Source: Curtobacterium sp. BH-2-1-1 (GTDB lineage Bacteria; Actinomycetota; Actinomycetes; Actinomycetales; Microbacteriaceae). From it: a stretch of DNA of 64,000 nucleotides. Where the stretch lies: NCBI RefSeq assembly GCF_001806325.1, contig NZ_CP017580.1, positions 2,852,001 through 2,916,000 of the forward strand. The letters are read 5' to 3'. Below, one piece after another: positions 1 to 64,000 of this stretch (its first letter is position 1; each line of letters begins with the position of its first letter). The position numbers were made by a program, and so were the translations under genes. The notes under the pieces are model-generated. The model did no database searches, was not told the DNA's origin, and saw nothing but the letters and a program-made list of their open reading frames with translations.

Positions 1-986
1 TCATCGGGTTCCCGTTCGTCACGAAGGCGGTCCCGGCACCGCTCGTCGCCGTCGTCGTGATCACCGCGATCACGATCCTGTTCGGCGTCGCCGTGCCCAC
101 GGTCGGCGACGAGGGTGCGCTGCCGAGCGCGCTGCCCGGGTTCAGCGGCATCACCACGCCGTTCTCGCTGGACACGCTGCAGACCATCGCGCCGTACGCG
201 TTCGGCGTCGCGATCGTCGGGCTCATCGAGACGCTCCTCACCGCGCAGCTCGTCGACTCGATCACCGAGACCGGTTCGAGCAAGTGGCGTGAGTCGTGGG
301 GCCAGGGCATCGCGAACGTCGCGTCGGCCTTCTTCGGCGGTACCGGCGGCTGCGCGATGATCGGCCAGACCGTCATCAACGTGAAGACGGCCGGGGCCCG
401 GACGCGCATCTCCACGTTCGCCGCCGGAGCGTCGGTGCTCGTGCTGACGATCGTCCTGCACGACCTCGTGGCCGAGATCCCGATGGCCGCGCTCACCGCC
501 GTGATGATCATGGTCTGCGTCGCCACCTTCGACTGGCACAGCATCCGACCCCGCACGCTCCGGCGGATGCCCCTCGGCGAGACCGCGGTGATGGTGATCA
601 CCGTCGTGGTCGTCGTCGCCACGGACAACCTCGCGACCGGGGTGCTCGTCGGGGTGGTCGTCGCCGCGCTCGTCTTCGCCCGCCGAGCCGCCCACGTGGT
701 GACCGTCGCGCGTGAGGTCGTCGACGAGCACACGGTCCGCTACCGGGTCCGCGGGGCGCTGTTCTTCGCCTCGTCGAACGACCTCGTCACCCGCTTCTCC
801 TACGCCGAGGACCCCGAGCACGTCGTCATCGACATGTCCGACGCGCACGTGTTCGACGCGAGCACGGTCGCGGCCCTCGACGGGGTCGAGCAGCGCTTCG
901 CCAAGCACGGATCGACGGTCGAGGTGGTGCACCTCAACACCGGGTCCACGGCGCTCCACGGGCGGCTCTCCGGCGAACTGGGCTGA
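1..986 (+). CDS. SulP-family anion transporter with C-terminal STAS domain (5' end outside window)
   Basis: Integral membrane SulP/SLC26-type anion transporter, probably for sulfate, bicarbonate or another small anion. The open frame runs in from the left edge (first complete codon at base 3) with no credible start inside the window; the GTG at 57 is internal because hydrophobic coding continues upstream of it. About 327 residues are visible: several hydrophobic segments, a SulP-like stretch around FGVAIVGLIETLLTAQLVDS, then from about the last 100 residues a STAS domain with VIDMSDAHVFDASTVAALDG. STAS domains normally sit in the cytoplasm and regulate transport. The substrate cannot be assigned. 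It ends 68 bases before the next gene, which has its own promoter. Confidence 0.85.
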   Translation, partial: IGFPFVTKAVPAPLVAVVVITAITILFGVAVPTVGDEGALPSALPGFSGITTPFSLDTLQTIAPYAFGVAIVGLIETLLTAQLVDSITETGSSKWRESWGQGIANVASAFFGGTGGCAMIGQTVINVKTAGARTRISTFAAGASVLVLTIVLHDLVAEIPMAALTAVMIMVCVATFDWHSIRPRTLRRMPLGETAVMVITVVVVVATDNLATGVLVGVVVAALVFARRAAHVVTVAREVVDEHTVRYRVRGALFFASSNDLVTRFSYAEDPEHVVIDMSDAHVFDASTVAALDGVEQRFAKHGSTVEVVHLNTGSTALHGRLSGELG

Positions 987-1054
987 GTGGTTCCGCATCC
1001 GGTGAATCCCCTGTGCGGGCGGTGGGAACCCCTGAGCGACCTACACTGGAACCC

Positions 1055-1711
1055 ATGCCCGCGTCCCGAATCCACCTCGTCCGTCACGGCGAGGTGCACA
1101 ACCCGGACCGTGTCCTCTACGGGCGGCTCCCCGGCTTCGGGTTGAGCGACCTCGGCAAGCAGATGGCCCTCGCCTCCGCGACCGCGTGGAAGGACGCCAG
1201 CGTCGACGTCCGGCGGATCGTGGCCTCGCCGTTGCAGCGCACGCAGGAGTCCGCGGTGCCCTGGTCCGAGGCCTTCGGGCTCGAGGTCGCCCTCGACGAG
1301 CGGCTCATCGAGCCGACCAACCGGTACGAGGGACAGCCCCCGGGCTTCACGAAGCGTTCGCTCGGACGCCCGGCCGAGTGGCCCTGGATCGCGAACCCGT
1401 TCCGGCCGAGCTGGGGCGAGGCGTACGAGTCCATCGCGAACCGGATGCTCGCGGCGATCGCCACGGCGTGGGAGAGCGTCGATGACGGAGACGTCGTCCT
1501 CGTCAGCCACCAGTTGCCGATCTGGATGGTGCACCGCCGTCTCGCCGGCGAACCGCTCTGGCACGACCCGCGCAAGCGACGCTGCGACCTCTCCAGCATC
1601 ACCACCGTCGAGCGTGTACCCGCCACCTCGTCCGGTCGGTTCACCGAAGTCGGGTACGCGGACCCGGCGCAGGCCCTGCGCGCGACCGCCATCGACGAAG
1701 GAGCAGTGTGA
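1055..1711 (+). CDS. Histidine phosphatase family protein (phosphoglycerate mutase-like)
   Basis: A 218-residue cytoplasmic phosphatase of the branch-1 histidine phosphatase superfamily. The signature LVRHGE lies at residues 8-13, giving catalytic His11, and the second catalytic histidine is in VSHQLP (His152). An upstream GTG at 1013 is possible, but ATG 1055 is preferred: the family begins almost directly at the RHG motif, and a -10-like TACACT (1042-1047) ends 7 nt before it, the leaderless arrangement seen repeatedly here. Its stop overlaps the next start in a GTGA, so it is the first gene of the cytochrome c biogenesis operon. The substrate is unknown; the link to cytochrome biogenesis is positional. 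Confidence 0.85.
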   Translation: MPASRIHLVRHGEVHNPDRVLYGRLPGFGLSDLGKQMALASATAWKDASVDVRRIVASPLQRTQESAVPWSEAFGLEVALDERLIEPTNRYEGQPPGFTKRSLGRPAEWPWIANPFRPSWGEAYESIANRMLAAIATAWESVDDGDVVLVSHQLPIWMVHRRLAGEPLWHDPRKRRCDLSSITTVERVPATSSGRFTEVGYADPAQALRATAIDEGAV

Positions 1712-2325
1712 TCACCAGCAGGAGCAAGCGGTTCGCGGTGCTCGCGGCGACGGCGGTGACCGCCGCCCTCGTCCTGACGGGGTGCTCGTCCGACAACGAC
1801 TCGCTGTCGAAGCAGTACGGCAGCGGCACGACCCAGAACTACATCTCCGGTGACGGCGCCGTGACCGAGGTCGCCGCCGACAAGCGCACCGACGCGGTCG
1901 ACTTCGAGGCGAAGGACATCGACGGCGAGACCCTGTCGTCGAAGGAGCTCACGGGCAAGGTCGTCGTCCTCAACTTCTGGTACGCCGGCTGCCCGCCGTG
2001 CCGTGCCGAGGCGAAGTACCTCAACACGGTCCACGACCAGTTCGCCGACGACGACGTCCAGTTCATCGGCGTCAACGTCCGTGACGAGCAGGCCACCGCC
2101 GAGGCGTTCGAGCGCACCTTCAAGGTCGACTACCCGACGGTGCTCGACCAGAAGACCGGCGCGATGCAGCTCGCGCTCTCCGGGCAGATCGCCCCGAACG
2201 CCGTGCCCGCCACGATCGTGCTCGACAAGCAGGGCCGCGTCGCCGCCCGCGTCCTCGGTGCGGTCGACGGCCCGGGCATCCTGAACACGCTCGTCTCCGA
2301 CGAGTTGTCGGGCAAGGCTTCCTGA
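1708..2325 (+). CDS. TlpA/ResA-like thiol-disulfide oxidoreductase lipoprotein
   Basis: Membrane-anchored, extracytoplasmic thioredoxin-fold protein expected to reduce the haem-binding cysteines of apocytochrome c. It is 205 residues long, with an N-terminal lipoprotein signal and lipobox LTGC (Cys26), then a redoxin domain with the active site GCPPC (Cys95 and Cys98). A conserved cis-proline-like segment, PNAVPATIVL, follows near residue 170. Translation starts at GTG 1708, overlapping the previous stop by four bases, and ccdA follows after three bases. The cluster with CcdA, ResB and CcsB strongly supports the cytochrome c role (System II). ResA and CcsX are alternative names; I avoid a symbol because several TlpA paralogues are likely. 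Confidence 0.9.
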   Translation: MITSRSKRFAVLAATAVTAALVLTGCSSDNDSLSKQYGSGTTQNYISGDGAVTEVAADKRTDAVDFEAKDIDGETLSSKELTGKVVVLNFWYAGCPPCRAEAKYLNTVHDQFADDDVQFIGVNVRDEQATAEAFERTFKVDYPTVLDQKTGAMQLALSGQIAPNAVPATIVLDKQGRVAARVLGAVDGPGILNTLVSDELSGKAS

Positions 2326-2328
2326 CCC

Positions 2329-3069
2329 GTGTCCAGCAACCCCTTCGCCGACGCGATCCTCAGCGGGCAGATGGCCGTGGCGCTCCCCGTCGCGGCACTC
2401 GCCGGGCTCGTGTCGTTCCTGTCCCCGTGCGTGCTGCCCCTCGTGCCGGGCTACCTCGGCTACGTCGGCGGCGTCGCCGAGGGCGGACAGCGCCGCGGTC
2501 GCGTGGTGCTCGGGGTGCTGCTGTTCATCCTCGGCTTCACCGCGGTGTTCGTGGCGTACACGACGGTCTTCGGCGCGCTCGGGTTCTGGCTCGTCCGGTG
2601 GCGCGACCTCATCACGCAGATCCTCGGCGTCGTCGTCATCGCGATGGGTCTCGTCTTCGTCGGCCGCTTCACCTTCCTGCAGCGCACGATCAAGCCCGGG
2701 TGGACGCCCGCGACCGGCCTGGTCGGTGCGCCCCTGCTGGGCATCGTGTTCGGGCTCGGCTGGACGCCCTGCCTCGGCCCGACCCTCGCGGCGATCAACC
2801 TGCTCAGCGTCCAGTCCGGCAGCGCCTGGCAGGGCATGTGGCTCGGTGTCGCGTACTGCCTCGGCCTCGGCATCCCGTTCGTCCTCGTCGCGCTCGGCGC
2901 CGGCTGGGCCACGGGTGCGATCCGCGCCGTGAAGCGCCACATGCGCATCGTCAACATCATCGGAGGAGCGATCCTGATCGTCATCGGTCTGCTCATGGTC
3001 ACCGGCATCTGGTCGGCCGTCATGTCGAGCGTCGGGGCGGTGATCCAGACCTTTGTCCCCGCAGTCTGA
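2329..3069 (+). CDS. ccdA: Cytochrome c biogenesis protein CcdA (thiol-disulfide transporter)
   Basis: A 246-residue inner-membrane protein that passes electrons from cytoplasmic thioredoxin to the extracytoplasmic TlpA/ResA partner. Six hydrophobic segments can be traced. The two redox cysteines sit in the diagnostic motifs LSPCVLPLVPGY (Cys34) and WTPCLGPTL (Cys148), as in the DsbD transmembrane domain. The start is GTG 2329, three bases after the tlpA-like stop. The 3' end overlaps resB by 17 bases, so the genes are translationally coupled. Its position between the TlpA-like and ResB genes is the standard System II order in actinobacteria. Confidence 0.93.
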   Translation: MSSNPFADAILSGQMAVALPVAALAGLVSFLSPCVLPLVPGYLGYVGGVAEGGQRRGRVVLGVLLFILGFTAVFVAYTTVFGALGFWLVRWRDLITQILGVVVIAMGLVFVGRFTFLQRTIKPGWTPATGLVGAPLLGIVFGLGWTPCLGPTLAAINLLSVQSGSAWQGMWLGVAYCLGLGIPFVLVALGAGWATGAIRAVKRHMRIVNIIGGAILIVIGLLMVTGIWSAVMSSVGAVIQTFVPAV

Positions 3070-4744
3070 CCCCGACATCGACTCCACCGACACCTCGGCG
3101 GACCCGCAGCGACCGTCGGACCACGTCGACGGATCCGGCCCGGAGACGGCAGCAGGCGGGTCGGGTGACTCCGGCGTCAACCAGCCGAAGCTCGGGGCCG
3201 TCGGGTACCTCCGCTTCTTCTGGCGGCAGCTCACGAGCATGCGCACGGCGCTGTTCCTCCTCATGCTGCTGGCACTCGCGGCGATCCCGGGGTCCCTGGT
3301 CCCGCAGCGCACGGCCGACCCGAACGGCGTCGTCCAGTACAAGGCCGACCACCCGCAGCTCTTCCCGGTCCTCGACAAGCTGCAGGTCTTCGACACCTAC
3401 ACGTCGGTGTGGTTCTCGGCGATCTACCTGCTGCTCTTCGTCTCCCTGATCGGCTGCATCGTCCCGCGCACGAAGCACCACTGGCAGGCGCTGCGCACCC
3501 GACCCCCGAAGACCCCGGTCCGCCTGAGCCGTCTGGCCGGCTACCGCTCGGTCGCCGTCGACGGCGAGGGCGTCACGCCGGAGCACGCCGTCACCCGCGC
3601 GATGGCGATCCTCAAGCGCTCCGGCTACCGCGTCGAACGCTTCGGCGACTCGGTGAGCGCCGAGCGCGGCTACCTGCGCGAGACCGGCAACCTGGTGTTC
3701 CATGCGGCGCTCGTGGGCGTGCTGCTCGCGGTCGGTGTCGGCGGCGGGTTCGGGTACACCGGTCAGCGGCTCCTCGTCGAGGGTCAGACGTTCTCGAACG
3801 TGCTCGGCTCGTACGACTCGTTCAACCCCGGTCGCTGGTTCCAGCAGAGCGACCTCAAGGGCTACAACTTCACGCTCGACAAGTTCGTCACCAAGTACGA
3901 GGAGCGGAACCTCGACGCCCTCGGCCAGGCGCTCGACTACTCGGCGACGGTCACAACGCAGGAGAAGGGCGGCTCCAAGCAGACGAGCCGACTCGGCGTC
4001 AACGACCCGGTGAGCGTCGGCGGCACCAACGTCTACCTCCTCGGCAACGGCTACGCGATGGACGTCACCGTGCGCGACGGCGACGGCAACGTGGCGTTCA
4101 AGGACACCGTGCCGTTCCTCCCCGAGGACGCGAACTACACGTCGACCGGCGTCATCAAGGTGCCGGACGCGCTGCCGGACCAGCTCGGCATGGTCGGGTT
4201 CTTCTACCCGACGGCGTCGAAGCTCTCGACCGGCGCGTACGCCAGCGCCTACCCGGACGACCAGAACCCGCTGCTGACCCTGCAGGTCTACACGGGTGAC
4301 CTCGGGCTCGACGACGGCGTCCCGCAGAGCGTCTACACGCTCGACACCAGCGGGCTGCAGCAGATCGCGGGCCGCCAGTCCAAGACCGCCAGCGTCGAGC
4401 TGAAGCCCGGGCAGACCAAGACGCTGCCGGACGGCGCCGGGTCGATCACGTTCGACGGGGTGAAGCGCTACGTCTCGCTCGACGTCCACCACGACCCGTC
4501 GCAGCTGTGGGTCGGCGGCTTCGCCGTGCTGTCCGTCCTCGGGCTCCTCACGTCGCTCTTCGTCCCGCGCCGTCGCGTCTGGGTGAAGGTCGTGCCGCGC
4601 CGCGACGGCAGCGCCGACGCCGAGCCGGGCTACGACCTCGAGTACGCGGGCCTCGCACGCGGCGAGGACCCGAACCTCGAACGGGCCGTGGCGGACATCG
4701 CCAAGCGCCACACGTCGGACCTCGGAGTTAGGATGCCCCAGTGA
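3053..4744 (+). CDS. resB: Cytochrome c biogenesis protein ResB
   Basis: A 563-residue membrane component of the System II haem-delivery and ligation complex with CcsB. There is an N-terminal hydrophilic stretch of about 60 residues, membrane segments near FLLMLLALAAIPGSLVPQ and IYLLLFVSLIGCIVPRTKHH, a third after an arginine-rich loop, a large extracytoplasmic domain (about residues 235-485), and a last membrane segment followed by RRRVWVKV. The start is the TTG at 3053; no ATG or GTG lies in frame before residue 63, which would already be at the first membrane segment, so TTG is the best choice. It overlaps ccdA by 17 bases and ccsB by four (GTGA). Confidence 0.9.
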   Translation: MSPQSDPDIDSTDTSADPQRPSDHVDGSGPETAAGGSGDSGVNQPKLGAVGYLRFFWRQLTSMRTALFLLMLLALAAIPGSLVPQRTADPNGVVQYKADHPQLFPVLDKLQVFDTYTSVWFSAIYLLLFVSLIGCIVPRTKHHWQALRTRPPKTPVRLSRLAGYRSVAVDGEGVTPEHAVTRAMAILKRSGYRVERFGDSVSAERGYLRETGNLVFHAALVGVLLAVGVGGGFGYTGQRLLVEGQTFSNVLGSYDSFNPGRWFQQSDLKGYNFTLDKFVTKYEERNLDALGQALDYSATVTTQEKGGSKQTSRLGVNDPVSVGGTNVYLLGNGYAMDVTVRDGDGNVAFKDTVPFLPEDANYTSTGVIKVPDALPDQLGMVGFFYPTASKLSTGAYASAYPDDQNPLLTLQVYTGDLGLDDGVPQSVYTLDTSGLQQIAGRQSKTASVELKPGQTKTLPDGAGSITFDGVKRYVSLDVHHDPSQLWVGGFAVLSVLGLLTSLFVPRRRVWVKVVPRRDGSADAEPGYDLEYAGLARGEDPNLERAVADIAKRHTSDLGVRMPQ

Positions 4745-5736
4745 ACGACATGACCACGAACCTCGCGACCTACTCGGTCGTGCTGACGTACTCCGCCATG
4801 GCGGTCTACGTCATCGCGTTCATCGCGTTCGCCCTCGACATGGCGAAGCGGGCCGGCAACGTGACGGCTGCGTCCGACGCCGCTGCGACGCCCGCCGCCG
4901 GCGCGGAGCGGACCGTCGCGACCGTCCAGGGCGGCACCGTCGTCCTCGAGCAGGTCGCCGTCACCGACGAACGAGCCGGGCGCCGCGGGACGAAGTTCGA
5001 GCGGGTCGGCATGGCGATGACGATCCTGGCGCTCGTGCTGCACGTCGCGTCCGTCGTCCTGCGCGGGATCGCGGCCGACCGCGTGCCGTGGGGCAACATG
5101 TTCGAGTTCTCGCTGACCGGCACGGCGCTGATCACCCTGATCTTCCTACTCGTGCAGTTCTGGCAGAACCTGAAGTTCCTCGGCGTCTTCATCACCGGCC
5201 TCACGATCATCCTGCTCGGCATCGCGACCGTGAACTACTGGGTGCCCGTCGTGCCGCTGCAGCCCGCGCTGCAGTCGTACTGGCTCGTCATCCACGTCTT
5301 CGTCGCCATCGCCGGCACGGGCTTCTTCGCCCTGGGTGCCGGACTCGCCGTGGCGCAGCTCGTGCAGACCTACCGCCAGGGTCGGACCGCCTCGGGCAAG
5401 CTCCGCTTCATGGAGACGCTGCCGGACGCCGACCGGCTCGAGGTCCTCACCTACCGCGTCCTGCTCGTCGGGTTCGTCCTCTGGACCTTCACGCTCATCG
5501 CCGGTGCGATCTGGGCCGAGCGCGCCTGGGGTCGCTACTGGGGGTGGGACACGAAGGAGGTCTGGACCTTCATCATCTGGGTGGTCTACGCCGGGTACAT
5601 CCACGCGCGTGCGACCCGCGGGTGGCGTGGCGCGCGGTCGTCGTGGCTGGCTCTCATCGGCTTCGCCGCGGTCATGTTCAACTTCTCGGTCGTGAACGTG
5701 TTCTTCAAGGGCCTGCACAGCTACTCCGGACTGTGA
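4741..5736 (+). CDS. ccsB: Cytochrome c biogenesis protein CcsB (haem-handling protein family)
   Basis: A 331-residue polytopic membrane protein that exports and presents haem to apocytochrome c together with ResB. The diagnostic tryptophan-rich WWD-type motif WGRYWGWDTKEVWTF lies at residues 263-277, and conserved histidines occur nearby (for example VIHVF and YIHAR). A hydrophilic loop of about 75 residues separates the first membrane segment from the rest. It starts at GTG 4741 inside the resB stop, and is the last gene of the operon. The transcript probably ends at the 42-bp perfect palindrome 42 bases downstream. Confidence 0.92.
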   Translation: MNDMTTNLATYSVVLTYSAMAVYVIAFIAFALDMAKRAGNVTAASDAAATPAAGAERTVATVQGGTVVLEQVAVTDERAGRRGTKFERVGMAMTILALVLHVASVVLRGIAADRVPWGNMFEFSLTGTALITLIFLLVQFWQNLKFLGVFITGLTIILLGIATVNYWVPVVPLQPALQSYWLVIHVFVAIAGTGFFALGAGLAVAQLVQTYRQGRTASGKLRFMETLPDADRLEVLTYRVLLVGFVLWTFTLIAGAIWAERAWGRYWGWDTKEVWTFIIWVVYAGYIHARATRGWRGARSSWLALIGFAAVMFNFSVVNVFFKGLHSYSGL

Positions 5737-5778
5737 GCCGGACGGGTCGCTGATGCGACCCTGGTCGCGACCACCACC

Positions 5779-5820
5779 GGACGGGAGGCGCGGTGCCAGC
5801 TGGCACCGCGCCTCCCGTCC
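5779..5820. repeat. Palindromic intergenic element, GACGGGAGGCGCGG family, copy 1
   Basis: A perfect 42-base palindrome with no loop (centre AGCT). The left arm begins GGACGGGAGGCGCGGTGC and the right arm is its exact complement. It lies 42 bases after ccsB, facing the end of menC. GGTCGCGACC, itself a palindrome, occurs just before it at 5763-5772. Three further copies are at 39627, 48966 and 55041. It could end transcription from both sides, although no T-run follows. A recombination or protein-binding role is equally possible. Confidence 0.85.
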
Positions 5821-5986
5821 GTCGTCGGCGCGAGTCCGAGGCCCGTGCCCCGGTGCGAGTCCAGGCGCGAGCGCGAGGTCGCGCAATCCGTCGCCCGGCG
5901 CGCGTCGGAACGACCGAACGTGCGACCTCGGCGAACGTGAGCGGCAGGTCGTGCGACCGGGCCGACCCGGGCGGCCGGCCGGGCGG

Positions 5987-6964
5987 TCAGCCGGCGAGGA
6001 GCGCGTGCACCCGCTCGAGCCGCGCGAGCCACCACGCGGCACGCTCCGGCGACGCCGCGTTCCGCTCGAGCAGGTCCCGGTCGACCTCGACCCGCCGCAC
6101 CGGCACCCGCCCGTCCACCGGCAGCAGCGGCGCCGCCGACACGTCCGACGTGAACATCGCCGCGGTGCCGAGCCCCGCGGCGTACCCGGGCGAAATCGCC
6201 TCGGCCGCGAGGAACGCTCCCATCCCCAACCCGACCGACGTGTCGAGCGCACTCGACACCACGCAGGGGAGCCCGGCGTCGGCGACGACCGCACGCGCGG
6301 CGGTGATGCCGCCGAGGGGCTGCGCCTTCACGACGAGGACGTCGGCGGCACCGGCCCTGGCGACGGCGAGCGGGTCCGAGGCCTTGCGGACGCTCTCGTC
6401 CGCGGCGATCGGCACGCCGAGCCCAGCGATCCGCTGCCGGAGCTCGGCGAGTTCCGGCACCGTGCGGCACGGCTGCTCGGCGTACTGCAGGTCGAACGGG
6501 GCGAGGCGCTCGAGGGCCTCTGCGGCGGAGTCGACGCTCCAGAGCCCGTTCGCGTCCACGCGGACCGCGGCGGAGGGGCCCATAACCCGTCGGACCTCGG
6601 CGACGCGGGCCACGTCGTCGTCGATCGTGGTGCCGGGTTCGGCGACCTTCACCTTGGCGGTCGTGCAGCCCGGGTACCGGGCGAGGAGGTCCGCGACGCC
6701 GTCCGGAGCGATCGCCGGCACGGTGGCGTTCACGGGGACGCTGTCCGCGGCGGGCTCGTGCGTCGTCCAGCCGAAGTCGACCGCGGCCCGGAGCCATGCG
6801 GCGGCCTCGGCGTCGTCGTACTCGACGAACGGGGAGAACTCGGTCCACCCGGCCGGACCGCGCAGGACGAGGGCCTCGCGCACCGTGATGCCGCGGAACC
6901 GCACTCGCATGGGCAGTGTCACCACGTGCGCGTCGGAGAGGAGGTCGTCGAGGTCGGGGAGCAC
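5987..6964 (-). CDS. menC: o-Succinylbenzoate synthase
   Basis: Enolase-superfamily enzyme that dehydrates SHCHC to o-succinylbenzoate in menaquinone synthesis; cytoplasmic. About 325 residues. Catalytic features in order: the KxK pair at Lys104 and Lys106 (TTAKVKV), metal ligands Asp137 (RVDANG), Glu163 (YAEQP) and Asp189 (AADES), and the second catalytic lysine at about 213 (VVKAQPLGG). The GTG at 6964 is chosen because family members start with a short segment before a VTLPMRVRFRG-like strand. A weak -10-like GATGAT lies 6 nt upstream, suggesting a leaderless start. An ATG at 6910 is the alternative. It is transcribed toward ccsB, opposite to the other men genes. Confidence 0.9.
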   Translation of the reverse strand: MLPDLDDLLSDAHVVTLPMRVRFRGITVREALVLRGPAGWTEFSPFVEYDDAEAAAWLRAAVDFGWTTHEPAADSVPVNATVPAIAPDGVADLLARYPGCTTAKVKVAEPGTTIDDDVARVAEVRRVMGPSAAVRVDANGLWSVDSAAEALERLAPFDLQYAEQPCRTVPELAELRQRIAGLGVPIAADESVRKASDPLAVARAGAADVLVVKAQPLGGITAARAVVADAGLPCVVSSALDTSVGLGMGAFLAAEAISPGYAAGLGTAAMFTSDVSAAPLLPVDGRVPVRRVEVDRDLLERNAASPERAAWWLARLERVHALLAG

Positions 6965-7044
6965 CTGGCCATCATCCCAGGAGCACCCAGGGCACCCCAC
7001 GGTTCCTCGGAGCGGACCGCCAGGGCAGCGCACTAGTCTGCATC

Positions 7045-7100
7045 GGTCGGCCACGGTCGGCACCCCAGCACGAACGTCGGCCACGGTCGGCACCCCAGCA
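7045..7100. repeat. Tandem pair of 26-bp direct repeats, 30-bp period
   Basis: The unit GTCGGCCACGGTCGGCACCC plus CCAGCA occurs at about 7046-7070 and again at 7076-7100. An AGCACCAGCACCAGCACC tract follows directly and leads into the ribosome-binding site of the next gene. The repeats lie in the region between the divergent menC and the 7133 gene. Confidence 0.8.
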
Positions 7101-7132
7101 CCAGCACCAGCACCGAGGACGAGGGAGGACCT

Positions 7133-7654
7133 GTGGCGCCGGAACCGCAGCAGCGCGCGTCGCAGCGATCCGCAGCACCTCCCTCGGCGCGTGCGCAGGC
7201 CCCGGGCGCGCGTGCGCAGTCTCCGAGTGCGCGTGCGCAGGCCCCCGGTCGCGACACCGGCGAGTTCGCCCGGCTCATGCAGCGGAACACCGTCGACGTC
7301 CGGCAGGAAGCCCAGAAGGGGCGCAAGAAGCGCAACCCGGTGGTCGGCAAGATCGCCCTGGGGCTCGCGGTCGTCTCCGCCGCGATCGACGCGAGCGCCT
7401 TCGCCGTCTTCATGGGCGGCGACACCGACTTCGCGTTCGGCATCTGCTTCGTGGTGGTCTTCCTCACGCTCATCGCCGCGGTGCTCGGGTTCGTCGCCGC
7501 GGTGGGGTCGTTCGGCCGCTGGTACGGCGCAGTCGGCGTGGTCGTGGCGTTCTTCGCGAACCCGGTGATCCTCATCGTGCTGCTCGTGATCGTCGCCCCC
7601 GAACTGCTGACCGACATGGGTGGTTCGGCCGCGACGGACGGCGCGGGGCTGTAG
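7133..7654 (+). CDS. Hypothetical membrane protein with repetitive N-terminal tail
   Basis: A 173-residue protein of unknown function. Residues 1-60 are a hydrophilic, probably cytoplasmic tail rich in Ala, Gln, Pro and Arg, with an imperfect repeat ARAQAPG / ARAQSPS / ARAQAPG. A basic stretch (QKGRKKRNP) is followed by three hydrophobic segments (about 72-90, 97-120 and 124-155). GTG 7133 is preceded by a good purine-rich site (GAGGGAGGA), unlike the many leaderless genes nearby. It stands alone between menC and menB. No family was recognised with confidence; comparable small membrane proteins are often found near men genes in Microbacteriaceae. Confidence 0.75.
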   Translation: MAPEPQQRASQRSAAPPSARAQAPGARAQSPSARAQAPGRDTGEFARLMQRNTVDVRQEAQKGRKKRNPVVGKIALGLAVVSAAIDASAFAVFMGGDTDFAFGICFVVVFLTLIAAVLGFVAAVGSFGRWYGAVGVVVAFFANPVILIVLLVIVAPELLTDMGGSAATDGAGL

Positions 7655-7676
7655 CACGCGGCGGTAGCGTTGGAGC

Positions 7677-8606
7677 ATGGCTGCTCCCGTCTCCGACCTG
7701 TTCGACCCCGACGTCTGGACCGCGGCTCCGATCGCGGAGCAGTTCACCGACATCACGTACCACAAGCACGTCTCCCACGGGATCGTCCGGGTCGCGTTCG
7801 ACCGGCCCGAGGTGCGGAACGCCTTCCGTCCGCGCACCGTCGACGAGCTGTACCGCGCGCTCGACGACGCCCGGCAGGACCCGCGTGTCGGCGTCGTGCT
7901 CCTCACCGGCAACGGCCCGAGCCCGAAGGACGGCGGCTGGGCGTTCTGCTCCGGCGGCGACCAGCGCATCCGCGGCCGGAGCGGCTACCAGTACGTCGGT
8001 GACGAGGGCGCCCCGCCCGAGGGTGTCGACCCGGCAGCGGCGCAGGCGTCGATGGGGCGGCTGCACATCCTCGAGGTCCAGCGGCTCATCCGGATGATGC
8101 CGAAGGTCGTCATCGCCGTCGTCCCGGGGTGGGCGGCGGGTGGGGGCCACTCGCTGCACGCGATCTGCGACCTCACCATCGCGAGCGCCGAGCACGGCAG
8201 GTTCAAGCAGACCGACGCCGACGTGGGGTCGTTCGACGGCGGGTACGGCAGCGCCTACTACGCCAAGCAGATCGGCCAGAAGTTCGCGCGTGAGGTCTTC
8301 TTCCTCGCGCAGGAGTACTCGGCGCAGCGCGCGTACGAGATGGGCGCCGTGAACGCCGTCGTCCCGCACGAGGACCTCGAGCGCGAGGCGATCCGCTGGG
8401 GAGAGATCGTGCTCGGCAAGTCCCCGACGGCGATCCGGATGCTCAAGTACGCCTTCAACGCGGTCGACGACGGCATGGTCGGCCAGCAGGTGTTCGCGGG
8501 CGAGGCCACGCGGCTCGCCTACGGCACCGACGAGGCGGTCGAGGGTCGTGACTCCTTCCTCGAGAAGCGCGCGCCCGAGTGGACGTCCTTCCCCTGGCAC
8601 TACTGA
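7677..8606 (+). CDS. menB: 1,4-Dihydroxy-2-naphthoyl-CoA synthase
   Basis: Crotonase-fold enzyme that closes the naphthoate ring of o-succinylbenzoyl-CoA; cytoplasmic. It has 309 residues, typical of actinobacterial MenB. Visible features are the RPEVRNAFRP segment at the start of the crotonase domain, CSGGDQRIRGRSGY (oxyanion-hole region), PGWAAGGGHSLH, the glycine-rich DVGSFDGGYGSAY, and the C-terminal WTSFPWHY expected for MenB. ATG 7677 follows TAGCGT (7665-7670) by 6 nt, so it is probably leaderless. The stop overlaps the menE ATG by one base (TGATG), giving a menB-menE operon. Confidence 0.95.
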   Translation: MAAPVSDLFDPDVWTAAPIAEQFTDITYHKHVSHGIVRVAFDRPEVRNAFRPRTVDELYRALDDARQDPRVGVVLLTGNGPSPKDGGWAFCSGGDQRIRGRSGYQYVGDEGAPPEGVDPAAAQASMGRLHILEVQRLIRMMPKVVIAVVPGWAAGGGHSLHAICDLTIASAEHGRFKQTDADVGSFDGGYGSAYYAKQIGQKFAREVFFLAQEYSAQRAYEMGAVNAVVPHEDLEREAIRWGEIVLGKSPTAIRMLKYAFNAVDDGMVGQQVFAGEATRLAYGTDEAVEGRDSFLEKRAPEWTSFPWHY

Positions 8607-9742
8607 TGGCCCGTCCGCTGGTCGCGACCGGCACGTCGGACCCGTCGGTCGTGCTGCGGGGCCTGGAGGCGGCACTCGCCGGCGGCCCCGCCCTGCTCCC
8701 GGTCGCGGACGGCGCCCCGGCGCTGCCGACACCTGCTCCGGCCACCGTCCCGCAGCGGGTCGCCCTGGTCGTCGAGACGAGCGGGTCCACCGGCACCGGC
8801 AAGCGTGTGGCGCTCTCGTCGGAGGCGCTGCTCGCCGGTGCCGCTGCGGCGGACGCGGCACTCGGGGGCGCCGGCGGCTGGGTGCTCGCGTTGCCGACGC
8901 ACTACATCGCAGGGCTCAACGTCCTGACCCGGTCGATCACCGCGGGGACGGTGCCCGTCGTCGTCGCTCCCGGGCACTTCGACGCGAGTGCGTTCGCCGA
9001 CGCGGCCGACCGGCTCGTCACCGGTCCCGGGGCACCGCGGCGCTACACCTCGCTCGTCCCGGTGCAGCTCGCCCGGGTGCTTGACGACGAGCGGGCCACC
9101 CGTGCACTCGCCGGGTTCGACGCGGTGCTCGTCGGCGGGCAGGCGACCCCGGCGCCGCTCCGTGACCGGGCCCGCGCCGCCGGCGTCCGGATCGTGACGA
9201 CCTACGGCGCGAGCGAGACGAGCGGCGGGTGCGTCTACGACGGCGTCCCGTTCGGCACCGTCCGCACCGAGCTCGTGGACGGCGAACTGTTCCTGTCCGG
9301 GCCGATGCTCGCCGAGGGCTACCTGGACGACCCCGACCGCACGGCGGCGACCTTCACCGAGCGCGACGGACACCGCTGGTACCGCACGGGCGACGCCGCC
9401 GAGGTCGTCGACGGTGTCGTGCGGGTGCTCGGCCGGCTCGACGACGTCGTGATCTCGGGCGGCGAGAAGGTCCCGCTCGGCGCCGTCGAACGGATCGTCC
9501 GCGGGCTCGACGGGCAGGAGGGTGCGGTGGTCACGCGTCGGGCGTCGGGGGAGTGGGGCGAGGTCCCCGTCGTCGTGACCGACCGTCCGCTCGACCTCGA
9601 CGTGGTCCGCGCCGCGGTCGGCGACGCCCTCGGGCGGGCCGCACGGCCGGCCGACGTGGTCGTCGTCGAGCGGCTCCCGATGCTCGCGACCGGCAAGCCG
9701 GACCGCCGGGCGATCCGCGCGATCGCGGACCCGACCGCCTGA
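8606..9742 (+). CDS. menE: o-Succinylbenzoate-CoA ligase
   Basis: AMP-forming acyl-CoA synthetase that activates o-succinylbenzoate before MenB acts. At 378 residues it is short for the ANL superfamily but normal for actinobacterial MenE. It shows the P-loop ETSGSTGTGKRVALSS, the adenine-binding YGASETSGGCVYDG, the hinge-region YRTGDAAEV, and the C-terminal catalytic lysine in LATGKPDRRAIRA. An upstream in-frame GTG at 8579 would overlap menB by 28 bases. ATG 8606, in the TGATG junction, is preferred because it couples translation to menB and fits the family N-terminus. Confidence 0.93.
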   Translation: MARPLVATGTSDPSVVLRGLEAALAGGPALLPVADGAPALPTPAPATVPQRVALVVETSGSTGTGKRVALSSEALLAGAAAADAALGGAGGWVLALPTHYIAGLNVLTRSITAGTVPVVVAPGHFDASAFADAADRLVTGPGAPRRYTSLVPVQLARVLDDERATRALAGFDAVLVGGQATPAPLRDRARAAGVRIVTTYGASETSGGCVYDGVPFGTVRTELVDGELFLSGPMLAEGYLDDPDRTAATFTERDGHRWYRTGDAAEVVDGVVRVLGRLDDVVISGGEKVPLGAVERIVRGLDGQEGAVVTRRASGEWGEVPVVVTDRPLDLDVVRAAVGDALGRAARPADVVVVERLPMLATGKPDRRAIRAIADPTA

Positions 9743-9828
9743 CGGAGGCGGGTCGACCGTCGATCGCGATCCGTTCCTCCTGGGCCGGCGTCCCGGACGC
9801 ACGGCGGACGCGGATACGATGGACGGTC

Positions 9829-10824
9829 GTGGCACGCACGAAGAACACGAACCGGTCCAGGAACCGCTCCGGCAACCCGGCCAAGGCCGCAGCACCGCAG
9901 CGCACGAAGCGCCGCGCGACCGCGGGCGACTGGATCGGCGGGGCGCGCCTGCGCACCCTGACGCTCGGTGTCGTCCCCGTCGTGATGGGCACGACGGTCG
10001 GGTTCGTGGACAGCGGTGCGGCCGGTGACTTCGGCGACTGGCTCGCGAAGGGCCACCACCTGCCCATCGCGATCCTGGCGCTGCTCGTCGCCCTGTTCCT
10101 GCAGATCGGCGTGAACTACAGCAACGACTACTCCGACGGGGTGCGCGGCACGGACGAGTTCCGCGTCGGGCCGGCCCGCCTCACCGGAGCCGGACTCGCG
10201 AAGCCCCGCACCGTGCTGACCGTCGCGCTGACGTTCTTCGGGCTCGCAGCCGTCGCCGGCATCGTCATCGTGGTGCTCACCCAGCTGTGGTGGCTCCTGC
10301 TCGTGGGCGCTGCCGCCATCGTCGCGGCGTGGTTCTACACCGGCGGCAAGAAGCCGTACGGGTACAACGCCCTCGGCGAGGTCTTCGTGTTCGTGTTCTT
10401 CGGACTCGTCGCCGTCCTCGGCACGCAGTTCGTCCTCATCGACCGGGTCACCCCGAGCGGGTGGGCCGCTGCGATCGCCGCCGGGTTCTTCGCCTGTGCG
10501 GTGCTGATGGTGAACAACATCCGCGACATCGACGAGGACCGTCTCGCGGGCAAGCGCACCCTCGCGGTCGTGGTCGGACGGCCGGTCGCCCGGGTGCTCT
10601 ACGGCCTGTTCCTGATGCTGCCGTACGTGGTGCTGCTCTGGTTCGTGCTGCTCTACTTCCGCACCGGGTTCACGTACTTCTCGCTGCTGCTGGCGCTGCC
10701 GGCACTCGCGATCGGCGTCTCCTCGCGGAAGCCCCGGGAGCTCATCACGGCGCTCCAGCTGTCGTCGTTCGCGTCGCTCGTGTTCGGCGTCGTGCTCGGC
10801 ATCACGCTCGCCGTCCAGCCGTAA
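9829..10824 (+). CDS. menA: 1,4-Dihydroxy-2-naphthoate polyprenyltransferase
   Basis: UbiA-family membrane enzyme that joins a polyprenyl chain to 1,4-dihydroxy-2-naphthoate. It has 331 residues: a basic N-terminal tail of about 35, then 8-9 membrane segments. The two aspartate-rich prenyl-diphosphate motifs are NDYSDGVRGTD (first Asp about 100) and RDIDEDRLAGKRT (about 233). GTG 9829 is chosen because TACGAT (9815-9820) ends 8 nt before it and the reading frame has a plausible basic start there; the same frame continues upstream only as a shadow of menE. The prenyl donor is probably made by the synthase at 15566. Confidence 0.93.
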   Translation: MARTKNTNRSRNRSGNPAKAAAPQRTKRRATAGDWIGGARLRTLTLGVVPVVMGTTVGFVDSGAAGDFGDWLAKGHHLPIAILALLVALFLQIGVNYSNDYSDGVRGTDEFRVGPARLTGAGLAKPRTVLTVALTFFGLAAVAGIVIVVLTQLWWLLLVGAAAIVAAWFYTGGKKPYGYNALGEVFVFVFFGLVAVLGTQFVLIDRVTPSGWAAAIAAGFFACAVLMVNNIRDIDEDRLAGKRTLAVVVGRPVARVLYGLFLMLPYVVLLWFVLLYFRTGFTYFSLLLALPALAIGVSSRKPRELITALQLSSFASLVFGVVLGITLAVQP

Positions 10825-10833
10825 CCAGGCGGG

Positions 10834-11160
10834 TCAGTCGTCGCGGTGCTCGCGGCGCGCTGCGTGGCGGTCGGCGTCGGAGACCGGCTGCTCGACCGGG
10901 GAGTCGCTGTCGGCCGCGTCGACGAAGTCGTCCTCGAAGTCGGTGTCGACGTCGTGCTCCGGCGCCGGTCGACGGTTCGCCAGGCTCTCGGTGACGCGAC
11001 CGCGCAGCTTCGGCAGGGCGATGTACGAGATGAGCAGCGCCACGAGCGCGGCGACGATCGTCGCCCAGTAGCCGGGCATCGGCGTCAGGAGCAGGAGCAG
11101 TGCCAGCGCCGCGGCGAAGATGCCGAGGCGGGCCAGGGTGTACACGAGCCACGCTTTCAC
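10834..11160 (-). CDS. DUF4229 domain-containing small membrane protein
   Basis: A 108-residue protein with two hydrophobic segments near the N-terminus (about 4-24 and 29-49, the second being IVAALVALLISYIAL), then KLRGRVTESLANRR and a hydrophilic acidic tail. The pattern KAWLVYTLARLGIF at the start and the RGRVT motif are typical of DUF4229, an uncharacterised actinobacterial family usually found near menaquinone genes. GTG 11160 is preferred over an upstream ATG because TAGACT on the minus strand (11168-11173) lies exactly 7 nt before it. It converges on menA, with only nine bases between the stops. Function unknown. Confidence 0.8.
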   Translation of the reverse strand: MKAWLVYTLARLGIFAAALALLLLLTPMPGYWATIVAALVALLISYIALPKLRGRVTESLANRRPAPEHDVDTDFEDDFVDAADSDSPVEQPVSDADRHAARREHRDD

Positions 11161-11225
11161 CTGCGCAAGTCTACGGATGCGCAACCGGCAGGGACCCCAC
11201 AGGCTGCCGACCTAGACTCCCGGCC

Positions 11226-11624
11226 ATGATCCGACTGTGGCTGATCGTCGTCGTGGCCGCCGTGGCGTTCACGGTCTACGCGGCGATCGACTGCGCCACG
11301 ATGCCCCGCGAGCGTGTCCGTTCCCTCAGCCGTGGTGTGTGGGTCCTCCTCGTGATCGTGCTCCCCGTGCTCGGCGGCGTCCTCTGGTTCGTCCTCGGCC
11401 GGGCACCCGCGACCCGTCCCGGCGGCGGCTCCGGGTACCGTGGTCCCGAAGACGACCCGGACTTCCTCGGCGGCCCCAGCGGCCCCGAGCAGCACCGCAC
11501 GGACAAGGACCAGGACGACGAGACCCTCCGAGACCTCGAACAGCAGTTCCGCGAACGAGAACGACGCGCCGACCGAGACCGCCGCAACCAGCACCGCGAC
11601 GACGACGGCCGCACCGATCGCTGA
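11226..11624 (+). CDS. PLDc_N-domain small membrane protein
   Basis: A 132-residue protein with two membrane segments (about 3-20 and 37-58) separated by the conserved turn DCATMPRERVRSLSRGVW, matching the phospholipase D N-terminal (PLDc_N) domain that also occurs alone in actinobacteria. The remainder is a charged, Arg/Asp-rich tail with heptad-like LRDLEQQFRERERR. There is no catalytic HKD motif, so it is not itself a phospholipase. ATG 11226 follows TAGACT (11213-11218) by 7 nt. Its 3' third overlaps the 5' end of the menD frame by up to 185 bases, discussed under menD. Confidence 0.75.
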   Translation: MIRLWLIVVVAAVAFTVYAAIDCATMPRERVRSLSRGVWVLLVIVLPVLGGVLWFVLGRAPATRPGGGSGYRGPEDDPDFLGGPSGPEQHRTDKDQDDETLRDLEQQFRERERRADRDRRNQHRDDDGRTDR

Positions 11625-13365
11625 CGGCCCGGCCGGTTCCGGCAGCCCGGCGACCGACTTCGCCGTCGCGCTCCTGACCGAGCTCGCCCGGGCCGGTGTG
11701 ACCGACGTCGTGGTGAGCCCCGGCTCCCGGTCGCAGGCGCTCGCCCTCGCTGCCGTCGCCGTCGAGCGGGCGGGCGGCATCAGCGTCCACGTCCGGCTCG
11801 ACGAGCGCACCGCCGGCTTCTTCGCGCTCGGGCTCGCCGTCGAGTCCGGTCGGCCCGCCGCGGTCGTGACCACCTCGGGCACCGCGGTCGCCAACCTGCA
11901 CCCCGCCGTGCTCGAAGCGCACCACTCCGGTGTGCCGATGATCGTCGTCAGCGCGGACCGCCCGGACGAGCTCCGGGGCATCGGCAGCAACCAGACCACG
12001 GTGCAGCCCGGGCTCTTCGGGCCGGCCGTCGCCGTCGTCCGCGACGTCGAGGCACCCACCGCGCACGGGGTCGACGCCGACACCGCCGCCACCGTCCGGG
12101 AACTCGTGCGCGAAGTCGTCGCCGCGGCCGCCGGCCACACGGGGCAGCCCGGGCCGGTGCAGCTCAACGTCGCCTTCCGCGAACCGCTGTCGGCCGGACT
12201 GGGCGAGGGGACGGTCCAGCCGGTGCCCGACGACGAGGTCGACCTCGCGTTCGCCACCAGGCGGGTGCACTCCGGTCTGCCGGTCGTCGACCTCGCGCCG
12301 GACGACGAGCCCGCGACGGTCGTCATCGCCGGACACGACGCGGGGGCGGACGCCGAGCGGATCGCCTGGGAGCTCGGTGCGCCGTTGCTCGCCGAGGTGT
12401 CGAGCGGTGCGCGGTTCGGGCGGAACCTGGTCGTCACCTACCGGGAGCTCCTGCGCGACCCGGACTTCGGCGGCGCGGTCCGCCGCGCCGTCGTCCTCGG
12501 TCACCCGACCCTCAGCCGCGAGGTCCCCGCCCTCCTCCAGCGCGCCGACGTCGAGACGATCGTGGTCCGCGGACCGGGGGCCGATCCCTACGACCCGGCC
12601 CGCGCCTCCCGGCCCGACGCCGCGACCACCTTCGTGTCGGACGTCCGCGTGGCGGGCCGCACCCGGCCGGAGCACCGCGCCTGGGTCGGCCGGTGGGTCG
12701 CCACGAGCCGCGCGCTGCTCGGTGGTGGCGACGCCGGCCCCGACCTCGATGCGAAGCGCTCCAGCGACCGCGCCGAGCGCAACAAGTTCCTCCGCGACGA
12801 GGTCGCGCTCCGCCGCCGCGCCGTCGACCGCACGATGCTCGCGGACGCCGTCTGGGGTGCGACCTGGCCGCACGACCGCCTCGTGCTCGGCGCCTCGCAG
12901 ATCATCCGCGTGGCCGACGGGCACGTCGCGGGCAAGGCGATCCGCGTGCACGCGAACCGCGGACTCGCGGGCATCGACGGGACGATCTCGACCGCGCTCG
13001 GGATCGCCGCCGCGCTCGAGCGTTCCACGGCCTCGGTCGGCACGACACGCGTCCTGCTCGGCGACCTCACGCTCCTGCACGACCTCGGGGCGCTCGTGAC
13101 CGGCACCGAGGAGCACCCGCACCGCGTGCAGGTCATCGTCGGGAACGACGGCGGGGGAGCGATCTTCCGGGGGCTCGAGGTCGCGGCGACGACACCGGAG
13201 GCCGACATGCGCCGCATGATGACGACGCCGCAGCACGTCGACGTCGAGCCGGTGGTGACCGGGCTCGGCTGGGAGTACCGGCGCGCGGCGACCTGGGGCG
13301 ACCTCGAGCGGGTCCTGACGGACCCGGCCGAGCGCGTCGTCATCGAGGTGCCGCTGGCCGACTGA
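11440..13365 (+). CDS. menD: SEPHCHC synthase (2-succinyl-5-enolpyruvyl-6-hydroxy-3-cyclohexene-1-carboxylate synthase)
   Basis: Thiamine-diphosphate enzyme joining isochorismate and 2-oxoglutarate, the first committed step of menaquinone synthesis. Conserved core from about residue 66: ATDFAVALLTELARAG, VSPGSRSQALALA, TTSGTAVANLHPAV, SADRPDELRGIGSNQT, and a TPP-binding region with GNDGGGAIFRGLE. The start is uncertain: the only in-frame ATG/GTG/TTG before the core is GTG 11440, which adds about 64 Ser/Thr/Ala-rich residues and overlaps the preceding gene by 185 bases. Other MenD proteins begin close to the ATDFA segment, so initiation at a non-standard codon near 11610-11630 is possible. The identity is certain; the exact 5' end is not. 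Confidence 0.9.
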   Translation: MVPKTTRTSSAAPAAPSSTARTRTRTTRPSETSNSSSANENDAPTETAATSTATTTAAPIADGPAGSGSPATDFAVALLTELARAGVTDVVVSPGSRSQALALAAVAVERAGGISVHVRLDERTAGFFALGLAVESGRPAAVVTTSGTAVANLHPAVLEAHHSGVPMIVVSADRPDELRGIGSNQTTVQPGLFGPAVAVVRDVEAPTAHGVDADTAATVRELVREVVAAAAGHTGQPGPVQLNVAFREPLSAGLGEGTVQPVPDDEVDLAFATRRVHSGLPVVDLAPDDEPATVVIAGHDAGADAERIAWELGAPLLAEVSSGARFGRNLVVTYRELLRDPDFGGAVRRAVVLGHPTLSREVPALLQRADVETIVVRGPGADPYDPARASRPDAATTFVSDVRVAGRTRPEHRAWVGRWVATSRALLGGGDAGPDLDAKRSSDRAERNKFLRDEVALRRRAVDRTMLADAVWGATWPHDRLVLGASQIIRVADGHVAGKAIRVHANRGLAGIDGTISTALGIAAALERSTASVGTTRVLLGDLTLLHDLGALVTGTEEHPHRVQVIVGNDGGGAIFRGLEVAATTPEADMRRMMTTPQHVDVEPVVTGLGWEYRRAATWGDLERVLTDPAERVVIEVPLAD

Positions 13366-13394
13366 GCGGCACCGGGCCGCGGCGGGCGCGCCGG

Positions 13395-13414
13395 GCCGGC
13401 ACCGCGCCTCCTGG
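13395..13414. repeat. Half copy of the GGAGGCGCGG intergenic element
   Basis: GCCGGCACCGCGCCTCCTGG lies between the convergent menD and menF stops. It matches the right arm of the full palindromes (GCACCGCGCCTCC) but ends in TGG, not CGTC, and has no paired left arm. Similar half copies occur at 19353, 21358 and 27062. Confidence 0.55.
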
Positions 13415-13421
13415 CAGTCGA

Positions 13422-14681
13422 CTAGGCGAGCGCGTCGGTGACCGGACGGAACTTCAGGGCCGTCTCGGCGACCTCGCGCGCCGGGTCGGACCCGGCCACG
13501 ATGCCCGCGCCGGCCCACGCCCGCACGGTGCCGTCGTCGGTGATCCGGGCGCTCCGCAACGCGAGCATCCACTCGCCGTCCCCGTTCGCCCCGAGCCACC
13601 CGACCGGCCCGGCGTAGCGCCCGCGGTCGACGCCCTCGAGCTCGGAGACGAGCCGGACCGCGACGTCGGTCGGGGTCCCCGCGACCGCGGCGGTCGGGTG
13701 CAGGGCATCGGCGACGTCGAGCGAGGTCGTGCCGACGGGCAGCGTCGCCTGGACGTCGGTCGCGAGGTGCCACAGGTTCGGCAGCTGCAACCGGAACGGC
13801 TCCGGGTCGGCGCGGAGGTCGGACGCGATCGGGGCGAGCGCGGCCAGCAGGCTCTGGATGGCGAAGCCGTGCTCCTCGACGTCCTTCGCGCTCGCGGCGA
13901 GGGCCTCGGCGGCGGCGCGGTCGGACACCGGGTCGGTCCCGCGCGCCGCACTGCCCGCGAGCACGCGCGCCGAGAGTCGGGTGCCGTCGGTCCGGGCGAG
14001 GGTCTCGGGCGTCGCGCCGACGATCCCGTCGACGGCGAACGTGACGCACTGCGGGTACGCCTCGGCGAGGTCGAGCAGGATCGCTCGCCGGTCGGCGCCG
14101 TCGGGGAGGGTCCCGACGAGGTCCCGCGCGAGCACCACCTTCTCGGCGTCGCCGGCGGTGATCCGCCGGACGGCGTCGGCGACCGTCGCGGCGTAGGCGT
14201 CCTCGTCGATGGCACCGGGACGGAGCGCGACGGACACGTGCGGACCGACGTGCGGCACCGGCACCGACGTGCGCGTGAAGGCGAGGGGTTCGGGGTCGAG
14301 CGTGGTGTCGACGGCGGTGAGCCAGGCCTTCCCGCGGCGGCGGCCGATCACGACGCGCGGGACGATCAGCACGCTCGTCTCGGTCGAGTCGTCGGCGAAC
14401 GCGAACGAGCCGAACGCGACGAGCCCGGTGCCGCGCAGCTGCACGGGGTCGTCGACCACGGCGTCGCGGACCAGGGACCGCCAGGCCGCCGAGGCCTCGC
14501 GCATCCGGTCCGGGCCGGTGAACGTCCACCGCACGGCCTCGCCGATGCCGACGATCCCGTCGCCGTTGCGGACGAACGCGAGCGGGCTGTCCCGGAGGGT
14601 GTGGCGGAGGACGGCGCCCGGGTCGTCGAGGATCCGGGTCGAGACCGTCAGCGGTGGGGCCGCCGTGGTGGTTCGGGTCAC
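13422..14681 (-). CDS. menF: Isochorismate synthase
   Basis: Chorismate-binding enzyme of 419 residues that converts chorismate to isochorismate for MenD. The C-terminal half carries the family's blocks: [69 protein letters not shown] and the terminal [16 protein letters not shown] with [13 protein letters not shown]. The start is GTG 14681; a TACGAT -10 on the minus strand (14689-14694) lies 7 nt upstream, so the mRNA is probably leaderless. It diverges from menG across a 59-base gap and converges with menD. Confidence 0.92.
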
Positions 14682-14740
14682 CCCACAGATCGTACGCGCC
14701 GCGCGGGGAACGTCCGGGCACGACCTCTAGGATGTTGTGG
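14682..14740. promoter_or_regulatory. Divergent menF-menG promoter region
   Basis: A 59-base gap serves both genes. On the minus strand TACGAT (14689-14694) is 7 nt from the menF GTG, and on the plus strand TAGGAT (14728-14733) is 7 nt from the menG GTG. Both therefore look leaderless, and no ribosome-binding site is visible on either side. Confidence 0.6.
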
Positions 14741-15532
14741 GTGAGCAGAGCGGACCTGAACAAGCGGCCGGACGAGGTGGCGGCCATGTTCGACGACGTC
14801 GCCGCGAAGTACGACCTCACGAACGACATCCTCTCGGCGGGCAACGCTCCGCTGTGGCGTGTCGCGACGGTCCGCGCGGTCGACCCCCAGCCCGGCGAGA
14901 AGGTGTTGGACATCGCCGCGGGGACCGGTACGAGCGCGGCGGCCTTCGCGAAGAAGGGTGCCGAGGTCACGGCGCTCGACCTCTCCGCGGGCATGATCGC
15001 CGTCGGCCGTGAACGCCACCCCGAGATCACCTTCGTCGAGGGCGACGCCGAGCAGCTGCCCTTCGACGACGACACCTTCGACGCCGTCTCGATCTCGTTC
15101 GGGCTGCGCAACGTGAACGACCCGATGCAGGCCCTCGGCGAGATGCTCCGGGTCCTCAAGCCCGGCGGACGTGTCGTCATCTGCGAGTTCTCCACGCCGC
15201 CGCTCGCCCTGCTCCGCTTCGGGTACGGCACGTACCTCAAGCGCGTGCTCCCGGGCGTGGCACGCCTGTCCAGCAGCAACCCGGCGGCCTACCGCTACCT
15301 CGCCGAGTCGATCGAGGCGTGGCCCGACCAGCAGGTCCTCAGCCAGTGGCTGCGCGGCGTCGGGTTCTCGGTCGTCGCCTACCGGAACCTCACGGCGGGT
15401 ATCGTCGCACTGCACCGCGGTCGCAAGCCCGTCGCGGGCGAGGTCCGCGAGTCCGTCGCCCGGCGTGCCAAGGCCCGTCGCGAGCACCAGCACACCGGTG
15501 AGCAGCCGAGCGTCGACCCCACCGACGCCTGA
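14741..15532 (+). CDS. menG: Demethylmenaquinone methyltransferase (UbiE/MenG family)
   Basis: SAM-dependent C-methyltransferase that performs the last step of menaquinone synthesis. About 263 residues. The UbiE N-terminal signature is [20 protein letters not shown] motif I is [15 protein letters not shown], followed by [35 protein letters not shown] and the C-terminal [13 protein letters not shown] segment (here [13 protein letters not shown]). Longer starts at 14654 or 14732 exist, but GTG 14741 lies 7 nt after TAGGAT and begins [12 protein letters not shown], the usual N-terminus. A Lys/Arg-rich tail ends the protein. The polyprenyl synthase gene follows after 33 bases, probably in one operon. 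Confidence 0.93.
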
Positions 15533-15565
15533 CCGGTCCCTCCACCCCCGAACACGGAGCAGCAC

Positions 15566-16645
15566 TTGAATCCGAGCGTCCCGGTCGCACGTCGCGCACC
15601 GAGTCTCCGCGCATCGCTGGGCATCGGCGAGCGACTGTTCGCCACGCCCGCGGAACGCCGGTTCATCGCCGCGGTCGACGACGGCCTCGAGCTCGTCGAG
15701 CAGGGGCTCGAGGAAGCCATGCGCTCCACCGACACCCTCGCCGACACCACGAGCCGGTACCTGCTGTCGGCCGGGGGCAAGCGGATCCGGCCGACGCTCA
15801 CGCTCCTCATCGCGCAGCTCGGTGACGGGGTGACCGACGCGGTCGTGAAGGCCGCCGTGAGCATCGAGACGACCCACCTGGCGTCGCTCTACCACGACGA
15901 CGTGATGGACGAAGCGCCCGTCCGACGCGGTGTCCCCGCGGCCCACGTGACCTACGGCAACAACGTGGCGATCCTCACCGGCGACCTGTTGTTCGCTCGT
16001 GCCAGCCTCATCACGGCCGACCTCGGCACCGAGGGCATCCGGATGCAGGCGGAGACCTTCCAGCGGCTCTGCATGGGGCAGCTCCACGAGACGACGGGCC
16101 CCCAGCCCGAGGACGACCCGGTCGAGCACTACATCCAGGTGCTCAGCGACAAGACCGGCTCGCTCATCGCGACGGCTGCCCGTGCCGGCGTGATGTTCTC
16201 GGGCGCCGACCGCACGTACCTCGACGCCGTCGGCACCTTCGGCGAGAAGGTCGGCGTGGCCTTCCAGCTCGTGGACGACGTGATCGACCTCGCCCCCGCG
16301 AAGGCCAAGACCGGCAAGATCGCCGGCAACGACCTGCGCGCCGGCGTCGACACCCTGCCGCTGCTGCAGCTCAAGCGCCTCGCCGCGACCGGTGCCCCCG
16401 ACGCGGTGGACCTGCTCGGGCGCATCGAGCGCGACGTGAACGCCGCACCGGACGACGTCGTCGACTCGGCGCCGTACCAGTCCGCCGTGGCCGCCCTGCG
16501 CGAGCACGAGGCGACCGCCGCGACCCGTGCCGTCGCGGTCCGCTGGGCGACGGACGCCGTCGACGCCCTCGCACCCCTGCCGGACGGCACCGTCAAGCGG
16601 GCACTCGTCCGCTTCGCCGAGTCCGTCGTCGAACGCAGCCGCTAG
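15566..16645 (+). CDS. Trans-polyprenyl diphosphate synthase (probable menaquinone side chain)
   Basis: Isoprenyl diphosphate synthase of 359 residues that condenses isopentenyl diphosphate into the long all-trans chain used by MenA. The first aspartate-rich motif is HDDVMDE (Asp111-Asp115), preceded by the substrate segment GGKRIRPTL; the second is LVDDVID (237-241). The chain-length region before the first motif, ETTHLASLYH, suggests a long-chain product, but the exact length cannot be read by eye. Start TTG 15566 has a modest GGAG site 6 nt upstream; the family N-terminus supports it. It follows menG closely, so it is called as the menaquinone chain synthase. Confidence 0.9.
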   Translation: MNPSVPVARRAPSLRASLGIGERLFATPAERRFIAAVDDGLELVEQGLEEAMRSTDTLADTTSRYLLSAGGKRIRPTLTLLIAQLGDGVTDAVVKAAVSIETTHLASLYHDDVMDEAPVRRGVPAAHVTYGNNVAILTGDLLFARASLITADLGTEGIRMQAETFQRLCMGQLHETTGPQPEDDPVEHYIQVLSDKTGSLIATAARAGVMFSGADRTYLDAVGTFGEKVGVAFQLVDDVIDLAPAKAKTGKIAGNDLRAGVDTLPLLQLKRLAATGAPDAVDLLGRIERDVNAAPDDVVDSAPYQSAVAALREHEATAATRAVAVRWATDAVDALAPLPDGTVKRALVRFAESVVERSR

Positions 16646-16727
16646 CGCCGGACCGCCGCGGTGACCGACGGTCCCGCCCCTCGAACCCCCTCGGGAGCAC
16701 CCCACCCGAACGAACTGGAGACGATCA

Positions 16728-18110
16728 GTGCCCACCCTCCGAGTCGCCATCGTCGGCGCAGGCCCCGCCGGCATCTACGCCGCCGACATCCTGCTGCGCG
16801 AGGCCCACGGCCACGACGTGTCGATCGACCTGTTCGAGCAGCTGCCCGCCCCCTACGGCCTGGTCCGCTACGGCGTCGCCCCGGACCACCCGCGCATCAA
16901 GGGCATCGTCAACGCGCTGCGCGACGTGCTCGACCGCGGTGTCGTCCGGCTGTTCGGCAACGTCCGCTTCGGCGAGGACATCACCCTCGACGACCTCCGG
17001 CAGCACTACCACGCGGTCGTGTTCTCGACGGGTGCGATCAAGGACGCCGACCTCGACGTCCCCGGTGTCGAGCTCGAGGGGTCGTACGGCGCCGCCGAGT
17101 TCGTCAGCTGGTTCGACGGCCACCCCGACGTCCCGCGCACGTGGCCGCTCGAGGCCGAGAGCGTCGCGGTGATCGGCAACGGCAACGTCGCCCTCGACGT
17201 CTCGCGCATCCTCGCGAAGCACGCCGACGACCTGCTGCCGACAGAGATCCCCGCGAACGTGTACGAGGGGCTCAAGGCGTCCCCGGTCACCGACGTGCAC
17301 GTGTTCGGCCGCCGCGGACCGGCGCAGGTGAAGTTCACCCCGCTCGAGCTCCGCGAGCTCGGCGAGCTCCGCGACGTCGACATGATCGTCTACGACGAGG
17401 ACTTCGACCACGACGAGGCCTCGAAGACCGCCATCGCCACGAACAAGCAGGTCATGGTGATGAACCGCGTCCTCGAGCAGTGGCGCACCCGTGAGACCGG
17501 CCAGGCGAGCCGCCGACTGCACCTGCACTTCTACGCGAAGCCCCTCGAGTTCGTCGGCGAGGACGGCAAGCTCACCGCCATCCGGTACGAGCGCACGCGG
17601 CCGAACGGCCAGGGCGGCGTCGAGGGCACGGGCGAGATCCGCGAGATCCCGATCCAGGCCGCCTACCGTGCGGTCGGGTACTTCGGCTCTCCGTTGCCCG
17701 GCGTCCCGTTCGACGAGCGCCACGGCGTCATCCCGAACCACGAGGGCCAGGTCCTCGACGACGACAACCAGCAGATCCCGGGCGTCTACGCGACCGGCTG
17801 GATCAAGCGCGGCCCCGTCGGGCTCATCGGCCACACCAAGTCCGACGCGATGGAGACCGTCCAGCACATCGTGAACGACCAGGCGAGCTGGTGGACCCCG
17901 GCCGACCCGTCCGAGGGCGCGATCCCGGCCCTGCTCGCCGAGCGTGGTGTCGAGTACACCGACCTCGACGGCTGGCACAACCTCGACACCCACGAGCTCG
18001 CCCTCGGCGAGGCCGAGGGCCGCGAACGCATCAAGGTCGTCCCGCGCGAGGACATGGTCGACGTGTCCCTCGGCCGCGTCGACGCCCGCACGGGCTCGGC
18101 GACGAGCTGA
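16728..18110 (+). CDS. Ferredoxin/flavodoxin-NADP+ reductase (FprA-like, adrenodoxin-reductase type)
   Basis: FAD- and NADP-binding oxidoreductase of 460 residues that shuttles electrons between NADPH and ferredoxin. The FAD-binding GAGPAGIYAADILL is at residues 9-22, followed by the family block APYGLVRYGVAPDHPRIKG. The NADP-binding VIGNGNVALDVSRIL and the VFGRRGPAQVKFT motif follow, and the C-terminal FAD-contact ATGWIKRGPVGLIGHTK is intact. The start is GTG 16728 with a GGAGA site. The length and motifs match mycobacterial FprA closely. The gene stands between the polyprenyl synthase and a membrane protein; its redox partner is not encoded here. Confidence 0.92.
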   Translation: MPTLRVAIVGAGPAGIYAADILLREAHGHDVSIDLFEQLPAPYGLVRYGVAPDHPRIKGIVNALRDVLDRGVVRLFGNVRFGEDITLDDLRQHYHAVVFSTGAIKDADLDVPGVELEGSYGAAEFVSWFDGHPDVPRTWPLEAESVAVIGNGNVALDVSRILAKHADDLLPTEIPANVYEGLKASPVTDVHVFGRRGPAQVKFTPLELRELGELRDVDMIVYDEDFDHDEASKTAIATNKQVMVMNRVLEQWRTRETGQASRRLHLHFYAKPLEFVGEDGKLTAIRYERTRPNGQGGVEGTGEIREIPIQAAYRAVGYFGSPLPGVPFDERHGVIPNHEGQVLDDDNQQIPGVYATGWIKRGPVGLIGHTKSDAMETVQHIVNDQASWWTPADPSEGAIPALLAERGVEYTDLDGWHNLDTHELALGEAEGRERIKVVPREDMVDVSLGRVDARTGSATS

Positions 18111-18129
18111 CCGGCAGCCCGCGAACGCC

Positions 18130-19248
18130 ATGACGACCGCACGCCCCGCACCGCCCACCGCGCTGCGGGGCGTGTCCGTCTCCGGGGTCCGGCTCGAGGG
18201 CGTCGACGTCGCCCGTGCGCTGGCGCTGCTCGGCATGATGGCGACCCACGTCGGGGGCATCGCCGACCAGGTCGACTGGTCCGACCCCGGCACCTGGGCC
18301 GCCGTCGCCCACGGTCGCTCGTCGTCGCTCTTCGCGGTGCTCGCCGGGGCCTCGATCGGTCTGACGAGCGGTCGGACGTCGCCGCCCGGCCCGCCGCGGA
18401 TCGGTCGGGTCCGTGGCCGGCTCGCGATCCGCGCGCTCGTCGTCGTCGCGGTCGGCCTGCTGCTCATGGCGCTGCAGACCCCCGTCTACGTCATCCTCCC
18501 GACGTACGGCGTGCTGTTCCTGCTGGCGATCCCGGTGCTCCGGGTCCGTGCGCGCTGGCTGCTGGTCCTCGCTGCGGCGTGCGCCGTGCTGTCGCCCGTC
18601 GTCGCCCTCGGCATCGTCCCGCTCTACGCGGGCGCCGGCATGTGGGAGGTGCAGCTCGGCCTCGTCTACCCCGTGGTCACCTTCCTGGCGTACGTGCTGG
18701 TCGGTCTCGCGGTCGCCCGTGTCGGACTGGAGGCGCGGCGCACCCAGGTGGTCCTCCTCGCGTCCGGCACGGTGGTCGCCGCCCTCGCCTACATCGTCGG
18801 CAACGCGGTCGCGCCGGTGCCCGCCGACGCCGGGTTCGCGTTCCCCGGCGTGCCGTACGCGGGCGAGGGGAGCACCGCCGCCGAGGCCACCGCGCAGCTG
18901 TTCCTGTCGCCGCGGGACCACTCCTCGTCGATCGTCGACGTCGTGGGGACCGCGGGGGTGGCCGTCGCCGTCATCGCGCTCTGCACGCTGGTGTTCGACG
19001 GGCGGGGAAAGGTCGTCCGACGCATCGGGTACCCGTTGGCCGCCGTGGGGTCGATGCCGCTCACGGTCTACGCGGGGCACCTCGTCGTGCTCGCGGCGTT
19101 GCCGACGTACCCGGACTCGGCGGCGGCGTGGGGCTGGTTCGCGCTGGGGTCGATCGCGTTCGCGATGCTCTGGCGGCGGTTCCTCGGGCGGGGACCGCTC
19201 GAGCGCGTGACGGCCCGGCTCACCCGCCTGGTGCCGGACCCGCGCTGA
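18130..19248 (+). CDS. Polytopic membrane protein, HGSNAT/DUF418-like acyltransferase family
   Basis: A 372-residue membrane protein with about ten hydrophobic segments. Residues 20-40 (RLEGVDVARALALLGMMATH) carry the Arg/Asp-Arg-Leu pattern typical of the heparan-alpha-glucosaminide N-acetyltransferase/DUF418 clan, in which the following His (here in MMATHVGG) is the presumed acyl carrier. Later, SMPLTVYAGHLVVLA matches the C-terminal signature with a conserved His. ATG 18130 lies 19 bases after the fprA-like stop, so the two may be co-transcribed. It probably transfers an acyl group to an extracytoplasmic glycan or lipid, but the substrate is unknown. Confidence 0.75.
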   Translation: MTTARPAPPTALRGVSVSGVRLEGVDVARALALLGMMATHVGGIADQVDWSDPGTWAAVAHGRSSSLFAVLAGASIGLTSGRTSPPGPPRIGRVRGRLAIRALVVVAVGLLLMALQTPVYVILPTYGVLFLLAIPVLRVRARWLLVLAAACAVLSPVVALGIVPLYAGAGMWEVQLGLVYPVVTFLAYVLVGLAVARVGLEARRTQVVLLASGTVVAALAYIVGNAVAPVPADAGFAFPGVPYAGEGSTAAEATAQLFLSPRDHSSSIVDVVGTAGVAVAVIALCTLVFDGRGKVVRRIGYPLAAVGSMPLTVYAGHLVVLAALPTYPDSAAAWGWFALGSIAFAMLWRRFLGRGPLERVTARLTRLVPDPR

Positions 19249-19251
19249 CCG

Positions 19252-19317
19252 CCGCCGTCGCGCACCCGCGCCCGCGCAGCCGCGCGCGGCACCGCCGTCG
19301 CGCACCCGCGCCCGCGC
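19252..19317. repeat. Direct repeat of 26 bp, 40-bp spacing
   Basis: The 26-base unit starting CCGCCGTCGCGCACCCGCGC occurs identically at 19252-19277 and 19292-19317, between the convergent acyltransferase-like gene and cardiolipin synthase. A GGTCGCGACC palindrome (19346-19355) joined to a half element CGCGCCTCCTGGGCC (19353-19367) follows. No coding potential was seen in this 127-base gap. Confidence 0.75.
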
Positions 19318-19375
19318 GACCACCCGCCGCCCGCACCTGCCCGCCGGTCGCGACCCGCGCCTCCTGGGCCGGCCG

Positions 19376-20836
19376 CTACTGCAGCGCCGCCGTGAGCCGC
19401 GCGACGTTGTCGAGCACCTGCGACCGACGCGGCCGCTCCACCCACGCGTCGAGCGTCAACTCGAAGCTGTGCTCCTTGTAGGCGTCCTGGACCTCGCGCA
19501 GCGCATCGACGAAGCGGCTGCCGCGGACCATCACGGACACCTCGAGGTTGAGGCTGAACGACCGCATGTCCATGTTGCTCGACCCGATCACCGCCACGTC
19601 GTCGTCGATCGTGAAGTGCTTCGCGTGCAGGATCGTCGGCGCCCGGTACAGCCAGATCTTCACGCCGGCCCGGAGCAGCCCCTCGTAGTAGGAGCGCTGC
19701 GCGTGCCAGGTCATCGCGTGGTCGCCCATCTCGCCGACGAACAGCTCGACCTCGACCCCGCGCTGCGCCGTGGTGGTGATGGCGTAGAGCATGGAGTCGT
19801 CGGGGACGAAGTACGGCGAGGTGATCGACACCTTCTGCTGGGCCGAGTAGAGCAGGGCGTTGAAGAGGCGCAGGTTGTTCTCGCCGTCGAACCCGGGGCC
19901 GGACGGGACGACCTGGCAGTCCAGTGCGTCACCGCGGTCGGCCCGCTGGACGGGGTCGCTCTCGCGGAGCAGCAGCTCGTCGGTCTCGCTGTACCAGTCG
20001 GTCACGAACAAGGCGTTGAGGCCGGCGACGACGGGACCCTCGAACCGCGCGAAGAGGTCCTTGTACTGCATTCCCTTGTCGATGTGGGACTTCAGGTCGT
20101 AGGACTTGTCGATGAGGTTCTGCGACCCGGTGAACGCGATCGACCCGTCGATGACCACGATCTTCCGGTGGTTGCGGAGGTCCGGGCGCTGGAACTTCCC
20201 CTGCAGCGGTAGCAGCGGGAGCATGAGGTGCCACTCGATGCCCGCGCGGTCCATGAACGCGAGGGTGTCCTTGTAGCCCGGGTAGCCGCGGCTCGCCCAG
20301 TGGTCGAGCAGGACCCGGACGGTGACGCCGCGGGCCTGGGCGCGGGCGAGCGCCTCGAAGAACGGGCGCGTGGTGTCGTCGAGGGTCGCGATGTAGAACT
20401 CGACGTGCACGAACCGCCGCGAGCCGTCGATCGCGCGGGTCATCTCGGCGATCGACTCGTCGTAGTCGGGGTAGAGCTCCGCGGAGTTGCCGCCCACCAG
20501 GGGCATGGCGCCGAGTTCGCGGTTCAGGCGGGTGATGCTGTCCAGCCACGCCGGCCACGGGTGGTCGCGCCGGACGCGCTCGATCCCCTCGGTCTGCTCG
20601 AGGATGTACGCGTTGATCTCGGTCTGCTTCTCACGCCGGGCGTGCGGGAGCTTCGTCGACCCGATGACGAGGAAGACGATGAACCCGATGTAGGGGATGA
20701 GGAAGATCGCCAGCAGCCAGGCCGTCGCGGTCTGCGGCTTCCGGTTGATCGGGACGTAGATGATCGAGAAGACGCGGATCGCCAGGTCCAGCAGGACCAG
20801 GAAGACCGTGATCGCGACGGTGAGCCAGTGCTCCAC
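19376..20836 (-). CDS. cls: Cardiolipin synthase (phospholipase D family)
   Basis: Membrane-bound phosphatidyltransferase of 486 residues that makes cardiolipin. The N-terminus has two membrane segments (a PLDc_N domain: VAITVFLVLLDLAIRVFSII and TATAWLLAIFLIPYIGFIVF). Two PLD catalytic domains follow: NHRKIVVIDGSIAFTGSQNL (near residue 218) and HAKHFTIDDDVAVIGSSNMD (near residue 404), both keeping H-x-K-x4-D. GTG 20836 is preferred over the longer frame because the membrane segment starts immediately after it. It begins 17 bases after the yajQ stop, so the two genes form an operon. Confidence 0.92.
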   Translation of the reverse strand: MEHWLTVAITVFLVLLDLAIRVFSIIYVPINRKPQTATAWLLAIFLIPYIGFIVFLVIGSTKLPHARREKQTEINAYILEQTEGIERVRRDHPWPAWLDSITRLNRELGAMPLVGGNSAELYPDYDESIAEMTRAIDGSRRFVHVEFYIATLDDTTRPFFEALARAQARGVTVRVLLDHWASRGYPGYKDTLAFMDRAGIEWHLMLPLLPLQGKFQRPDLRNHRKIVVIDGSIAFTGSQNLIDKSYDLKSHIDKGMQYKDLFARFEGPVVAGLNALFVTDWYSETDELLLRESDPVQRADRGDALDCQVVPSGPGFDGENNLRLFNALLYSAQQKVSITSPYFVPDDSMLYAITTTAQRGVEVELFVGEMGDHAMTWHAQRSYYEGLLRAGVKIWLYRAPTILHAKHFTIDDDVAVIGSSNMDMRSFSLNLEVSVMVRGSRFVDALREVQDAYKEHSFELTLDAWVERPRRSQVLDNVARLTAALQ

Positions 20837-20852
20837 AGCGGCGGGCGGCGCG

Positions 20853-21341
20853 TCAGCGGAAGTTGATGAACTGCAGCGGCACGTCGAACTCTTCACCCTT
20901 GAGGAGCTGGATCGTGTTCTGCAGGTCGTCGCGGCTCTTCGAGGAGACGCGCAGTTCGTCGCCCTGGATCTGGTTCTTCACGGTCTTCGGGGCGTTGGCC
21001 CGGAGGAACGCGCCGATCTTCTTCGCCACGTCCTGCTCGATGCCGTTCTTGAACTTCACCTCGATGCGGTACTCCTTGCCCGACGGGTACGGGTCGCCCG
21101 CGTCGAGGCTCTTGAGGCTGATGTTCCGCTTGATCGCCTTGCTCTGCAGGACGTCGAGGACGGCCTTCGCGCGCTCTTCCGAGTTCGCCTTGATCAGGAC
21201 GTCCTCACCGCTGAACGCGATCGATGCGTCGGCGCCCTTGAAGTCGTACCGCTGCTCGATCTCCTTGGCGGCCTGGTTGAGGGCGTTCTCCGCCTCCATC
21301 TTGTCGACCTTGCTGACCACGTCGAAGGAACTGTCTGCCAT
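20853..21341 (-). CDS. yajQ: YajQ-family nucleotide-binding protein
   Basis: A 162-residue cytoplasmic protein of the YajQ (UPF0234) family, whose characterised members bind nucleotides, including cyclic di-GMP in some proteobacteria. Family signatures are MADSSFDVVSKVD at the start, EIEQRYDFKG, SLKSLDAGDPYPSGKEYR and DELRVSSKSRDDLQ near the end. ATG 21341 is certain from the conserved N-terminus; TAGGCT on the minus strand (21349-21354) lies 7 nt upstream, so it is leaderless. It is followed by cls in the same operon. The ligand in actinobacteria is not established. Confidence 0.92.
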   Translation of the reverse strand: MADSSFDVVSKVDKMEAENALNQAAKEIEQRYDFKGADASIAFSGEDVLIKANSEERAKAVLDVLQSKAIKRNISLKSLDAGDPYPSGKEYRIEVKFKNGIEQDVAKKIGAFLRANAPKTVKNQIQGDELRVSSKSRDDLQNTIQLLKGEEFDVPLQFINFR

Positions 21342-21357
21342 GCGGGACAGCCTAACG

Positions 21358-21375
21358 GCGGACGGGAGGCGCGGT
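21358..21375. repeat. Half copy of the GACGGGAGGCGCGG element
   Basis: GCGGACGGGAGGCGCGGT matches the left arm of the full palindromes and lies just upstream of the yajQ promoter. The right arm is missing; the sequence continues TTCGGCACC. Confidence 0.6.
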
Positions 21376-21480
21376 TCGGCACCCGTGGATCGGCCCACGG
21401 TGGTCACGAGCACCGTCTCGGATCGGCTATGCTTTCATGCGCGCCTTCGGTTGGTGACTACACGGGCCGGGTGCGCACAT

Positions 21481-21565
21481 GGCAAGTTACCCAAGCGGCC
21501 AAAGGGATCTGACTGTAAATCAGCCGGCGTAGCCTTCGGGGGTTCGAATCCCTCACTTGCCACCA
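21481..21565 (+). tRNA. tRNA-Tyr (GTA)
   Basis: Class II tRNA. The acceptor stem GGCAAGT pairs with ACTTGCC (21555-21561), followed by discriminator A and an encoded CCA (21563-21565). The anticodon arm reads CTGACTGTAAATCAG with anticodon GTA at 21515-21517. A long variable arm precedes the T arm GGGGGTTCGAATCCCTC. A strong terminator follows at once. Confidence 0.96.
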
Positions 21566-21566
21566 T

Positions 21567-21603
21567 CGGAACGGCCCCGTCCTCATCGGACGGGGCCGTT
21601 CCG
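21567..21603 (+). terminator. Terminator after tRNA-Tyr
   Basis: A 14-bp perfect stem, CGGAACGGCCCCGT (21567-21580) with ACGGGGCCGTTCCG (21590-21603), has a 9-base loop and is followed by TTTCC. It starts two bases after the CCA end. Confidence 0.8.
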
Positions 21604-21622
21604 TTTCCGCGAGGATGGACGC

Positions 21623-22444
21623 ATGCCCTCCGACCTCACCTCCGTCCAGTTCGCCGACCTCGCCGAGTCCATCGCCCGTGAGGCAGCAGCGCTCGCCGCA
21701 CGCCGACGGGTCGAGGGGGTCGAGGTCGCCGACCGGAAGTCGAGCATCGTCGACGTGGTCACCGCTGCCGACCGCGAGGTCGAGGCACTCGTCCGGGCCC
21801 GGATCGCCGAGGCCCGGCCGGACGACGCGTTCTTCGGTGAGGAGTCCGGCACCGGCGCCGGAACCTCCGGCATCACGTGGGTGGTCGACCCGATCGACGG
21901 CACGGTCAACTACCTCTACGGCAGCGCCGAGTACGGCGTGAGCATCGGCGTGGTGCGCGGGCCGGCCGACCCGACCTCGTGGGAGCCGATCGCCGGCATC
22001 GTCGTCCAGCCCGCGACCGGCGTCGTGTTCCGCGCAGCCGCCGGCGAGGGTGCCACGCGCGACGGGGTGCCGCTGCACGTCGGGACGCCGGCCTCGCTCG
22101 CCGAGACACTCGTCGCCACCGGGTTCGGGTACACCGCCGAGCGCCGTCGGCAGCAGGTCGCGGTGCTCGCCGGACTCATCGGCGAGGTCCGCGACATCCG
22201 CCGTGGGGGAGCGGCCTCGCTGGACTGCTGCGCGGTGGGGGTCGGCACCGTGGACGCCTACTACGAGCGCGGGATCAACCCGTGGGACATGGCCGCCGGG
22301 TCGATCGTCGCCCGTGAGGCCGGCGCCGAGACCCGGATCTGGGAGGCCGGCGGCACGCGGTCGTTCCTCTTCTCCGCACCCGCGGTCGCGGACGAGCTCG
22401 CGGACCTGCTGCGGCTTCTCGAGGAGTCCGTGCTGGCCGGGTGA
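21623..22444 (+). CDS. Inositol monophosphatase family protein
   Basis: Lithium-sensitive-type Mg-dependent sugar/inositol phosphatase of about 273 residues. Family motifs are ADREVEALVRARI, the metal site FFGEESGTG, the signature WVVDPIDGTVNYLYG, and the second metal-site region RGGAASLDCCAVGVG...NPWDMAAGSIVAREAG. ATG 21623 is used because the frame upstream reads through the tRNA and its terminator. A GAGGAT hexamer (21611-21616) ends 6 nt before it, suggesting another leaderless mRNA. Substrates could be inositol 1-phosphate, histidinol phosphate or fructose 1,6-bisphosphate; the context does not decide. Confidence 0.9.
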   Translation: MPSDLTSVQFADLAESIAREAAALAARRRVEGVEVADRKSSIVDVVTAADREVEALVRARIAEARPDDAFFGEESGTGAGTSGITWVVDPIDGTVNYLYGSAEYGVSIGVVRGPADPTSWEPIAGIVVQPATGVVFRAAAGEGATRDGVPLHVGTPASLAETLVATGFGYTAERRRQQVAVLAGLIGEVRDIRRGGAASLDCCAVGVGTVDAYYERGINPWDMAAGSIVAREAGAETRIWEAGGTRSFLFSAPAVADELADLLRLLEESVLAG

Positions 22445-22498
22445 GGACATCCCGAGGACTGGCGTCTCCCGGACGCTCCTGCTAGCGTGCTCGGGTCC

Positions 22499-22515
22499 CG
22501 TTATCTGCTCGTTAC
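22499..22515. promoter_or_regulatory. Possible MtrA-type operator upstream of the M23 peptidase
   Basis: Two direct half-sites, CGTTAT (22499-22504) and CGTTAC (22510-22515), are separated by five bases, one helical turn apart. This is the GTAAC-N5-GTAAC-like arrangement reported for MtrA boxes near cell-wall hydrolase genes in actinobacteria. The second half-site also forms a small hairpin, CTCGTT/AACGAG. It lies 43 bases before the peptidase ATG. The assignment is by pattern only. Confidence 0.4.
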
Positions 22516-22557
22516 CAACGAGCGCGTCTCGCCCCGATCAGGATCCACGCCGAACAC

Positions 22558-23820
22558 ATGCCCCACGCTCCCCTCACGCCCGTGCACACCGACGGCTCCG
22601 TGGACGCTCCCGCACCGGTCGTCCACCTGACCCGACGGGCCCGCATCGAGGCGGAACGCGCGGCGGCGACGGCGTCCTCCGGGGGAGCACCGGAGCGCGT
22701 CGAGCACGCGACGGCCGTGGCGGAGGCGAGCCGCGCCTCCCGCGCCTCCCGGGCCTCCCTCGGTGACTCGACCTTCGACGACCTGGTGAGCCCGGGGACA
22801 CCCGCGACCCCGGCCGCGCCCGTGTCGCCCGTCGACCTCGCGCCGGCCTCGCCCGCGATGCCCGCGGCGACCGCATCGCCCGTGACGCCGCCGGCGCCCT
22901 CGTCGCCGGTCGTGGCTGCTGCCCCTGCGGTCGCGGCACCCACACCGTCCGCGCCGTCCGCGCGCCGTGTCCTCGGGCAGGTGCCGGCGTCCCGTCGGAC
23001 CGGGCGTGCCACCACCGCCCCCGTGCAGGCCGACCGGGCCACGCGCCACATCGCTCGCACGGCTCCGGCTGCAGCGACTCCGGTCGCCGGGGTCGCGCCG
23101 CGTGCCGCGCGGGGGTCGCAGGGTGCGTCGTTCCGTCGGGCGGCCTCGCGGGTGACGGCCGTCGGCGCGCTGCTGTTCGTCGCGGGGCTCGTCGTGTCGA
23201 CCTCGCTGCCCGCACAGGCGCTGTACACCCCCGAGCCCGGCTCGACGTCGGCGCGGGCGACGGCCTCGGGCGACACGCAGTCCCTCAGCGTCGGTGCCGG
23301 TGCGACCGACGCCGAGACGAACCGCGACCAGTACTCGGTGTCCTCGGCGACGCAGTACAAGAACGTCGACTCCTCGAGCTTCACGAACGACCCGAACGGC
23401 ACGATCCAGTGGCCGTTCCTGACCGGTGTGCCGATCACCTCCGGGTTCGGCGGACGCCAGGTCGAGGGGTGCTCCTTCTGCTCGACGAACCACATGGGCG
23501 TCGACTTCGCTCCGGGTGAGGGCACGCCGATCCGGGTCATCGCCGCCGGCACCGTCCTCAAGGTGCAGGCCAACGACGGCGGCTTCGGCAACGACGTCTG
23601 GGTCGAGCACGACGTCGACGGCAAGCAGTTCGTCAGCGTCTACGGCCACATGGAGGACAACTCCTTCAAGGTCGTCAAGGGCCAGCAGGTCGAGGTCGGC
23701 GACGAGCTCGGTCTGGTCGGCAGCACCGGCAACTCGACCGGTCCGCACCTGCACCTCGAGGTGCACGTCGACGGTGTCCCGGTGGACCCGCTGGCGTGGC
23801 TCGAGGCCAACGCGAACTAG
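22558..23820 (+). CDS. M23 family metallopeptidase, secreted or membrane-anchored
   Basis: Zinc endopeptidase (LytM fold) expected to cut or bind peptidoglycan cross-links. It has 420 residues: a long Ala/Pro/Thr/Val-rich N-terminal region (about 1-195, including a RAS-RAS-RAS repeat), one hydrophobic segment (VTAVGALLFVAGLVVSTSLP, about 199-218) acting as anchor or signal, then an M23 domain (about 288-415). The zinc ligands are intact: HMGVDFAPG gives H-x3-D and TGPHLHLEV gives H-x-H; GHM lies between. CSFC supplies a cysteine pair near the first ligand. The start is ATG 22558; the long cytoplasmic-like N-terminus is unusual but in frame without interruption. Confidence 0.9.
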   Translation: MPHAPLTPVHTDGSVDAPAPVVHLTRRARIEAERAAATASSGGAPERVEHATAVAEASRASRASRASLGDSTFDDLVSPGTPATPAAPVSPVDLAPASPAMPAATASPVTPPAPSSPVVAAAPAVAAPTPSAPSARRVLGQVPASRRTGRATTAPVQADRATRHIARTAPAAATPVAGVAPRAARGSQGASFRRAASRVTAVGALLFVAGLVVSTSLPAQALYTPEPGSTSARATASGDTQSLSVGAGATDAETNRDQYSVSSATQYKNVDSSSFTNDPNGTIQWPFLTGVPITSGFGGRQVEGCSFCSTNHMGVDFAPGEGTPIRVIAAGTVLKVQANDGGFGNDVWVEHDVDGKQFVSVYGHMEDNSFKVVKGQQVEVGDELGLVGSTGNSTGPHLHLEVHVDGVPVDPLAWLEANAN

Positions 23821-23911
23821 CGGTTCAACGCGGCACGCCCGGGCGTCACGGCCGGTTCCTGACCACCGTCGCGGGTCTGCTATCCTCGTGTGGTGCCGCC
23901 GAGCGGTACAT

Positions 23912-23983
<72 letters not shown>

Positions 23984-24015
23984 CCGACCCGGTGCGGTAG
24001 TCGTGCCGGATCCTT

Positions 24016-24089
24016 GGCGGGGTAGCTCAGTTGGTTAGAGCACACGACTCATAATCGTGGGGTCGCGGGTTCAAGTCCCGCCCTCGCTA
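24016..24089 (+). tRNA. tRNA-Met (CAT), elongator type
   Basis: The acceptor stem GGCGGGG pairs with CCTCGCT through two G-U pairs; discriminator A. The anticodon stem CACGA/TCGTG encloses CTCATAA, anticodon CAT. The anticodon stem lacks the three G-C pairs of initiator tRNA and position 1 pairs with 72, so it is an elongator. A lysidine-modified isoleucine tRNA remains a weaker alternative. No encoded CCA. Confidence 0.9.
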
Positions 24090-24093
24090 CCGC

Positions 24094-24124
24094 AAGCCCG
24101 GCGATCCGTTCGCCGGGCTTTCGT
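24094..24124 (+). terminator. Terminator after tRNA-Met
   Basis: The stem AAGCCCGGCG (24094-24103) pairs with CGCCGGGCTT (24111-24120), loop ATCCGTT, followed by TCGT. It begins five bases after the tRNA. Confidence 0.8.
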
Positions 24125-24215
24125 CGTTCTCGGGCGGTGCCGCGCGCGCGTCTCGCGTGTGCGTCTCGCGTGCGGGTCGGCGTTGGCGTCGGTGCGCGTC
24201 GCGGCGGCGCAGCGT

Positions 24216-24624
24216 CGAACCACGTTCCCGACATCGAACCGGGCCCGCGACCTGGTTCCGTGTCGTTCCCGTGGTTCGTCCCGGCGCCCGCTCTTGGCGG
24301 GGCAGCGCCGCGGCGCTGCCGTGCCCGCCGCGTGGCCTCGGGCGCCTGCGCGCAACGCAAGTCGCCCCGAACCGGGGGAGTGCGCGGTTCGCCGTGCCTT
24401 GCGTTGTGCGGCACGCGTGCCGGCGGGGGCGACCGCTCGCCGTCGCGGTCCGCGGGCTGCGTCGAACCACGTTCCCGACGTCGAACCGGCCCCACCACCT
24501 GGTTCCGTGTCGTTCCCGTGGTTCGTTCGTGCCTCCGGCCGCGCCGGCCGCGCCGGGCGCCTGCGCACAACGCAAGTCACGCCGAACCGTGCGAAGACGC
24601 GGTTCGCAGCGACTTGCGTTGTGC
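24216..24624. repeat. Duplicated double-hairpin intergenic repeat (GAACC/GGTTC array)
   Basis: This is the core of a 575-base gene-free stretch (24090-24664). Two copies of a two-part element are present. Part A is a 63-base hairpin closed by CGAACCACG/CGTGGTTCG (24216-24278 and 24463-24525), with inner GAACC and GGTTC motifs 18, 18 and 19 bases apart in both copies. Part B is a 60-base hairpin closed by GCACAACGCAAG/CTTGCGTTGTGC (24350-24409 and 24565-24624; the second copy has a perfect 14-bp stem), with a nested CGAACCG/CGGTTCG. The segments between A and B differ. Apparent reading frames across it are GC artefacts: they run in several frames at once and no known family was seen. Confidence 0.8.
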
Positions 24625-24664
24625 GGCGTCCGGCGACGCGCCCGCGCCGCGCCCGCGCGCCGCG

Positions 24665-25036
24665 CTACCGCGCGCTGAGCACGCCCGCCTGACGGAGTGC
24701 CCGCTCGATCACCGCGGCCGTGCTGCGCCAGGCATCGTGCCGCCGCTTCGCACCGATCTGCCCGCCCGACACCGCGGTGCCGTGCCCGGAGTGCCGCAAC
24801 GTGATCGTGGTCGACGTCCCCGTGACGGTCGTCGAGAGCTCGTACCGCCGGAACTCCCGCGACGGGTGCACGAGCGCCCCGAGCAGGATCGTGAGCACCC
24901 GGTTGCCCGTCGTCGCGGTGAGCGTCCCGCCCGTCGACTCGACGTGGTGCCCTGCCTGCTGCAGTGCGGCGCCGGCGGCCTCCATCGCGGTGCAGCGGTC
25001 GCCCGTGTGCACGGCGAACTCGGTCGTGTGGTCCAT
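24665..25036 (-). CDS. Hypothetical protein, 123 residues
   Basis: Small soluble-looking protein of unknown function. It begins MDHTTEFAVHTGDRCTAMEA and has an alternating hydrophobic pattern in the middle (NRVLTILLGALVH, YELSTTVTGTSTTITLRHSG), suggesting a mostly beta fold; the C-terminus is basic and helical (RRHDAWRSTAAVIERALRQ). The start is well supported: on the minus strand GGGGAGGAACG lies just before the ATG, a near-perfect Shine-Dalgarno sequence that is rare in this window. It runs toward the hairpin block and diverges from the hydratase genes. No motif identifies a function. Confidence 0.7.
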   Translation of the reverse strand: MDHTTEFAVHTGDRCTAMEAAGAALQQAGHHVESTGGTLTATTGNRVLTILLGALVHPSREFRRYELSTTVTGTSTTITLRHSGHGTAVSGGQIGAKRRHDAWRSTAAVIERALRQAGVLSAR

Positions 25037-25152
25037 CGTTCCTCCCCATCCCCGGAGATCGGTGTCGGTTCCCCCGAACCGCGTCGGGTCAGCATAGCCG
25101 ATGCATTCTCATGAACACAGGCCCCCGAGCGGGCGTCGCTAGACTGCCGGAC

Positions 25153-25602
25153 GTGTCTGTGAACCCCGAGCTCGTCGGCAGGACGTTCCCGCCGGCCCAG
25201 CCCTACCTGGTCGGTCGCGAGAAGGTGCGCGAGTTCTCCCGCGCCGTGTTCGCGACGAACCCGATCCACCACGAGCCCGAGGCCGCCCGCGCCGCCGGCT
25301 ACGACGACGTCGTCGCCCCGCCGACCTTCGCGGTCGTCGTGCAAGAGGCCACGCTCGCCCAGCTCCTCGCCGAGCCCGACGCCGGCATCGACTTCTCCCG
25401 CGTGGTCCACGGCGAGCAGGCCTTCGCCTACGAGCGACCGATCGTCGCCGGGGACGAGCTCACCGCGACCCTGACCGTGACGAGCGTGAAGACCCTCGGC
25501 GGCAACGCCATGGTCACCGCCGAGAGCACGATGAACGACGCCGCGGGGGAGCACGTCGTCACGGCGACCTCCACCCTCGTGGTCCGAGGAGACGACGCAT
25601 GA
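25153..25602 (+). CDS. MaoC-like dehydratase, HadA-type subunit
   Basis: A 149-residue hot-dog-fold protein matching the N-terminal (FAS1-DH) half of MaoC hydratases: VGRTFPPAQPYLVGREKVREFSRA, NPIHHEPEAARAAGYDDVVAPPTFAVV and a C-terminal TVTSVKTLGGNAMVTAE. In mycobacteria HadA is the substrate-binding partner of HadB in (3R)-hydroxyacyl-ACP dehydration. GTG 25153 follows TAGACT (25140-25145) by 7 nt, hence probably leaderless. The stop overlaps the next ATG (ATGA). The order hadA-hadB ... tRNA-Trp-secE-nusG-rplK-rplA resembles the mycobacterial locus, but mycolate synthesis is not implied. Confidence 0.85.
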   Translation: MSVNPELVGRTFPPAQPYLVGREKVREFSRAVFATNPIHHEPEAARAAGYDDVVAPPTFAVVVQEATLAQLLAEPDAGIDFSRVVHGEQAFAYERPIVAGDELTATLTVTSVKTLGGNAMVTAESTMNDAAGEHVVTATSTLVVRGDDA

Positions 25603-26024
25603 CCACCGCACCCGTGACCGCGCTCGAGGTCGGCACCGTCGTCGCCGAGCGCGACGTCCACATCACCCGCGACTCGCTCGTCCGCTACGCCGGCGCGTCC
25701 GGCGACTTCAACCCGATCCACTACCGCGACGACGTCGCCGCCTCCGTCGGCCTGCCCGGTGTCCTGGCGCACGGCATGCTCACGATGGGGCTGGCCGTGC
25801 AGCCGGTCTCCGAGTGGCTCGGCGACCGCGGCTGGGTGGTCCGCTACGGCGTCCGGTTCACCCGCCCCGTGGTCGTCGACCCGGAGCAGGGCGCCACCGT
25901 CGGCGTCGTCGCCAAGGTCGGCACCGTCGACGACGACGGCCGTCCGCAGCGCATCGACCTCACCGTGACCGCCGCCGGGCAGACCGTGCTCGGCAAGGCG
26001 CAGGTCACGGTGGCGTTCCGCTGA
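25599..26024 (+). CDS. MaoC family dehydratase, HadB-type catalytic subunit
   Basis: A 141-residue hot-dog protein bearing the hydratase-2 motif: YAGASGDFNPIHYRDDVAASVGLPGVLAHGMLTMG contains the catalytic Asp (GDFNPIH) and His in the usual D-x4-H spacing, so this is the catalytic partner of the preceding HadA-like protein. The complex should reversibly hydrate enoyl-thioesters. ATG 25599 overlaps the hadA-like stop by four bases, and murB begins three bases after its stop, so all three are translated from one transcript. The exact acyl substrate is unknown. Confidence 0.88.
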   Translation: MTTAPVTALEVGTVVAERDVHITRDSLVRYAGASGDFNPIHYRDDVAASVGLPGVLAHGMLTMGLAVQPVSEWLGDRGWVVRYGVRFTRPVVVDPEQGATVGVVAKVGTVDDDGRPQRIDLTVTAAGQTVLGKAQVTVAFR

Positions 26025-26026
26025 CC

Positions 26027-27055
26027 GTGACGGAGTCGGTCCTCGCCGACCTCACGACGCTGCGCGTCGGTGGTCCCGCGGCGCGGCTGCTCACGGCGTC
26101 GACCACCGACGAGCTCGTCGCGCACGTCACGGCGGCGTGGGACGACGACGAGTGGCTGGTCCTCGGCGGCGGCAGCAACCTGCTCGTCGCCGACGACGGC
26201 TTCGACGGCACCGTCGTGCTCGTGCGCACGACGGGCATCGAACACGACGCCGACGACGACGGCGTCACCGTCCGCGTCGCGGCCGGCGAGCCGTGGGACG
26301 CGTTCGTCGCCACGACGGTCGAGAACGGGTGGACGGGCCTGGAGGCGCTGAGCGGCATCCCGGGCACCGTCGGCGCCGCCCCCGTGCAGAACATCGGCGC
26401 CTACGGGGTCGAGCTGTCCGACGTGCTCACCCGGATCGAGTTCCTCGACGCGTCGACGGGGGAGCGCGCGTGGGTCCCAGCGGCCGAGCTGGCGCTCGGC
26501 TACCGCACCTCGACCCTCAAGCACGGACGGCGCGGTGCCGTGCTGACGGTCGAGTTCCGGCTCGGCACCGTCCGAGGCGCCGGGGTCCCGGTCCGCTACG
26601 CCCAGCTCGCCGGGTCGCTCGGTGTCGAGCTCGGGGCGTTCGTCGAGCCGGCGACGGTGCGGTCTGAGGTCCTGCGGCTCCGGGGGTCCAAGGGCATGGT
26701 CCTCGACGCGGACGACCACGACACGTGGAGCGCGGGGTCGTTCTTCACGAACCCGATCGTGTCCGCCGCCTTCGCCGAGACCCTGCCGGCCGAGGCGCCG
26801 CGCTGGCCGGCGGGCGACGACGTCAAGCTCAGCGCCGCGTGGCTCATCGAGCACGCCGGCGTCCACCGCGGGTACGCCGTCCCCGGGTCCCGCGCGGCGA
26901 TCTCGTCGAAGCACACACTCGCGCTGACGAATCGCGGGGGAGCGACCGCCGCCCAGGTGGCCGAACTCGCCCGCTACGTCCAGGTGACCGTCCTGAACCG
27001 CTTCGGTGTCTCGCTCGTGCCGGAACCCGTCGTGGTGGGCGACCTGCTCGCCTGA
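26027..27055 (+). CDS. murB: UDP-N-acetylmuramate dehydrogenase
   Basis: FAD enzyme that reduces UDP-GlcNAc-enolpyruvate to UDP-MurNAc in peptidoglycan synthesis; cytoplasmic. It has 342 residues. FAD-binding elements: TLRVGGPAARLL near the N-terminus, VLGGGSNLLVADDGF, and GLEALSGIPGTVGAAPVQNIGAYG. The substrate Tyr/Arg region is LGYRTSTLKH, the proton-donor serine is in SAGSFFTNPI, and the last catalytic Glu region is near LVPEPVVVG. The absence of the long insert with a distal Tyr suggests type II-like features, but this was not aligned. GTG 26027 sits two bases after the previous stop. Confidence 0.93.
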   Translation: MTESVLADLTTLRVGGPAARLLTASTTDELVAHVTAAWDDDEWLVLGGGSNLLVADDGFDGTVVLVRTTGIEHDADDDGVTVRVAAGEPWDAFVATTVENGWTGLEALSGIPGTVGAAPVQNIGAYGVELSDVLTRIEFLDASTGERAWVPAAELALGYRTSTLKHGRRGAVLTVEFRLGTVRGAGVPVRYAQLAGSLGVELGAFVEPATVRSEVLRLRGSKGMVLDADDHDTWSAGSFFTNPIVSAAFAETLPAEAPRWPAGDDVKLSAAWLIEHAGVHRGYAVPGSRAAISSKHTLALTNRGGATAAQVAELARYVQVTVLNRFGVSLVPEPVVVGDLLA

Positions 27056-27086
27056 GCCGAGCCGCGCCTCCTGGCCCGCGACGCGC

Positions 27087-27115
27087 AACGGCCCACCTCG
27101 ACGAGGTGGGCCGTT
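27087..27115. terminator. Bidirectional terminator between murB and the aminotransferase gene
   Basis: AACGGCCCACCTCG (27087-27100) pairs perfectly with CGAGGTGGGCCGTT (27102-27115). It lies between two convergent genes. A half GGAGGCGCGG element (GCCGCGCCTCCTGGC, 27061-27075) precedes it. Confidence 0.75.
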
Positions 27116-27131
27116 CCGCATTGACGGGTGA

Positions 27132-28382
27132 CTACGCGAAGAACTTCGCGAGCCGCGCGACGCCCTCGGCGATGTCGTCGTCACCGAGCGCGTACGACAG
27201 GCGGAGGTAGCCGGAGGGGCCGAACGCCTCACCGGGGACGACCGCGACCTCGGCGTGCTCGAGGATGAGGTCGGCGAGCTCGAGCGTCGTGGTCGGAGTC
27301 GAGCCGGCCCACTCGCGGCCGAGGAGCGCCGTGACGTCGGGGTAGACGTAGAAGGCGCCGTGCGGGGTCGGCGTGACGAAGCCCGGGATCGCGTTCAGAC
27401 CCGCGACGATCGCCTGCCGACGGCGGTCGAAGGCCTCGCGCATGGCCGTGACGGGTTCCTGCGGGCCGGTCAGCGCGGCGATCGCGGCGCGCTGCGACAC
27501 GTTCGACACGTTGCTCGACAGGTGCGACTGCAGGTTCGACGCCGCCTTGACCGCGTCGGACGGTCCGATGAACCACCCGACACGCCACCCGGTCATCGCG
27601 TACGTCTTCGCGACGCCGTTGACGAGGATCGTCGTGTCGGCGAGGGCCGGGACCGCTTCGAGGATGCCGGTGAACCGCACGCCGTCGTACACGAGGTCCT
27701 GGTAGATCTCGTCGCTGATGACCCAGATGCCGTGCTCGAGCGCCCACTCGCCGATGGCCTTCGTCTGCTCGGCGGTGTACACCGAGCCGGTCGGGTTCGA
27801 CGGCGAGCAGAACAGCAGCGCCTTGGTCTTCGGGGTGCGGGCGGCCTCGAGCTGGTCGACCGTGACGAGGTAGTCCTGGTCGCTGCCGGCGAAGACCTCG
27901 ACGGGGACGCCCCCGGCGAGCCGGATGGCCTCGGGGTAAGTGGTCCAGTACGGCGCCGGCAGGAGGACCTCGTCGCCGTCGTCCACGATCGTCTGGAACG
28001 CCTGGTAGACGGCCTGCTTGCCGCCGTTCGTGACGATCACCCGGGCGGGGTCGACGGTGATGCCGGACTCGCGGGCGGTCTTCTCGGCGATCGCCTGCTT
28101 GAGCTCGGGCAGGCCGGTCGCGGGCGTGTACCGGTGGTTCTTCGGGTCCTGCGCTGCCTGCACGGCGGCGTCGACGACGTGCTGCGGCGTGGCGAAGTCC
28201 GGCTCGCCCGCGGCGAACGAGATGACCGGGCGGCCGACGGCCTTGAGCGCCTTGGCCTTCGCATCGACCTTGAGCGTCGCGGACTCGGCGATCGCGGCGA
28301 TGCGGGACGCGATGCGCGGCCGATCGGTGGTCGCGGCAGCGGGGTGGGCGGTGGACTCGGGGCCTGGGGCTTCGGTGCTCAC
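27132..28382 (-). CDS. Pyridoxal phosphate-dependent aminotransferase (aspartate aminotransferase class I)
   Basis: Fold-type I aminotransferase of 416 residues, probably making aspartate from oxaloacetate and glutamate. Signatures are [31 protein letters not shown], the PLP-ring Tyr region [33 protein letters not shown] and the lysine block [16 protein letters not shown] with Lys259 as the Schiff base. Substrate-binding arginine is in LRLSYA near the end. GTG 28382 is favoured because TAGGCT on the minus strand (28390-28395) is 7 nt upstream; the longer frame would enter the tRNA-Trp promoter. AspC/AspAT-Ib is likely, but other amino-acid specificities cannot be excluded. Confidence 0.9.
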
Positions 28383-28494
28383 GGGGCCCAGCCTACCGGC
28401 GCGGCACGCCGGAGCATCCGTCAAGTGGACACCGTGTGACGGACTCCCGTACACTCGACCACCGGAACACGGATCGGTGACGAACCGTGTCCGA

Positions 28495-28567
28495 AGGGCG
28501 GTGGCTCAATTGGTAGAGCAGCGGTCTCCAAAACCGCAGGTTGCAGGTTCGAGTCCTGTCCGCCCTG
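28495..28567 (+). tRNA. tRNA-Trp (CCA)
   Basis: The acceptor stem AGGGCGG pairs with CCGCCCT (28560-28566), discriminator G. The anticodon arm GCGGTCTCCAAAACCGC gives anticodon CCA at 28528-28530. It lies 20 bases upstream of secE, the common bacterial tRNA-Trp-secE-nusG arrangement. A -10-like TACACT is at 28450-28455. Confidence 0.95.
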
Positions 28568-28587
28568 CACATCTGGAAGGGTAGAAG

Positions 28588-28866
28588 TTGGCGAGCAAAG
28601 ACATGGAGACGACGGCGGATGACGTCGTCGCCAAGGCGAAGCAGGACCGGGCCGAGCGCCGTGGTCCGTTCGCTGCCATCGTGCTCTTCATCCGTCAGGT
28701 CCTCGGCGAACTCCGCAAGGTGGTCACGCCGACCCGCAAGGAGCTCTTCAGCTACACGGGCGTCGTCCTGGTTTTCGTCGTCGTGATGATGATCCTGGTG
28801 TCGGTCCTCGACTTCGTGTTCGGACTCGGCGTCGGGTACGTGTTCGGCAACGGGCCGACGGCCTGA
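28588..28866 (+). CDS. secE: Preprotein translocase subunit SecE
   Basis: A 92-residue single-pass membrane protein that stabilises SecY in the SecYEG channel. A hydrophilic N-terminus of about 40 residues is followed by the conserved amphipathic helix FIRQVLGELRKVVTPTRKEL and one membrane helix, YTGVVLVFVVVMMILVSVLD. The start is TTG 28588, preceded by GGAAGGG at a suitable distance; no ATG or GTG gives a complete amphipathic helix with a ribosome site. It sits between tRNA-Trp and nusG. Confidence 0.95.
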   Translation: MASKDMETTADDVVAKAKQDRAERRGPFAAIVLFIRQVLGELRKVVTPTRKELFSYTGVVLVFVVVMMILVSVLDFVFGLGVGYVFGNGPTA

Positions 28867-28985
28867 GCCGGACGCCGGCTGTCCTGACCGCTCGCGGACA
28901 GGAGTACGGTCGCCCGAGACGGCGCCGGTCGTGAACCGATCCGCCCGCCAACCCGATCCGCATCACCGAACGGAAAGATTCGACA

Positions 28986-30035
28986 GTGTCTGACAACTCC
29001 CGCGACGACATCGACCTCGCCACGGCTGCCGAGCAGTCCTCCGAAGTCGAGGAGAACCAGGAAGGCGACGTCGAGACCGGCGAGGAGCGTTCGGCCGAGT
29101 CCGCCGAAGAGCGAGCCATCGAGATCGAGGACGAGAACGACGAGTCCCTCGGCCTGAGCGACGAGCCCGACGACGGCACCGTCGACGCCGGCATCGACGA
29201 GGCGCTCACCGCGCTGGCCGAGTCGCGCGACCCCGAGGCCGACGCCGTCGTGGACGACGCGCTCGAGATCGACACCGCCGACGAGGCCGAGGCCGCCGTC
29301 GAGGCAGTCGAGGACGAAGAAGAGGTCGAGCTGGAAGAGGAGACCGCGGCCGAGGCCAACGCGACCCTCGCCGCCGATGAGGCCCTCGACGCTGAAGAAG
29401 CCGAAGAAGAGGCCGAGGTCGACCCGTACGAGGCCTTCAAGGCCGAGCTGCGGATGAAGCCGGGCAAGTGGTACGTCATCCACTCCTACGCGGGCTTCGA
29501 GCGCCGCGTGAAGTCGAACATCGAGAACCGCATGGTCTCGATGTCGATGGAGGACTACATCTACCAGGTCGAGGTCCCGATGGAGGACGTCGTCGAGATC
29601 AAGAACGGGCAGCGCAAGCTGGTCACCCGCGTCCGGATCCCCTCGTACGTGCTCGTCCGCATGGACCTCAACGAGGACTCGTGGTCCGTCGTCCGGCACA
29701 CCCCGGGTGTCACCGGCTTCGTCGGCAACGCCCACAACCCGACGCCGCTCCGCTTCGACGAGGCGTTCGGCATGCTGAAGTCCCTGGTCCAGGTGGCCGA
29801 GGCCGCTCCGACCAAGGGCGGCGCGAAGGGCTCCGGCGGCGCACAGTCCCAGCCGGCGGCCGAGGTCGACTTCGAGATCGGCGAGACGATCACCATCAAG
29901 GAAGGCTCGTTCGCGGGTCTCCCGGGGTCGATCTCCGAGATCAAGCCGGAGAGCGGCAAGCTCACGGTCCTCGTCTCGCTGTTCGAGCGCGAGACCCCGG
30001 TCGAGCTCAGCTTCGACCAGGTCACCAAGCTGTAG
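28986..30035 (+). CDS. nusG: Transcription termination/antitermination factor NusG with acidic N-terminal extension
   Basis: RNA-polymerase-associated elongation factor. It has 349 residues, about 170 more than E. coli NusG. Residues 1-150 are a very acidic, low-complexity extension (runs such as [17 protein letters not shown] and [17 protein letters not shown]). The NGN domain then begins [19 protein letters not shown], with [29 protein letters not shown]. The KOW domain at the end is [20 protein letters not shown]...[14 protein letters not shown]. An insert of about 20 residues (SDQG-like [13 protein letters not shown]) separates the domains. GTG 28986 has a GGAAAG site. Acidic extensions are common in actinobacterial NusG. 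Confidence 0.95.
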
Positions 30036-30052
30036 TCCAACCCGATCATCGG

Positions 30053-30097
30053 GTAGACTCAACGAGTTTGGCCCCGCACGCTTCGTGCGTGCGGGGC
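30053..30097 (+). promoter_or_regulatory. rplK-rplA promoter and leader hairpin
   Basis: TAGACT at about 30053-30058 is a good -10. The transcript would start near 30065 and run about 110 bases before rplK. It immediately contains a strong hairpin, GCCCCGCACG (30071-30080) pairing with CGTGCGGGGC (30088-30097), followed by TTC, a weak T-run. It may be the nusG terminator, a leader attenuator, or both. Confidence 0.55.
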
Positions 30098-30177
30098 TTC
30101 ACCGCGGTCCGGAACGGCCGGGCCAGCGGGAGAGTGCACGGATCCCCGTGCGTTCGATTCCAGGAGGAAGACAAGTC

Positions 30178-30609
30178 ATGGCACCGAAGAAGAAGGTCAC
30201 GGGCCTGATCAAGCTGCAGATCAACGCGGGCGCCGCCAACCCGGCCCCGCCGATCGGTCCGGCGCTCGGTCAGCACGGCGTCAACATCATGGAGTTCTGC
30301 AAGGCGTACAACGCGGCGACCGAGTCGCAGCGTGGCAACGTCGTGCCGGTCGAGATCACCGTCTACGAGGACCGTTCGTTCACGTTCGTCCTCAAGACCC
30401 CGCCGGCGGCAGAGCTGATCAAGAAGGCCGCGGGTGTGCAGAAGGGTTCCGCGACCCCGCACACGGTCAAGGTCGCGAAGATCTCGATGGACCAGGTCCG
30501 TCAGATCGCCGAGACCAAGCAGGCCGACCTGAACGCCAACGACATCGAGCAGGCCGCGAAGATCATCGCCGGCACCGCTCGCTCGATGGGCATCACGGTC
30601 GAGGCGTAA
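30178..30609 (+). CDS. rplK: 50S ribosomal protein L11
   Basis: A 143-residue ribosomal protein of the GTPase-associated centre, binding 23S rRNA with L10. The N-terminal domain begins [42 protein letters not shown], diagnostic in its proline-rich [10 protein letters not shown]; the C-terminal RNA-binding domain includes [15 protein letters not shown] and ends [14 protein letters not shown] 30178 follows an excellent AGGAGGAAG site. It forms an operon with rplA. Confidence 0.97.
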
Positions 30610-30697
30610 GCCCCACCTGCTCAGGCACACAACCGAACACCCTTCCGTGGGAGAGCCGCGCCGGCTCGTCAACCACGTAGCTCCCAAGGAGAACACC

Positions 30698-31387
30698 ATG
30701 GCGAAGAAGTCCAAGGCCTACCAGGCCGCGGCCGCGAAGATCGAGGCCGACAAGTTCTACACCCCCACCGAGGCAGTCGCCCTCGCGAAGGAGACCGGTT
30801 CCACCAAGACCGACTCCACCGTCGAGGTCGCCCTCAAGCTCGGTGTCGACCCGCGCAAGGCGGACCAGATGGTCCGTGGCACGGTCATCCTGCCGCACGG
30901 CACGGGCAAGACCGCCCGCGTCATCGTCTTCGCGGTCGGCGCAGCGGCTGAGGCCGCCATCGCCGCCGGCGCCGACGAGGTCGGTGGCGACGAGCTCATC
31001 GCGAAGGTCGCCGAGGGCTACACCGCCTTCGACTCCGCCGTCGCGACGCCGGAGCTCATGGGCAAGGTCGGTCGTCTCGGTAAGGTGCTCGGCCCGCGTG
31101 GCCTCATGCCGAACCCGAAGACCGGCACCGTGACCCCGAACGTGGCGCAGGCCGTCAACGACATCAAGGGCGGCAAGATCGAGTTCCGCGTCGACAAGCA
31201 CGCCAACGTGCACTTCGTCGTCGGCAAGGCCTCGTTCACGCCGGAGCAGCTCGACGAGAACATCTCGACCGCGCTCGAGGAGATCAACCGCCTCAAGCCG
31301 AGCGCCTCGAAGGGCCGCTACATCATGAAGGGCGCCGTCTCGACGACCTTCGGCCCGGGCATCCCGCTCGACGTCAACAGCATCTGA
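30698..31387 (+). CDS. rplA: 50S ribosomal protein L1
   Basis: A 229-residue protein of the L1 stalk; in many bacteria it also represses its own operon. Signatures: [33 protein letters not shown], and [24 protein letters not shown], the classic L1 motif. ATG 30698 has an AAGGAG site. The 88-base gap after rplK contains GTGGGAG and CTCCCA, which can pair to a hairpin just before the ribosome site and could be a regulatory structure. A terminator follows the gene. Confidence 0.97.
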
Positions 31388-31405
31388 TCCACTGATCAGT
31401 CTCGG

Positions 31406-31438
31406 AAGGACCCGCACCGCTCCCGGTGCGGGTCCTTT
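31406..31438 (+). terminator. rplK-rplA operon terminator
   Basis: AAGGACCCGCACC (31406-31418) pairs with GGTGCGGGTCCTT (31425-31437), loop GCTCCC, followed by TCG; the stem itself ends in TTT. Confidence 0.88.
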
Positions 31439-31474
31439 CGCGTACCCGGCGCGGTGTGCCGGTAGCGTGGCCTG

Positions 31475-32083
31475 GTGCGCACCCTCGTGAACTCGCTCCG
31501 GCTGCTCGCGGTCATCGCCGTCGTGGCCGCCATCGTCGGGCAGTGGCTGGTCAGCTCGAAGCTCCCGAGCTACAACCCGTGGAACTTCTTCGGCTACTTC
31601 ACGATCCAGTCGAACATCATCATCGCGTTGGCATTCGCCGTGACCCTCGTCGCGGCGGCCCGCCGGAAGCGCGGGGACCTGCGCGTGAGTCTGTTCCGCG
31701 GCGCGGCGACGGTGTACATCGCGACGACCGGGATCGTCTACAACACCCTGCTCACCGGGGTCGACGTGTCGGCGAACGTGCAGTGGTCGAACGACATCCT
31801 GCACAAGGTCCTCCCGGCGTACGCGGTGCTGGACTGGCTGCTGTTCTCCGACCGATCGAAGCTCCTGCTCCGGCACGTGTGGTGGTTCCTGATCTACCCG
31901 GCCGTCTGGACGATCGTGGTGCTCGTCCGCGGCGCGACGGACGGATGGGTGCCGTACCCGTTCCTGAACCCCGACCTGGGCTACGGCGTCGTGGCGCTGT
32001 ACTGCCTCGGGGTGGCGGTGTCGATCGTCCTGCTCGGCGTGCTCGTCATCGGGATGAGTCGCCTGCGGATCGTGAAGGTCTAG
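31475..32083 (+). CDS. Pr6Pr-like membrane protein
   Basis: A 202-residue protein with six hydrophobic segments. The pattern FFGYFTIQSNIIIALAF (segment 2), followed by YNTLLTG and HKVLPAYAVLDWLLF, with conserved N, H and D inside the membrane, matches the actinobacterial Pr6Pr family (distant relatives of FAR-17a/AIG1 integral membrane proteins). No function is established for the bacterial members. GTG 31475 lies 6 nt after TAGCGT (31463-31468), a leaderless start. Its stop codon shares the tetranucleotide CTAG with the stop of the oppositely transcribed YqaJ-like gene. Confidence 0.75.
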   Translation: MRTLVNSLRLLAVIAVVAAIVGQWLVSSKLPSYNPWNFFGYFTIQSNIIIALAFAVTLVAAARRKRGDLRVSLFRGAATVYIATTGIVYNTLLTGVDVSANVQWSNDILHKVLPAYAVLDWLLFSDRSKLLLRHVWWFLIYPAVWTIVVLVRGATDGWVPYPFLNPDLGYGVVALYCLGVAVSIVLLGVLVIGMSRLRIVKV

Positions 32084-32799
32084 CTCCGGAAGTCGCGCAG
32101 CCGGTCGAGCACGAGGTCGGCGAGCTGGATCAGCCCGCGGATCTGGTCGTCGTCGCGGTCGACCCACCGGCACTCGGGCTCGTCGGCGACCGGCACGAAG
32201 CCGTCGTGGCGTTCCCAGACGAACAGGGTGCGGTCGGCACCGAGCACGTACTGCTGCCACCAGATCTGGCGGAGGTAGTGCCGGGGGATGCTCCGCCAGC
32301 CCTTGCCGGTGGTCTTGATCTCGGCGAGGACGACCCGCGACGAACCGTCGACACCGACGCCGTCCGGGGTCGCGAGGTGGGCGCGGTTGGTGGCGGCGTG
32401 GAACAGGTGTGCGGACGGCTGGATGCCGTGCGTCGCGGCGACCCAGGCGGCGATGACCGGTTCGCGTTCCTTGCCGTGCTCCGTGTACGAGTTGCCGGAG
32501 AACCGCGAGCCGTACCGCTTGTCGGTGACGACCGCGTCGACGGCGCGCAGCGAGGCGAGCCGGGCGACGTCGGTGGCGGTGATGCCCATGGCGCGGGCGC
32601 GGAGCCACGCGACGCGGTCGGAGGAGTGCGCGACGATGCGCTCGGTGTGCCCGCGGAGCGCGGTGAACGCGTCGTGGACGACGGGGCCCGATGCCGTGGA
32701 GCCAGCCACGGATGCGACCGACACCGGCGTGCCGGGGGCGGGTTGCGCCTCCAGGCCGGGGTCCAGGTCGCCCCACAGGGTGGGCTGCACGATCGTCAC
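32080..32799 (-). CDS. YqaJ viral recombinase/exonuclease family protein
   Basis: A 239-residue nuclease of the lambda-exonuclease-like PD-(D/E)xK fold. Motifs in order: DRVAWLRARAMGITATDVARLA (the GITATD substrate segment), YTEHGKEREPVIAAWVA (Glu-rich helix), HLATPDGVGVD (catalytic Asp), VLAEIKTTGKGW (E-x-K), and RHYLRQIWWQQYVLGADR. The nuclease core appears complete. GTG 32799 is used since GAGAAT on the minus strand (32806-32811) lies 6 nt upstream. Family members in phages act with single-strand annealing proteins; no such partner or other phage gene is here, so it is likely a domesticated chromosomal copy. Confidence 0.82.
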   Translation of the reverse strand: MTIVQPTLWGDLDPGLEAQPAPGTPVSVASVAGSTASGPVVHDAFTALRGHTERIVAHSSDRVAWLRARAMGITATDVARLASLRAVDAVVTDKRYGSRFSGNSYTEHGKEREPVIAAWVAATHGIQPSAHLFHAATNRAHLATPDGVGVDGSSRVVLAEIKTTGKGWRSIPRHYLRQIWWQQYVLGADRTLFVWERHDGFVPVADEPECRWVDRDDDQIRGLIQLADLVLDRLRDFRS

Positions 32800-32872
32800 C
32801 CGTCGATTCTCTCCCCACGCACCGACGAGACGAAACCGACGCACCGGCGGACCCACGGACGCGACGCACCGG

Positions 32873-34084
32873 TCAGGAGACCAGCTGGCGCCCCTCGGCG
32901 AACGTCACCAGCTCGTCGACCCCCGCGGGTGAGAGCGCGTACCCGATGGCGAGCGCCGCCGCCCCCTGGAGCGCCGCGAGCGACCCCGCCCGCGACTGCG
33001 CGATCACCAGGTGTTCCGTGGCGAGGGGCATGGAGCGGGAGTAGACGACCTCGCGGACCCCGGCGAGGAGGTGCTCCCCGGCCTGGGTGATCGATCCGCC
33101 GAGCGCGATGACCGACGGGTTCATGAGCGAGACGCACGTGGCGAGGACCTCGCCGATGTCACGTCCGGCCTGGCGCACCGCCTGGATGGCGTCGAGGTCC
33201 GACCGGTTGACGAGTTCGAGGACGTCCGCGCTGGAGTGCACGTCGTGCCCCTTCGTGCGGAGTCGTCGGGCGATCGCCGGACCGGAGGCGACGGCCTCGA
33301 GGCACCCGGTGTTCCCGCAGTGGCACGGCACGTCACCGGCGCTCGAGACCCGGACGTGACCGATGTCACCCGCGGTGCCCTGCGCGCCGCGCTGGAGCTC
33401 GCCGTCCGAGACGATCCCGGAGCCGATGCCGGTGGCGACCTTGACGAAGAGCAGGTGGTCGACGCCCGGCCAGCCGTGCTCGCGCTCCCCGAGTGCCGCG
33501 ATGTTCACGTCGTTGTCGAGCAGGACGTGGGCGGCGATGTGCGCGCGCAGCCATCCGGGCACGTCGAAGCCGTCCCAGCCCGGCATGATCGGCGGGTTCG
33601 CGGGGCGTCCGGTGGAGAACTCGACCGGCCCCGGGACGCCGATGCCGATCGCGATGACGTCGTCCCGGGCGCGGCCGACCTCGTCGAGGAGCGCGTCGAT
33701 CGTCTCGACGAGCCACGACAGGGTGGGGACCGGGCCGGCAGCGATGTCGATGCGTGCTTCGCGGGTGGCGAGCGGCTCGGCGACGAGGTCGGTGACGGCG
33801 ACGCGGCCGTGGGAGGCCCCGAGGTCGGCGGCGATGACCAGGCGTGCGCGGGGCATCAGCGCCACCTGCGCAGGCGGGCGTCCGCCCGTGGACGCCGCGG
33901 TGTCCACGGGTCCGACGAGCCCGACCTCGATGAGGGCATCGAGGCGCACGCCGATCGTGGAGCGCGCGAGTCCCGTCAGGCTGGCGAGCTCGGCCCGGGT
34001 CCGCGGCACGCCGTCGCGGAGGATCTGGAAGAGCTCGCTCGTCCCGACCGGAGGCGACGCTGCCGTCCGGTTCAAGTCGACCAT
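32873..34084 (-). CDS. ROK family transcriptional repressor
   Basis: A 403-residue regulator. An N-terminal winged helix-turn-helix (GTSELFQILRDGVPRTRAELASLTGLARSTIGVRLDAL, about residues 14-50) is followed by a ROK sugar-kinase-like domain with the ATP/sugar segment ADLGASHGRVAVTD, GIGVPGPVEFSTG, and the zinc cluster CHCGNTGCLEAVASG, which keeps all three cysteines. Some members are xylose, glucose or N-acetylglucosamine repressors. ATG 34084 precedes a typical N-terminus; an in-frame ATG 21 bases upstream is possible. It diverges from the sugar operon, and the inverted repeat at 34123-34149 is its probable operator. Confidence 0.88.
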   Translation of the reverse strand: MVDLNRTAASPPVGTSELFQILRDGVPRTRAELASLTGLARSTIGVRLDALIEVGLVGPVDTAASTGGRPPAQVALMPRARLVIAADLGASHGRVAVTDLVAEPLATREARIDIAAGPVPTLSWLVETIDALLDEVGRARDDVIAIGIGVPGPVEFSTGRPANPPIMPGWDGFDVPGWLRAHIAAHVLLDNDVNIAALGEREHGWPGVDHLLFVKVATGIGSGIVSDGELQRGAQGTAGDIGHVRVSSAGDVPCHCGNTGCLEAVASGPAIARRLRTKGHDVHSSADVLELVNRSDLDAIQAVRQAGRDIGEVLATCVSLMNPSVIALGGSITQAGEHLLAGVREVVYSRSMPLATEHLVIAQSRAGSLAALQGAAALAIGYALSPAGVDELVTFAEGRQLVS

Positions 34085-34122
34085 GTGGGGGAGTGAAGCA
34101 CACATCGAACGCGCCACGCAAC

Positions 34123-34149
34123 GAAGTTCGTCGAAGAACCACGAACTTC
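34123..34149. promoter_or_regulatory. Probable ROK operator
   Basis: A perfect inverted repeat GAAGTTCGT (34123-34131), 9-base spacer, ACGAACTTC (34141-34149). It lies between the divergent ROK gene and the sugar operon, just upstream of the operon's -35, so a bound regulator could affect both promoters. Confidence 0.7.
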
Positions 34150-34152
34150 TGC

Positions 34153-34181
34153 TTGACCGCCGACAAAAGTGGTCATAGTGT
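34153..34181 (+). promoter_or_regulatory. Promoter of the sugar-catabolic/ABC operon
   Basis: TTGACC (34153-34158) and TAGTGT (34176-34181) are separated by 17 bases, a good sigma-70-type arrangement. The 5' leader to GTG 34230 would be about 40 bases and contains CGAGGAG as ribosome site. The operator abuts the -35. Confidence 0.65.
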
Positions 34182-34229
34182 GACGCTCGGTCGACGTCGA
34201 CCACACCATCTCGACGAGGAGAACCCCTG

Positions 34230-34976
34230 GTGACCCAACTGCTCTCGGTCCAGCTCTACACAGTCCGCGACGCCCTCGCTGCCGATCTGCCCGGCACGCT
34301 GCAGCGCATCGCCGACATCGGCTACACGAACGTCGAGGCATTCGGCTTCGTCGACCGCGCCGAGGCGCTGCGCGATGCCCTCGCCGCGGCCGGACTGCAG
34401 AGCCCGAGCGGCCACGCCCGCCTCCTCGACGCCGGCGAGCAGGACCTCGAGCAGATCTTCCACGCGAGCGTCACCGTCGGCCTCACGACCCTGATCGACC
34501 CGCACATCGACGAGGCCCGCTGGACCACCCGCGAGGACGTCGAGGCCATCGCCCGCGAGCTGAGCGCCCTCGCTCCCCGTGCCGCGGACCACGGTCTCAC
34601 TCTCGGCTACCACAACCACGCGTTCGAGTTCTCGAACCGCATCGACGGCGTCTCCGCCTACGAGGTCTTCGCCGACGCGCTCTCCGACGACGTCGTGCTC
34701 GAACTCGACACCTACTGGGTGAAGGTCGGCGGCGACGACCCGGTGGCGATCATCGGCAAGTACGGCGACAAGGTCCAGTTCCTGCACGTCAAGGACGGCG
34801 ACGGTTCGCACGACGACAAGAAGCAGGTCGCCGTGGGCAACGGTGTCATGCCGATCCGCGAGATCATCGCCGCGGCGCCGGACGCGCTGCACGTCGTCGA
34901 GCTCGACGGCCACGAGGGCGACGTCTTCCAGGCCGTCACCGACTCCTACACGTTCCTCGAGGGGGCCCGCGCATGA
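34230..34976 (+). CDS. Sugar phosphate isomerase/epimerase family protein (xylose-isomerase-like TIM barrel)
   Basis: A 248-residue TIM-barrel protein of the AP-endonuclease 2/IolE-IolI type. It begins LLSVQLYTVRDALAADLPGTLQRIADIGYTNVEAFG; metal-site strands include LTLGYHNHAFEF (His), VLELDTYWVKVGGDDP (Glu, Asp), VQFLHVKDGDG (His) and HVVELDGHEGD (Glu), consistent with an E-D-H-E divalent metal centre. GTG 34230 has an AGGAG site. Its stop overlaps the oxidoreductase start (ATGA). Together with that gene it may process a 3-keto sugar or inositol-like compound; the substrate is not evident. Confidence 0.85.
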   Translation: MTQLLSVQLYTVRDALAADLPGTLQRIADIGYTNVEAFGFVDRAEALRDALAAAGLQSPSGHARLLDAGEQDLEQIFHASVTVGLTTLIDPHIDEARWTTREDVEAIARELSALAPRAADHGLTLGYHNHAFEFSNRIDGVSAYEVFADALSDDVVLELDTYWVKVGGDDPVAIIGKYGDKVQFLHVKDGDGSHDDKKQVAVGNGVMPIREIIAAAPDALHVVELDGHEGDVFQAVTDSYTFLEGARA

Positions 34977-36130
34977 CCGACACCACCACCGCGACCGACA
35001 CGCAGGTCGACGCCACCGAGACCACCCGCACCGGCCCGGTCGGCGTCGGCGTCATCGGCGCCGGGGTCATCTCGGACCAGTACCTCTCGAACCTCACGGT
35101 CTTCCCCGACGTGACGGTCCACTTCATCGCCGACATCGACCTGCCCCGCGCAGCGGCACAGGCGGAGAAGTGGGGCGTCGCCGGATCCGGCACGGTCGAG
35201 GAGCTCCTCGCGAACGACGACATCGAGATCGTCGTCAACCTGACCATCCCGGCCGCCCACGTCGAGGTCGCCCTGCAGGCCCTCGCCGCCGGCAAGCACG
35301 TCTGGGGCGAGAAGCCCTACGCCCTCGACCGTGCGAGCGCCGCCGAGCTGCGCGACGCCGCCCGTGCCGCCGGCAAGACCGTCAGCGTCGCTCCGGACAC
35401 GTTCCTCGGCGCCGGGCTCCAGACCGCGCTGCGCACCATCCGCGACGGTCGCATCGGCACCCCGCTCAACGGCCTGACGCTCTTCCAGAGCCCCGGCCCG
35501 GAGTCGTGGCACCCGAGCCCCGAGTTCCTCTTCGCGTACGGCGCGGGCCCGCTGTTCGACATCGGCCCGTACTACATCACGACCCTCGTGCAGGCGTTCG
35601 GCCCCGTGAAGAAGGTCACCGCGACCGCGTCGAAGTCCCGCGCGACCCGCACCATCGGCTCCGGCCCGAAGGCGGGCACCGAGTTCCCGGTCGAGGTCCC
35701 GACGAACCACTCGGCCCTCATCGAGTTCGAGAACGGCGGCAGCGCGCAGAGCGTCTTCTCGTTCGAGTCCGACCGCGGCCGCACCGGCTTCGTCGAGATC
35801 GCGGGCGAGACCGGCACGGTCGTGTTCCCCGACCCGAACAACTTCGACGGCGACACCGAGCTGTACGCACTCGGTTCCGAGGAACCCGAGACGATCCCCG
35901 CCGTGGGGTCCACCTACTCGCGCGGCACCGGCGTGGTCGACCTGGCCCGCTCGCTCCGTGCAGGAGAGGAGAACCGGGTCCCCGGTGCCCTCGCCTTCCA
36001 CGTCCTCGACGTGATGGTCTCCATCGCCGAGGCAGCCGAACGTGGTGAGGCGGTGCTCGTGGAGAGCACCGTCGCACCCTCCCCGACCCTCCCCGAGGGC
36101 TGGGACCCCGCGGCGTCGACCCTGGCCTGA
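34973..36130 (+). CDS. Gfo/Idh/MocA family NAD(P)-dependent oxidoreductase
   Basis: A 385-residue sugar or inositol dehydrogenase. A Rossmann segment VGVGVIGAGVISDQYLSNL (about 17-35) is followed by the family motif GKHVWGEKPYALDRA, where the Lys of EKP is the usual catalytic residue, and by a C-terminal Gfo/Idh/MocA_C domain with FDIGPYYITTLVQAFG (Asp and Tyr/Thr replacing the more common D-x3-H). Residues 1-12 are a Thr/Asp-rich tail. It starts within the previous stop and lies 92 bases upstream of the binding-protein gene, so it is part of the same operon. Confidence 0.9.
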   Translation: MTDTTTATDTQVDATETTRTGPVGVGVIGAGVISDQYLSNLTVFPDVTVHFIADIDLPRAAAQAEKWGVAGSGTVEELLANDDIEIVVNLTIPAAHVEVALQALAAGKHVWGEKPYALDRASAAELRDAARAAGKTVSVAPDTFLGAGLQTALRTIRDGRIGTPLNGLTLFQSPGPESWHPSPEFLFAYGAGPLFDIGPYYITTLVQAFGPVKKVTATASKSRATRTIGSGPKAGTEFPVEVPTNHSALIEFENGGSAQSVFSFESDRGRTGFVEIAGETGTVVFPDPNNFDGDTELYALGSEEPETIPAVGSTYSRGTGVVDLARSLRAGEENRVPGALAFHVLDVMVSIAEAAERGEAVLVESTVAPSPTLPEGWDPAASTLA

Positions 36131-36222
36131 CCGGCCGGAGCGGCACCGCACACACAGCAGCACCCGACAGCACGACCAGTACCACCCCCTGCACCATCTC
36201 AACGACGAGAAAGTAGAGAGTC

Positions 36223-37524
36223 ATGCGCACTGCCATCCGCGCACTGGCCATCACCGCGGCCGCGGCACTCACCGTGACCGGCCTCGCAGCCTGCTCCTCC
36301 GGAGGCTCCGGTTCGTCCGGCGACTCCAAGACGCTCACCTACTGGGCGTCCAACCAGGGCACGTCGCTCCAGAACGACAAGGAGGTGCTGACCCCCGTCC
36401 TCAAGAAGTTCACCAAGGAGACCGGGATCAAGGTCGACCTCCAGGTCATCGGCTGGAACGACCTGCAGAACAAGATCCAGACCGCCGTCACCTCGGGCCA
36501 GGGCCCGGACGTCGTCAACATCGGCAACACCTGGGCGACCTCGCTCCAGGCCACCGGCGCCTTCCAGGAGTTCGGTGACTCGGAGATGAAGGCGATCGGC
36601 GGGTCCGACAAGTTCGGCAAGGTCGCGCTCTCGACCGGTGGCGCGCCCGGCAAGACCGTCACGAGCGTCCCGCTCTACGGCCTCGCCTACGGCCTGTACT
36701 ACAACAAGAAGATGTTCTCGGACGCCGGCATCGAAGCGCCGACCACGTGGGAGGACCTCACCGCCGACGCGAAGAAGCTCACCTCGGGTGACAAGTACGG
36801 TTTCACCATCGCCGGTGGCTCGTACACCGAGAACTCGCACTTCGCGTTCATCACCTCCGCCCAGAACGGCGGCGAGTGGTTCGACAAGGACGGCAAGCCG
36901 ACCTTCACCCAGAAGGCGAACGTCGACGGCATCAAGCGCTACCTCGACCTGATGCAGTCCGACAAGGTCGTCAACCCGTCGAACGCGCAGTACGACAACG
37001 GCACCCAGGCCGTCTCGGACTTCGCGAACGGCAAGGCCGCGATGATGCTCACGCAGAACAACGCGAACGCGACCATCACGTCGCAGGGCATGAAGACGGA
37101 CGAGTTCGGCGTCGTGCCGTTCCCGACCACCGCTGACGGTCAGGACATCGCGTCCTTCCCGGCCGGCATCAACCTGTCGATCTTCAAGAACACGAAGAAC
37201 AAGGACGGCGCGCTCAAGTTCGTCAAGTACATGACGAGCGCGGACACGCAGACGACGCTCGACAAGCCGTACTCGGCGCTGCCGGTGCTCGCCGCGGCTG
37301 CTGACTCGGTCACCGACGAGCAGACGAAGACGTTCCTCGACATCTACAACAACAAGGCGAAGCCGCTCCCGCTGGTGCCCGCCGAGGACCAGTTCGAGTC
37401 CACGGTCGGCAAGGCGATGAACGACATGTTCGCCAAGATCGCGACCGGTTCCACCGTCTCGGACAGCGACATCAAGTCGGCGCTCCAGACCGCCCAGGAC
37501 CAGGTGTCCCAGGCCGCTGGTTGA
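36223..37524 (+). CDS. Sugar ABC transporter substrate-binding lipoprotein
   Basis: Extracytoplasmic cluster-B/D-type binding protein of 433 residues. A lipoprotein signal ends at LAACSSGGSG (Cys at about 24). The mature domain shows TLTYWASNQG, FTKETGIKVDLQVIGWNDLQNKIQTAVTSG in two lines of the family signature, GPDVVNIGNTWATSL, and the hinge-region YGLAYGLYYNKKMFSDAGIEAPTTWEDL typical of carbohydrate-binding proteins (SBP_bac_1). ATG 36223 has a modest site, AAAGTAGAGAG. A large hairpin directly follows, which may stabilise this part of the mRNA and keep binding protein in excess over permeases. Confidence 0.92.
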   Translation: MRTAIRALAITAAAALTVTGLAACSSGGSGSSGDSKTLTYWASNQGTSLQNDKEVLTPVLKKFTKETGIKVDLQVIGWNDLQNKIQTAVTSGQGPDVVNIGNTWATSLQATGAFQEFGDSEMKAIGGSDKFGKVALSTGGAPGKTVTSVPLYGLAYGLYYNKKMFSDAGIEAPTTWEDLTADAKKLTSGDKYGFTIAGGSYTENSHFAFITSAQNGGEWFDKDGKPTFTQKANVDGIKRYLDLMQSDKVVNPSNAQYDNGTQAVSDFANGKAAMMLTQNNANATITSQGMKTDEFGVVPFPTTADGQDIASFPAGINLSIFKNTKNKDGALKFVKYMTSADTQTTLDKPYSALPVLAAAADSVTDEQTKTFLDIYNNKAKPLPLVPAEDQFESTVGKAMNDMFAKIATGSTVSDSDIKSALQTAQDQVSQAAG

Positions 37525-37532
37525 TCCGCCCA

Positions 37533-37573
37533 GGAGGCCCGGGTCGCGTCCGCAAGGACGCGTCCGGGCCTCC
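37533..37573 (+). promoter_or_regulatory. Intercistronic hairpin after the binding-protein gene
   Basis: Outer stem GGAGGCCCGG/CCGGGCCTCC, inner stem CGCGTCC/GGACGCG, loop GCAA (a GNRA tetraloop). It begins nine bases after the stop and has no T-run. Similar hairpins after ABC binding-protein genes usually act as mRNA-stabilising or partial termination structures. Confidence 0.7.
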
Positions 37574-37786
37574 ACCCCTCAGGTCTACGGCCCCTCCCGC
37601 TCCGGGACGGTCGTTTCCAGACCCCTCAGGTCCACGGCCCCGCCCACGTCGAGCCCGCGACCTGCGGTTCCGCACCCGGCCACACGCCGGGGGTGAGCCG
37701 ATCGGCTCACGCATGCCGCGCCTCCCGACCGCTGCCACGGTCCGCGCGAAGCACCCGATCCCCCTCCTGCCGAAAGGCCCCCGCTC
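37574..37786. repeat. Spacer with a 21-bp direct repeat and an 18-bp palindrome
   Basis: Between the binding-protein hairpin and the first permease. The direct repeat ACCCCTCAGGTYYACGGCCC occurs at 37574 and 37621, 47 bases apart, with one or two differences. The palindrome GTGAGCCGATCGGCTCAC is at 37693-37710. AAAGG before ATG 37787 is the permease ribosome site. No open frame here was convincing. Confidence 0.65.
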
Positions 37787-38782
37787 ATGTCCACCTCGGT
37801 CCTGCCCGACTCCGAGCGCATCGACCTGACCCACACGAAGGGCCCGACCACGTCGGGCCGTCCGCCCGGTCGGAAGCGCAAGGGACACTGGCTGCCCTAC
37901 GCGCTCGTCGCGCCCGCCATCCTCTTCGAGCTGCTGATCCACATCGTGCCGATGCTCACCGGCATCTGGATCTCGTTCATCCAGCTCACCAAGTACTTCA
38001 TCGCCAACTGGGGTGCCGCACCGTTCGCGGGGCTGCGCAACTACTCGGTCGTCATCGACTTCGACCAGGCGATCGGCAAGGGCGTCCTGAACTCGTTCCT
38101 CATCACGTGCGGCTTCACGGTCCTCGTGGTCGGGCTCTCGTGGACCTTCGGCATGGCCGCCGCGGTCGCGCTGCAGAAGCCGTTCAAGGGCCGCGGTCTG
38201 TTCCGCACGCTCTTCCTCGTGCCGTACGCGCTGCCGATGTACGCCGGCATCATCACCTGGAAGTTCATGTTCCAGCGTGACTCCGGTGCGATCAACCACA
38301 TCCTCGTGGACCAGCTGCACCTGTTCAACGGCACCGGGCCGTTCTGGCTGATCGGCTCGAACGCCTTCGTCTCGGTCGTCGTCGTGGCGATCTGGAAGAC
38401 CTGGCCGTTCGCGTTCCTCATGCTCATGGCCGGCCTGCAGTCCGTGCCGAACGACGTGTACGAGGCGGCCTCGGTCGACGGCGCGAAGCCCTTCCGCCAG
38501 TGGCGCTCGATCACGCTGCCGATGGTGCGCCCGGTCAACGTGACGCTCGTGCTCGTGATGTTCCTCTGGACGTTCAACGACTTCAACACGCCGTTCGTGC
38601 TGTTCGGCTCGACCGCCCAGCCCCCGGCGGCGGACCTGCTGAGCTTCCACATCTACAACGCGTCCTTCATCACCTGGAACTTCGGCTCCGGTGCCGCGAT
38701 GAGCGTCCTGCTCCTCATCTTCCTGCTCATCGTCACCGGCATCTACCTCGCCGTGACCAACCGGAGGTCCGTCCGTGCGTGA
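37787..38782 (+). CDS. Sugar ABC transporter permease, MalF type
   Basis: A 331-residue inner-membrane permease with a hydrophilic N-terminal tail (about 35 residues) and six or more membrane segments. The EAA loop contacting the ATPase is EAASVDGAKPFRQWRSITLP, near residue 225. It pairs with the MalG-type protein encoded next, whose GTG start lies eight bases before this stop. Start ATG 37787, AAAGG site. Confidence 0.92.
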   Translation: MSTSVLPDSERIDLTHTKGPTTSGRPPGRKRKGHWLPYALVAPAILFELLIHIVPMLTGIWISFIQLTKYFIANWGAAPFAGLRNYSVVIDFDQAIGKGVLNSFLITCGFTVLVVGLSWTFGMAAAVALQKPFKGRGLFRTLFLVPYALPMYAGIITWKFMFQRDSGAINHILVDQLHLFNGTGPFWLIGSNAFVSVVVVAIWKTWPFAFLMLMAGLQSVPNDVYEAASVDGAKPFRQWRSITLPMVRPVNVTLVLVMFLWTFNDFNTPFVLFGSTAQPPAADLLSFHIYNASFITWNFGSGAAMSVLLLIFLLIVTGIYLAVTNRRSVRA

Positions 38783-39614
38783 GACATTCGGCGCCAAGTC
38801 CTTCAAGGTCGTGACCCTGGTCGTCCTGACCCTGTTCACGGTCGTCCCGCTCTACGTGATGATCACCACGGCCATCAAGCCGCTCGGTGACGTGCAGAAC
38901 GACTTCACGTGGATCCCGACGAACATCACCATCCAGCCGTTCATCGACATGTGGTCGACGGTCCCGCTCGGCAAGTACTTCATCAACTCGCTCGTGGTCT
39001 GCACGGTCGCGACGGTGTTCTCGCTGATCATCGCGACCTTCGCCGCCTACGGTGTCTCGCGCTGGAACTTCAAGGGCAAGAGCACCTTCACCACCGCGGT
39101 GCTCTCCACCCAGATGTTCCCCGGCGTGCTGTTCCTGCTCCCGCTGTTCCTCATCTTCACGAACCTCGGGAACGCGCTCGGCATCCAGCTGGTCGGCAGC
39201 TGGACCGGCCTGATCATCACCTACCTGACGTTCACGCTCCCGTTCTCGATCTGGATGCTCGCGGGCTACTTCGAGACCATCCCGCGTGAACTCGACGAGG
39301 CCGCGATGGTCGACGGCTCCGGCCCGATGGGTGCCCTGTTCCGGGTCATCCTGCCCTCGGCGCGTCCGGGTCTGGTCGCGGTCGGCATCTACTCGTTCAT
39401 GACGGCGTGGGGCGAGGTGCTCTTCGCCTCGGTCATGACGAACGGCGACGGGCAGACGCTGGCCGTCGGTCTGCAGCAGTACTCCACACAGACGAACGTG
39501 TACTGGAACCAGATCATGGCGGCGTCCCTCGTCGTCTCGATCCCGGTCGTGATCGCGTTCCTCATCGTGCAGCGGCAGTTCGTGGCCGGCCTGACGGCCG
39601 GTGCGGTGAAGTAG
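38775..39614 (+). CDS. Sugar ABC transporter permease, MalG type
   Basis: A 279-residue permease with six membrane segments (first VVTLVVLTLFTVVPLYVMIT). The EAA loop is DEAAMVDGSGPMGALFRVILP, near residue 174. GTG 38775 overlaps the preceding gene by eight bases. No ATPase gene follows: the operon ends at the perfect hairpin element 12 bases downstream. The importer therefore probably uses a shared MsiK-type ATPase encoded elsewhere, as is usual for actinobacterial sugar importers of this class. Confidence 0.92.
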   Translation: MRETFGAKSFKVVTLVVLTLFTVVPLYVMITTAIKPLGDVQNDFTWIPTNITIQPFIDMWSTVPLGKYFINSLVVCTVATVFSLIIATFAAYGVSRWNFKGKSTFTTAVLSTQMFPGVLFLLPLFLIFTNLGNALGIQLVGSWTGLIITYLTFTLPFSIWMLAGYFETIPRELDEAAMVDGSGPMGALFRVILPSARPGLVAVGIYSFMTAWGEVLFASVMTNGDGQTLAVGLQQYSTQTNVYWNQIMAASLVVSIPVVIAFLIVQRQFVAGLTAGAVK

Positions 39615-39626
39615 GCGGGACCGCCT

Positions 39627-39671
39627 GACGGGAGGCGCGGTGCGGGTCCGACCCGCACCGCGCCTCCCGTC
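39627..39671. repeat. Palindromic intergenic element, GACGGGAGGCGCGG family, copy 2
   Basis: Two perfectly complementary 21-base arms (39627-39647 and 39651-39671; left arm begins GACGGGAGGCGCGGTGCGGG) around a CCG loop, 12 bases after the MalG-type permease gene. Unlike copies 1, 3 and 4 it has no adjacent GGTCGCGACC. Confidence 0.88.
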
Positions 39672-39707
39672 CGTGCGTGCGCTGGTGTGCGGGTGCGTGC
39701 GCCGGCA

Positions 39708-39778
39708 GCGAGACTCGGCCGGGCGGACGCTTTCGCGTCCGTGAGGCCACGAAGGTGTCCGCCGGGGCGAGACTCGGC
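39708..39778. repeat. Direct repeat GCGAGACTCGGC, 59-bp spacing, with internal hairpin
   Basis: GCGAGACTCGGC at 39708-39719 and 39767-39778; between them GGACGC/GCGTCC forms a small hairpin with loop TTTC. It lies upstream of the TolB-like gene. Confidence 0.6.
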
Positions 39779-39804
39779 GGACGGAATCCGGACAGGATGG
39801 GACC

Positions 39805-40737
39805 ATGAGCGAGCCACGCGGGCGGCAACTGCTGCCGGGACAGACCAGCCGGGTGCACATGTACGACGTCGAGAGCCGGACGAGCCGGCTCGTGTTCGAG
39901 TCGAGCTCGGTGCTCGTCGAGGCGCCGAACGTGCTGGCCGACGGCACCCTCGTGCTGAACGGGAACGGCGACCTCTGGCTGCTGCGGCCCCCTGCCGACG
40001 GCGACGCCGTGCTCGACGAGACCGCCCTCGTGCGCGTCCCGATGCCCGGCGTCCCCGAGATCAACAACGACCACGTGCTCGACCCCTCGGGCAACTCCGT
40101 CGTGGTGAGCGCCCGCGACGGGGACCTGTACCGGGTGCCGGTGCCGGCCGGGGGAGCGGCGGCGACCCTCACCGACGTCACCACCGCGCTGCCGGTCGTC
40201 CGGAAGTTCTACCTGCACGGCATCGCGCCCGACGGCGAGACCCTCGCGGCGATCGTCGGGGAGCGCACCGAGGAGGGCGTCTGGACCACCGACGTCGCCC
40301 TCGTCGACCCGGCCACCGGGGACCCGACGTTCCTGACCCGCGACGAGCACCCCGACGACGGCGTCTCGTTCGCGGGCGACATGCTCGTGTGGAACTCGGA
40401 GCGGTTCACGCCGGGCACCGCGCAGCTCGTCGCCCTCTGGCCCGGGGCGACCGACCCGGTCCGGATCACGAACGACGACCGGGTGAACTGGTTCCCGCAC
40501 GTCTCGCCGGACGGTGCCCACCTGCTCTACCTGTCGTACGAGCCCGGCGTGCAGGGCCACCCCGCCGACCACCGCGTGGAGCTCCGGCTCCTGCCCGGCT
40601 CGCTCGTGCGCGGCGCCCGGATCGCCGTCCAGCCGGAGACCCTCGTCACGCTCGAGGGCGGGCAGGGGACCGTGAACGTGCCGCCGTGGTCGCCGGACTC
40701 GCGCTGGTTCGCGTACTGCGACTACCCGGCGGCGTAG
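39805..40737 (+). CDS. TolB-like beta-propeller family protein
   Basis: A 310-residue cytoplasmic protein (no signal peptide) with repeated WD40/PD40-type blades, for example DGTLVLNGNGDLWLL, DPSGNSVVVSARDGDLYRV, APDGETLAAIVGER, HVSPDGAHLLYLSYE and PPWSPDSRWFAYCDYP. Such TolB-family propellers lacking a signal are common in actinobacteria and plants but have no clear function; they lack the peptidase domain of related dipeptidyl peptidases. ATG 39805 follows CAGGAT (39793-39798) by 6 nt, suggesting a leaderless transcript. The gene is isolated between the sugar operon and the MacB-type transporter. Confidence 0.78.
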   Translation: MSEPRGRQLLPGQTSRVHMYDVESRTSRLVFESSSVLVEAPNVLADGTLVLNGNGDLWLLRPPADGDAVLDETALVRVPMPGVPEINNDHVLDPSGNSVVVSARDGDLYRVPVPAGGAAATLTDVTTALPVVRKFYLHGIAPDGETLAAIVGERTEEGVWTTDVALVDPATGDPTFLTRDEHPDDGVSFAGDMLVWNSERFTPGTAQLVALWPGATDPVRITNDDRVNWFPHVSPDGAHLLYLSYEPGVQGHPADHRVELRLLPGSLVRGARIAVQPETLVTLEGGQGTVNVPPWSPDSRWFAYCDYPAA

Positions 40738-40784
40738 CGCCCGGCGCCGGCGCGCACCGCCGGGCGCCGGGCGCCGCGAGTTCA

Positions 40785-40838
40785 CGCGCTGAGCGACAGT
40801 TCACGCGCTCGGTGGCCCGTGAACTGTCGCTCAGCGCG
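40785..40838. repeat. Perfect 21-bp stem-loop with AGCGACA boxes
   Basis: Left arm 40785-40805 (begins CGCGCTGAGCGACAGTTCAC) and right arm 40818-40838 are exact complements around a 12-base loop. It contains GCGACA and TGTCGC boxes resembling those of the paired repeats around the DUF559 gene (50280, 51406). A run of four GGCCCCGGC units follows at about 40857-40890. It lies downstream of the convergent TolB-like and ABC genes and may also terminate transcription. Confidence 0.75.
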
Positions 40839-40894
40839 AAACACCGGCGGAGCAGCGGCCCCGGCGGCCCCGGCGGCCCCGGCGGCCGGCCCGC

Positions 40895-41710
40895 CTACAC
40901 CTCGCGCACCTGGCCCTGCTTGATGTGCAGGCGGCGCTCGGCCCGCTTCGCCACCCACGAGTCGTGCGTGACGATGACCACGGTGAGCCCGCGCTCCTTC
41001 CACTGCTTCTCGATGAGGCCCATGATCTCGTCACGGGTCGCCTCGTCGAGCGCACCGGTCGGCTCGTCCGCCAGCAGCACGCTCGGGTTCTTGACCAGCG
41101 CCCGCGCGATGGCCACGCGCTGCTGCTGCCCGCCGGACAGCTCCGCGGGCAGGTGGTCGAGCCGTTCGCCGAGGCCGACCTCCCGGAGCGCCGCGGTCGC
41201 CCGGTCGCGGATCTCCGACCGCGACCGGTTCGCGAGGGATCCGGCGAACGCGGTCTCGACGTTCTCCAGCGCCGTCAACGTCGGGATGAGGTTGAAGCTC
41301 TGGAAGACGAACCCGATCTCGGTCGCCCGCAGGTTCGTCAGCGCCCCGTCCCCGAGCTTCGCCACGTCCTGGTCACCGAGGAGCACGCTGCCGGCACTCG
41401 GACGGTCGAGCGCGCCGAGCATCTGCAGCAGGGTCGACTTGCCGCCGCCGGTCGGCCCCTGGATCGCGACGAGCTGCCCCTGCGGGATGGTCAGGTCGAC
41501 GTTCGTCAGCGCGGTGACGGTCCGGTTCTTCTGCTTGTACGTCTTGCTCACGTTCTTCAGGGCGTAGATCGGCCTGGAGGCGCGGCTCGCCTCCGCAGCG
41601 GAGGGCGCGGTGTCGATGCTGGTCACGGGGGCTCCTGTCGGTTCCGGTGTCGATGCGGTGCTGTCGCGGCCGGCGACGACGGGGGTCGCGCCGGTGGTCG
41701 GCCCGGGCAT
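40895..41710 (-). CDS. ABC transporter ATP-binding protein (MacB/LolD type)
   Basis: A 271-residue ATPase. A Ser/Thr/Ala-rich N-terminal tail of about 45 residues precedes the domain. Walker A is GPTGGGKST, the signature LSGGQQQR, Walker B VLLADEPTGALD, and the H-loop VTHD; all are intact. This subclass works with FtsX-like permeases to export peptides or lipids rather than import. ATG 41710 overlaps the permease stop by one base. GTG codons further in (for example before TSIDTAPS) are alternative starts that would shorten the tail. Confidence 0.9.
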   Translation of the reverse strand: MPGPTTGATPVVAGRDSTASTPEPTGAPVTSIDTAPSAAEASRASRPIYALKNVSKTYKQKNRTVTALTNVDLTIPQGQLVAIQGPTGGGKSTLLQMLGALDRPSAGSVLLGDQDVAKLGDGALTNLRATEIGFVFQSFNLIPTLTALENVETAFAGSLANRSRSEIRDRATAALREVGLGERLDHLPAELSGGQQQRVAIARALVKNPSVLLADEPTGALDEATRDEIMGLIEKQWKERGLTVVIVTHDSWVAKRAERRLHIKQGQVREV

Positions 41711-43248
41711 CAGGCCACGCTCCGCAGGGCCTCGGCCGGACGGAGCCGGCTCGCCCGCCAGCCGCCGAGTGCGCCGGCGATGAGGCCGCCGAGCACGGCG
41801 AGGCCGATGGCGAGCAGGATCACCTCGACGGTGACGGGGGCGTGCAGGACGACGTCGGTCGTCGAGGCCGTGCTCGCACCGCCGCCGCCGAACCCACCGG
41901 CGGGGGCACCACCGGTCGTGCCGCTGCCGGCCGCCGCCGTCGCCGCGCCGCCGGGCATCCCGCCGCCGCCCATGCCGCCGCGGTTCGTCGTGGACGAGGC
42001 GCTCGCCGAGATCGTCGGGGAGATGACGTTCACGACGAGGATGCCGATGAGTCCAGCGGCCGCACCGATCACGCCGCCGATGATGCCCTGGACGAGGGAC
42101 TCGCCGGCGACCTGGCGCGTGATGCGGCCGTTCGACCAGCCGATCGCCTTGAGGGTGCCGAACTCCCGCGTGCGTCGGGTGACGCCGGAGATCGTGAACA
42201 GGATGGCGATGAGGAACGCCGCCGCGAGGACGACGATCGACAGCCAGGTGCCGAGGTTCGACACGAGGCTCGAGGCGGTGCTCAGCGAGCCGGAGACGCT
42301 CGACGCGAGGTCGGCCTCGGTCGAGACGGTGGCGCTGGTGAGCTGCTTCTGCAGCGCGGACTTGATCGTGCCGACGTCCGACGAGGACGACGCCGAGACG
42401 TAGATCGAGGTGACCTTGCCGTCCAGGTCCGCCAGTGCCTGCGCGGTGTCCAGCGGGATGTACGTGTTCGAACCGGTGGTCGACGACGAACCGGTGGACG
42501 ACACGATGCCGATGACCGAGAAGTCCTTCCCGCCGATCGAGACGGTGTCGCCGACGGCCTTCGACTCGCTCTTCGCGTAGGCGGCGTCGAGCACGACGAC
42601 GTCCTTGCCCGCGTCCGCCGACGTGAACGCGCGACCCTTCGTGAGCTCGGTGCTCGTCAGCGGCCCGACGGTGTCACCGGACACCGGGATGCCCGTGACG
42701 GTGAACGAGTCGACGCTGAACGACCCGCCGCCGAAGCCGCCGCCGCCCTCGCCGCCGCTCGGCGGACCCTGCTGGGTCCCGGTGCCGCTGCTGTCGCTCG
42801 AGCTGCTGCTGCTGTCCGACTGCTGCTGCACCTGGCCCGAGAACGTGCTGTTCTCGAGGGTCAGGACACCGGTCGCGGCCTTCACTCCGCTCGTGCTCGT
42901 GACGGTCTGCACGTCCGACGCGCTGAGCGTGCTGGACCCGCGGGAGACGGCGAGCCGGGACTGCGACAGGTCGGTCGAACCACTGCCGCTGCCGGAGCTG
43001 CCCTGGCTGCCGAAGTCGAAGCTCGGACGTCCGGTGGCGGAGCCCGTCGGGGTCTCGGTCTTCGTCACGGTGATGTCAGTACCGACGCCGTAGACGGACT
43101 GCAGCACGCTCGCCTGCGCGGCCTTCACGCCGCCCGCGATCGAGGACACGATGACCACGAGGGCGATGGCGAGCGCCATGCCGATCGCGATGATGACGGT
43201 CTGCTTCTTGCGGTTCGTGAGTTCGCGCCTGAGGTAGGTCAGGAACAT
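41710..43248 (-). CDS. ABC transporter permease, FtsX/MacB type, with Ser- and Gly-rich insertions
   Basis: A 512-residue permease with the MacB_PCD/FtsX layout: one N-terminal membrane helix (VIIAIGMALAIALVVIVSSI), a large extracytoplasmic domain (about 45-315), then three membrane helices, the loop RRTREFGTLKAIGWSNGRI and the C-terminal RLRPAEALRSV. Unusual features are a Ser run (QQQSDSSSSSSDSSGTG) and a Gly-rich stretch (GGEGGGGFGGG) in the outer domain, and a second Gly/Ala/Thr-rich loop, GGMGGGGMPGGAATAAAG, between the last helices. It is translationally coupled to the ATPase gene. Cargo unknown; no regulator is adjacent. Confidence 0.88.
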   Translation of the reverse strand: MFLTYLRRELTNRKKQTVIIAIGMALAIALVVIVSSIAGGVKAAQASVLQSVYGVGTDITVTKTETPTGSATGRPSFDFGSQGSSGSGSGSTDLSQSRLAVSRGSSTLSASDVQTVTSTSGVKAATGVLTLENSTFSGQVQQQSDSSSSSSDSSGTGTQQGPPSGGEGGGGFGGGSFSVDSFTVTGIPVSGDTVGPLTSTELTKGRAFTSADAGKDVVVLDAAYAKSESKAVGDTVSIGGKDFSVIGIVSSTGSSSTTGSNTYIPLDTAQALADLDGKVTSIYVSASSSSDVGTIKSALQKQLTSATVSTEADLASSVSGSLSTASSLVSNLGTWLSIVVLAAAFLIAILFTISGVTRRTREFGTLKAIGWSNGRITRQVAGESLVQGIIGGVIGAAAGLIGILVVNVISPTISASASSTTNRGGMGGGGMPGGAATAAAGSGTTGGAPAGGFGGGGASTASTTDVVLHAPVTVEVILLAIGLAVLGGLIAGALGGWRASRLRPAEALRSVA

Positions 43249-43335
43249 GGTTCTCCTCGGTGTTGGGGTCGAGGAGACCGTAGGGAGGCAGTCGATGAGC
43301 GGCGCTGCGGGATCCCAAGAACTTCCGATGAAGCC

Positions 43336-44064
43336 TCAGCTGGCGTCGCCGTACGTCCGGCGGAGGTGCTCGGCGTAGCCGCCCGGTGTCCGACCGTCGA
43401 ACCGGCCGCTCGTCACCACGGGGAGGTCCGTCGTCGCACGCACGTCGAACCCGAGGGCTCGTGCACGCTCGACGAGCCGGACGTCCTCGTGCTCGGGCAC
43501 CGGGTCGAAGCCGCCGATCGCCAGGCACACGTCCCCCCGCAGCCCGAGGTTCGCACCGTGCACGTGGCCGAGCGTCGACCCCGGCGGGTGCGCGTGCGTC
43601 CACCGGGCGAGGACCACGGGGTCGAGGTCGTCCGGGTCCGGGACCACGGCCCCCACCAGGACGTGCGCGCCGTCGGCGTGGGCCTCGACCTGCTGCACGA
43701 GCCAGCCCGGGTCGACGCGGGAGTCGGCGTCCGTGTGGGCCGTCCACCGCTCGGACGGCTCCGGTCCCGTCGCGAGGGCACGGGTGGTCCCGACGGCCCG
43801 TGCTCGTCCGACGCCGAGGTGCGCGGTCTCGACGACCTCGAGGGGGACCTCGGTCCAGAGCGGATCCGCGGCCGCCGCCGACCGGAGGACGAACGCCGTC
43901 CGGTCCGTGCACCCGTCCAGGACGACCACGACCGACACCTCGACGGTGGGGTGCGCTCGCCGCAGGACCCGGACCGCGTCGGCGAGGGCTTCGACGCAGC
44001 CGCCGATGCCGTCCTCCTCGTCGTGCGCCGGCACGACGACGTCGACGCGTGCGGGGAGCGTCAC
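43336..44064 (-). CDS. Glycosyltransferase family 2 protein
   Basis: A 242-residue GT-A-fold glycosyltransferase without membrane segments. It opens VDVVVPAHDEEDGIGGCVEAL; nucleotide-sugar contacts are in VVVLDGCTDRT, and the metal DxD-like motif is HTDADSRVDP. GANLGLRGDVCLAIGGF and the ED-type HEDVRLVERARALGFDV acceptor-loop motif follow. GTG 44064 overlaps the stop of the upstream PIG-L/methyltransferase gene (GTGA), and the gene is last in a three-gene operon. Donor and acceptor are unknown; co-occurrence with a PIG-L deacetylase suggests an amino-sugar product. Confidence 0.88.
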   Translation of the reverse strand: MTLPARVDVVVPAHDEEDGIGGCVEALADAVRVLRRAHPTVEVSVVVVLDGCTDRTAFVLRSAAAADPLWTEVPLEVVETAHLGVGRARAVGTTRALATGPEPSERWTAHTDADSRVDPGWLVQQVEAHADGAHVLVGAVVPDPDDLDPVVLARWTHAHPPGSTLGHVHGANLGLRGDVCLAIGGFDPVPEHEDVRLVERARALGFDVRATTDLPVVTSGRFDGRTPGGYAEHLRRTYGDAS

Positions 44065-45422
44065 GGGGTCAGCCCTTCCGTCGTCGCGACGGAGACCACC
44101 GACGGACCGGGGAAGACGCTCAGGACGAAGTCCTCCTCGACGTGCCGGACGAGCGCGGGCCGCGGCCACCGCTCGGCGATCCGGGCGTCCACGGCGTCAC
44201 CCGAGGTCACGGCGTCGTCGTCGGGGTGCCGCCAGTGACAGGCGACGAGGACACCGTCGTCGTCGAGGGAACCGAGCGCCCGGTCGATCGTGGCGTCGAG
44301 GTCCGCCGGCGACAGGTAGTACCCGACCTCGGACACCACGACGAGGTCCCATCGACCGTCCGGCCACTCCGACGGCAGCTCGGCCTGGACGAACCGGGCG
44401 GCCGGCGCACGCAGCCGGGCACGTTCCAGTGGTGCCGCGGCGATGTCGGTCCCGAGCACGGCGTCGGCGCGCTCGGTCAACGCGGCCGTCAGCACCCCCG
44501 TCGCGCAGCCGAGCTCGAGCGCGGACCGGTACCGCTCGCGGGGGAGCGCCGCCAGGGTCACGGCACGCTTCCGCCGTTCGTACCAGGAGCCCTCGAAGTC
44601 CCAGCCCTCCGGCTTCCGCTCGTAGTGGGCGTCGAAGGACTCCCGGGAGCGGGACGACTGCACCGCGGACACGGCGAAGAACCACTCGGTCGGCCGCAGG
44701 TGGTGCGCGGCGTGCCGGGCGTCGACGATCGCCTCGTCGCCCGGGGCCGGCGAGAGCGGCCGCGTCTGCGAGGGGTAGGCGTCGAGTGCGGCGCGCTTCC
44801 GGTCCAGGACCGCCGACGACAGCGCCAGCGACCGGGCCCGGTCCCAGGGCGCCGCGGGGTCGGACGGGTCGTCCCAGTGCCACGCCCAGATCGGGTACTC
44901 GAGCAGCTCCGCTCCCGGAGTGCCCGCGACGACGTCCGCGGCGACCTCGCCCGCGATGCGGTGGTCCCGGTGCCCGTCCCCACGCCACGGCGCGACGACG
45001 AGCACGGGACCGTCGACCGGCCCGACCCGCTCGGTGAGCGCCGCGCGGAGCACGTCCGGGTGCTCACGGAGCCCACCGTCCGGGACGTCCAGGACCGTCG
45101 CGCTCGCCGCGGGGGCGAGTGCCGCCAGCGCCGCCCGGAACTCGGCGTCCCGGATCGCCCGGAGCCGGTCGGGGGAGGTGCTCGGCGAGTCCGGGTGCGA
45201 GCCCTCGCCGCAGGTGACGAGCAGCACGTGCACGGGGACACCGGCGTCCGCGGCGGACGCGATCAGCCCGCCGGCGCCGAGGGTCTCGTCGTCGGGGTGC
45301 GGCGCGACGACCACGACCGCGGCGACCCCGTCGAGCCGCACCGGCAGCGAGGGCACCGACCGCAGGAAGGGCGTCCAGTCGGCGGGGTCGGTGCCCGGCT
45401 CGCGGTGGTCGAAGCTCACCAC
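44061..45422 (-). CDS. Fusion of PIG-L family deacetylase and SAM-dependent methyltransferase
   Basis: A 453-residue bifunctional protein. Residues about 33-225 form a PIG-L/LmbE zinc deacetylase: VVVAPHPDDETLGAGG (His42, Asp45 region) and the second zinc/catalytic segment GDGHRDHRIAGEV. Residues about 255-435 form a NodS-like class I methyltransferase with motif I ALELGCATGVLTAAL and the acidic post-I region GTDIAAAPLERAR, then DLVVVSEVGYYLSP. Start GTG 45422, or the adjacent GTG 45419 which would give a four-base overlap with the upstream gene. It probably N-deacetylates and methylates one glycan or glycolipid. Both active sites look intact. Confidence 0.88.
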   Translation of the reverse strand: MVSFDHREPGTDPADWTPFLRSVPSLPVRLDGVAAVVVVAPHPDDETLGAGGLIASAADAGVPVHVLLVTCGEGSHPDSPSTSPDRLRAIRDAEFRAALAALAPAASATVLDVPDGGLREHPDVLRAALTERVGPVDGPVLVVAPWRGDGHRDHRIAGEVAADVVAGTPGAELLEYPIWAWHWDDPSDPAAPWDRARSLALSSAVLDRKRAALDAYPSQTRPLSPAPGDEAIVDARHAAHHLRPTEWFFAVSAVQSSRSRESFDAHYERKPEGWDFEGSWYERRKRAVTLAALPRERYRSALELGCATGVLTAALTERADAVLGTDIAAAPLERARLRAPAARFVQAELPSEWPDGRWDLVVVSEVGYYLSPADLDATIDRALGSLDDDGVLVACHWRHPDDDAVTSGDAVDARIAERWPRPALVRHVEEDFVLSVFPGPSVVSVATTEGLTP

Positions 45423-46489
45423 GCGACACCGCCGCGCTCGACGACGATGCGGCCGGTGCGGGCGAGGTCCCGAGCGCCGTGGTCCTGCAGCACGTAGAGC
45501 TCGAGGTCGGCGACGCGCGCGGCGACCGCCGGGTCCGAGGTCAGGGGAGCGGGGCCGATCGTCCGCACGACCCGCTCACGGACGGCGTCGACGGCCCGGC
45601 GGACCCGGGAGCGCACGACCTGGGCGAGCAGCGACCAGTCGTCGGAGGTCGGGGCGGACGCGTCGCCGGAGTCGGTGCCCGGGCCGTCGATCCGGGCTGC
45701 GGCGTCGGCGAGGGCGTCCTCGGCGTCGGCGAGGTCGGCGACCGTCGCGCCGAGGGCGGCCTGCAGCAGCTCGGACTCGGGCCGGGACACCACCAGGGAG
45801 CGGAGGACCCGGGCGAGTCCGACCGCGCCGCCCCACCAGCACGCCGCGACACCGATCCCGCCCCAGGCGAACCCCGGACGCGTGAGGTACCACCCGGGAG
45901 CGCCGACGGGCGTCGCGTGCACCCCGGCGAAGTCGACCGGGCCGCTCGGCACGTCCGGCATGCCACGGGCGACCCAGGCCTCGTCGTGCACCGTCACACC
46001 GTCCTGCCGGAGGTCCACCGCGAACAGCTGCCGGTCGTCCCCGACGTGGGCGGTGACGAGCGCGTTCGAGAGGCTCGACGCCAGGGAGCACCACGGCTTC
46101 GTGCCGTCGAGCGCGAACGAGCCGCCCGAGCCGCCCGACGTCGCCGTGAGCCGCAGCCCCGGGCCCTCGGCGGCGAACACGCCCCACGTCGACCCCTCCG
46201 GAGCGTCCACCCCGGCCTGCGCGAGGATGCCGAGCGCGTCGAGGTGCGGCTCGACCGTGCGCGAGAGGGCGACGTCCGCGGCCGCGACGGCAGCCAGAGC
46301 GGCGAAGGATCCACCGGCCGTCCCCGCGGACAGCAGCGGGGCCGTGGCGGCGACCGACCGCGCGAACGCGAGCCGGTCCGCCGGGGCCGCGCCGCGCCTC
46401 CCGGGACCGCCTGCGATCCGGGCGGACTCCTCGATGCGCGCGGTGTCGACGGATCGGGCGGAGGCCGGCCAGGCCGAGGATCGGAGCAT
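45416..46489 (-). CDS. Acyl-CoA dehydrogenase-like protein (divergent)
   Basis: A 357-residue protein with the overall acyl-CoA dehydrogenase shape: an all-helical N-terminal part, a middle beta domain (TWGVFAAEGPGLRLTAT...FALDGTKPWCSLASSLSNALVTA, where GxKxW and the SxA-type flavin contacts are recognisable) and a C-terminal helical domain. The usual catalytic Glu and the C-terminal FAD signature were not convincingly located. ATG 46489 is chosen because a TACCGT hexamer on the minus strand (46497-46502) is 7 nt upstream. It overlaps the PIG-L fusion start and so heads the operon; it diverges from the response-regulator gene. Confidence 0.75.
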   Translation of the reverse strand: MLRSSAWPASARSVDTARIEESARIAGGPGRRGAAPADRLAFARSVAATAPLLSAGTAGGSFAALAAVAAADVALSRTVEPHLDALGILAQAGVDAPEGSTWGVFAAEGPGLRLTATSGGSGGSFALDGTKPWCSLASSLSNALVTAHVGDDRQLFAVDLRQDGVTVHDEAWVARGMPDVPSGPVDFAGVHATPVGAPGWYLTRPGFAWGGIGVAACWWGGAVGLARVLRSLVVSRPESELLQAALGATVADLADAEDALADAAARIDGPGTDSGDASAPTSDDWSLLAQVVRSRVRRAVDAVRERVVRTIGPAPLTSDPAVAARVADLELYVLQDHGARDLARTGRIVVERGGVAW

Positions 46490-46594
46490 GGCGCTCACGG
46501 TACGGAGCCGACGCCGAGTGCCTGCTCGGGAATCCACAGAGCGCCGAGGGGCGCTCCACAGACCGCTCATAGGAAACTCTCGATACTCGAAGAC

Positions 46595-47335
46595 GTGACC
46601 ATCTCCCAGCCTGCAGCAGCCCCGCGCCTCACGCGTGCCGACGGAACCCCGTTGCGCATCCTCGTCGTCGACGACGAGGCCAGCCTCACCGACCTCCTGT
46701 CCATGGCGCTCCGCTACGAGGGCTGGGACGTCAAGAGCGCGAACGGCGGTCAGGACGCGCTGAGCACGGCGCGCGAGTGGAAGCCGGACGCGATGGTGCT
46801 CGACGTGATGATGCCGGACCTCGACGGTCTGCAGGTGCTCAGCCGGCTGCGGCAGAACAACGACGACACCCCCGTGCTGTTCCTCACCGCCAAGGACTCC
46901 GTGGAGGACCGCGTCACCGGTCTCACCGCGGGCGGCGACGACTACGTCACGAAGCCCTTCTCCCTCGAAGAGGTCGTGGCGAGGCTCCGCGGGCTCATCC
47001 GTCGCTCCCAGATCTCGATCTCCGAGGCCGGCGACTCGCGCATCGTCGTGGGCGACCTGGTGCTCGACGAGGAGTCGTACGAGGTGTCCCGCGCCGGTCG
47101 GCCGATCGAGCTGACCGCGACCGAGTTCGAGCTCCTCCGCTTCCTGATGCGCAACCCGCGCCGCGTGCTGTCGAAGGCGCAGATCCTCGACCGCGTGTGG
47201 TCCTACGACTTCGGGGGCAAGTCCTCCGTCGTCGAGATCTACATCTCCTACCTGCGCAAGAAGATCGACGCGGGCGAGACCCCGATGATCCACACCGTGC
47301 GCGGCGTCGGGTACGTCATCAAGCCCACGTCCTGA
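46595..47335 (+). CDS. OmpR-family response regulator
   Basis: A 246-residue DNA-binding regulator. Receiver domain about 20-135 with acidic pair VVDDEASL, phosphorylated Asp70 (VLDVMMPDLDG), Thr/Lys switch residues in FLTAKDS and VTKPFS. A winged-helix DNA-binding domain follows (about 150-245): LTATEFELLRFLMRNPRRVLSKAQIL and HTVRGVGYVIKP. GTG 46595 is 7 nt after GATACT (46582-46587), so it is probably leaderless. It is followed after 10 bases by its histidine kinase. Architecture matches MprA/TcrX-type envelope-stress regulators, but the target genes are not shown by the sequence. Confidence 0.92.
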   Translation: MTISQPAAAPRLTRADGTPLRILVVDDEASLTDLLSMALRYEGWDVKSANGGQDALSTAREWKPDAMVLDVMMPDLDGLQVLSRLRQNNDDTPVLFLTAKDSVEDRVTGLTAGGDDYVTKPFSLEEVVARLRGLIRRSQISISEAGDSRIVVGDLVLDEESYEVSRAGRPIELTATEFELLRFLMRNPRRVLSKAQILDRVWSYDFGGKSSVVEIYISYLRKKIDAGETPMIHTVRGVGYVIKPTS

Positions 47336-47345
47336 GGTCGGTGCA

Positions 47346-48965
47346 GTGACCCTCCGTCGTCGGCTCGTCCTGAGCATCGTCGCGCTCGTCGTCGCCGTCA
47401 GCGCGGTCATCGGTGCCGGGAGCATCATCGCGCTCGCGTCCATCCAGACGGGCACGATCGACAGCCAGCTCTCGAAGGCGACCGACCGTGCGAGCACGAA
47501 GTTCGGCGAGGGACAGCAGAACCCGAACGGGCAGCGCCCGAACGACGACGCCCTGCAACCCCTCGGCCAGGCGGCCGGCACCCTCACCGCGTACTACTTC
47601 TCCGGTGGCGGCGCGGGCGGGATCGTCCTGACCGACAACAGCTCGCGGTTGCAGCTCACGACGACGCAGCTCGACCGCCTCGGCAATGTCAAGGTCGGCG
47701 TCGACCCGGCCACGATGGACCTCGGCGGATCGCTCGGCCGCTACCGCGTGGCCGCCGTGCAGGTCGACAACCCGGTGCTCGGCAACGCCGTCCTCGTGGT
47801 CGGACTCCCGATGTCACCCGTGTACGAGAGCGTTCGGTCGCTGCTGCTCGTCGTGATCATCGTCGTCGCGGCAGCGCTCGTCGCCGCGTCCGTCGTCGCC
47901 GCGGTCGTCGTCCGCCGGTCCCTGCGGCCGCTCGAACGGGTCGCCGAGACCGCCTCGACCGTCGCCCGCATGCCACTCGAGCGCAGCGACGCCCTGCAGG
48001 ACGTCCGGGTGCCCGACACCGACCCCCGCACCGAGGTCGGCCGCGTCGGCAGTGCCTTCAACCGGATGCTCGGCCACATCGCCGGCGCCATGCAGGCCCG
48101 CGAGCGCTCGGAGCAGAAGGTCCGCCAGTTCGTCGCCGATGCGTCGCACGAACTGCGGACGCCCCTGGCATCGGTCCGTGGGTACGCCGAGCTCACCCGC
48201 CGGATGGGTGCGGACCTGCCGAAGGACGTCGTGTACGCGATGAGCCGGATCGAGTCCGAGTCGAAGCGCATGACGAGCATGGTCGAGGACCTGCTGCTGC
48301 TCGCCCGACTCGACGAGGGCCGCGAGATCCAGTTCGACGACGTGGACCTCACCGGGCTCGTGCTCGACGCGGTGAACGACGCGCACGCGGCATCGCCGGA
48401 CCACCCGATCGAGGTGGACGTCCCGTCGACCCCGGTGACGGTGGTGGGCGACGCCGCGCGCCTGCACCAGGTGATCGTCAACCTCGTCACCAACGCCCGG
48501 ACCCACACCCCGGACGGCACCCGCATCACCGTGGGGCTCGCGCCGTCGGCCTCGGGGACCGGCGTGGACCTGACCGTGCGGGACACCGGGCAGGGCATCG
48601 ACCCGGAGTTCCTGCCGAAGCTGTTCGAGCGGTTCGCCCGCGCCGACAGCTCCCGCTCGCGCACCGCGGGGTCGACGGGGCTCGGGCTCGCCATCGTGGA
48701 CGCGGTCGTGCAGGCGCACGGCGGGTCCGTGGACGTGACGAGCGAGCCGGGGGACACCGTGTTCACGGTGCACCTGCCGTCGGAGCGGCCGGCGGCCGGC
48801 GCGGCGTCGGCCGCGGCGTCGTCCGCGGCTGCGGTCGGCGCTGCGCCGTCCGCTTCCGCTTCCGCTCCCGCTCCCGCGTCCGCTTCCTCGTCCGCTTCCG
48901 CTTCCGCTTCCTCGTCCGCGTCCGACGACTGGTCGGCGACCCCGGTCCCGTCCGCCACCGACTGA
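47346..48965 (+). CDS. Membrane sensor histidine kinase with low-complexity C-terminal tail
   Basis: A 539-residue kinase partner of the preceding regulator. Membrane helix 1 is LSIVALVVAVSAVIGAGSIIAL, an extracytoplasmic sensor of about 130 residues follows, then helix 2 (SLLLVVIIVVAAALVAASVV), a HAMP domain (RRSLRPLERVAETAS), HisKA with phosphorylated His268 (ADASHELRTPLAS), and HATPase_c with N box VNLVTNARTHTP, G1 DTGQGID and G2 STGLGLAI. After about residue 485 comes a 55-residue Ala/Ser/Pro tail encoded by near-perfect TCCGCT hexamer repeats (48842-48935). The stop directly abuts palindrome copy 3. GTG start at 47346. Confidence 0.92.
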   Translation: MTLRRRLVLSIVALVVAVSAVIGAGSIIALASIQTGTIDSQLSKATDRASTKFGEGQQNPNGQRPNDDALQPLGQAAGTLTAYYFSGGGAGGIVLTDNSSRLQLTTTQLDRLGNVKVGVDPATMDLGGSLGRYRVAAVQVDNPVLGNAVLVVGLPMSPVYESVRSLLLVVIIVVAAALVAASVVAAVVVRRSLRPLERVAETASTVARMPLERSDALQDVRVPDTDPRTEVGRVGSAFNRMLGHIAGAMQARERSEQKVRQFVADASHELRTPLASVRGYAELTRRMGADLPKDVVYAMSRIESESKRMTSMVEDLLLLARLDEGREIQFDDVDLTGLVLDAVNDAHAASPDHPIEVDVPSTPVTVVGDAARLHQVIVNLVTNARTHTPDGTRITVGLAPSASGTGVDLTVRDTGQGIDPEFLPKLFERFARADSSRSRTAGSTGLGLAIVDAVVQAHGGSVDVTSEPGDTVFTVHLPSERPAAGAASAAASSAAAVGAAPSASASAPAPASASSSASASASSSASDDWSATPVPSATD

Positions 48966-49009
48966 CGGACGGGAGGCGCGGTGCGGGCCGGCACCGCGCC
49001 TCCCGTCCG
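48966..49009. repeat. Palindromic intergenic element, GACGGGAGGCGCGG family, copy 3
   Basis: Perfect 19-base arms: 48966-48984 (CGGACGGGAGGCGCGGTGC) and 48991-49009, loop GGGCCG. The element begins immediately after the kinase stop codon. GGTCGCGACC follows at 49016-49025, just upstream of the rplJ promoter. Confidence 0.88.
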
Positions 49010-49037
49010 ACGGTTGGTCGCGACCGTCGTGCCGTGC

Positions 49038-49187
49038 TACAGTTCTCGAAGCCAAAGACCGCCGGTTGTCGTGCTGCTCGCAGTGCGAACGAAGGTCCTC
49101 ACTCATGAGGCAGCCCGCGCAGGTGTTCCGAACCACTCCTTCCGTTCGCGGGGGAGCAGCTCCGAGCCTCTGCGCCGGAGCTTTTTT
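49038..49187 (+). promoter_or_regulatory. L10 ribosomal leader with attenuator (rplJL operon)
   Basis: A -10 TACAGT at 49038-49043 predicts a transcript start near 49050 and a leader of about 185 bases. The leader contains AAGCCAAAGACCGCCGGTTG (49059-49078), resembling the conserved L10(L12)4-binding region, further paired elements, and a classic terminator: AGCTCCG (49158-49164), CGGAGCT (49176-49182), then six T (49182-49187). Excess L10 would favour this terminator and reduce rplJ-rplL expression. Confidence 0.8.
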
Positions 49188-49234
49188 CATGTGGTGGGGT
49201 CCTGGGGCTGCCGGCAAGAACCCCAAGGAGAACC

Positions 49235-49750
49235 ATGGCGAACAAGGAAGCTGCGGTCGCCGAGCTCACGGAGTCCTTCCGTAGCTCGAACGCCGTTCTG
49301 CTCACCGAGTACCGCGGTCTCACGGTCGCGCAGCTCAAGGAGCTCCGCAACTCGATCCGTGAGCACGCCACGTACGCCGTGGTGAAGAACACGCTGACCA
49401 AGATCGCGGCGAACAACGCCGGCATCTCGTCGTTCGACGACGAGCTCGCCGGTCCGTCCGCTCTCGCCTTTGTCCACGGTGACACCGTCGCCGTCGCGAA
49501 GTCGCTGCGTGCATTCGCCAAGGCGAACCCCGAGCTCGTGGTGAAGGGTGGTTACTTCGACGGTAACCCGCTCTCCGCGACCGAGGTGGACAAGCTCGCC
49601 GACCTCGAGTCCCGTGAAGTCCTGCTCGGCAAGCTCGCCGGCGCCTTCAAGGCCTCGCTGTTCGGTGCTGCGTACCTGTTCCAGGCCCCCCTCTCGCAGG
49701 CCGTCCGCACCGTGGACGCCCTTCGCGAGAAGCAGGAGTCCGCGGCCTGA
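49235..49750 (+). CDS. rplJ: 50S ribosomal protein L10
   Basis: A 171-residue ribosomal stalk base protein that carries the L7/L12 dimers and binds its own leader. Family features: [76 protein letters not shown] and the C-terminal helix for L12 binding ([17 protein letters not shown]). ATG 49235 has an AAGGAG site. rplL follows after 51 bases. Confidence 0.97.
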
Positions 49751-49801
49751 TCAGGCTCGCGTTCCACAACCACACGATCTAGCTAGTAGTAGGAGAAAAT
49801 C

Positions 49802-50185
49802 ATGGCGAAGCTTTCGCAGGACGAGCTCATCGAGGCCTTCAAGGAGCTCACGCTCATCGAGCTCTCGGACTTCGTGAAGAAGTTCGAAGAGGTCTTCGAG
49901 GTCACCGCGGCCGCCCCGGTCGCCGCTGCCGCTCCGGCTGCCGCCGGCGCCCCGGCCGAGGCCGCTGAGGAGAAGTCGGAGTTCGACGTCGTCCTCAAGT
50001 CCGCTGGTGACAAGAAGATCCAGGTCATCAAGGAGGTCCGTGGCCTGACGTCGCTCGGCCTCGGTGAGGCCAAGGCGCTCGTCGAGACCGCCGACGCCAA
50101 GATCCTCGAGGGTGTCAACAAGGAGACGGCCGACAAGGCGAAGGAGGCCCTCGAGGCCGCCGGCGCCACGATCGAGCTCGCGTAG
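49802..50185 (+). CDS. rplL: 50S ribosomal protein L7/L12
   Basis: A 127-residue stalk protein that recruits translational GTPases. The N-terminal dimerisation domain is [31 protein letters not shown], the hinge is an Ala/Pro-rich stretch (about 36-55), and the C-terminal factor-binding domain includes [28 protein letters not shown] 49802 has a TAGGAG site. A strong hairpin ends the operon. Confidence 0.97.
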
Positions 50186-50201
50186 TCTCGACCGTTCGGT
50201 C

Positions 50202-50237
50202 ACGAAGGCCGCTGCCCCTCGGGGCAGCGGCCTTCGT
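50202..50237 (+). terminator. rplJ-rplL operon terminator
   Basis: ACGAAGGCCGCTGCCCC (50202-50218) pairs perfectly with the 17 bases at 50221-50237, loop TC. It begins 16 bases after rplL. Confidence 0.88.
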
Positions 50238-50279
50238 CGCGTGCGGGGGGCTTGCGGCGGCCGGCGCTGCGGGGCGTTT

Positions 50280-50372
50280 CCGCGAAAGCGACACTCTGCC
50301 TTCGGATGCACGCGCCAATGTGTCGCTTCGGCGGCACCGTCGTCGCGACTCAGCTGTGAAGTGTCGCTTTGG
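50280..50372 (+). repeat. 93-bp repeat with AGCGACA boxes, left copy
   Basis: Starts CCGCGAAAGCGACA and ends GTGTCGCTTTGG, with a third box GTGTCGCT in the middle. Boxes at 50288 (GCGACA), 50321 and 50362 (TGTCGC) are 33 and 41 bases apart. Its reverse complement is present at 51406-51498 without gaps, about 64 of 93 bases identical by hand count. It ends 93 bases before the DUF559/AbiEi-like gene. Confidence 0.8.
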
Positions 50373-50465
50373 TCACATGAGCGGGGCAGGCCAGGAGGCA
50401 CGGCACCTGTCCACAGATCGGCGCAGGACCGCCTCCACGCGCGTCCAAGACGACAAGGTGCCGTC

Positions 50466-51383
50466 ATGCACCCTGCGAACGCGATCGAACTGTTCCGTAC
50501 GACCCGGCTCGACCGAGCGGCCGGTCGACACCTCCAACGCCGGCGCGCCGCGGACGAGCTGGTGCGGGTCCGCCACGGCGTGTACGTCGAACGGGCTGCA
50601 TGGGATGCGCTCGACGGTCGGTCACGGCACCTCGTCCGCATGCGCTCGGCCATCCCGTTGCTCCGCCCGGGCGCCGTGTTCGCCTTCGAGTCAGCGGCCG
50701 CCGTGCACGGTCTGCCGAGGATCGACCCGTGGACCACTCGCGTCCGAGCGATGGTGCCGTCGCTCGACCACGACGTGCACCGCGTCGACCTGACGCTGCA
50801 CGCCGGCACCACGCTGCGGTCCGGACGTCTGTTCTGGGGTGTCCCGTACGCCTCGCTCGCAGCGACCACGATCGAGATCGCCCGTCGCGGCTCACTCTCC
50901 GCCGCCGTCGTGGCCATCGACCACGCGCTCCGTCGGGGGGAGCAGCTCGTCGAGCTGCAACGCCTCGCGTCGGAGGCCGGACCGTGGGGCTCCTCGCGGC
51001 TCGAGCACGCCTTCGCGATCGCCGACGTGCGCCACGAGTCGGTCGGGGAGTCCTACTTCGCGGCCCGCGCCGCAGAGCTCGGATGTCCCGACCTCGAACC
51101 GCAGCACGAGTTCGTCCACGCAGACGGAACGGTGGATCGGGTCGACTTCTGGCTTCCGCGGCAGGGCATCGTGATCGAGTTCGACGGGCGCCAGAAGTAC
51201 GAGGACCCGCGCATGCTCGGCGGTCGGGACCCGCACGATGTCCTCTGGGCCGAGAAGCGCCGCGAAGATCGCATCCGGTCCCGACGCGAGGTGCACGGCG
51301 TCGTCCGCGCGGACTGGTCACACCTGATCGACCCTGAGCGCTTGCGGGCGCTGTTCCGCACGCACGGCGTTCCGTGTCGATGA
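50466..51383 (+). CDS. AbiEi-like N-terminal plus DUF559 (Vsr-fold) nuclease-like protein
   Basis: A 305-residue protein. The N-terminal part (about 5-75: RTTRLDRAAGRHLQRRRAADELVRVRHGVYV) resembles the winged-helix of AbiEi-type antitoxins, where the lysine/arginine-rich RRG-like turn is typical. The C-terminal third (about 200-300) is DUF559, related to very-short-patch repair endonucleases: VDRVDFWLPRQGIVIEFDGRQKY keeps Asp, Glu and Lys of a PD-(D/E)xK-like site, followed by DVLWAEKRREDRIRSR. ATG 50466 is chosen from the N-terminal match. No AbiEii toxin is adjacent. It is bracketed by 93-bp inverted repeats, suggesting it belongs to a small mobile or repeat-associated unit. Confidence 0.8.
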   Translation: MHPANAIELFRTTRLDRAAGRHLQRRRAADELVRVRHGVYVERAAWDALDGRSRHLVRMRSAIPLLRPGAVFAFESAAAVHGLPRIDPWTTRVRAMVPSLDHDVHRVDLTLHAGTTLRSGRLFWGVPYASLAATTIEIARRGSLSAAVVAIDHALRRGEQLVELQRLASEAGPWGSSRLEHAFAIADVRHESVGESYFAARAAELGCPDLEPQHEFVHADGTVDRVDFWLPRQGIVIEFDGRQKYEDPRMLGGRDPHDVLWAEKRREDRIRSRREVHGVVRADWSHLIDPERLRALFRTHGVPCR

Positions 51384-51405
51384 CCGCGACGCCTGTGATC
51401 ACCCG

Positions 51406-51498
51406 CCGAAGCGACACGCTGCCGCCGAGGCTCGACGTCTGTGCGGCGAGAGCGACACGTTCGCGCCGAAGCCCGGCGGGAACCTGTCGCTTTCGCGG
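51406..51498 (-). repeat. 93-bp repeat with AGCGACA boxes, right copy (inverted)
   Basis: Reverse-complement counterpart of 50280-50372, the same length and ungapped. Boxes at 51411 and 51452 (GCGACA) and 51485 (TGTCGC) are 41 and 33 bases apart, the mirror of the left copy. The outermost 14 bases (CCGCGAAAGCGACA read inward) are identical to the left copy. It lies 22 bases after the DUF559 gene and before the permease gene. Confidence 0.8.
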
Positions 51499-51563
51499 AC
51501 GAGCGGCGCAGCGGGCGGGCGGGTGGTCGGCCGGCCCGGGCGGCGGGCGGCGCCGCGCGCGCG

Positions 51564-53033
51564 TCAGCGCAGCGTGCTGTGGCGGCGGCCGTAGGCCAGG
51601 TAGAGCGCGGCGCCGGCGACCATCCAGATGCCGAAGGCGATCCAGGTGCCGATGCCGAGGAACACCGCGAGCAGCACGCAGCAGAGCGCGCCGATGATCG
51701 GCACGACGGGGAACAGCGGCACGCGGTACGACCGCTCGAGCGACGGCTGGGTCCGACGGAGCACGATGACCGACACGTTCACGAGGGCGAACGCCACGAG
51801 CGTGCCGATGCTCGTCGCGTCCGCGAGCTCCCCGAGCGGTACCAGTGCGGCGACGATCGTCACGACGACCCCGATGATGAGGGTGTTCCAGACCGGGGTG
51901 CCGGTGCGGTGCGAGACCCGGCCGAACACCTTCGGCACGAGTCCGTCGCGGGCCATCGTGAGCAGGATGCGGGTCTGCCCGTAGAGCACGGTGAGCACGA
52001 CGCTCGCGATCGCGATGACGGCGCCGATCGAGAACACCAGGGCGACCCACGGCTGTCCGGTGACGTCGACGACGATGCGCACGAGCGAGGCCTCGGTCGA
52101 CGAGAACGACGTCCACGAGCGGGCGCCGATGGCCGCGATCGCGACGAGGATGTACAGCGCCGTGATGAGCGCGATCGACCCGATGATCGCGCGGGGGAGG
52201 TCCCGCCGCGGGTTCTTCGCCTCTTCTCCGGCGGTCGACGCGGCGTCGAACCCGATGTACGAGAAGAACAGCCGGGACGCGGCCGCGGTGACCCCGGCGG
52301 CACCCATCGGTGCGAGCGGCTCGAAGTTCTGCGCCTGGAACGCCGAGAACGCCACGATGACGAAGAACACGAGCAGGGCGATCTTCACGATGACCATGAC
52401 CGTGTTCACCCAGGCGCTCTCGCGCGCACCCGGGAGGAGGACCGCCGTGGCGAGCAGCACCAGGACGGCGGCCGGCAGGTTGACCATGCCGCCCTCGCCC
52501 GGAGGCGCCGACAGTGCGGTCGGCAGGTGCAGCCCGAACACCCGCAGGGTCTCGTCGACGTACTCGCTCGCGCCGACCGCCACGGCGGCCACGGAGACGG
52601 CGTACTCGAGCACGAGGCACCAGCCGCACACCCAGGCGATGCCCTCGCCCATGGTGGCGTAGGTGTACGAGTAGCTCGACCCGGACGTCGGCACGGCACC
52701 CGCCATCTCGGCGTACGACAGCGCCGAGAGGAGGGCGGCGACACCGGCGACGACGAAGGAGATCCAGACCGCGGGACCGGCGAGCGGCACGGCGGTCCCG
52801 AGGACGACGAGGATGCCGGTGCCGAGCGTGGCGCCGACACTGATCATCGTGAGGTGCCAGACCCCGAGCGACCGCCGGAGCGGCTCGCCGTCCACCCCCG
52901 CCGAGGCCTCGGCCTGCAGCTGCTCGATCGGCTTCCGTCGGGCGAGCTGTGCGCGGAGGGACGTGGGGCGGGTGGGCGCGGACGTCAATGGGACCTCGAG
53001 TGGTGCGGGGAAGGGGACGGGAAATGGTCGCAT
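51564..53033 (-). CDS. APC-superfamily amino acid permease (cationic amino acid transporter-like)
   Basis: A 489-residue transporter with about 12-14 membrane segments and a 55-residue cytoplasmic N-terminus. Family features: GVWHLTMISVGATLGTGILVVLG (unwound first helix with GATLGTG), ALSYAEMAGAVPTSGSSYSYTY, FFSYIGFDAASTAGEEAKNPRRDLPRAI and TGTPVWNTLIIGV. These match the YfnA/CAT-1-like group, which often moves branched-chain or cationic amino acids; substrate not certain. ATG 53033 is the first codon of the frame with a purine-rich upstream region (reading GGGGCAT on the plus strand). It diverges from the ABC exporter gene over 86 bases. Confidence 0.88.
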   Translation of the reverse strand: MRPFPVPFPAPLEVPLTSAPTRPTSLRAQLARRKPIEQLQAEASAGVDGEPLRRSLGVWHLTMISVGATLGTGILVVLGTAVPLAGPAVWISFVVAGVAALLSALSYAEMAGAVPTSGSSYSYTYATMGEGIAWVCGWCLVLEYAVSVAAVAVGASEYVDETLRVFGLHLPTALSAPPGEGGMVNLPAAVLVLLATAVLLPGARESAWVNTVMVIVKIALLVFFVIVAFSAFQAQNFEPLAPMGAAGVTAAASRLFFSYIGFDAASTAGEEAKNPRRDLPRAIIGSIALITALYILVAIAAIGARSWTSFSSTEASLVRIVVDVTGQPWVALVFSIGAVIAIASVVLTVLYGQTRILLTMARDGLVPKVFGRVSHRTGTPVWNTLIIGVVVTIVAALVPLGELADATSIGTLVAFALVNVSVIVLRRTQPSLERSYRVPLFPVVPIIGALCCVLLAVFLGIGTWIAFGIWMVAGAALYLAYGRRHSTLR

Positions 53034-53099
53034 GCCCCCTGAACGGGGTCAAATGAGCCACGGCGGCCCGATGTCCCACCCCGGGGCTAGGTTTGCAGC

Positions 53100-53123
53100 A
53101 TGGATCGGGGTGACGCGTCGTGA
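53100..53123 (+). CDS. Possible 7-codon leaderless leader peptide overlapping the ABC exporter start
   Basis: ATG GAT CGG GGT GAC GCG TCG TGA. The ATG lies 6 nt after a -10-like TAGGTT (53088-53093), the leaderless spacing used by many genes here, and the TGA overlaps the GTG start of the ABC exporter (GTGA at 53120-53123). Ribosomes finishing this mini-ORF would be placed on the exporter start. No unusual amino acid bias is seen, so it may only serve coupling. Confidence 0.4.
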   Translation: MDRGDAS

Positions 53124-55018
53124 GCATGCACGGCGGGATGCGCGGCGGCGGCGGCGGCGGTGGTGGCGGTCGCGGTGGCGGTCGGATCTCCAGTGGCGAC
53201 TTCGAAGCGCAGAAGGCCGCCAACGCCGAGGCGCCCAAGATCCCGAACCTCCTCAAGCGCATCGCCGGGCTGTTCGTGCCGCACCGGAACGCGATCATCC
53301 TGACCGTCGTACTGGTGCTGATCGGCGCCGCGATCTCCGTCGTCCCACCGCTCCTCACCCAGCGGGCGTTCGACGAGGGGCTCTTCCCGAAGGGCGGCGG
53401 CGGGCCCGACCTGCCCGTGCTGTACGTCCTCGTCGGCGCCATGGTGGTGCTCTGGATCGCGAGCGCGGGGATCGGCGTCTGGCAGACCTACCTCACCGCG
53501 ACGGTCGGCAACAAGGTCATGGGCGCGATGCGCATGCGGCTGTTCGGACACCTCCAGCGCATGGAGCTCGCGTTCTTCACCCGCACGAAGACCGGTGTCA
53601 TCCAGTCCCGCCTGCAGAACGACGTCGGTGGCGTCGCGAGCGTGCTCAACAACACGATCTCGTCGATCCTCGGCAACACGGTGACGGTGATCGCCGCCGT
53701 CGTCGCGATGCTGCTCCTCAGCTGGCAGATGACCCTCGTCGCGGTCGTCCTGCTGCCCCTCCTCGTGATCGCGCAGCGACGGGTCGGCCAGGTCCGCGCC
53801 AAGATCGCCGCGCAGACACAGGAGTCGCTGTCGGACATGACCGCGATCACGCAGGAGGCACTGAGCGTCTCCGGCATCCTGCTCGCGAAGAGCTTCAACC
53901 AGCAGCGTGCGGAGACGCAGCGGTACGGCAACGAGAACCGCAACCAGATCCGCCTGCAGGTCCGTCAGCAGATGTCCGGTCAGTGGTTCTTCGCGATCGT
54001 GTCGATCTTCCTGTCGATCATCCCGGCGATCATCTACGTCGTCGCCGCGTACCTCATCATCGGCGACGTGCCGATCACGGCCGGCACGATCGTGGCCTTC
54101 ACCACCGTGCAGTCCCGGCTGCTGTTCCCGACCGTCGGCCTGCTCCGGGTCGTCCTCGACCTGCAGACCTCCGGCGCGCTGTTCGCCCGCATCTTCGAGT
54201 ACCTCGACCTCCAGCCCGCCATCACGGACCCGCCCACGGCGAAGCCCGTCGACGAGTCCCGGGTGGGGCACGTCGCCTTCGACGACGTGACGTTCACCTA
54301 CCCGGACGGCGAGGCGGACAAGCCGACCCTCCGCGGGGTGTCGTTCGAGCTCCAGCCCGGTCAGTTCGCCGCGTTCGTGGGGCCGTCGGGTGCGGGGAAG
54401 ACGACCGTGTCGTACCTCGTGCCCCGGCTGTACGAGGCGACCGCGGGCTCGGTCCGGTTCGCCGGACAGGACGTCCGCGAGCTGGCGCACGAGGACCTCA
54501 TGCGCCACGTCGGCATCGTCAGCCAGGAGACCTACCTCTTCCACGCCACCATCGGCGACAACCTGCGCTACGCCAAGCCGGACGCGACCGACGACGAGAT
54601 CGAGCAGGCCGCGCGCGCGGCGAACATCCACGAGACGATCGCCTCGTTCCCGGACAGCTACGAGACGGTCGTCGGGGAGCGCGGCTACCGGCTGTCCGGC
54701 GGCGAGAAGCAGCGGATCGCGATCGCGCGGGTGCTGCTCAAGGACCCGCCGGTGCTCGTGCTCGACGAGGCGACGAGCGCCCTCGACTCGATCTCCGAGC
54801 GTGTCGTGCAGACGGCCCTCGACAACGCCGCGGCGGGCCGGACGACGATCTCGATCGCGCACCGGCTCTCGACGATCCGCGACGCCGACGTCATCTTCGT
54901 GCTCGACCACGGGCGGATCGTCGAGCAGGGTACGCACGAGGAGCTCCTCGAGCGGGACGGCACCTACGCGATGCTGCACCACCAGCAGAACGCCCCCGCC
55001 GACGCCGTCGGCAGCTGA
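53120..55018 (+). CDS. ABC exporter, fused membrane and ATPase domains (MsbA/LmrA type)
   Basis: A 632-residue half-transporter that would act as a homodimer. A Gly/Arg-rich N-terminus (GGMRGGGGGGGGGRGGGR) precedes six membrane segments (about 58-345) with the coupling-helix region QRMELAFFTRTKTGVIQSRLQND. In the ATPase domain, Walker A is GPSGAGKTT, Q-loop SQETYLFHATIGDN, signature LSGGEKQR, Walker B PVLVLDEATSALD and H-loop IAHRLSTI. All motifs are intact. GTG 53120 overlaps the putative mini-ORF stop; ATG 53126 is an alternative. The 3' end is followed 22 bases later by palindrome copy 4, separating it from the cyclase-like gene. Confidence 0.92.
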   Translation: MSMHGGMRGGGGGGGGGRGGGRISSGDFEAQKAANAEAPKIPNLLKRIAGLFVPHRNAIILTVVLVLIGAAISVVPPLLTQRAFDEGLFPKGGGGPDLPVLYVLVGAMVVLWIASAGIGVWQTYLTATVGNKVMGAMRMRLFGHLQRMELAFFTRTKTGVIQSRLQNDVGGVASVLNNTISSILGNTVTVIAAVVAMLLLSWQMTLVAVVLLPLLVIAQRRVGQVRAKIAAQTQESLSDMTAITQEALSVSGILLAKSFNQQRAETQRYGNENRNQIRLQVRQQMSGQWFFAIVSIFLSIIPAIIYVVAAYLIIGDVPITAGTIVAFTTVQSRLLFPTVGLLRVVLDLQTSGALFARIFEYLDLQPAITDPPTAKPVDESRVGHVAFDDVTFTYPDGEADKPTLRGVSFELQPGQFAAFVGPSGAGKTTVSYLVPRLYEATAGSVRFAGQDVRELAHEDLMRHVGIVSQETYLFHATIGDNLRYAKPDATDDEIEQAARAANIHETIASFPDSYETVVGERGYRLSGGEKQRIAIARVLLKDPPVLVLDEATSALDSISERVVQTALDNAAAGRTTISIAHRLSTIRDADVIFVLDHGRIVEQGTHEELLERDGTYAMLHHQQNAPADAVGS

Positions 55019-55040
55019 CACACCAGGCGCACCGCACGCG

Positions 55041-55081
55041 GGACGGGAGGCGCGGTGCGGCCCGCACCGCGCCTCCCGTCC
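55041..55081. repeat. Palindromic intergenic element, GACGGGAGGCGCGG family, copy 4
   Basis: Perfect 20-base arms 55041-55060 and 55062-55081 around a single C; left arm GGACGGGAGGCGCGGTGCGG. GGTCGCGACC follows at 55089-55098. The remainder of the gap to 55198 holds no recognisable gene. Confidence 0.88.
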
Positions 55082-55198
55082 GTCGCCGGGTCGCGACCAC
55101 GGCGTTTTCCGGTCGACCCGACGGACACGAACGATGCTCGTGTGGTAGCTGTGAAGGAACCAGACGCAAGCGCACCGGGCCCCTGAGCGGAGTCCGAA

Positions 55199-57424
55199 GT
55201 GACAGCTGTCCCACCGACGTCCGACCCCATCCCGCCGACGGGCCCGATCGCCCCCGATGCACCACGCGTCGTCGAGGACGCGCCCCGCAAGAAGGGGAAG
55301 TTCCGCGCGTTCCTCACGAGCGGCTCCCTCGACATCCAGTCCAAGCTCCTCGTGATGCTCCTCGCGGTGAGCATCGTGGCGGCGCTGGTCGTGGGTGTCG
55401 TCGGCTACCTCAACGGCCGGAGCTCGCTCGAGGCCGCGGCGTTCAACCAGGTGACCTCGTTGCGCGAGGCGAGGATCACCGAACTGCAGCGCTCGTTCGG
55501 CCAGTTCACCCAGATGGTCGTCGCGCAGACCCGCAACGAGAGCGTCATCGGCGCGACGAAGGCCTTCGAGTCCGGGTGGGACGACCTGCAGTCGCGGCCG
55601 GTGTCCGACGACGACCACACGAAGGTCGAGGACTGGTACCGGGACTCCTTCGTCCCGCAGCTCGACGACCGCAACGGCGGCACCGCCAACCCGGACCAGT
55701 TCGCGCCGACCGAGGACCCGCAGGCCTACCTGCAGGCGCGGTACACGGCGCCGTTCACCGACTACGACAAGGCCATCGACCAGGACGACGCCGGGGACGG
55801 CAGTGCGTGGTCGGCGGCGCACGCCGAGTACCAGCCGTACTTCAAGCAGGCGGTCGAGGCCGCCGGGTACGAGGACCTCCTGCTCATGGACACCGACGGG
55901 GACGTCGTGTACTCGGCGTACTCCGGCGCGGACCTCGGCACGAACCTCGAGAGCGGGCCCTACCGCGACTCGAACCTCACGACCGGGTACCAGCAGGCAC
56001 TGCAGCTGACGAGCTCGGACGACTTCGTGGTGACGGACTTCGCGCGGTACGTGCCGAGCCTCAACGTCCCGACGCTCTGGGTGATGTCGCCGGTGGCCGA
56101 GGACGGCAAGATCATCGGGGTGATGGCCGTCCAGGTGCCGGTCGACCTCATCACGCAGGTCATGACGGGCAACGAGCAGTGGAAGGACGACGGCCTCGGG
56201 GACACCGGGGAGTCGTACCTCATCGGTGCCGACCACCTCATGCGGTCGTACCCGCGCCAGCTCATCGAGCACCCGAAGCAGTACCAGCGCGACGTCGTCG
56301 CTGCCGGGACGGCGCCCTCGACGGCGGCCCGCCAGGTCGCGGTGAAGGGCTCCGTGCTCCTGCAGGAGGTGAACACCACCCCGGTGACACGGGCGCTGCA
56401 GGGCAAGTCCGGCACCGTGATCTCGACCGACTACCGCGGGAAGGAAGTACTCGCGGCGTACGCGCCGCTCGAGGTCGACGGGCTCCGCTGGGTCGTCGTG
56501 GCGCAGATGGACACCGCCGAGGCGTTCGCCCCGGTGAACGACTTCGCCCGCAACATCGGCCTCGCGCTCGTCGGCATCATCGTCCTCGTCAGCCTGCTGT
56601 CGCTGCTGCTGGCCCAGGTGTTCGTCCGGCCGATCCGGCGGTTGCAGACCGCGGTGAACCGGGTCTCGTCCGGCGACCTCGGCGTCGAGGTGCAGACGAA
56701 GGCCGGCGACGAGATCGGCGACCTCGGACTCGCGTTCAACGACATGAGCCGCAGCCTCCAGGTGAAGCAGGACCTGCTCGACGAGCAGCGACGGCAGAAC
56801 GACACCCTGCTGCTGACGCTCATGCCGGAGGAGGTCGCCCGTCGCTACAAGCAGGGCGACGAGACGATCGCGGCCGACCACCAGGACGTCGCCGTCGTCT
56901 ACGCGGACATCATCGGGTTCGACGAGTTCGCCGCCGGCCTCACCGCCGAGGAGTCCCTGTCCCTCGTCAACGACGTCTGGCGCTCCCTCGACGAGGCGGC
57001 CACCCGCCACGGCGTCGAGCGGGTGCGCACGACCCGGAGCGGGTACCTCGCCAGCTGCGGCCTGAGCGTGCCGCGCGTGGACAACGTCCGCCGCGTCGTC
57101 GACTGGGCGGAGGAGGCGCAGGGCGTGCTCGAGCGATTCAACGCGCAGCACGGGTCGAAGATCGGGTTGCGCGCCGGCATCGACACCGGCCAGGTCACGA
57201 GCGGGCTCGTCGGGCGCTCGAGCATCGTCTACGACATGTGGGGCGACGCCGTCAGCCTGGCGTTGCGGGTGCAGGGGATCGCCCCGGCGCCGGGGGTGTA
57301 CGCGACGCAGCGCGTGGTCGACAAGCTCGGCGACCGCGGGGGCGTGCAGGACGTCGGCGAGGTGCAGACGCAGGCCGGACCGCAGCGGGTCTGGAAGCTC
57401 GAGCGCACCGGAGCGGCGTCGTGA
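55199..57424 (+). CDS. Receptor-type class III nucleotide cyclase homologue with degenerate active site
   Basis: A 741-residue membrane receptor. TM1 is about 49-70 (LLVMLLAVSIVAALVVGVVG); a large extracytoplasmic dCache-like sensor (about 75-455) includes YEDLLLMDTDGDVVYSAYSG and VMSPVAEDGKIIGVMAVQVP. TM2 (about 456-478) and HAMP (VRPIRRLQTAVNRVSSGDLG) follow, then a class III cyclase homology domain (about 560-735). Metal Asp570 (YADIIGF) and adenine-selecting-type Asp679 (YDMWGD) are present, but the second metal Asp is Ser614 (RTTRSGY), the purine-contact Lys is Arg610, and the transition-state Asn is Ser686, with Arg690 kept. Homodimer cyclase activity is therefore doubtful. GTG 55199; the stop overlaps the channel gene. 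Confidence 0.87.
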   Translation: MTAVPPTSDPIPPTGPIAPDAPRVVEDAPRKKGKFRAFLTSGSLDIQSKLLVMLLAVSIVAALVVGVVGYLNGRSSLEAAAFNQVTSLREARITELQRSFGQFTQMVVAQTRNESVIGATKAFESGWDDLQSRPVSDDDHTKVEDWYRDSFVPQLDDRNGGTANPDQFAPTEDPQAYLQARYTAPFTDYDKAIDQDDAGDGSAWSAAHAEYQPYFKQAVEAAGYEDLLLMDTDGDVVYSAYSGADLGTNLESGPYRDSNLTTGYQQALQLTSSDDFVVTDFARYVPSLNVPTLWVMSPVAEDGKIIGVMAVQVPVDLITQVMTGNEQWKDDGLGDTGESYLIGADHLMRSYPRQLIEHPKQYQRDVVAAGTAPSTAARQVAVKGSVLLQEVNTTPVTRALQGKSGTVISTDYRGKEVLAAYAPLEVDGLRWVVVAQMDTAEAFAPVNDFARNIGLALVGIIVLVSLLSLLLAQVFVRPIRRLQTAVNRVSSGDLGVEVQTKAGDEIGDLGLAFNDMSRSLQVKQDLLDEQRRQNDTLLLTLMPEEVARRYKQGDETIAADHQDVAVVYADIIGFDEFAAGLTAEESLSLVNDVWRSLDEAATRHGVERVRTTRSGYLASCGLSVPRVDNVRRVVDWAEEAQGVLERFNAQHGSKIGLRAGIDTGQVTSGLVGRSSIVYDMWGDAVSLALRVQGIAPAPGVYATQRVVDKLGDRGGVQDVGEVQTQAGPQRVWKLERTGAAS

Positions 57425-58854
57425 CCGCGTTCTGGGAGCAGCCGTGGTTCTGGCCGGCGATCAGCGTCATCGTCGGCCTGCCGCTGCTGCTGCTCGTCCT
57501 GACCGAGCTGCAGTCGAACCTCGAGCGGCGAGGCAACTCGCTGCACAAGGTGGTCGGACTGCTGCGGAACGCCGTGGTGCCGATCATCGCGATCCTCGTC
57601 CTGTCCGTCCAGGTCACCGACGCGGTCGACCCGGGCAAGCCCGTGGTGAACCAGATCATCGGCACGGTGCTCGGGTTCCTCGTGATCGTGTTCGTCCTGA
57701 ACGGGCTGAACATCGTCCTGTTCACGAACGCCCGGAAGGGCACCTGGCGCGAGAAGATCCCGTCGATCTTCGTGGACATCGCCCGCATCGTGCTCATCGC
57801 GCTCGGGCTGGCGCTGGTGTTCAAGATCGTCTGGGGCGCGGACGTCGGCGGGATCTTCACCGCGCTCGGTGTCGGCTCGCTCGTCATCGGCCTCGCGCTG
57901 CAGTCCGCCGTCGGTCCGGTGATCGCCGGGCTGTTCCTGCTGTTCGAGCAGCCGTTCCGGCTGGGGGACTGGCTCGACGCCGGTGGCGTGCGCGGCCGGG
58001 TGGTCGAGGTGAACTGGCGGTCGGTGCACATCGACACGGGCGCCGGGATCCTCATCATGCCGAACTCCTCGTTGGCGGGGGCGTCGTTCACGAACCTCAG
58101 CCGGACAGGAGGCACGTTCCCGGTCGCCACGGACGTCACGTTCACGACGGACGACCCTCCGGCAGCGGTGGTCGCCCTGCTGCAGCGGGTCGCGTCCGGC
58201 CTGCCCCAGCGGTACCCCGGCACGCAGCCGGTGGCGGTGCCGACCGGCGGATCGTCGTACACCGTGTCCTTCGAGGTCCGCGGACCGTCGCAGGAGGGCG
58301 ATGCGCTCGCCCAGTTCCGGATGTGGCTCTGGTACGCCGCCCGGCGCGCAGGGCTCGGCCTCGACGGCGACACGACCGACGACTTCGTCACTGACGAGCG
58401 GCGGGACGCCGCCCTGGCGTCGATCGCGCCCACGCTGTACCTGACGGGCGACGACGGGGCCGCGCTGGCACCGCTCGTCCGGCTCGAGCGGTACGCCGCC
58501 GGCGAGACGATCGTCACGGCCGGCACGGTGCCCGACGCGGTCCGGTTCGTCCTGTCCGGCAGCGTCGACCTGCGCGTCCCGTTCGAGGACGCCGAGTTGC
58601 CGGCGACCCGCGTCGAGACCGGCGACTACCTCGGGCAGACGGCGTTGACCCGGGAGGCGCTGCTCACCACCGCCGTCGCGCTCACCGAGGTCGCGGTGCT
58701 GGTCGTGCCCGCCACCGCGCTCGACCAGATCGTGCGCGGCACGCCGGCGCTCGCCCGGGACATGGGGGAGGTCATCGACCGCCGCCGGCAGGAGGTCTCC
58801 GCGGCGGTGTCCGCCCACGTCGCATCCCAGCGGAAGACGGTGTCCGCCGCCTAG
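57421..58854 (+). CDS. MscS-family channel with C-terminal cyclic-nucleotide-binding-like domain
   Basis: A 477-residue channel-like protein. Four or five membrane segments end in the MscS pore-helix and beta-domain block GVGSLVIGLALQSAVGPVIAG and FEQPFRLGDWLDAGGVRGRVVEVNWRSVHIDTGAGILIMPNSSL. Residues about 345-465 form a CNMP_binding-like domain (LERYAAGETIVTAGTVPDAVRFVLSGSVDLRV). In its phosphate cassette GDYLGQTALTREALLTTAVAL, the Glu expected after G is Gln406, and no Arg is found at the expected position (Leu415/Thr416). It starts in the cyclase-like stop (GTGA), so the two proteins are made together. From memory, M. tuberculosis Rv2435c/Rv2434c have the same order and similar lengths; not checked here. 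Confidence 0.87.
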   Translation: MTAFWEQPWFWPAISVIVGLPLLLLVLTELQSNLERRGNSLHKVVGLLRNAVVPIIAILVLSVQVTDAVDPGKPVVNQIIGTVLGFLVIVFVLNGLNIVLFTNARKGTWREKIPSIFVDIARIVLIALGLALVFKIVWGADVGGIFTALGVGSLVIGLALQSAVGPVIAGLFLLFEQPFRLGDWLDAGGVRGRVVEVNWRSVHIDTGAGILIMPNSSLAGASFTNLSRTGGTFPVATDVTFTTDDPPAAVVALLQRVASGLPQRYPGTQPVAVPTGGSSYTVSFEVRGPSQEGDALAQFRMWLWYAARRAGLGLDGDTTDDFVTDERRDAALASIAPTLYLTGDDGAALAPLVRLERYAAGETIVTAGTVPDAVRFVLSGSVDLRVPFEDAELPATRVETGDYLGQTALTREALLTTAVALTEVAVLVVPATALDQIVRGTPALARDMGEVIDRRRQEVSAAVSAHVASQRKTVSAA

Positions 58855-58864
58855 ACTCGACCGC

Positions 58865-60229
58865 GTGCGTTACGCGAACTCCGTGGTCGACCTCGTCGGC
58901 GACACCCCGCTCGTCAAGCTCAACCGGGTGACCGAGGGGGTGCGCGCGACCGTCCTCGTGAAGGTCGAGTACCTCAACCCCGGTGGGTCGTCGAAGGACC
59001 GGATCGCCACCAGGATCATCGACGCGGCCGAGGCCTCCGGCGACCTGGGCCCCGGCGGCACCATCGTCGAGCCGACCTCCGGCAACACCGGTGTCGGCCT
59101 CGCGCTCGTCGCCCAGCAGCGCGGCTACCGCTGCGTGTTCGTCCTGCCCGACAAGGTCGGCGAGGACAAGCGGAACGTGCTCACCGCGTACGGCGCCGAG
59201 ATCGTCGTCACGCCGACGGCCGTCCCGCCCGAGCACCCGGAGTCGTACTACTCGGTGTCCGACCGGCTGGTGCGCGAGATCCCCGGCGCCTACAAGCCGA
59301 ACCAGTACGCCAACCCGAACGGCCCGCGCAGCCACTACGAGACCACCGGTCCGGAGATCTGGCGCGACACCGAGCAGCGCATCACGCACTTCGTCGCGGG
59401 TGTCGGCACCGGCGGCACCATCTCCGGCACCGGACGCTTCCTGAAGGAGGCCTCGGACGGCCGTGTCCGCATCGTCGGCGCCGACCCCGAGGGCTCCGTC
59501 TACTCGGGCGGCACCGGTCGCCCGTACCTGGTCGAGGGCGTCGGCGAGGACTTCTGGCCGACCGCGTACGACCCCGGGGTCCCCGACGAGATCATCGCCG
59601 TGTCGGACGCCGACTCGTTTGCGATGACCCGTCGGCTCGCCCGTGAAGAGGGCCTGCTCGTCGGTGGCTCGAGCGGCATGGCGGTCGTCGCCGCGCTCCG
59701 CGCCGCCCGCGACCTCACCGAGGACGACGTGGTCGTGGTGCTCCTGCCGGACGGCGGCCGCGGCTACCTCGGCAAGATCTTCAACGACCGGTGGATGCGC
59801 TCCTACGGCTTCGCCGAGACCGACGACGAGCGCACCGTGGGGTCGCTCATCGCGGGCAAGGACGGCCGGCTGCCCGACCTCGTCCACGCCCACCCGGCGG
59901 ACACCGTGCGCGAGGTCGTCGACATCATGACGAAGTACGGCGTCTCGCAGATGCCCGTGCTCAGCGCCGAACCGCCCGTCGTCATCGGCGAGGTCGTCGG
60001 CGCGGTGGCGGAGAAGGACCTGCTCGAGCAGGTCTTCACCGGCGCCGCGAAGATGACGGACGCGCTGTCCGGGTTCGTGGGCGACCCGCTCCCGCTCATC
60101 GGCGTCGGCGAGTCGGTCTCGTCGGCGCGCCGTGCGCTCGAGTCGGCGGACGCCCTGCTCGTCGTCGAGGACGGCAAGCCCGTCACCGTGCTGACCCGCC
60201 ACGACCTGCTCGCCTACCTGTCCGAGTGA
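58865..60229 (+). CDS. cbs: Cystathionine beta-synthase
   Basis: PLP enzyme that condenses homocysteine with serine (or O-acetylserine) to cystathionine. It has 454 residues. The catalytic domain has LVGDTPLVKLNRV, PLP-lysine Lys44 in NPGGSSKDRIATRII, the substrate loop PTSGNTGVGLAL, VAGVGTGGTISGTGRFLKE and GGSSGMAVVAAL. Two C-terminal CBS domains follow (about 340-452: VREVVDIMTKYGVSQMPVL, LLVVEDGKPVTVLTRHDLLAYL), the classic regulatory pair. GTG 58865 is 7 nt after TAGACT (58852-58857), so it is leaderless and transcribed separately from the channel gene 10 bases upstream. It is paired with the next gene in transsulfuration. Confidence 0.94.
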   Translation: MRYANSVVDLVGDTPLVKLNRVTEGVRATVLVKVEYLNPGGSSKDRIATRIIDAAEASGDLGPGGTIVEPTSGNTGVGLALVAQQRGYRCVFVLPDKVGEDKRNVLTAYGAEIVVTPTAVPPEHPESYYSVSDRLVREIPGAYKPNQYANPNGPRSHYETTGPEIWRDTEQRITHFVAGVGTGGTISGTGRFLKEASDGRVRIVGADPEGSVYSGGTGRPYLVEGVGEDFWPTAYDPGVPDEIIAVSDADSFAMTRRLAREEGLLVGGSSGMAVVAALRAARDLTEDDVVVVLLPDGGRGYLGKIFNDRWMRSYGFAETDDERTVGSLIAGKDGRLPDLVHAHPADTVREVVDIMTKYGVSQMPVLSAEPPVVIGEVVGAVAEKDLLEQVFTGAAKMTDALSGFVGDPLPLIGVGESVSSARRALESADALLVVEDGKPVTVLTRHDLLAYLSE

Positions 60230-60276
60230 CCCGCATCCCGCGTGACGCCCCCGACCCAACGAGGAACGAAGCCCGC

Positions 60277-61422
60277 ATGACCGAGTTCAGCACCCGCGCC
60301 GTCCACGCCGGACAGGAGCCCGACGGCCCCACCGGCGCCGTCATCCCCCCGATCCACCTCACGTCGACGTACGTGCAGGACGGTGTCGGCGGCATGCGGA
60401 ACGGCTACGAGTACTCCCGCGCCGGCAACCCGACGCGCGACTCGCTGCAGACCCTCCTGGCGGACCTCGACGGCGGCGTCGCGGCGTACTCGTTCGCGTC
60501 CGGGCTCGCCGCCGAGGACGCCCTGCTGCGCGCCACGCTCGTCCCCGGTGCCCGCGTGGTGATGGGCAACGACGTGTACGGCGGGACCCACCGCCTGGTC
60601 AGCCGGTTGCACGTGCCGTGGGGCGTCGAGCTGGTGGTCGTCGACATGAGCGACACCGACCGCGTCCGTGCCGCGCTCGAGGATGCTCCGGCGCAGACCG
60701 TCCTCTGGGTCGAGACGCCGACGAACCCGCTCATGAAGATCGCCGACATCGCCGCGCTCGCCGAGATCGGCCACGCGGCCGGTGCCGTGGTCGTCGTCGA
60801 CAACACCTTCGCGTCGCCGTACCTGCAGCAGCCGCTGTCGCTCGGCGCCGACGTCGTCGTGTACTCGACGACGAAGTACCTCGGCGGCCACTCCGACGTC
60901 GTCGGCGGCGCCGTGGTGCTCGCCGACGAGGAGCTCGCCGCGAAGGTGCAGTTCCTGCAGTTCGGCGCCGGGGCGATCTCGTCGCCGTTCGACGCGTTCC
61001 TCACCACGCGCGGCATCAAGACCCTCGCGGTCCGGATGGAGCGGCACTCGCGGAACGCCCAGGCGGTGGCCGAGGCACTCGTCGGGGCTCCGGGTGTCGA
61101 GCGCGTGTACTACCCGGGGCTCGCCGAGCACCCCGGCCACGACGTCGCGGCACGCCAGATGCGCGGCTTCGGGGGCATGCTCTCGGCCGCGCTGAGCGGT
61201 GGACCCGAGGCAGCGCGCCGTTTCGCGGAGTCGACCGAGGTGTTCGCGCTCGCCGAGTCGCTCGGCGGGGTCGAGTCGCTCATCGGGTACCCGTCCGAGA
61301 TGACGCATGCGTCGGTGAAGGGCACGGAGCTGGCGGTGCCGGAGAACGTCGTGCGCCTGTCCGTCGGCATCGAGGACGCCGGCGACCTCGTGGCGGACCT
61401 CCAGCAGGCGCTCGCGCGCTGA
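60277..61422 (+). CDS. Cystathionine gamma-synthase/gamma-lyase family enzyme
   Basis: A 381-residue Cys/Met-metabolism PLP enzyme. Signatures: STRAVHAGQEPDGPTGAVIPPIHLTSTY, YEYSRAGNPTRDSLQ (the Tyr/Arg phosphate contacts), ASGLAAEDALLRA, VDNTFASPYLQQPLSLGADVVVYSTTKYLGGHSDVVGG with Lys200 as the Schiff base, and AESLGGVESLIGYPSEMTHAS near the end. ATG 60277 has a GAGGAACGAAG upstream site. It follows cbs by 47 bases in the same direction. Gamma-synthase (metB) and gamma-lyase (mccB/mgl) cannot be told apart by eye; next to cbs, the lyase or reverse transsulfuration role is plausible. Confidence 0.9.
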   Translation: MTEFSTRAVHAGQEPDGPTGAVIPPIHLTSTYVQDGVGGMRNGYEYSRAGNPTRDSLQTLLADLDGGVAAYSFASGLAAEDALLRATLVPGARVVMGNDVYGGTHRLVSRLHVPWGVELVVVDMSDTDRVRAALEDAPAQTVLWVETPTNPLMKIADIAALAEIGHAAGAVVVVDNTFASPYLQQPLSLGADVVVYSTTKYLGGHSDVVGGAVVLADEELAAKVQFLQFGAGAISSPFDAFLTTRGIKTLAVRMERHSRNAQAVAEALVGAPGVERVYYPGLAEHPGHDVAARQMRGFGGMLSAALSGGPEAARRFAESTEVFALAESLGGVESLIGYPSEMTHASVKGTELAVPENVVRLSVGIEDAGDLVADLQQALAR

Positions 61423-61495
61423 CCCGCTCGACGGCGGTGGCGGGCCCGACCTCGGCGGCCCGCCCGGCGTCGGTGGGCGGCCCTACGATGATCGG

Positions 61496-62884
61496 GTGAG
61501 CACCGCGGCGACGAGGACCAGTCTGTTCAGCGGACCGTACGCCCTCGCCACCGTCGGCATGGTCGCGATCGTCGCAGTCGCGGCGTTCCAGAACCTGGCG
61601 ATGACGACCGTCATGCCGGAGATCAGCCGCGACCTCGACGGCGAGACCCTCTACGCGCTGGCCTTCGCCGCACCCCTGGCTGCCGGCGTGCCGGGCATGG
61701 TCCTCGCGGGCAACTGGACCGACCGCGCGGGTGGGCGCATCGTGGCGTGGGTGTCGGCCGGGCTCTTCGCCGTCGGCACCGCCGTCGTCATGCTGGCCCC
61801 GACGATGGAGGTCTTCCTCGTCGGCCGGCTCGTCGAGGGCTTCGGTGCCGGCGCGATCGACGTCGTGCTCTACGTCCTCGTCGCGCGGATCTTCCCCGCC
61901 GACCTGCACGGCCCGGTGTTCGCCGGGTTCGCCGCCGCGTGGGTGGTGCCGGCGCTCGTCGGTCCGGCGCTCGCGGGCATCGTCACCGACGTCTGGAACT
62001 GGCACTGGGTGTTCGCCGGTGCACTCGTCATCGCGGTCGGCGCGTTCTCGCTGCTCGTCCCGACCCTCGGCCGGCTGCACCCACCCGCACCCGAGCTCCG
62101 TCCGGCGTGGCAGCGGTCCCGGATCGGCTGGTCGGTCGCCGCCGCGGTGGCGATCCTGCTGCTCAACGTCGCCCCGGACCTCAGCGCGTGGGCGCGGCTC
62201 GCCGCCGTGCTCATCGGCCTCGTCGGGACGTGGTCCGCACTCCGCCCGCTGCTGCCCGCCGGCACCTTCCGCGCCGCCCCCGGGCTGCCGTCGGTGATCC
62301 TGTTGCGGGGGCTCGTCGCAGCCTCGTTCTTCGGCAGCGAGGCGTACGTGCCGTTCCTGCTGCAGGCGAAGGACGGCCTGTCCGCCTCGGCGGCGGGGCT
62401 CGCGCTGACGGTCGCGGCACTCAGCTGGGCCGGGTCGAGCTGGCTGCACGGACGGCTGGGCGAGGAACGGCTCACCGCGACCCGGACCTTCGCGATCGGG
62501 CTCGCGCTCGTGCTCGTCAGCCTGCTCACGGCGCTGACGGTCGCCACGTTCGGTCTGCCGTGGTGGCTGCTCGTGGTCGGGTGGTTCGTCGGCGGCGCGG
62601 GCATGGGGGCGATCTACCCGCGGACCTCGATGCTGACGCTGCGCTTCTCCGGCGAGGGCGACGACGGGTTCGCGAGCTCGGCCCTGACCATCGCCGACGC
62701 CTCGGGCAGCGTGATCGGGCTCGCCGTCACCGGGCTGCTGTTCATCGGGACGGGCGGTGCCGACGCCGCGGTGTCGTTCCCGCTCGTGTTCGGCGGCATG
62801 ACCCTGATCGCGGTGCTCGCCGTCGCCGCGGTCCGTCGCCTCGGCCCCGTCCCGGCACCGTCCGTCGTCGCGGTGGGCGGGTAG
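61496..62884 (+). CDS. MFS transporter
   Basis: A 462-residue major facilitator with 14 or so hydrophobic segments, resembling the drug:H+ antiporter DHA2 group. The loop 2-3 motif A region is GNWTDRAGGRIVAWVSAGLF, in which the usual G-x-L-a-D is changed to GNWTD; motif C-like VVPALVGPALAGIVTDVWNWHWVFAG follows in segment 5. GTG 61496 lies 6 nt after TACGAT (61484-61489), so it is leaderless. No regulator of its own is adjacent unless the TetR gene at the right edge controls it. Substrate unknown. Confidence 0.88.
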   Translation: MSTAATRTSLFSGPYALATVGMVAIVAVAAFQNLAMTTVMPEISRDLDGETLYALAFAAPLAAGVPGMVLAGNWTDRAGGRIVAWVSAGLFAVGTAVVMLAPTMEVFLVGRLVEGFGAGAIDVVLYVLVARIFPADLHGPVFAGFAAAWVVPALVGPALAGIVTDVWNWHWVFAGALVIAVGAFSLLVPTLGRLHPPAPELRPAWQRSRIGWSVAAAVAILLLNVAPDLSAWARLAAVLIGLVGTWSALRPLLPAGTFRAAPGLPSVILLRGLVAASFFGSEAYVPFLLQAKDGLSASAAGLALTVAALSWAGSSWLHGRLGEERLTATRTFAIGLALVLVSLLTALTVATFGLPWWLLVVGWFVGGAGMGAIYPRTSMLTLRFSGEGDDGFASSALTIADASGSVIGLAVTGLLFIGTGGADAAVSFPLVFGGMTLIAVLAVAAVRRLGPVPAPSVVAVGG

Positions 62885-62894
62885 CGTGGCGGTC

Positions 62895-63440
62895 GTGCTC
62901 CTCCGCGTCGTCACCGCCACCGTCGTCATCGGTGCGGCCCTCGCCCTGGCCGGCTGTCAGGGCACGACGTCGGCCGCGCCCACGCCGGTGCAGAGCACGG
63001 ACCTGACCAGCTCCGACGGCGGGTTCGACCGGCACGCGGTCATCGGCGTGGTCCTCGAACCCGGGCAGGACACGCTCGGCGCAGACCTGCGGTCCGGACT
63101 GGCCGACGCCGGCTTCGACCCGGACGTGCGCGTCGCACCGGCCGACGGCTCCGCCGCCGCGCAGCGCACCGCGGTGGACCAGCTCGTCCGTACGGGCGCG
63201 AAGGCGTTGCTCGTGCGGGCGGTCGACGCCTCGGCGCTGACCGGGGTCATCCAGACGGCGCACGACGCCGGTGTCGTCGTGGTGTCGCTGGGGGACCCGC
63301 TGCCGACGAGTGGCACGGGCGGCGACGGCGTCTCCGCGGACTACCGGGTGCCGGCCGGCGACGACCAGGCCGACCTCGTCAGCGGGGCCGTCGACGTGGT
63401 CGAGTCGCTCCAGCGCGGCGAGAAGCCCACGACCGACTGA
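62895..63440 (+). CDS. Lipoprotein resembling half of a periplasmic sugar-binding (Peripla_BP_4) domain
   Basis: A predicted lipoprotein of about 181 residues. The signal RVVTATVVIGAALALAGC ends in lipobox LAGC. Thereafter IGVVLEPGQDTLGADLRSGLADAGFDPDVRVAPADGSAA, QRTAVDQLVRTGAKALLVRAVDASAL and AHDAGVVVVSLGDPL match the N-terminal lobe of type I periplasmic binding proteins, including the turn before the hinge; the second lobe is absent. The frame also allows GTG 62886, but TAGCGT (62882-62887) lies 7 nt before GTG 62895, and 62886 would sit inside the -10. It overlaps nothing and follows the MFS gene directly. Function unknown; possibly a truncated or specialised binding protein. Confidence 0.75.
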   Translation: MLLRVVTATVVIGAALALAGCQGTTSAAPTPVQSTDLTSSDGGFDRHAVIGVVLEPGQDTLGADLRSGLADAGFDPDVRVAPADGSAAAQRTAVDQLVRTGAKALLVRAVDASALTGVIQTAHDAGVVVVSLGDPLPTSGTGGDGVSADYRVPAGDDQADLVSGAVDVVESLQRGEKPTTD

Positions 63441-63459
63441 CGTCCGTCGGGCAGGGCGG

Positions 63460-64000
63460 TCAGCGCCACCACGACGGGAACGACAGCACGATCGTGTCGA
63501 CCAGTGCCTTCCGCGACCGTCGCGGTCCGGCGAGCCAGGCCTCGATCGCGCCGACGAAGCCCTGCGCCACGAAGCCCGCGGCGACGTCGTCGAGGAGTTC
63601 CGGCCGGTGCTCGCGCTCGAGCGTCCGGATGTGCTGCTCGCTCGACACCGTGAAGTGCTCCACGAGGAGTCGGTGCAGCGACGCGTCGTTCGGGTCCGGC
63701 AGCGCCTTGCCGTAGATCTCGCGGTGCGCGACGACGTGCTCGACGACGGCGTTGATGCCGCGTCGGGTGATCGTCGCGAACTCGTCGACGCCGGCACCCC
63801 GGGCGAACGCCGCGCGTCGGACCTCGGCGTCGTCCTCGCGGATGCGGTCGAGCTCCGGCGTGAGGACGTCGGCGAGCAACGACCCGGGGGAGACCGCGTG
63901 CGAGTAGAACGTGGCGCGGTTGATGCCGGCCGCCCGGGTGACGTCGGCGACCGTGATCTCGGACACCGGCCGGTCGGCGGCCAGTCGCAGGATTGCCTCG
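63460..64000 (-). CDS. TetR/AcrR family transcriptional regulator (5' end outside window)
   Basis: The 3' part of a TetR-type repressor gene; about 180 residues are visible and coding continues past the right edge. The helix-turn-helix is RPVSEITVADVTRAAGINRATFYSHAVSPGSLLADVL, with TFY in the recognition helix as usual. A ligand/dimerisation domain follows, ending AIEAWLAGPRRSRKALVDTIVLSFPSWW, a TetR_C-like C-terminus. A GTG at 63966 could begin translation but would cut the domain's first helix, so it is not the true start. It converges on the lipoprotein gene and may regulate the MFS transporter, which is inference only. Confidence 0.85.
   Translation of the reverse strand, partial: EAILRLAADRPVSEITVADVTRAAGINRATFYSHAVSPGSLLADVLTPELDRIREDDAEVRRAAFARGAGVDEFATITRRGINAVVEHVVAHREIYGKALPDPNDASLHRLLVEHFTVSSEQHIRTLEREHRPELLDDVAAGFVAQGFVGAIEAWLAGPRRSRKALVDTIVLSFPSWWR

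What the first reader, a model, noticed from the sequence alone, without database searches (positions are those of the whole stretch)
55199..58854. Cyclase-like receptor coupled to an MscS channel, with both the cyclase site and the nucleotide-binding cassette degenerate
The two genes overlap in a GTGA. The receptor has a dCache-like sensor, HAMP and class III cyclase domain, but lacks the second metal Asp (Ser614), the purine-contact Lys (Arg610) and the transition-state Asn (Ser686). The channel's CNBD-like domain has Gln406 in place of the cassette Glu and no Arg at the expected position (Leu415/Thr416). Parallel loss on the producing and receiving side suggests the pair co-evolved to a different signal: direct protein contact, another ligand, or a conformational link from an outside ligand to an ion channel. 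I recall the same order in M. tuberculosis Rv2435c-Rv2434c.
Basis: partly seen in the sequence, partly recalled or inferred. Interest (0 to 1): 0.82.

Follow-up and report, generated by a model that had tools for sequence, protein, structure and literature searches.

The report
Pseudo-cyclase receptor paired with MscS channel
Two overlapping bacterial genes encode a sensor that looks like a cAMP-making enzyme but lacks catalytic residues, and a pressure-type ion channel whose cAMP-binding part lacks key binding residues; wherever the channel was found the sensor gene sat beside it, so the sensor may control the channel without cAMP.

Summary
The receptor (55199-57424) and channel (57421-58854) overlap by four bases. 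In 136 non-redundant pairs from Microbacteriaceae and mycobacteria, the cyclase Lys is absent in 136, the second metal Asp in 132 and the cassette Glu in 136; the cassette Arg is absent at its possible positions (414-416) in 131. A canonical mycobacterial cyclase and two CRPs in the same alignment keep theirs. The receptor lies directly upstream of the channel in 182 of 182 scorable loci, 141 of them distinct. Of 60 Curtobacterium genomes, the 20 with the pair have no other class III cyclase or CNBD hit. At the home site the pair is present or absent as a unit. The degenerate domains are under purifying selection. So a canonical cAMP relay is unlikely. The likeliest mechanism, inferred only, is an external ligand moving the pseudo-cyclase, which gates the channel by contact. 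Co-evolution tests gave nothing above controls, so another ligand or unusual chemistry remains possible. A 2004 survey names the M. tuberculosis genes; its body could not be read.

The parts
55199..57424 (+). Receptor gene, 741 aa, GTG start: N-terminal TM, extracellular dCache, TM, HAMP, pseudo-cyclase
   Evidence: AlphaFold model mean pLDDT 83.5
55850..56503 (+). dCache_1 match (residues 218-435) inside the extracellular sensor
   Evidence: Pfam 9.6e-12, 45.4 bits against cut-off 45
56606..56761 (+). HAMP domain (470-521), followed by the signalling helix up to about residue 557
   Evidence: Pfam 1.5e-14; median dN/dS 0.117 for 455-557
56876..57376 (+). Class III cyclase-fold domain (560-726), degenerate
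   Evidence: Pfam 7.9e-26; Foldseek hits to Rv1625c and mammalian cyclase domains; family clade nearest to the canonical mycobacterial cyclase L158
57026..57028 (+). Arg610 in place of the purine-contact Lys
   Evidence: R 133, H 3, K 0 of 136 pairs
57038..57040 (+). Ser614 in place of the second metal Asp
   Evidence: D in 4 of 136 pairs
57254..57256 (+). Ser686 in place of the transition-state Asn
   Evidence: N 68, S 48, D 11, T 8, V 1 of 136
57421..58854 (+). Channel gene, 477 aa, GTG start overlapping the receptor stop (GTGA): five predicted long N-terminal helices, MscS pore and beta domain, middle domain, C-terminal CNBD
   Evidence: AlphaFold mean pLDDT 86.2, closest solved folds MscK, MscS and YnaI
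57841..58110 (+). Pore helix and MscS beta domain (141-230)
   Evidence: Pfam PF00924 1.6e-18 over 167-228; median dN/dS 0.082
58486..58734 (+). Cyclic-nucleotide-binding-like domain (356-438), degenerate
   Evidence: Pfam 5.9e-12; median dN/dS 0.285 for 346-460
58636..58638 (+). Gln406 in place of the cassette Glu
   Evidence: E in 0 of 136 pairs; E in 2 of 241 homologous channels
58663..58668 (+). Leu415-Thr416, where the phosphate-binding Arg should be
   Evidence: R at 414 in 0, 415 in 5, 416 in 0 of 136 pairs; R at the neighbouring 417 in 19
58648..58653 (+). Thr410-Arg411, nearly invariant cassette-loop residues (LTR[E/Q])
   Evidence: T410 241 of 241, R411 238 of 241 channels; a similar LTRE occurs in the SpIH channel CNBD aligned

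Best explanation
A two-gene receptor-channel unit. An extracellular ligand is sensed by the dCache domain (inferred). The signal crosses the membrane through HAMP and moves the cyclase-fold domain, which in this family of proteins works as a dimer (recalled). That domain no longer makes a cyclic nucleotide (strongly suggested by the missing residues, not assayed). It acts as a protein adaptor that touches the CNBD-like domains under the MscS pore and biases the pore open or shut, or changes its tension threshold (inferred). The CNBD serves as a docking and gating ring, not a cNMP receptor. The pair is an accessory unit, present or absent as a whole.
For: Receptor directly upstream of channel in 182 of 182 scorable loci (141 distinct), 66 with the same -3 spacing as the window, measured from the model's first position. 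No pair of 136 has the canonical residues: K610 0, D614 4, E406 0, R in 414-416 5, with positive controls. The 20 pair-carrying Curtobacterium genomes of 60 have no other PF00211 or PF00027 hit at E 1e-3. Empty sites: an ABC exporter lies directly next to the downstream gene in 14 pair-free genomes, one with a 77-residue channel relic. Both degenerate domains are under purifying selection: median dN/dS 0.167 for the cyclase domain and 0.285 for the CNBD. Of 186 loci, the only ones failing the two-domain coverage cut were three with broken frames and one at a contig edge.
Against: No direct evidence of contact. The coupling analysis (136 pairs, effective number about 78-90) put top inter-protein pairs about where chance would: cyclase-CNBD 18 of the top 100 against 18.3 expected, linker-CNBD 8 against 3.5. 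The cyclase-CNBD partial correlation of 0.30 fell to 0.24 (0.01-0.42) in a 30-locus subset with two neighbour genes added, no larger than the correlation between those genes themselves (0.23). A dimeric receptor and a heptameric channel (both recalled) do not match in symmetry. Asp679 (136 of 136) and an acid at 570 (134 of 136) are kept, which suggests that part of a nucleotide pocket survives. Arg occurs somewhere in 413-417 in 34 of 136, so a shifted phosphate contact is possible in a minority.
Confidence: 0.45

Rival explanations
1. The pseudo-cyclase binds a nucleotide (ATP, GTP or similar) without converting it, and this occupancy, together with the outside ligand, sets the channel; the CNBD itself is contacted by protein or is empty. 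The pair would integrate energy state and an external cue.
For: The base-contact Asp679 is kept in 136 of 136 and an acid at metal site A in 134 of 136, while metal site B is lost in 132 of 136. The canonical Gly before metal site B is replaced by a basic residue in most pairs (R 95, H 23, K 3 of 136), and 610 is R in 133 of 136: a pattern that could hold a triphosphate with no second metal.
Against: Pocket residues 686 and 690 vary, and Glu replaces Asp570 in 30 of 136. No binding data.
Confidence: 0.2
2. The receptor still makes an unusual nucleotide signal (another base or linkage) and the CNBD has changed to fit it, as in Pycsar with cCMP/cUMP (recalled).
For: The CNBD matches Pycsar TIR effectors in PADLOC (PycTIR 3.5e-8) and the solved PycTIR. 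Cyclase plus membrane effector is a Pycsar-like arrangement.
Against: PycC itself matches only at E 0.0035. The second metal Asp is missing in 132 of 136. Position 406 is Leu, Val, Ile or Met in 55 of 136, which cannot hydrogen-bond a ribose.
Confidence: 0.12
3. The CNBD senses a nucleoside or other small metabolite not made by the receptor, as the trypanosome PKA regulatory subunit senses inosine; the receptor acts separately or additively.
For: Trypanosome cAMP-independent PKA subunits (6h4g, 6flo, 6ftf) are the first CNBD-type hits in the fold search, ranks 41-48, with weak superposition; they too lack the phosphate Arg (PMC10959531, passages read).
Against: Those sites keep the cassette Glu (E309) and use a second Glu (E311) for ribose; this family has Glu at 406 in 0 of 136 and Ala 92, Thr 20, Ser 16, Val 6, Met 1, Gly 1 at the second position, 408.
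Confidence: 0.12
4. A canonical relay: the receptor makes cAMP or cGMP at a low rate and the channel is a bCNG-type channel gated by it.
For: Both folds are intact and annotated so; reported bCNG channels share the MscS plus CNBD layout (recalled; titles only seen). Arg lies somewhere in 413-417 in 34 of 136 channels.
Against: No member of 136 has the full canonical set on either side. In the 20 pair-carrying Curtobacterium genomes no other class III cyclase or CNBD hit exists.
Confidence: 0.06

Closest known systems
Rv2435c-Rv2434c of Mycobacterium tuberculosis (orthologous type; not examined directly)
   Same: Print describes Rv2435c as Cache-containing (PMC4822843, passage) and mammalian-type class III cyclase (PMC3961136, passage); both genes are named in Shenoy 2004 (word counts only). 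Mycobacterial relatives have the same order and the same degenerate motifs.
   Different: A mycobacterial genome examined (G442) has 11 cyclase and 6 CNBD matches, its pair included; the 20 pair-carrying Curtobacterium genomes have only the pair's own.
bCNG channels (MscS channels with a C-terminal CNBD; Caldwell 2010, reference title seen only)
   Same: MscS pore and beta domain plus C-terminal CNBD.
   Different: Cassette Glu absent, Arg absent or shifted; adjacent to a pseudo-cyclase receptor gene.
Class IIIa adenylyl cyclases (Rv1625c type; mammalian C1/C2)
   Same: Fold and sequence family; nearest branch is the canonical mycobacterial cyclase L158, itself on a long branch.
   Different: Purine Lys lost in all 136, second metal Asp in 132.
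KCNH/EAG channel CNB homology domain (recalled; 3ukn is a weak hit)
   Same: A CNBD in a channel that does not bind cNMP and is regulated by protein contact (recalled).
   Different: Different channel class; the contact is with a domain of the same channel, not a separate receptor (recalled).
Pycsar
   Same: Class III cyclase-like protein plus a CNBD-bearing membrane effector.
   Different: Cyclase matches PycC weakly (E 0.0035) and lacks catalytic residues; the effector is an MscS channel.

Membership tests
Active class III nucleotide cyclase | Class III catalytic fold | tested here: met
Active class III nucleotide cyclase | Two metal-binding Asp residues | tested here: not met
   570 D/E in 134 of 136; 614 D in 4 of 136. 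In the window: D570, S614
Active class III nucleotide cyclase | Substrate-base Lys (or a known guanylyl-cyclase replacement) with transition-state Asn and Arg | tested here: not met
   Lys 0 of 136; Asn686 68 of 136; Arg690 86 of 136. In the window: R610, S686, R690
Active class III nucleotide cyclase | Measured cyclase activity | not testable with these tools
   Needs an assay
bCNG channel | MscS pore and beta domain with C-terminal CNBD | tested here: met
bCNG channel | cNMP-binding cassette with Glu and Arg | tested here: not met
   Glu 0 of 136; Arg in 414-416 in 5 of 136, in 413-417 in 34. In the window neither is present
bCNG channel | Gating by cyclic nucleotides | not testable with these tools
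   Needs electrophysiology
Pycsar | PycC-type cyclase with intact catalytic site | tested here: not met
   PADLOC PycC 0.0035; second metal Asp missing
Nucleoside-binding CNB (trypanosome PKAR) | Cassette Glu plus second Glu contacting ribose | tested here: not met
   (paper passages) against positions 406 and 408
Rv2435c-Rv2434c type pair | Same gene order in M. tuberculosis itself | not tested
   Only other mycobacteria were identified by name

The most novel reading that the evidence does not exclude
A bacterial ligand-gated channel made of two proteins: an outside-facing Cache receptor whose dead cyclase domain grips the dead cyclic-nucleotide domain of an MscS channel and gates it directly, i.e. 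a former second-messenger relay turned into a protein-to-protein linkage.
Probability: 0.35. Interest if true: 0.85.

Novelty: new variant of a known kind. Interest (0 to 1): 0.6.

Why it matters
Pseudo-enzymes that keep a signalling job are well known for kinases and c-di-GMP proteins (recalled); a pseudo-cyclase tied one-to-one to an ion channel with an equally degenerate receptor domain would be a clean bacterial case of a messenger system replaced by contact. It would make an MscS-family channel ligand-controlled, not only tension-controlled. Genomes annotated as having a cAMP cyclase and a cAMP-binding channel may have neither; source names of that kind are common among the relatives listed. 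Curtobacterium is a convenient place to test it, because the 20 pair-carrying genomes examined show no other class III cyclase or CNBD hit.

Tried and rejected
Residue coupling (mean-field DCA on 136 concatenated pairs): too few effective sequences; 47 of the top 100 scores were inter-protein against 48% expected by column counts. Mirror-tree on 96 pairs: cyclase-CNBD r 0.763, but cyclase-TM is 0.761; partial r 0.30 (0.21-0.39), the largest inter-protein value in only 388 of 1000 bootstraps; with two neighbour genes as controls (30 loci used of 37 with both), 0.24 (0.01-0.42) against 0.23 for the two controls with each other. Counted as no evidence for contact.

Rosetta-stone fusion: L112 (Leifsonia aquatica) reads as one ORF through both genes, but the receptor's end lies in a shifted frame there, so I do not count it as a real fusion; it was left out of the alignments onward. 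It is among the 182 pairs, where it gives the outlying gap value of -1421.

Shifted supply of the cassette Arg: Arg411 is nearly invariant (238 of 241) but lies several residues before the expected place, and a similar LTRE occurs in the SpIH channel, whose own Arg pair follows separately (alignment); without coordinates I could not measure it. Arg at 413 or 417 occurs in some members (R 13 and 19 of 136); not in the window.

Rows dropped: L091, L095 and L013 (broken frames, taken as found) and L121 (contig edge); L048 (the window's own place) and L112. Of 181 rows, window included, 136 remained after removing near-copies at 98.5% identity. The 182 loci include the window's own place and repeats; 141 have distinct ends.

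Other cyclase classes were not searched in the own genome; the 2004 survey's abstract says only class III was found in the actinobacteria then sequenced.
Full report
What is there. The receptor gene is 55199-57424 and the channel gene 57421-58854, both on the plus strand, sharing GTGA. Pfam places dCache_1, HAMP and Guanylate_cyc in the receptor and MS_channel_2nd and cNMP_binding in the channel. AlphaFold models are good (mean pLDDT 83.5 and 86.2); Foldseek gives MscK, MscS and YnaI for the channel and Rv1625c, mammalian and soluble guanylyl cyclase domains for the receptor. The host is a 3.8 Mb single-contig genome, by its closest proteins a Curtobacterium. It has three PF00924 channels in all.

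The degeneracy is family-wide. In 136 non-redundant pairs, window included: Lys at 610 in 0; Asp at 614 in 4; Asp/Glu at 570 in 134; Asp at 679 in 136; Asn at 686 in 68; Arg at 690 in 86; Glu at channel 406 in 0. The cassette Arg, whose column depends on gap placement, is found at 414-416 in 5 of 136, but Arg lies somewhere in 413-417 in 34, mostly at 417 or 413. In 241 channel proteins (the window's own and the 120 listed from each of two searches with 2125 and 2539 hits), Glu at 406 occurs in 2. In 121 receptors (the window's own and 120 listed of 1967), 610 is Arg in 121 and 614 is Asp in 4. The same alignment puts canonical residues where expected in a mycobacterial cyclase (L158) and two CRPs (L175, L179); two other CNBD proteins in it, L176 and L188, also lack the cassette residues, so degenerate CNBDs are not unique to this family. 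The family's cyclase domains form one side of a branch (SH-aLRT 91) next to L158 (83; L158 has a long branch, quick tree, 8 controls). The loss therefore lies at or before the family's base, and ongoing co-variation of the losses cannot be tested within it.

The two genes go together. Of 186 loci examined, 182 were scorable (coverage cut on both proteins), and in 182 the receptor is directly upstream on the same strand; the gap, measured to the model's first position, is -9 to +33 bases in 179, with 66 at the window's own -3, two at -48, and L112 reading as one frame. The 182 include the window's own place and repeats; 141 have distinct ends. Three of the other four have broken frames and one lies at a contig edge. 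In the class sample of 394 genomes, full-length channels occur in 30, 9 of the window's family and 21 of one other, f11 (few candidates per genome were scored), which the named mycobacterial loci and the proteins suggest is Mycobacteriaceae. They occur in 59 of 349 genomes of the window's family, 23 of 85 genera, and 17 of 201 genomes of f11. Records named Microlunatus and Specibacter show members elsewhere.

No other machinery in Curtobacterium. Of 60 genomes, 21 have a PF00211 match and 22 a PF00027 match (20 over cut-off). Twenty have both, adjacent, and no other match (two PF00211 pieces in G026, a genome of 65% completeness, lie side by side). G006 has only a partial PF00211 elsewhere; G024 and G034 only sub-cut-off PF00027. 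Of three further genomes of the family, G348 and G227 have only the pair's cyclase but other CNBD matches (one and three), and G448 has two pairs plus one other cyclase frame and no other CNBD match; the mycobacterial G442 has 11 cyclase and 6 CNBD matches, its pair included. So the closed-system argument holds for Curtobacterium, not for the whole family.

Home site. In 77 named loci an ABC exporter lies upstream in 42 and a cystathionine-synthase-like gene downstream in 40; apart from one weak 32% hit in Mycobacterium these are not mycobacterial, and Microbacterium (11 loci) has neither. Of 30 Curtobacterium loci fetched by the downstream gene (59 genomes have it), 15 have the channel in front of it (in one, G003, in broken frames), 14 have the exporter directly in front, and one is at a contig edge. 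One of the 14 (G024) keeps a 77-residue stretch of the channel's end at 91% identity, a relic of loss. No intact gene was seen without the other, apart from the broken-frame and contig-edge records; the partial cyclase of G006 was not examined further.

Selection. Among 13 sequences (the window, 11 named Curtobacterium and one labelled only Microbacteriaceae), median pairwise dN/dS is 0.082 (pore/beta), 0.117 (HAMP and linker), 0.167 (cyclase domain), 0.221 (channel middle), 0.230 (dCache), 0.285 (CNBD), 0.308 (channel TM) and 0.452 (receptor N-terminus). Pairs are not independent and the ranges of cyclase domain and sensor overlap, but both degenerate domains lie far below 1, so they appear to have a job.

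How it may work. Contact gating is my leading reading because both ends of the messenger relay are gone while the domains and their linkage are kept. It is inferred. Two attempts to find co-evolution gave nothing above controls (the uncontrolled value is). A partly kept purine pocket (Asp679, acid at 570, Arg610, mostly a basic residue at 613) keeps the non-catalytic nucleotide rival alive. The trypanosome precedent (PMC10959531, start of abstract and passages) shows that a CNB can change ligand, but with ribose-contacting Glu residues that this family lacks.

What is known. Rv2435c appears in print as a Cache-containing cyclase (PMC4822843, passage) and as mammalian-type (PMC3961136, passage, which also says five annotated M. 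tuberculosis cyclases had not been shown active, naming Rv1359). Twelve papers name one of the two M. tuberculosis genes (listing). Shenoy 2004 (PMC2447327) names Rv2434c 3 times, Rv2435c 10 times and 'inactive cyclase domain' once; only its abstract and reference list are held, so it may already report part of this. Searches for pseudo-cyclases, for MscS plus CNBD plus cyclase, for Cache receptors with MscS gating, and for Pycsar with mechanosensitive channels listed no title or abstract start about such a pair, apart from PMC2447327. They cover open-licence PubMed Central papers only.

Noticed in passing
window 53120-55018 and 58865-60229: An ABC exporter and a cystathionine-beta-synthase-like gene flank the pair in many other Microbacteriaceae loci (42 and 40 of 77 named loci), but not in the 11 Microbacterium loci.
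   Followed up: partly
L112 (Leifsonia aquatica DSM 20146) 3700-7404: Receptor and channel read as one open frame through a shifted junction; assembly error, real frameshift or true fusion not decided.
   Followed up: no
L258 (genome G024): A 77-residue relic of the channel C-terminus remains at the otherwise empty site between the exporter and the synthase gene.
   Followed up: partly
L091, L095, L013: Curtobacterium loci with broken channel frames (in L091 the receptor is broken too); described only.
   Followed up: no
L176 (genome G227) and L188 (genome G442): Other CNBDs, in frames of 638 and 617 residues, also lack the cassette Glu and Arg.
   Followed up: no
genome G448, contig 2: Two separate copies of the pair lie about 86 kb apart in one genome.
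   Followed up: no
G006 contig 2, 141849-142265: A partial class III cyclase match in a Curtobacterium genome without the pair, on another contig than the home site.
   Followed up: no
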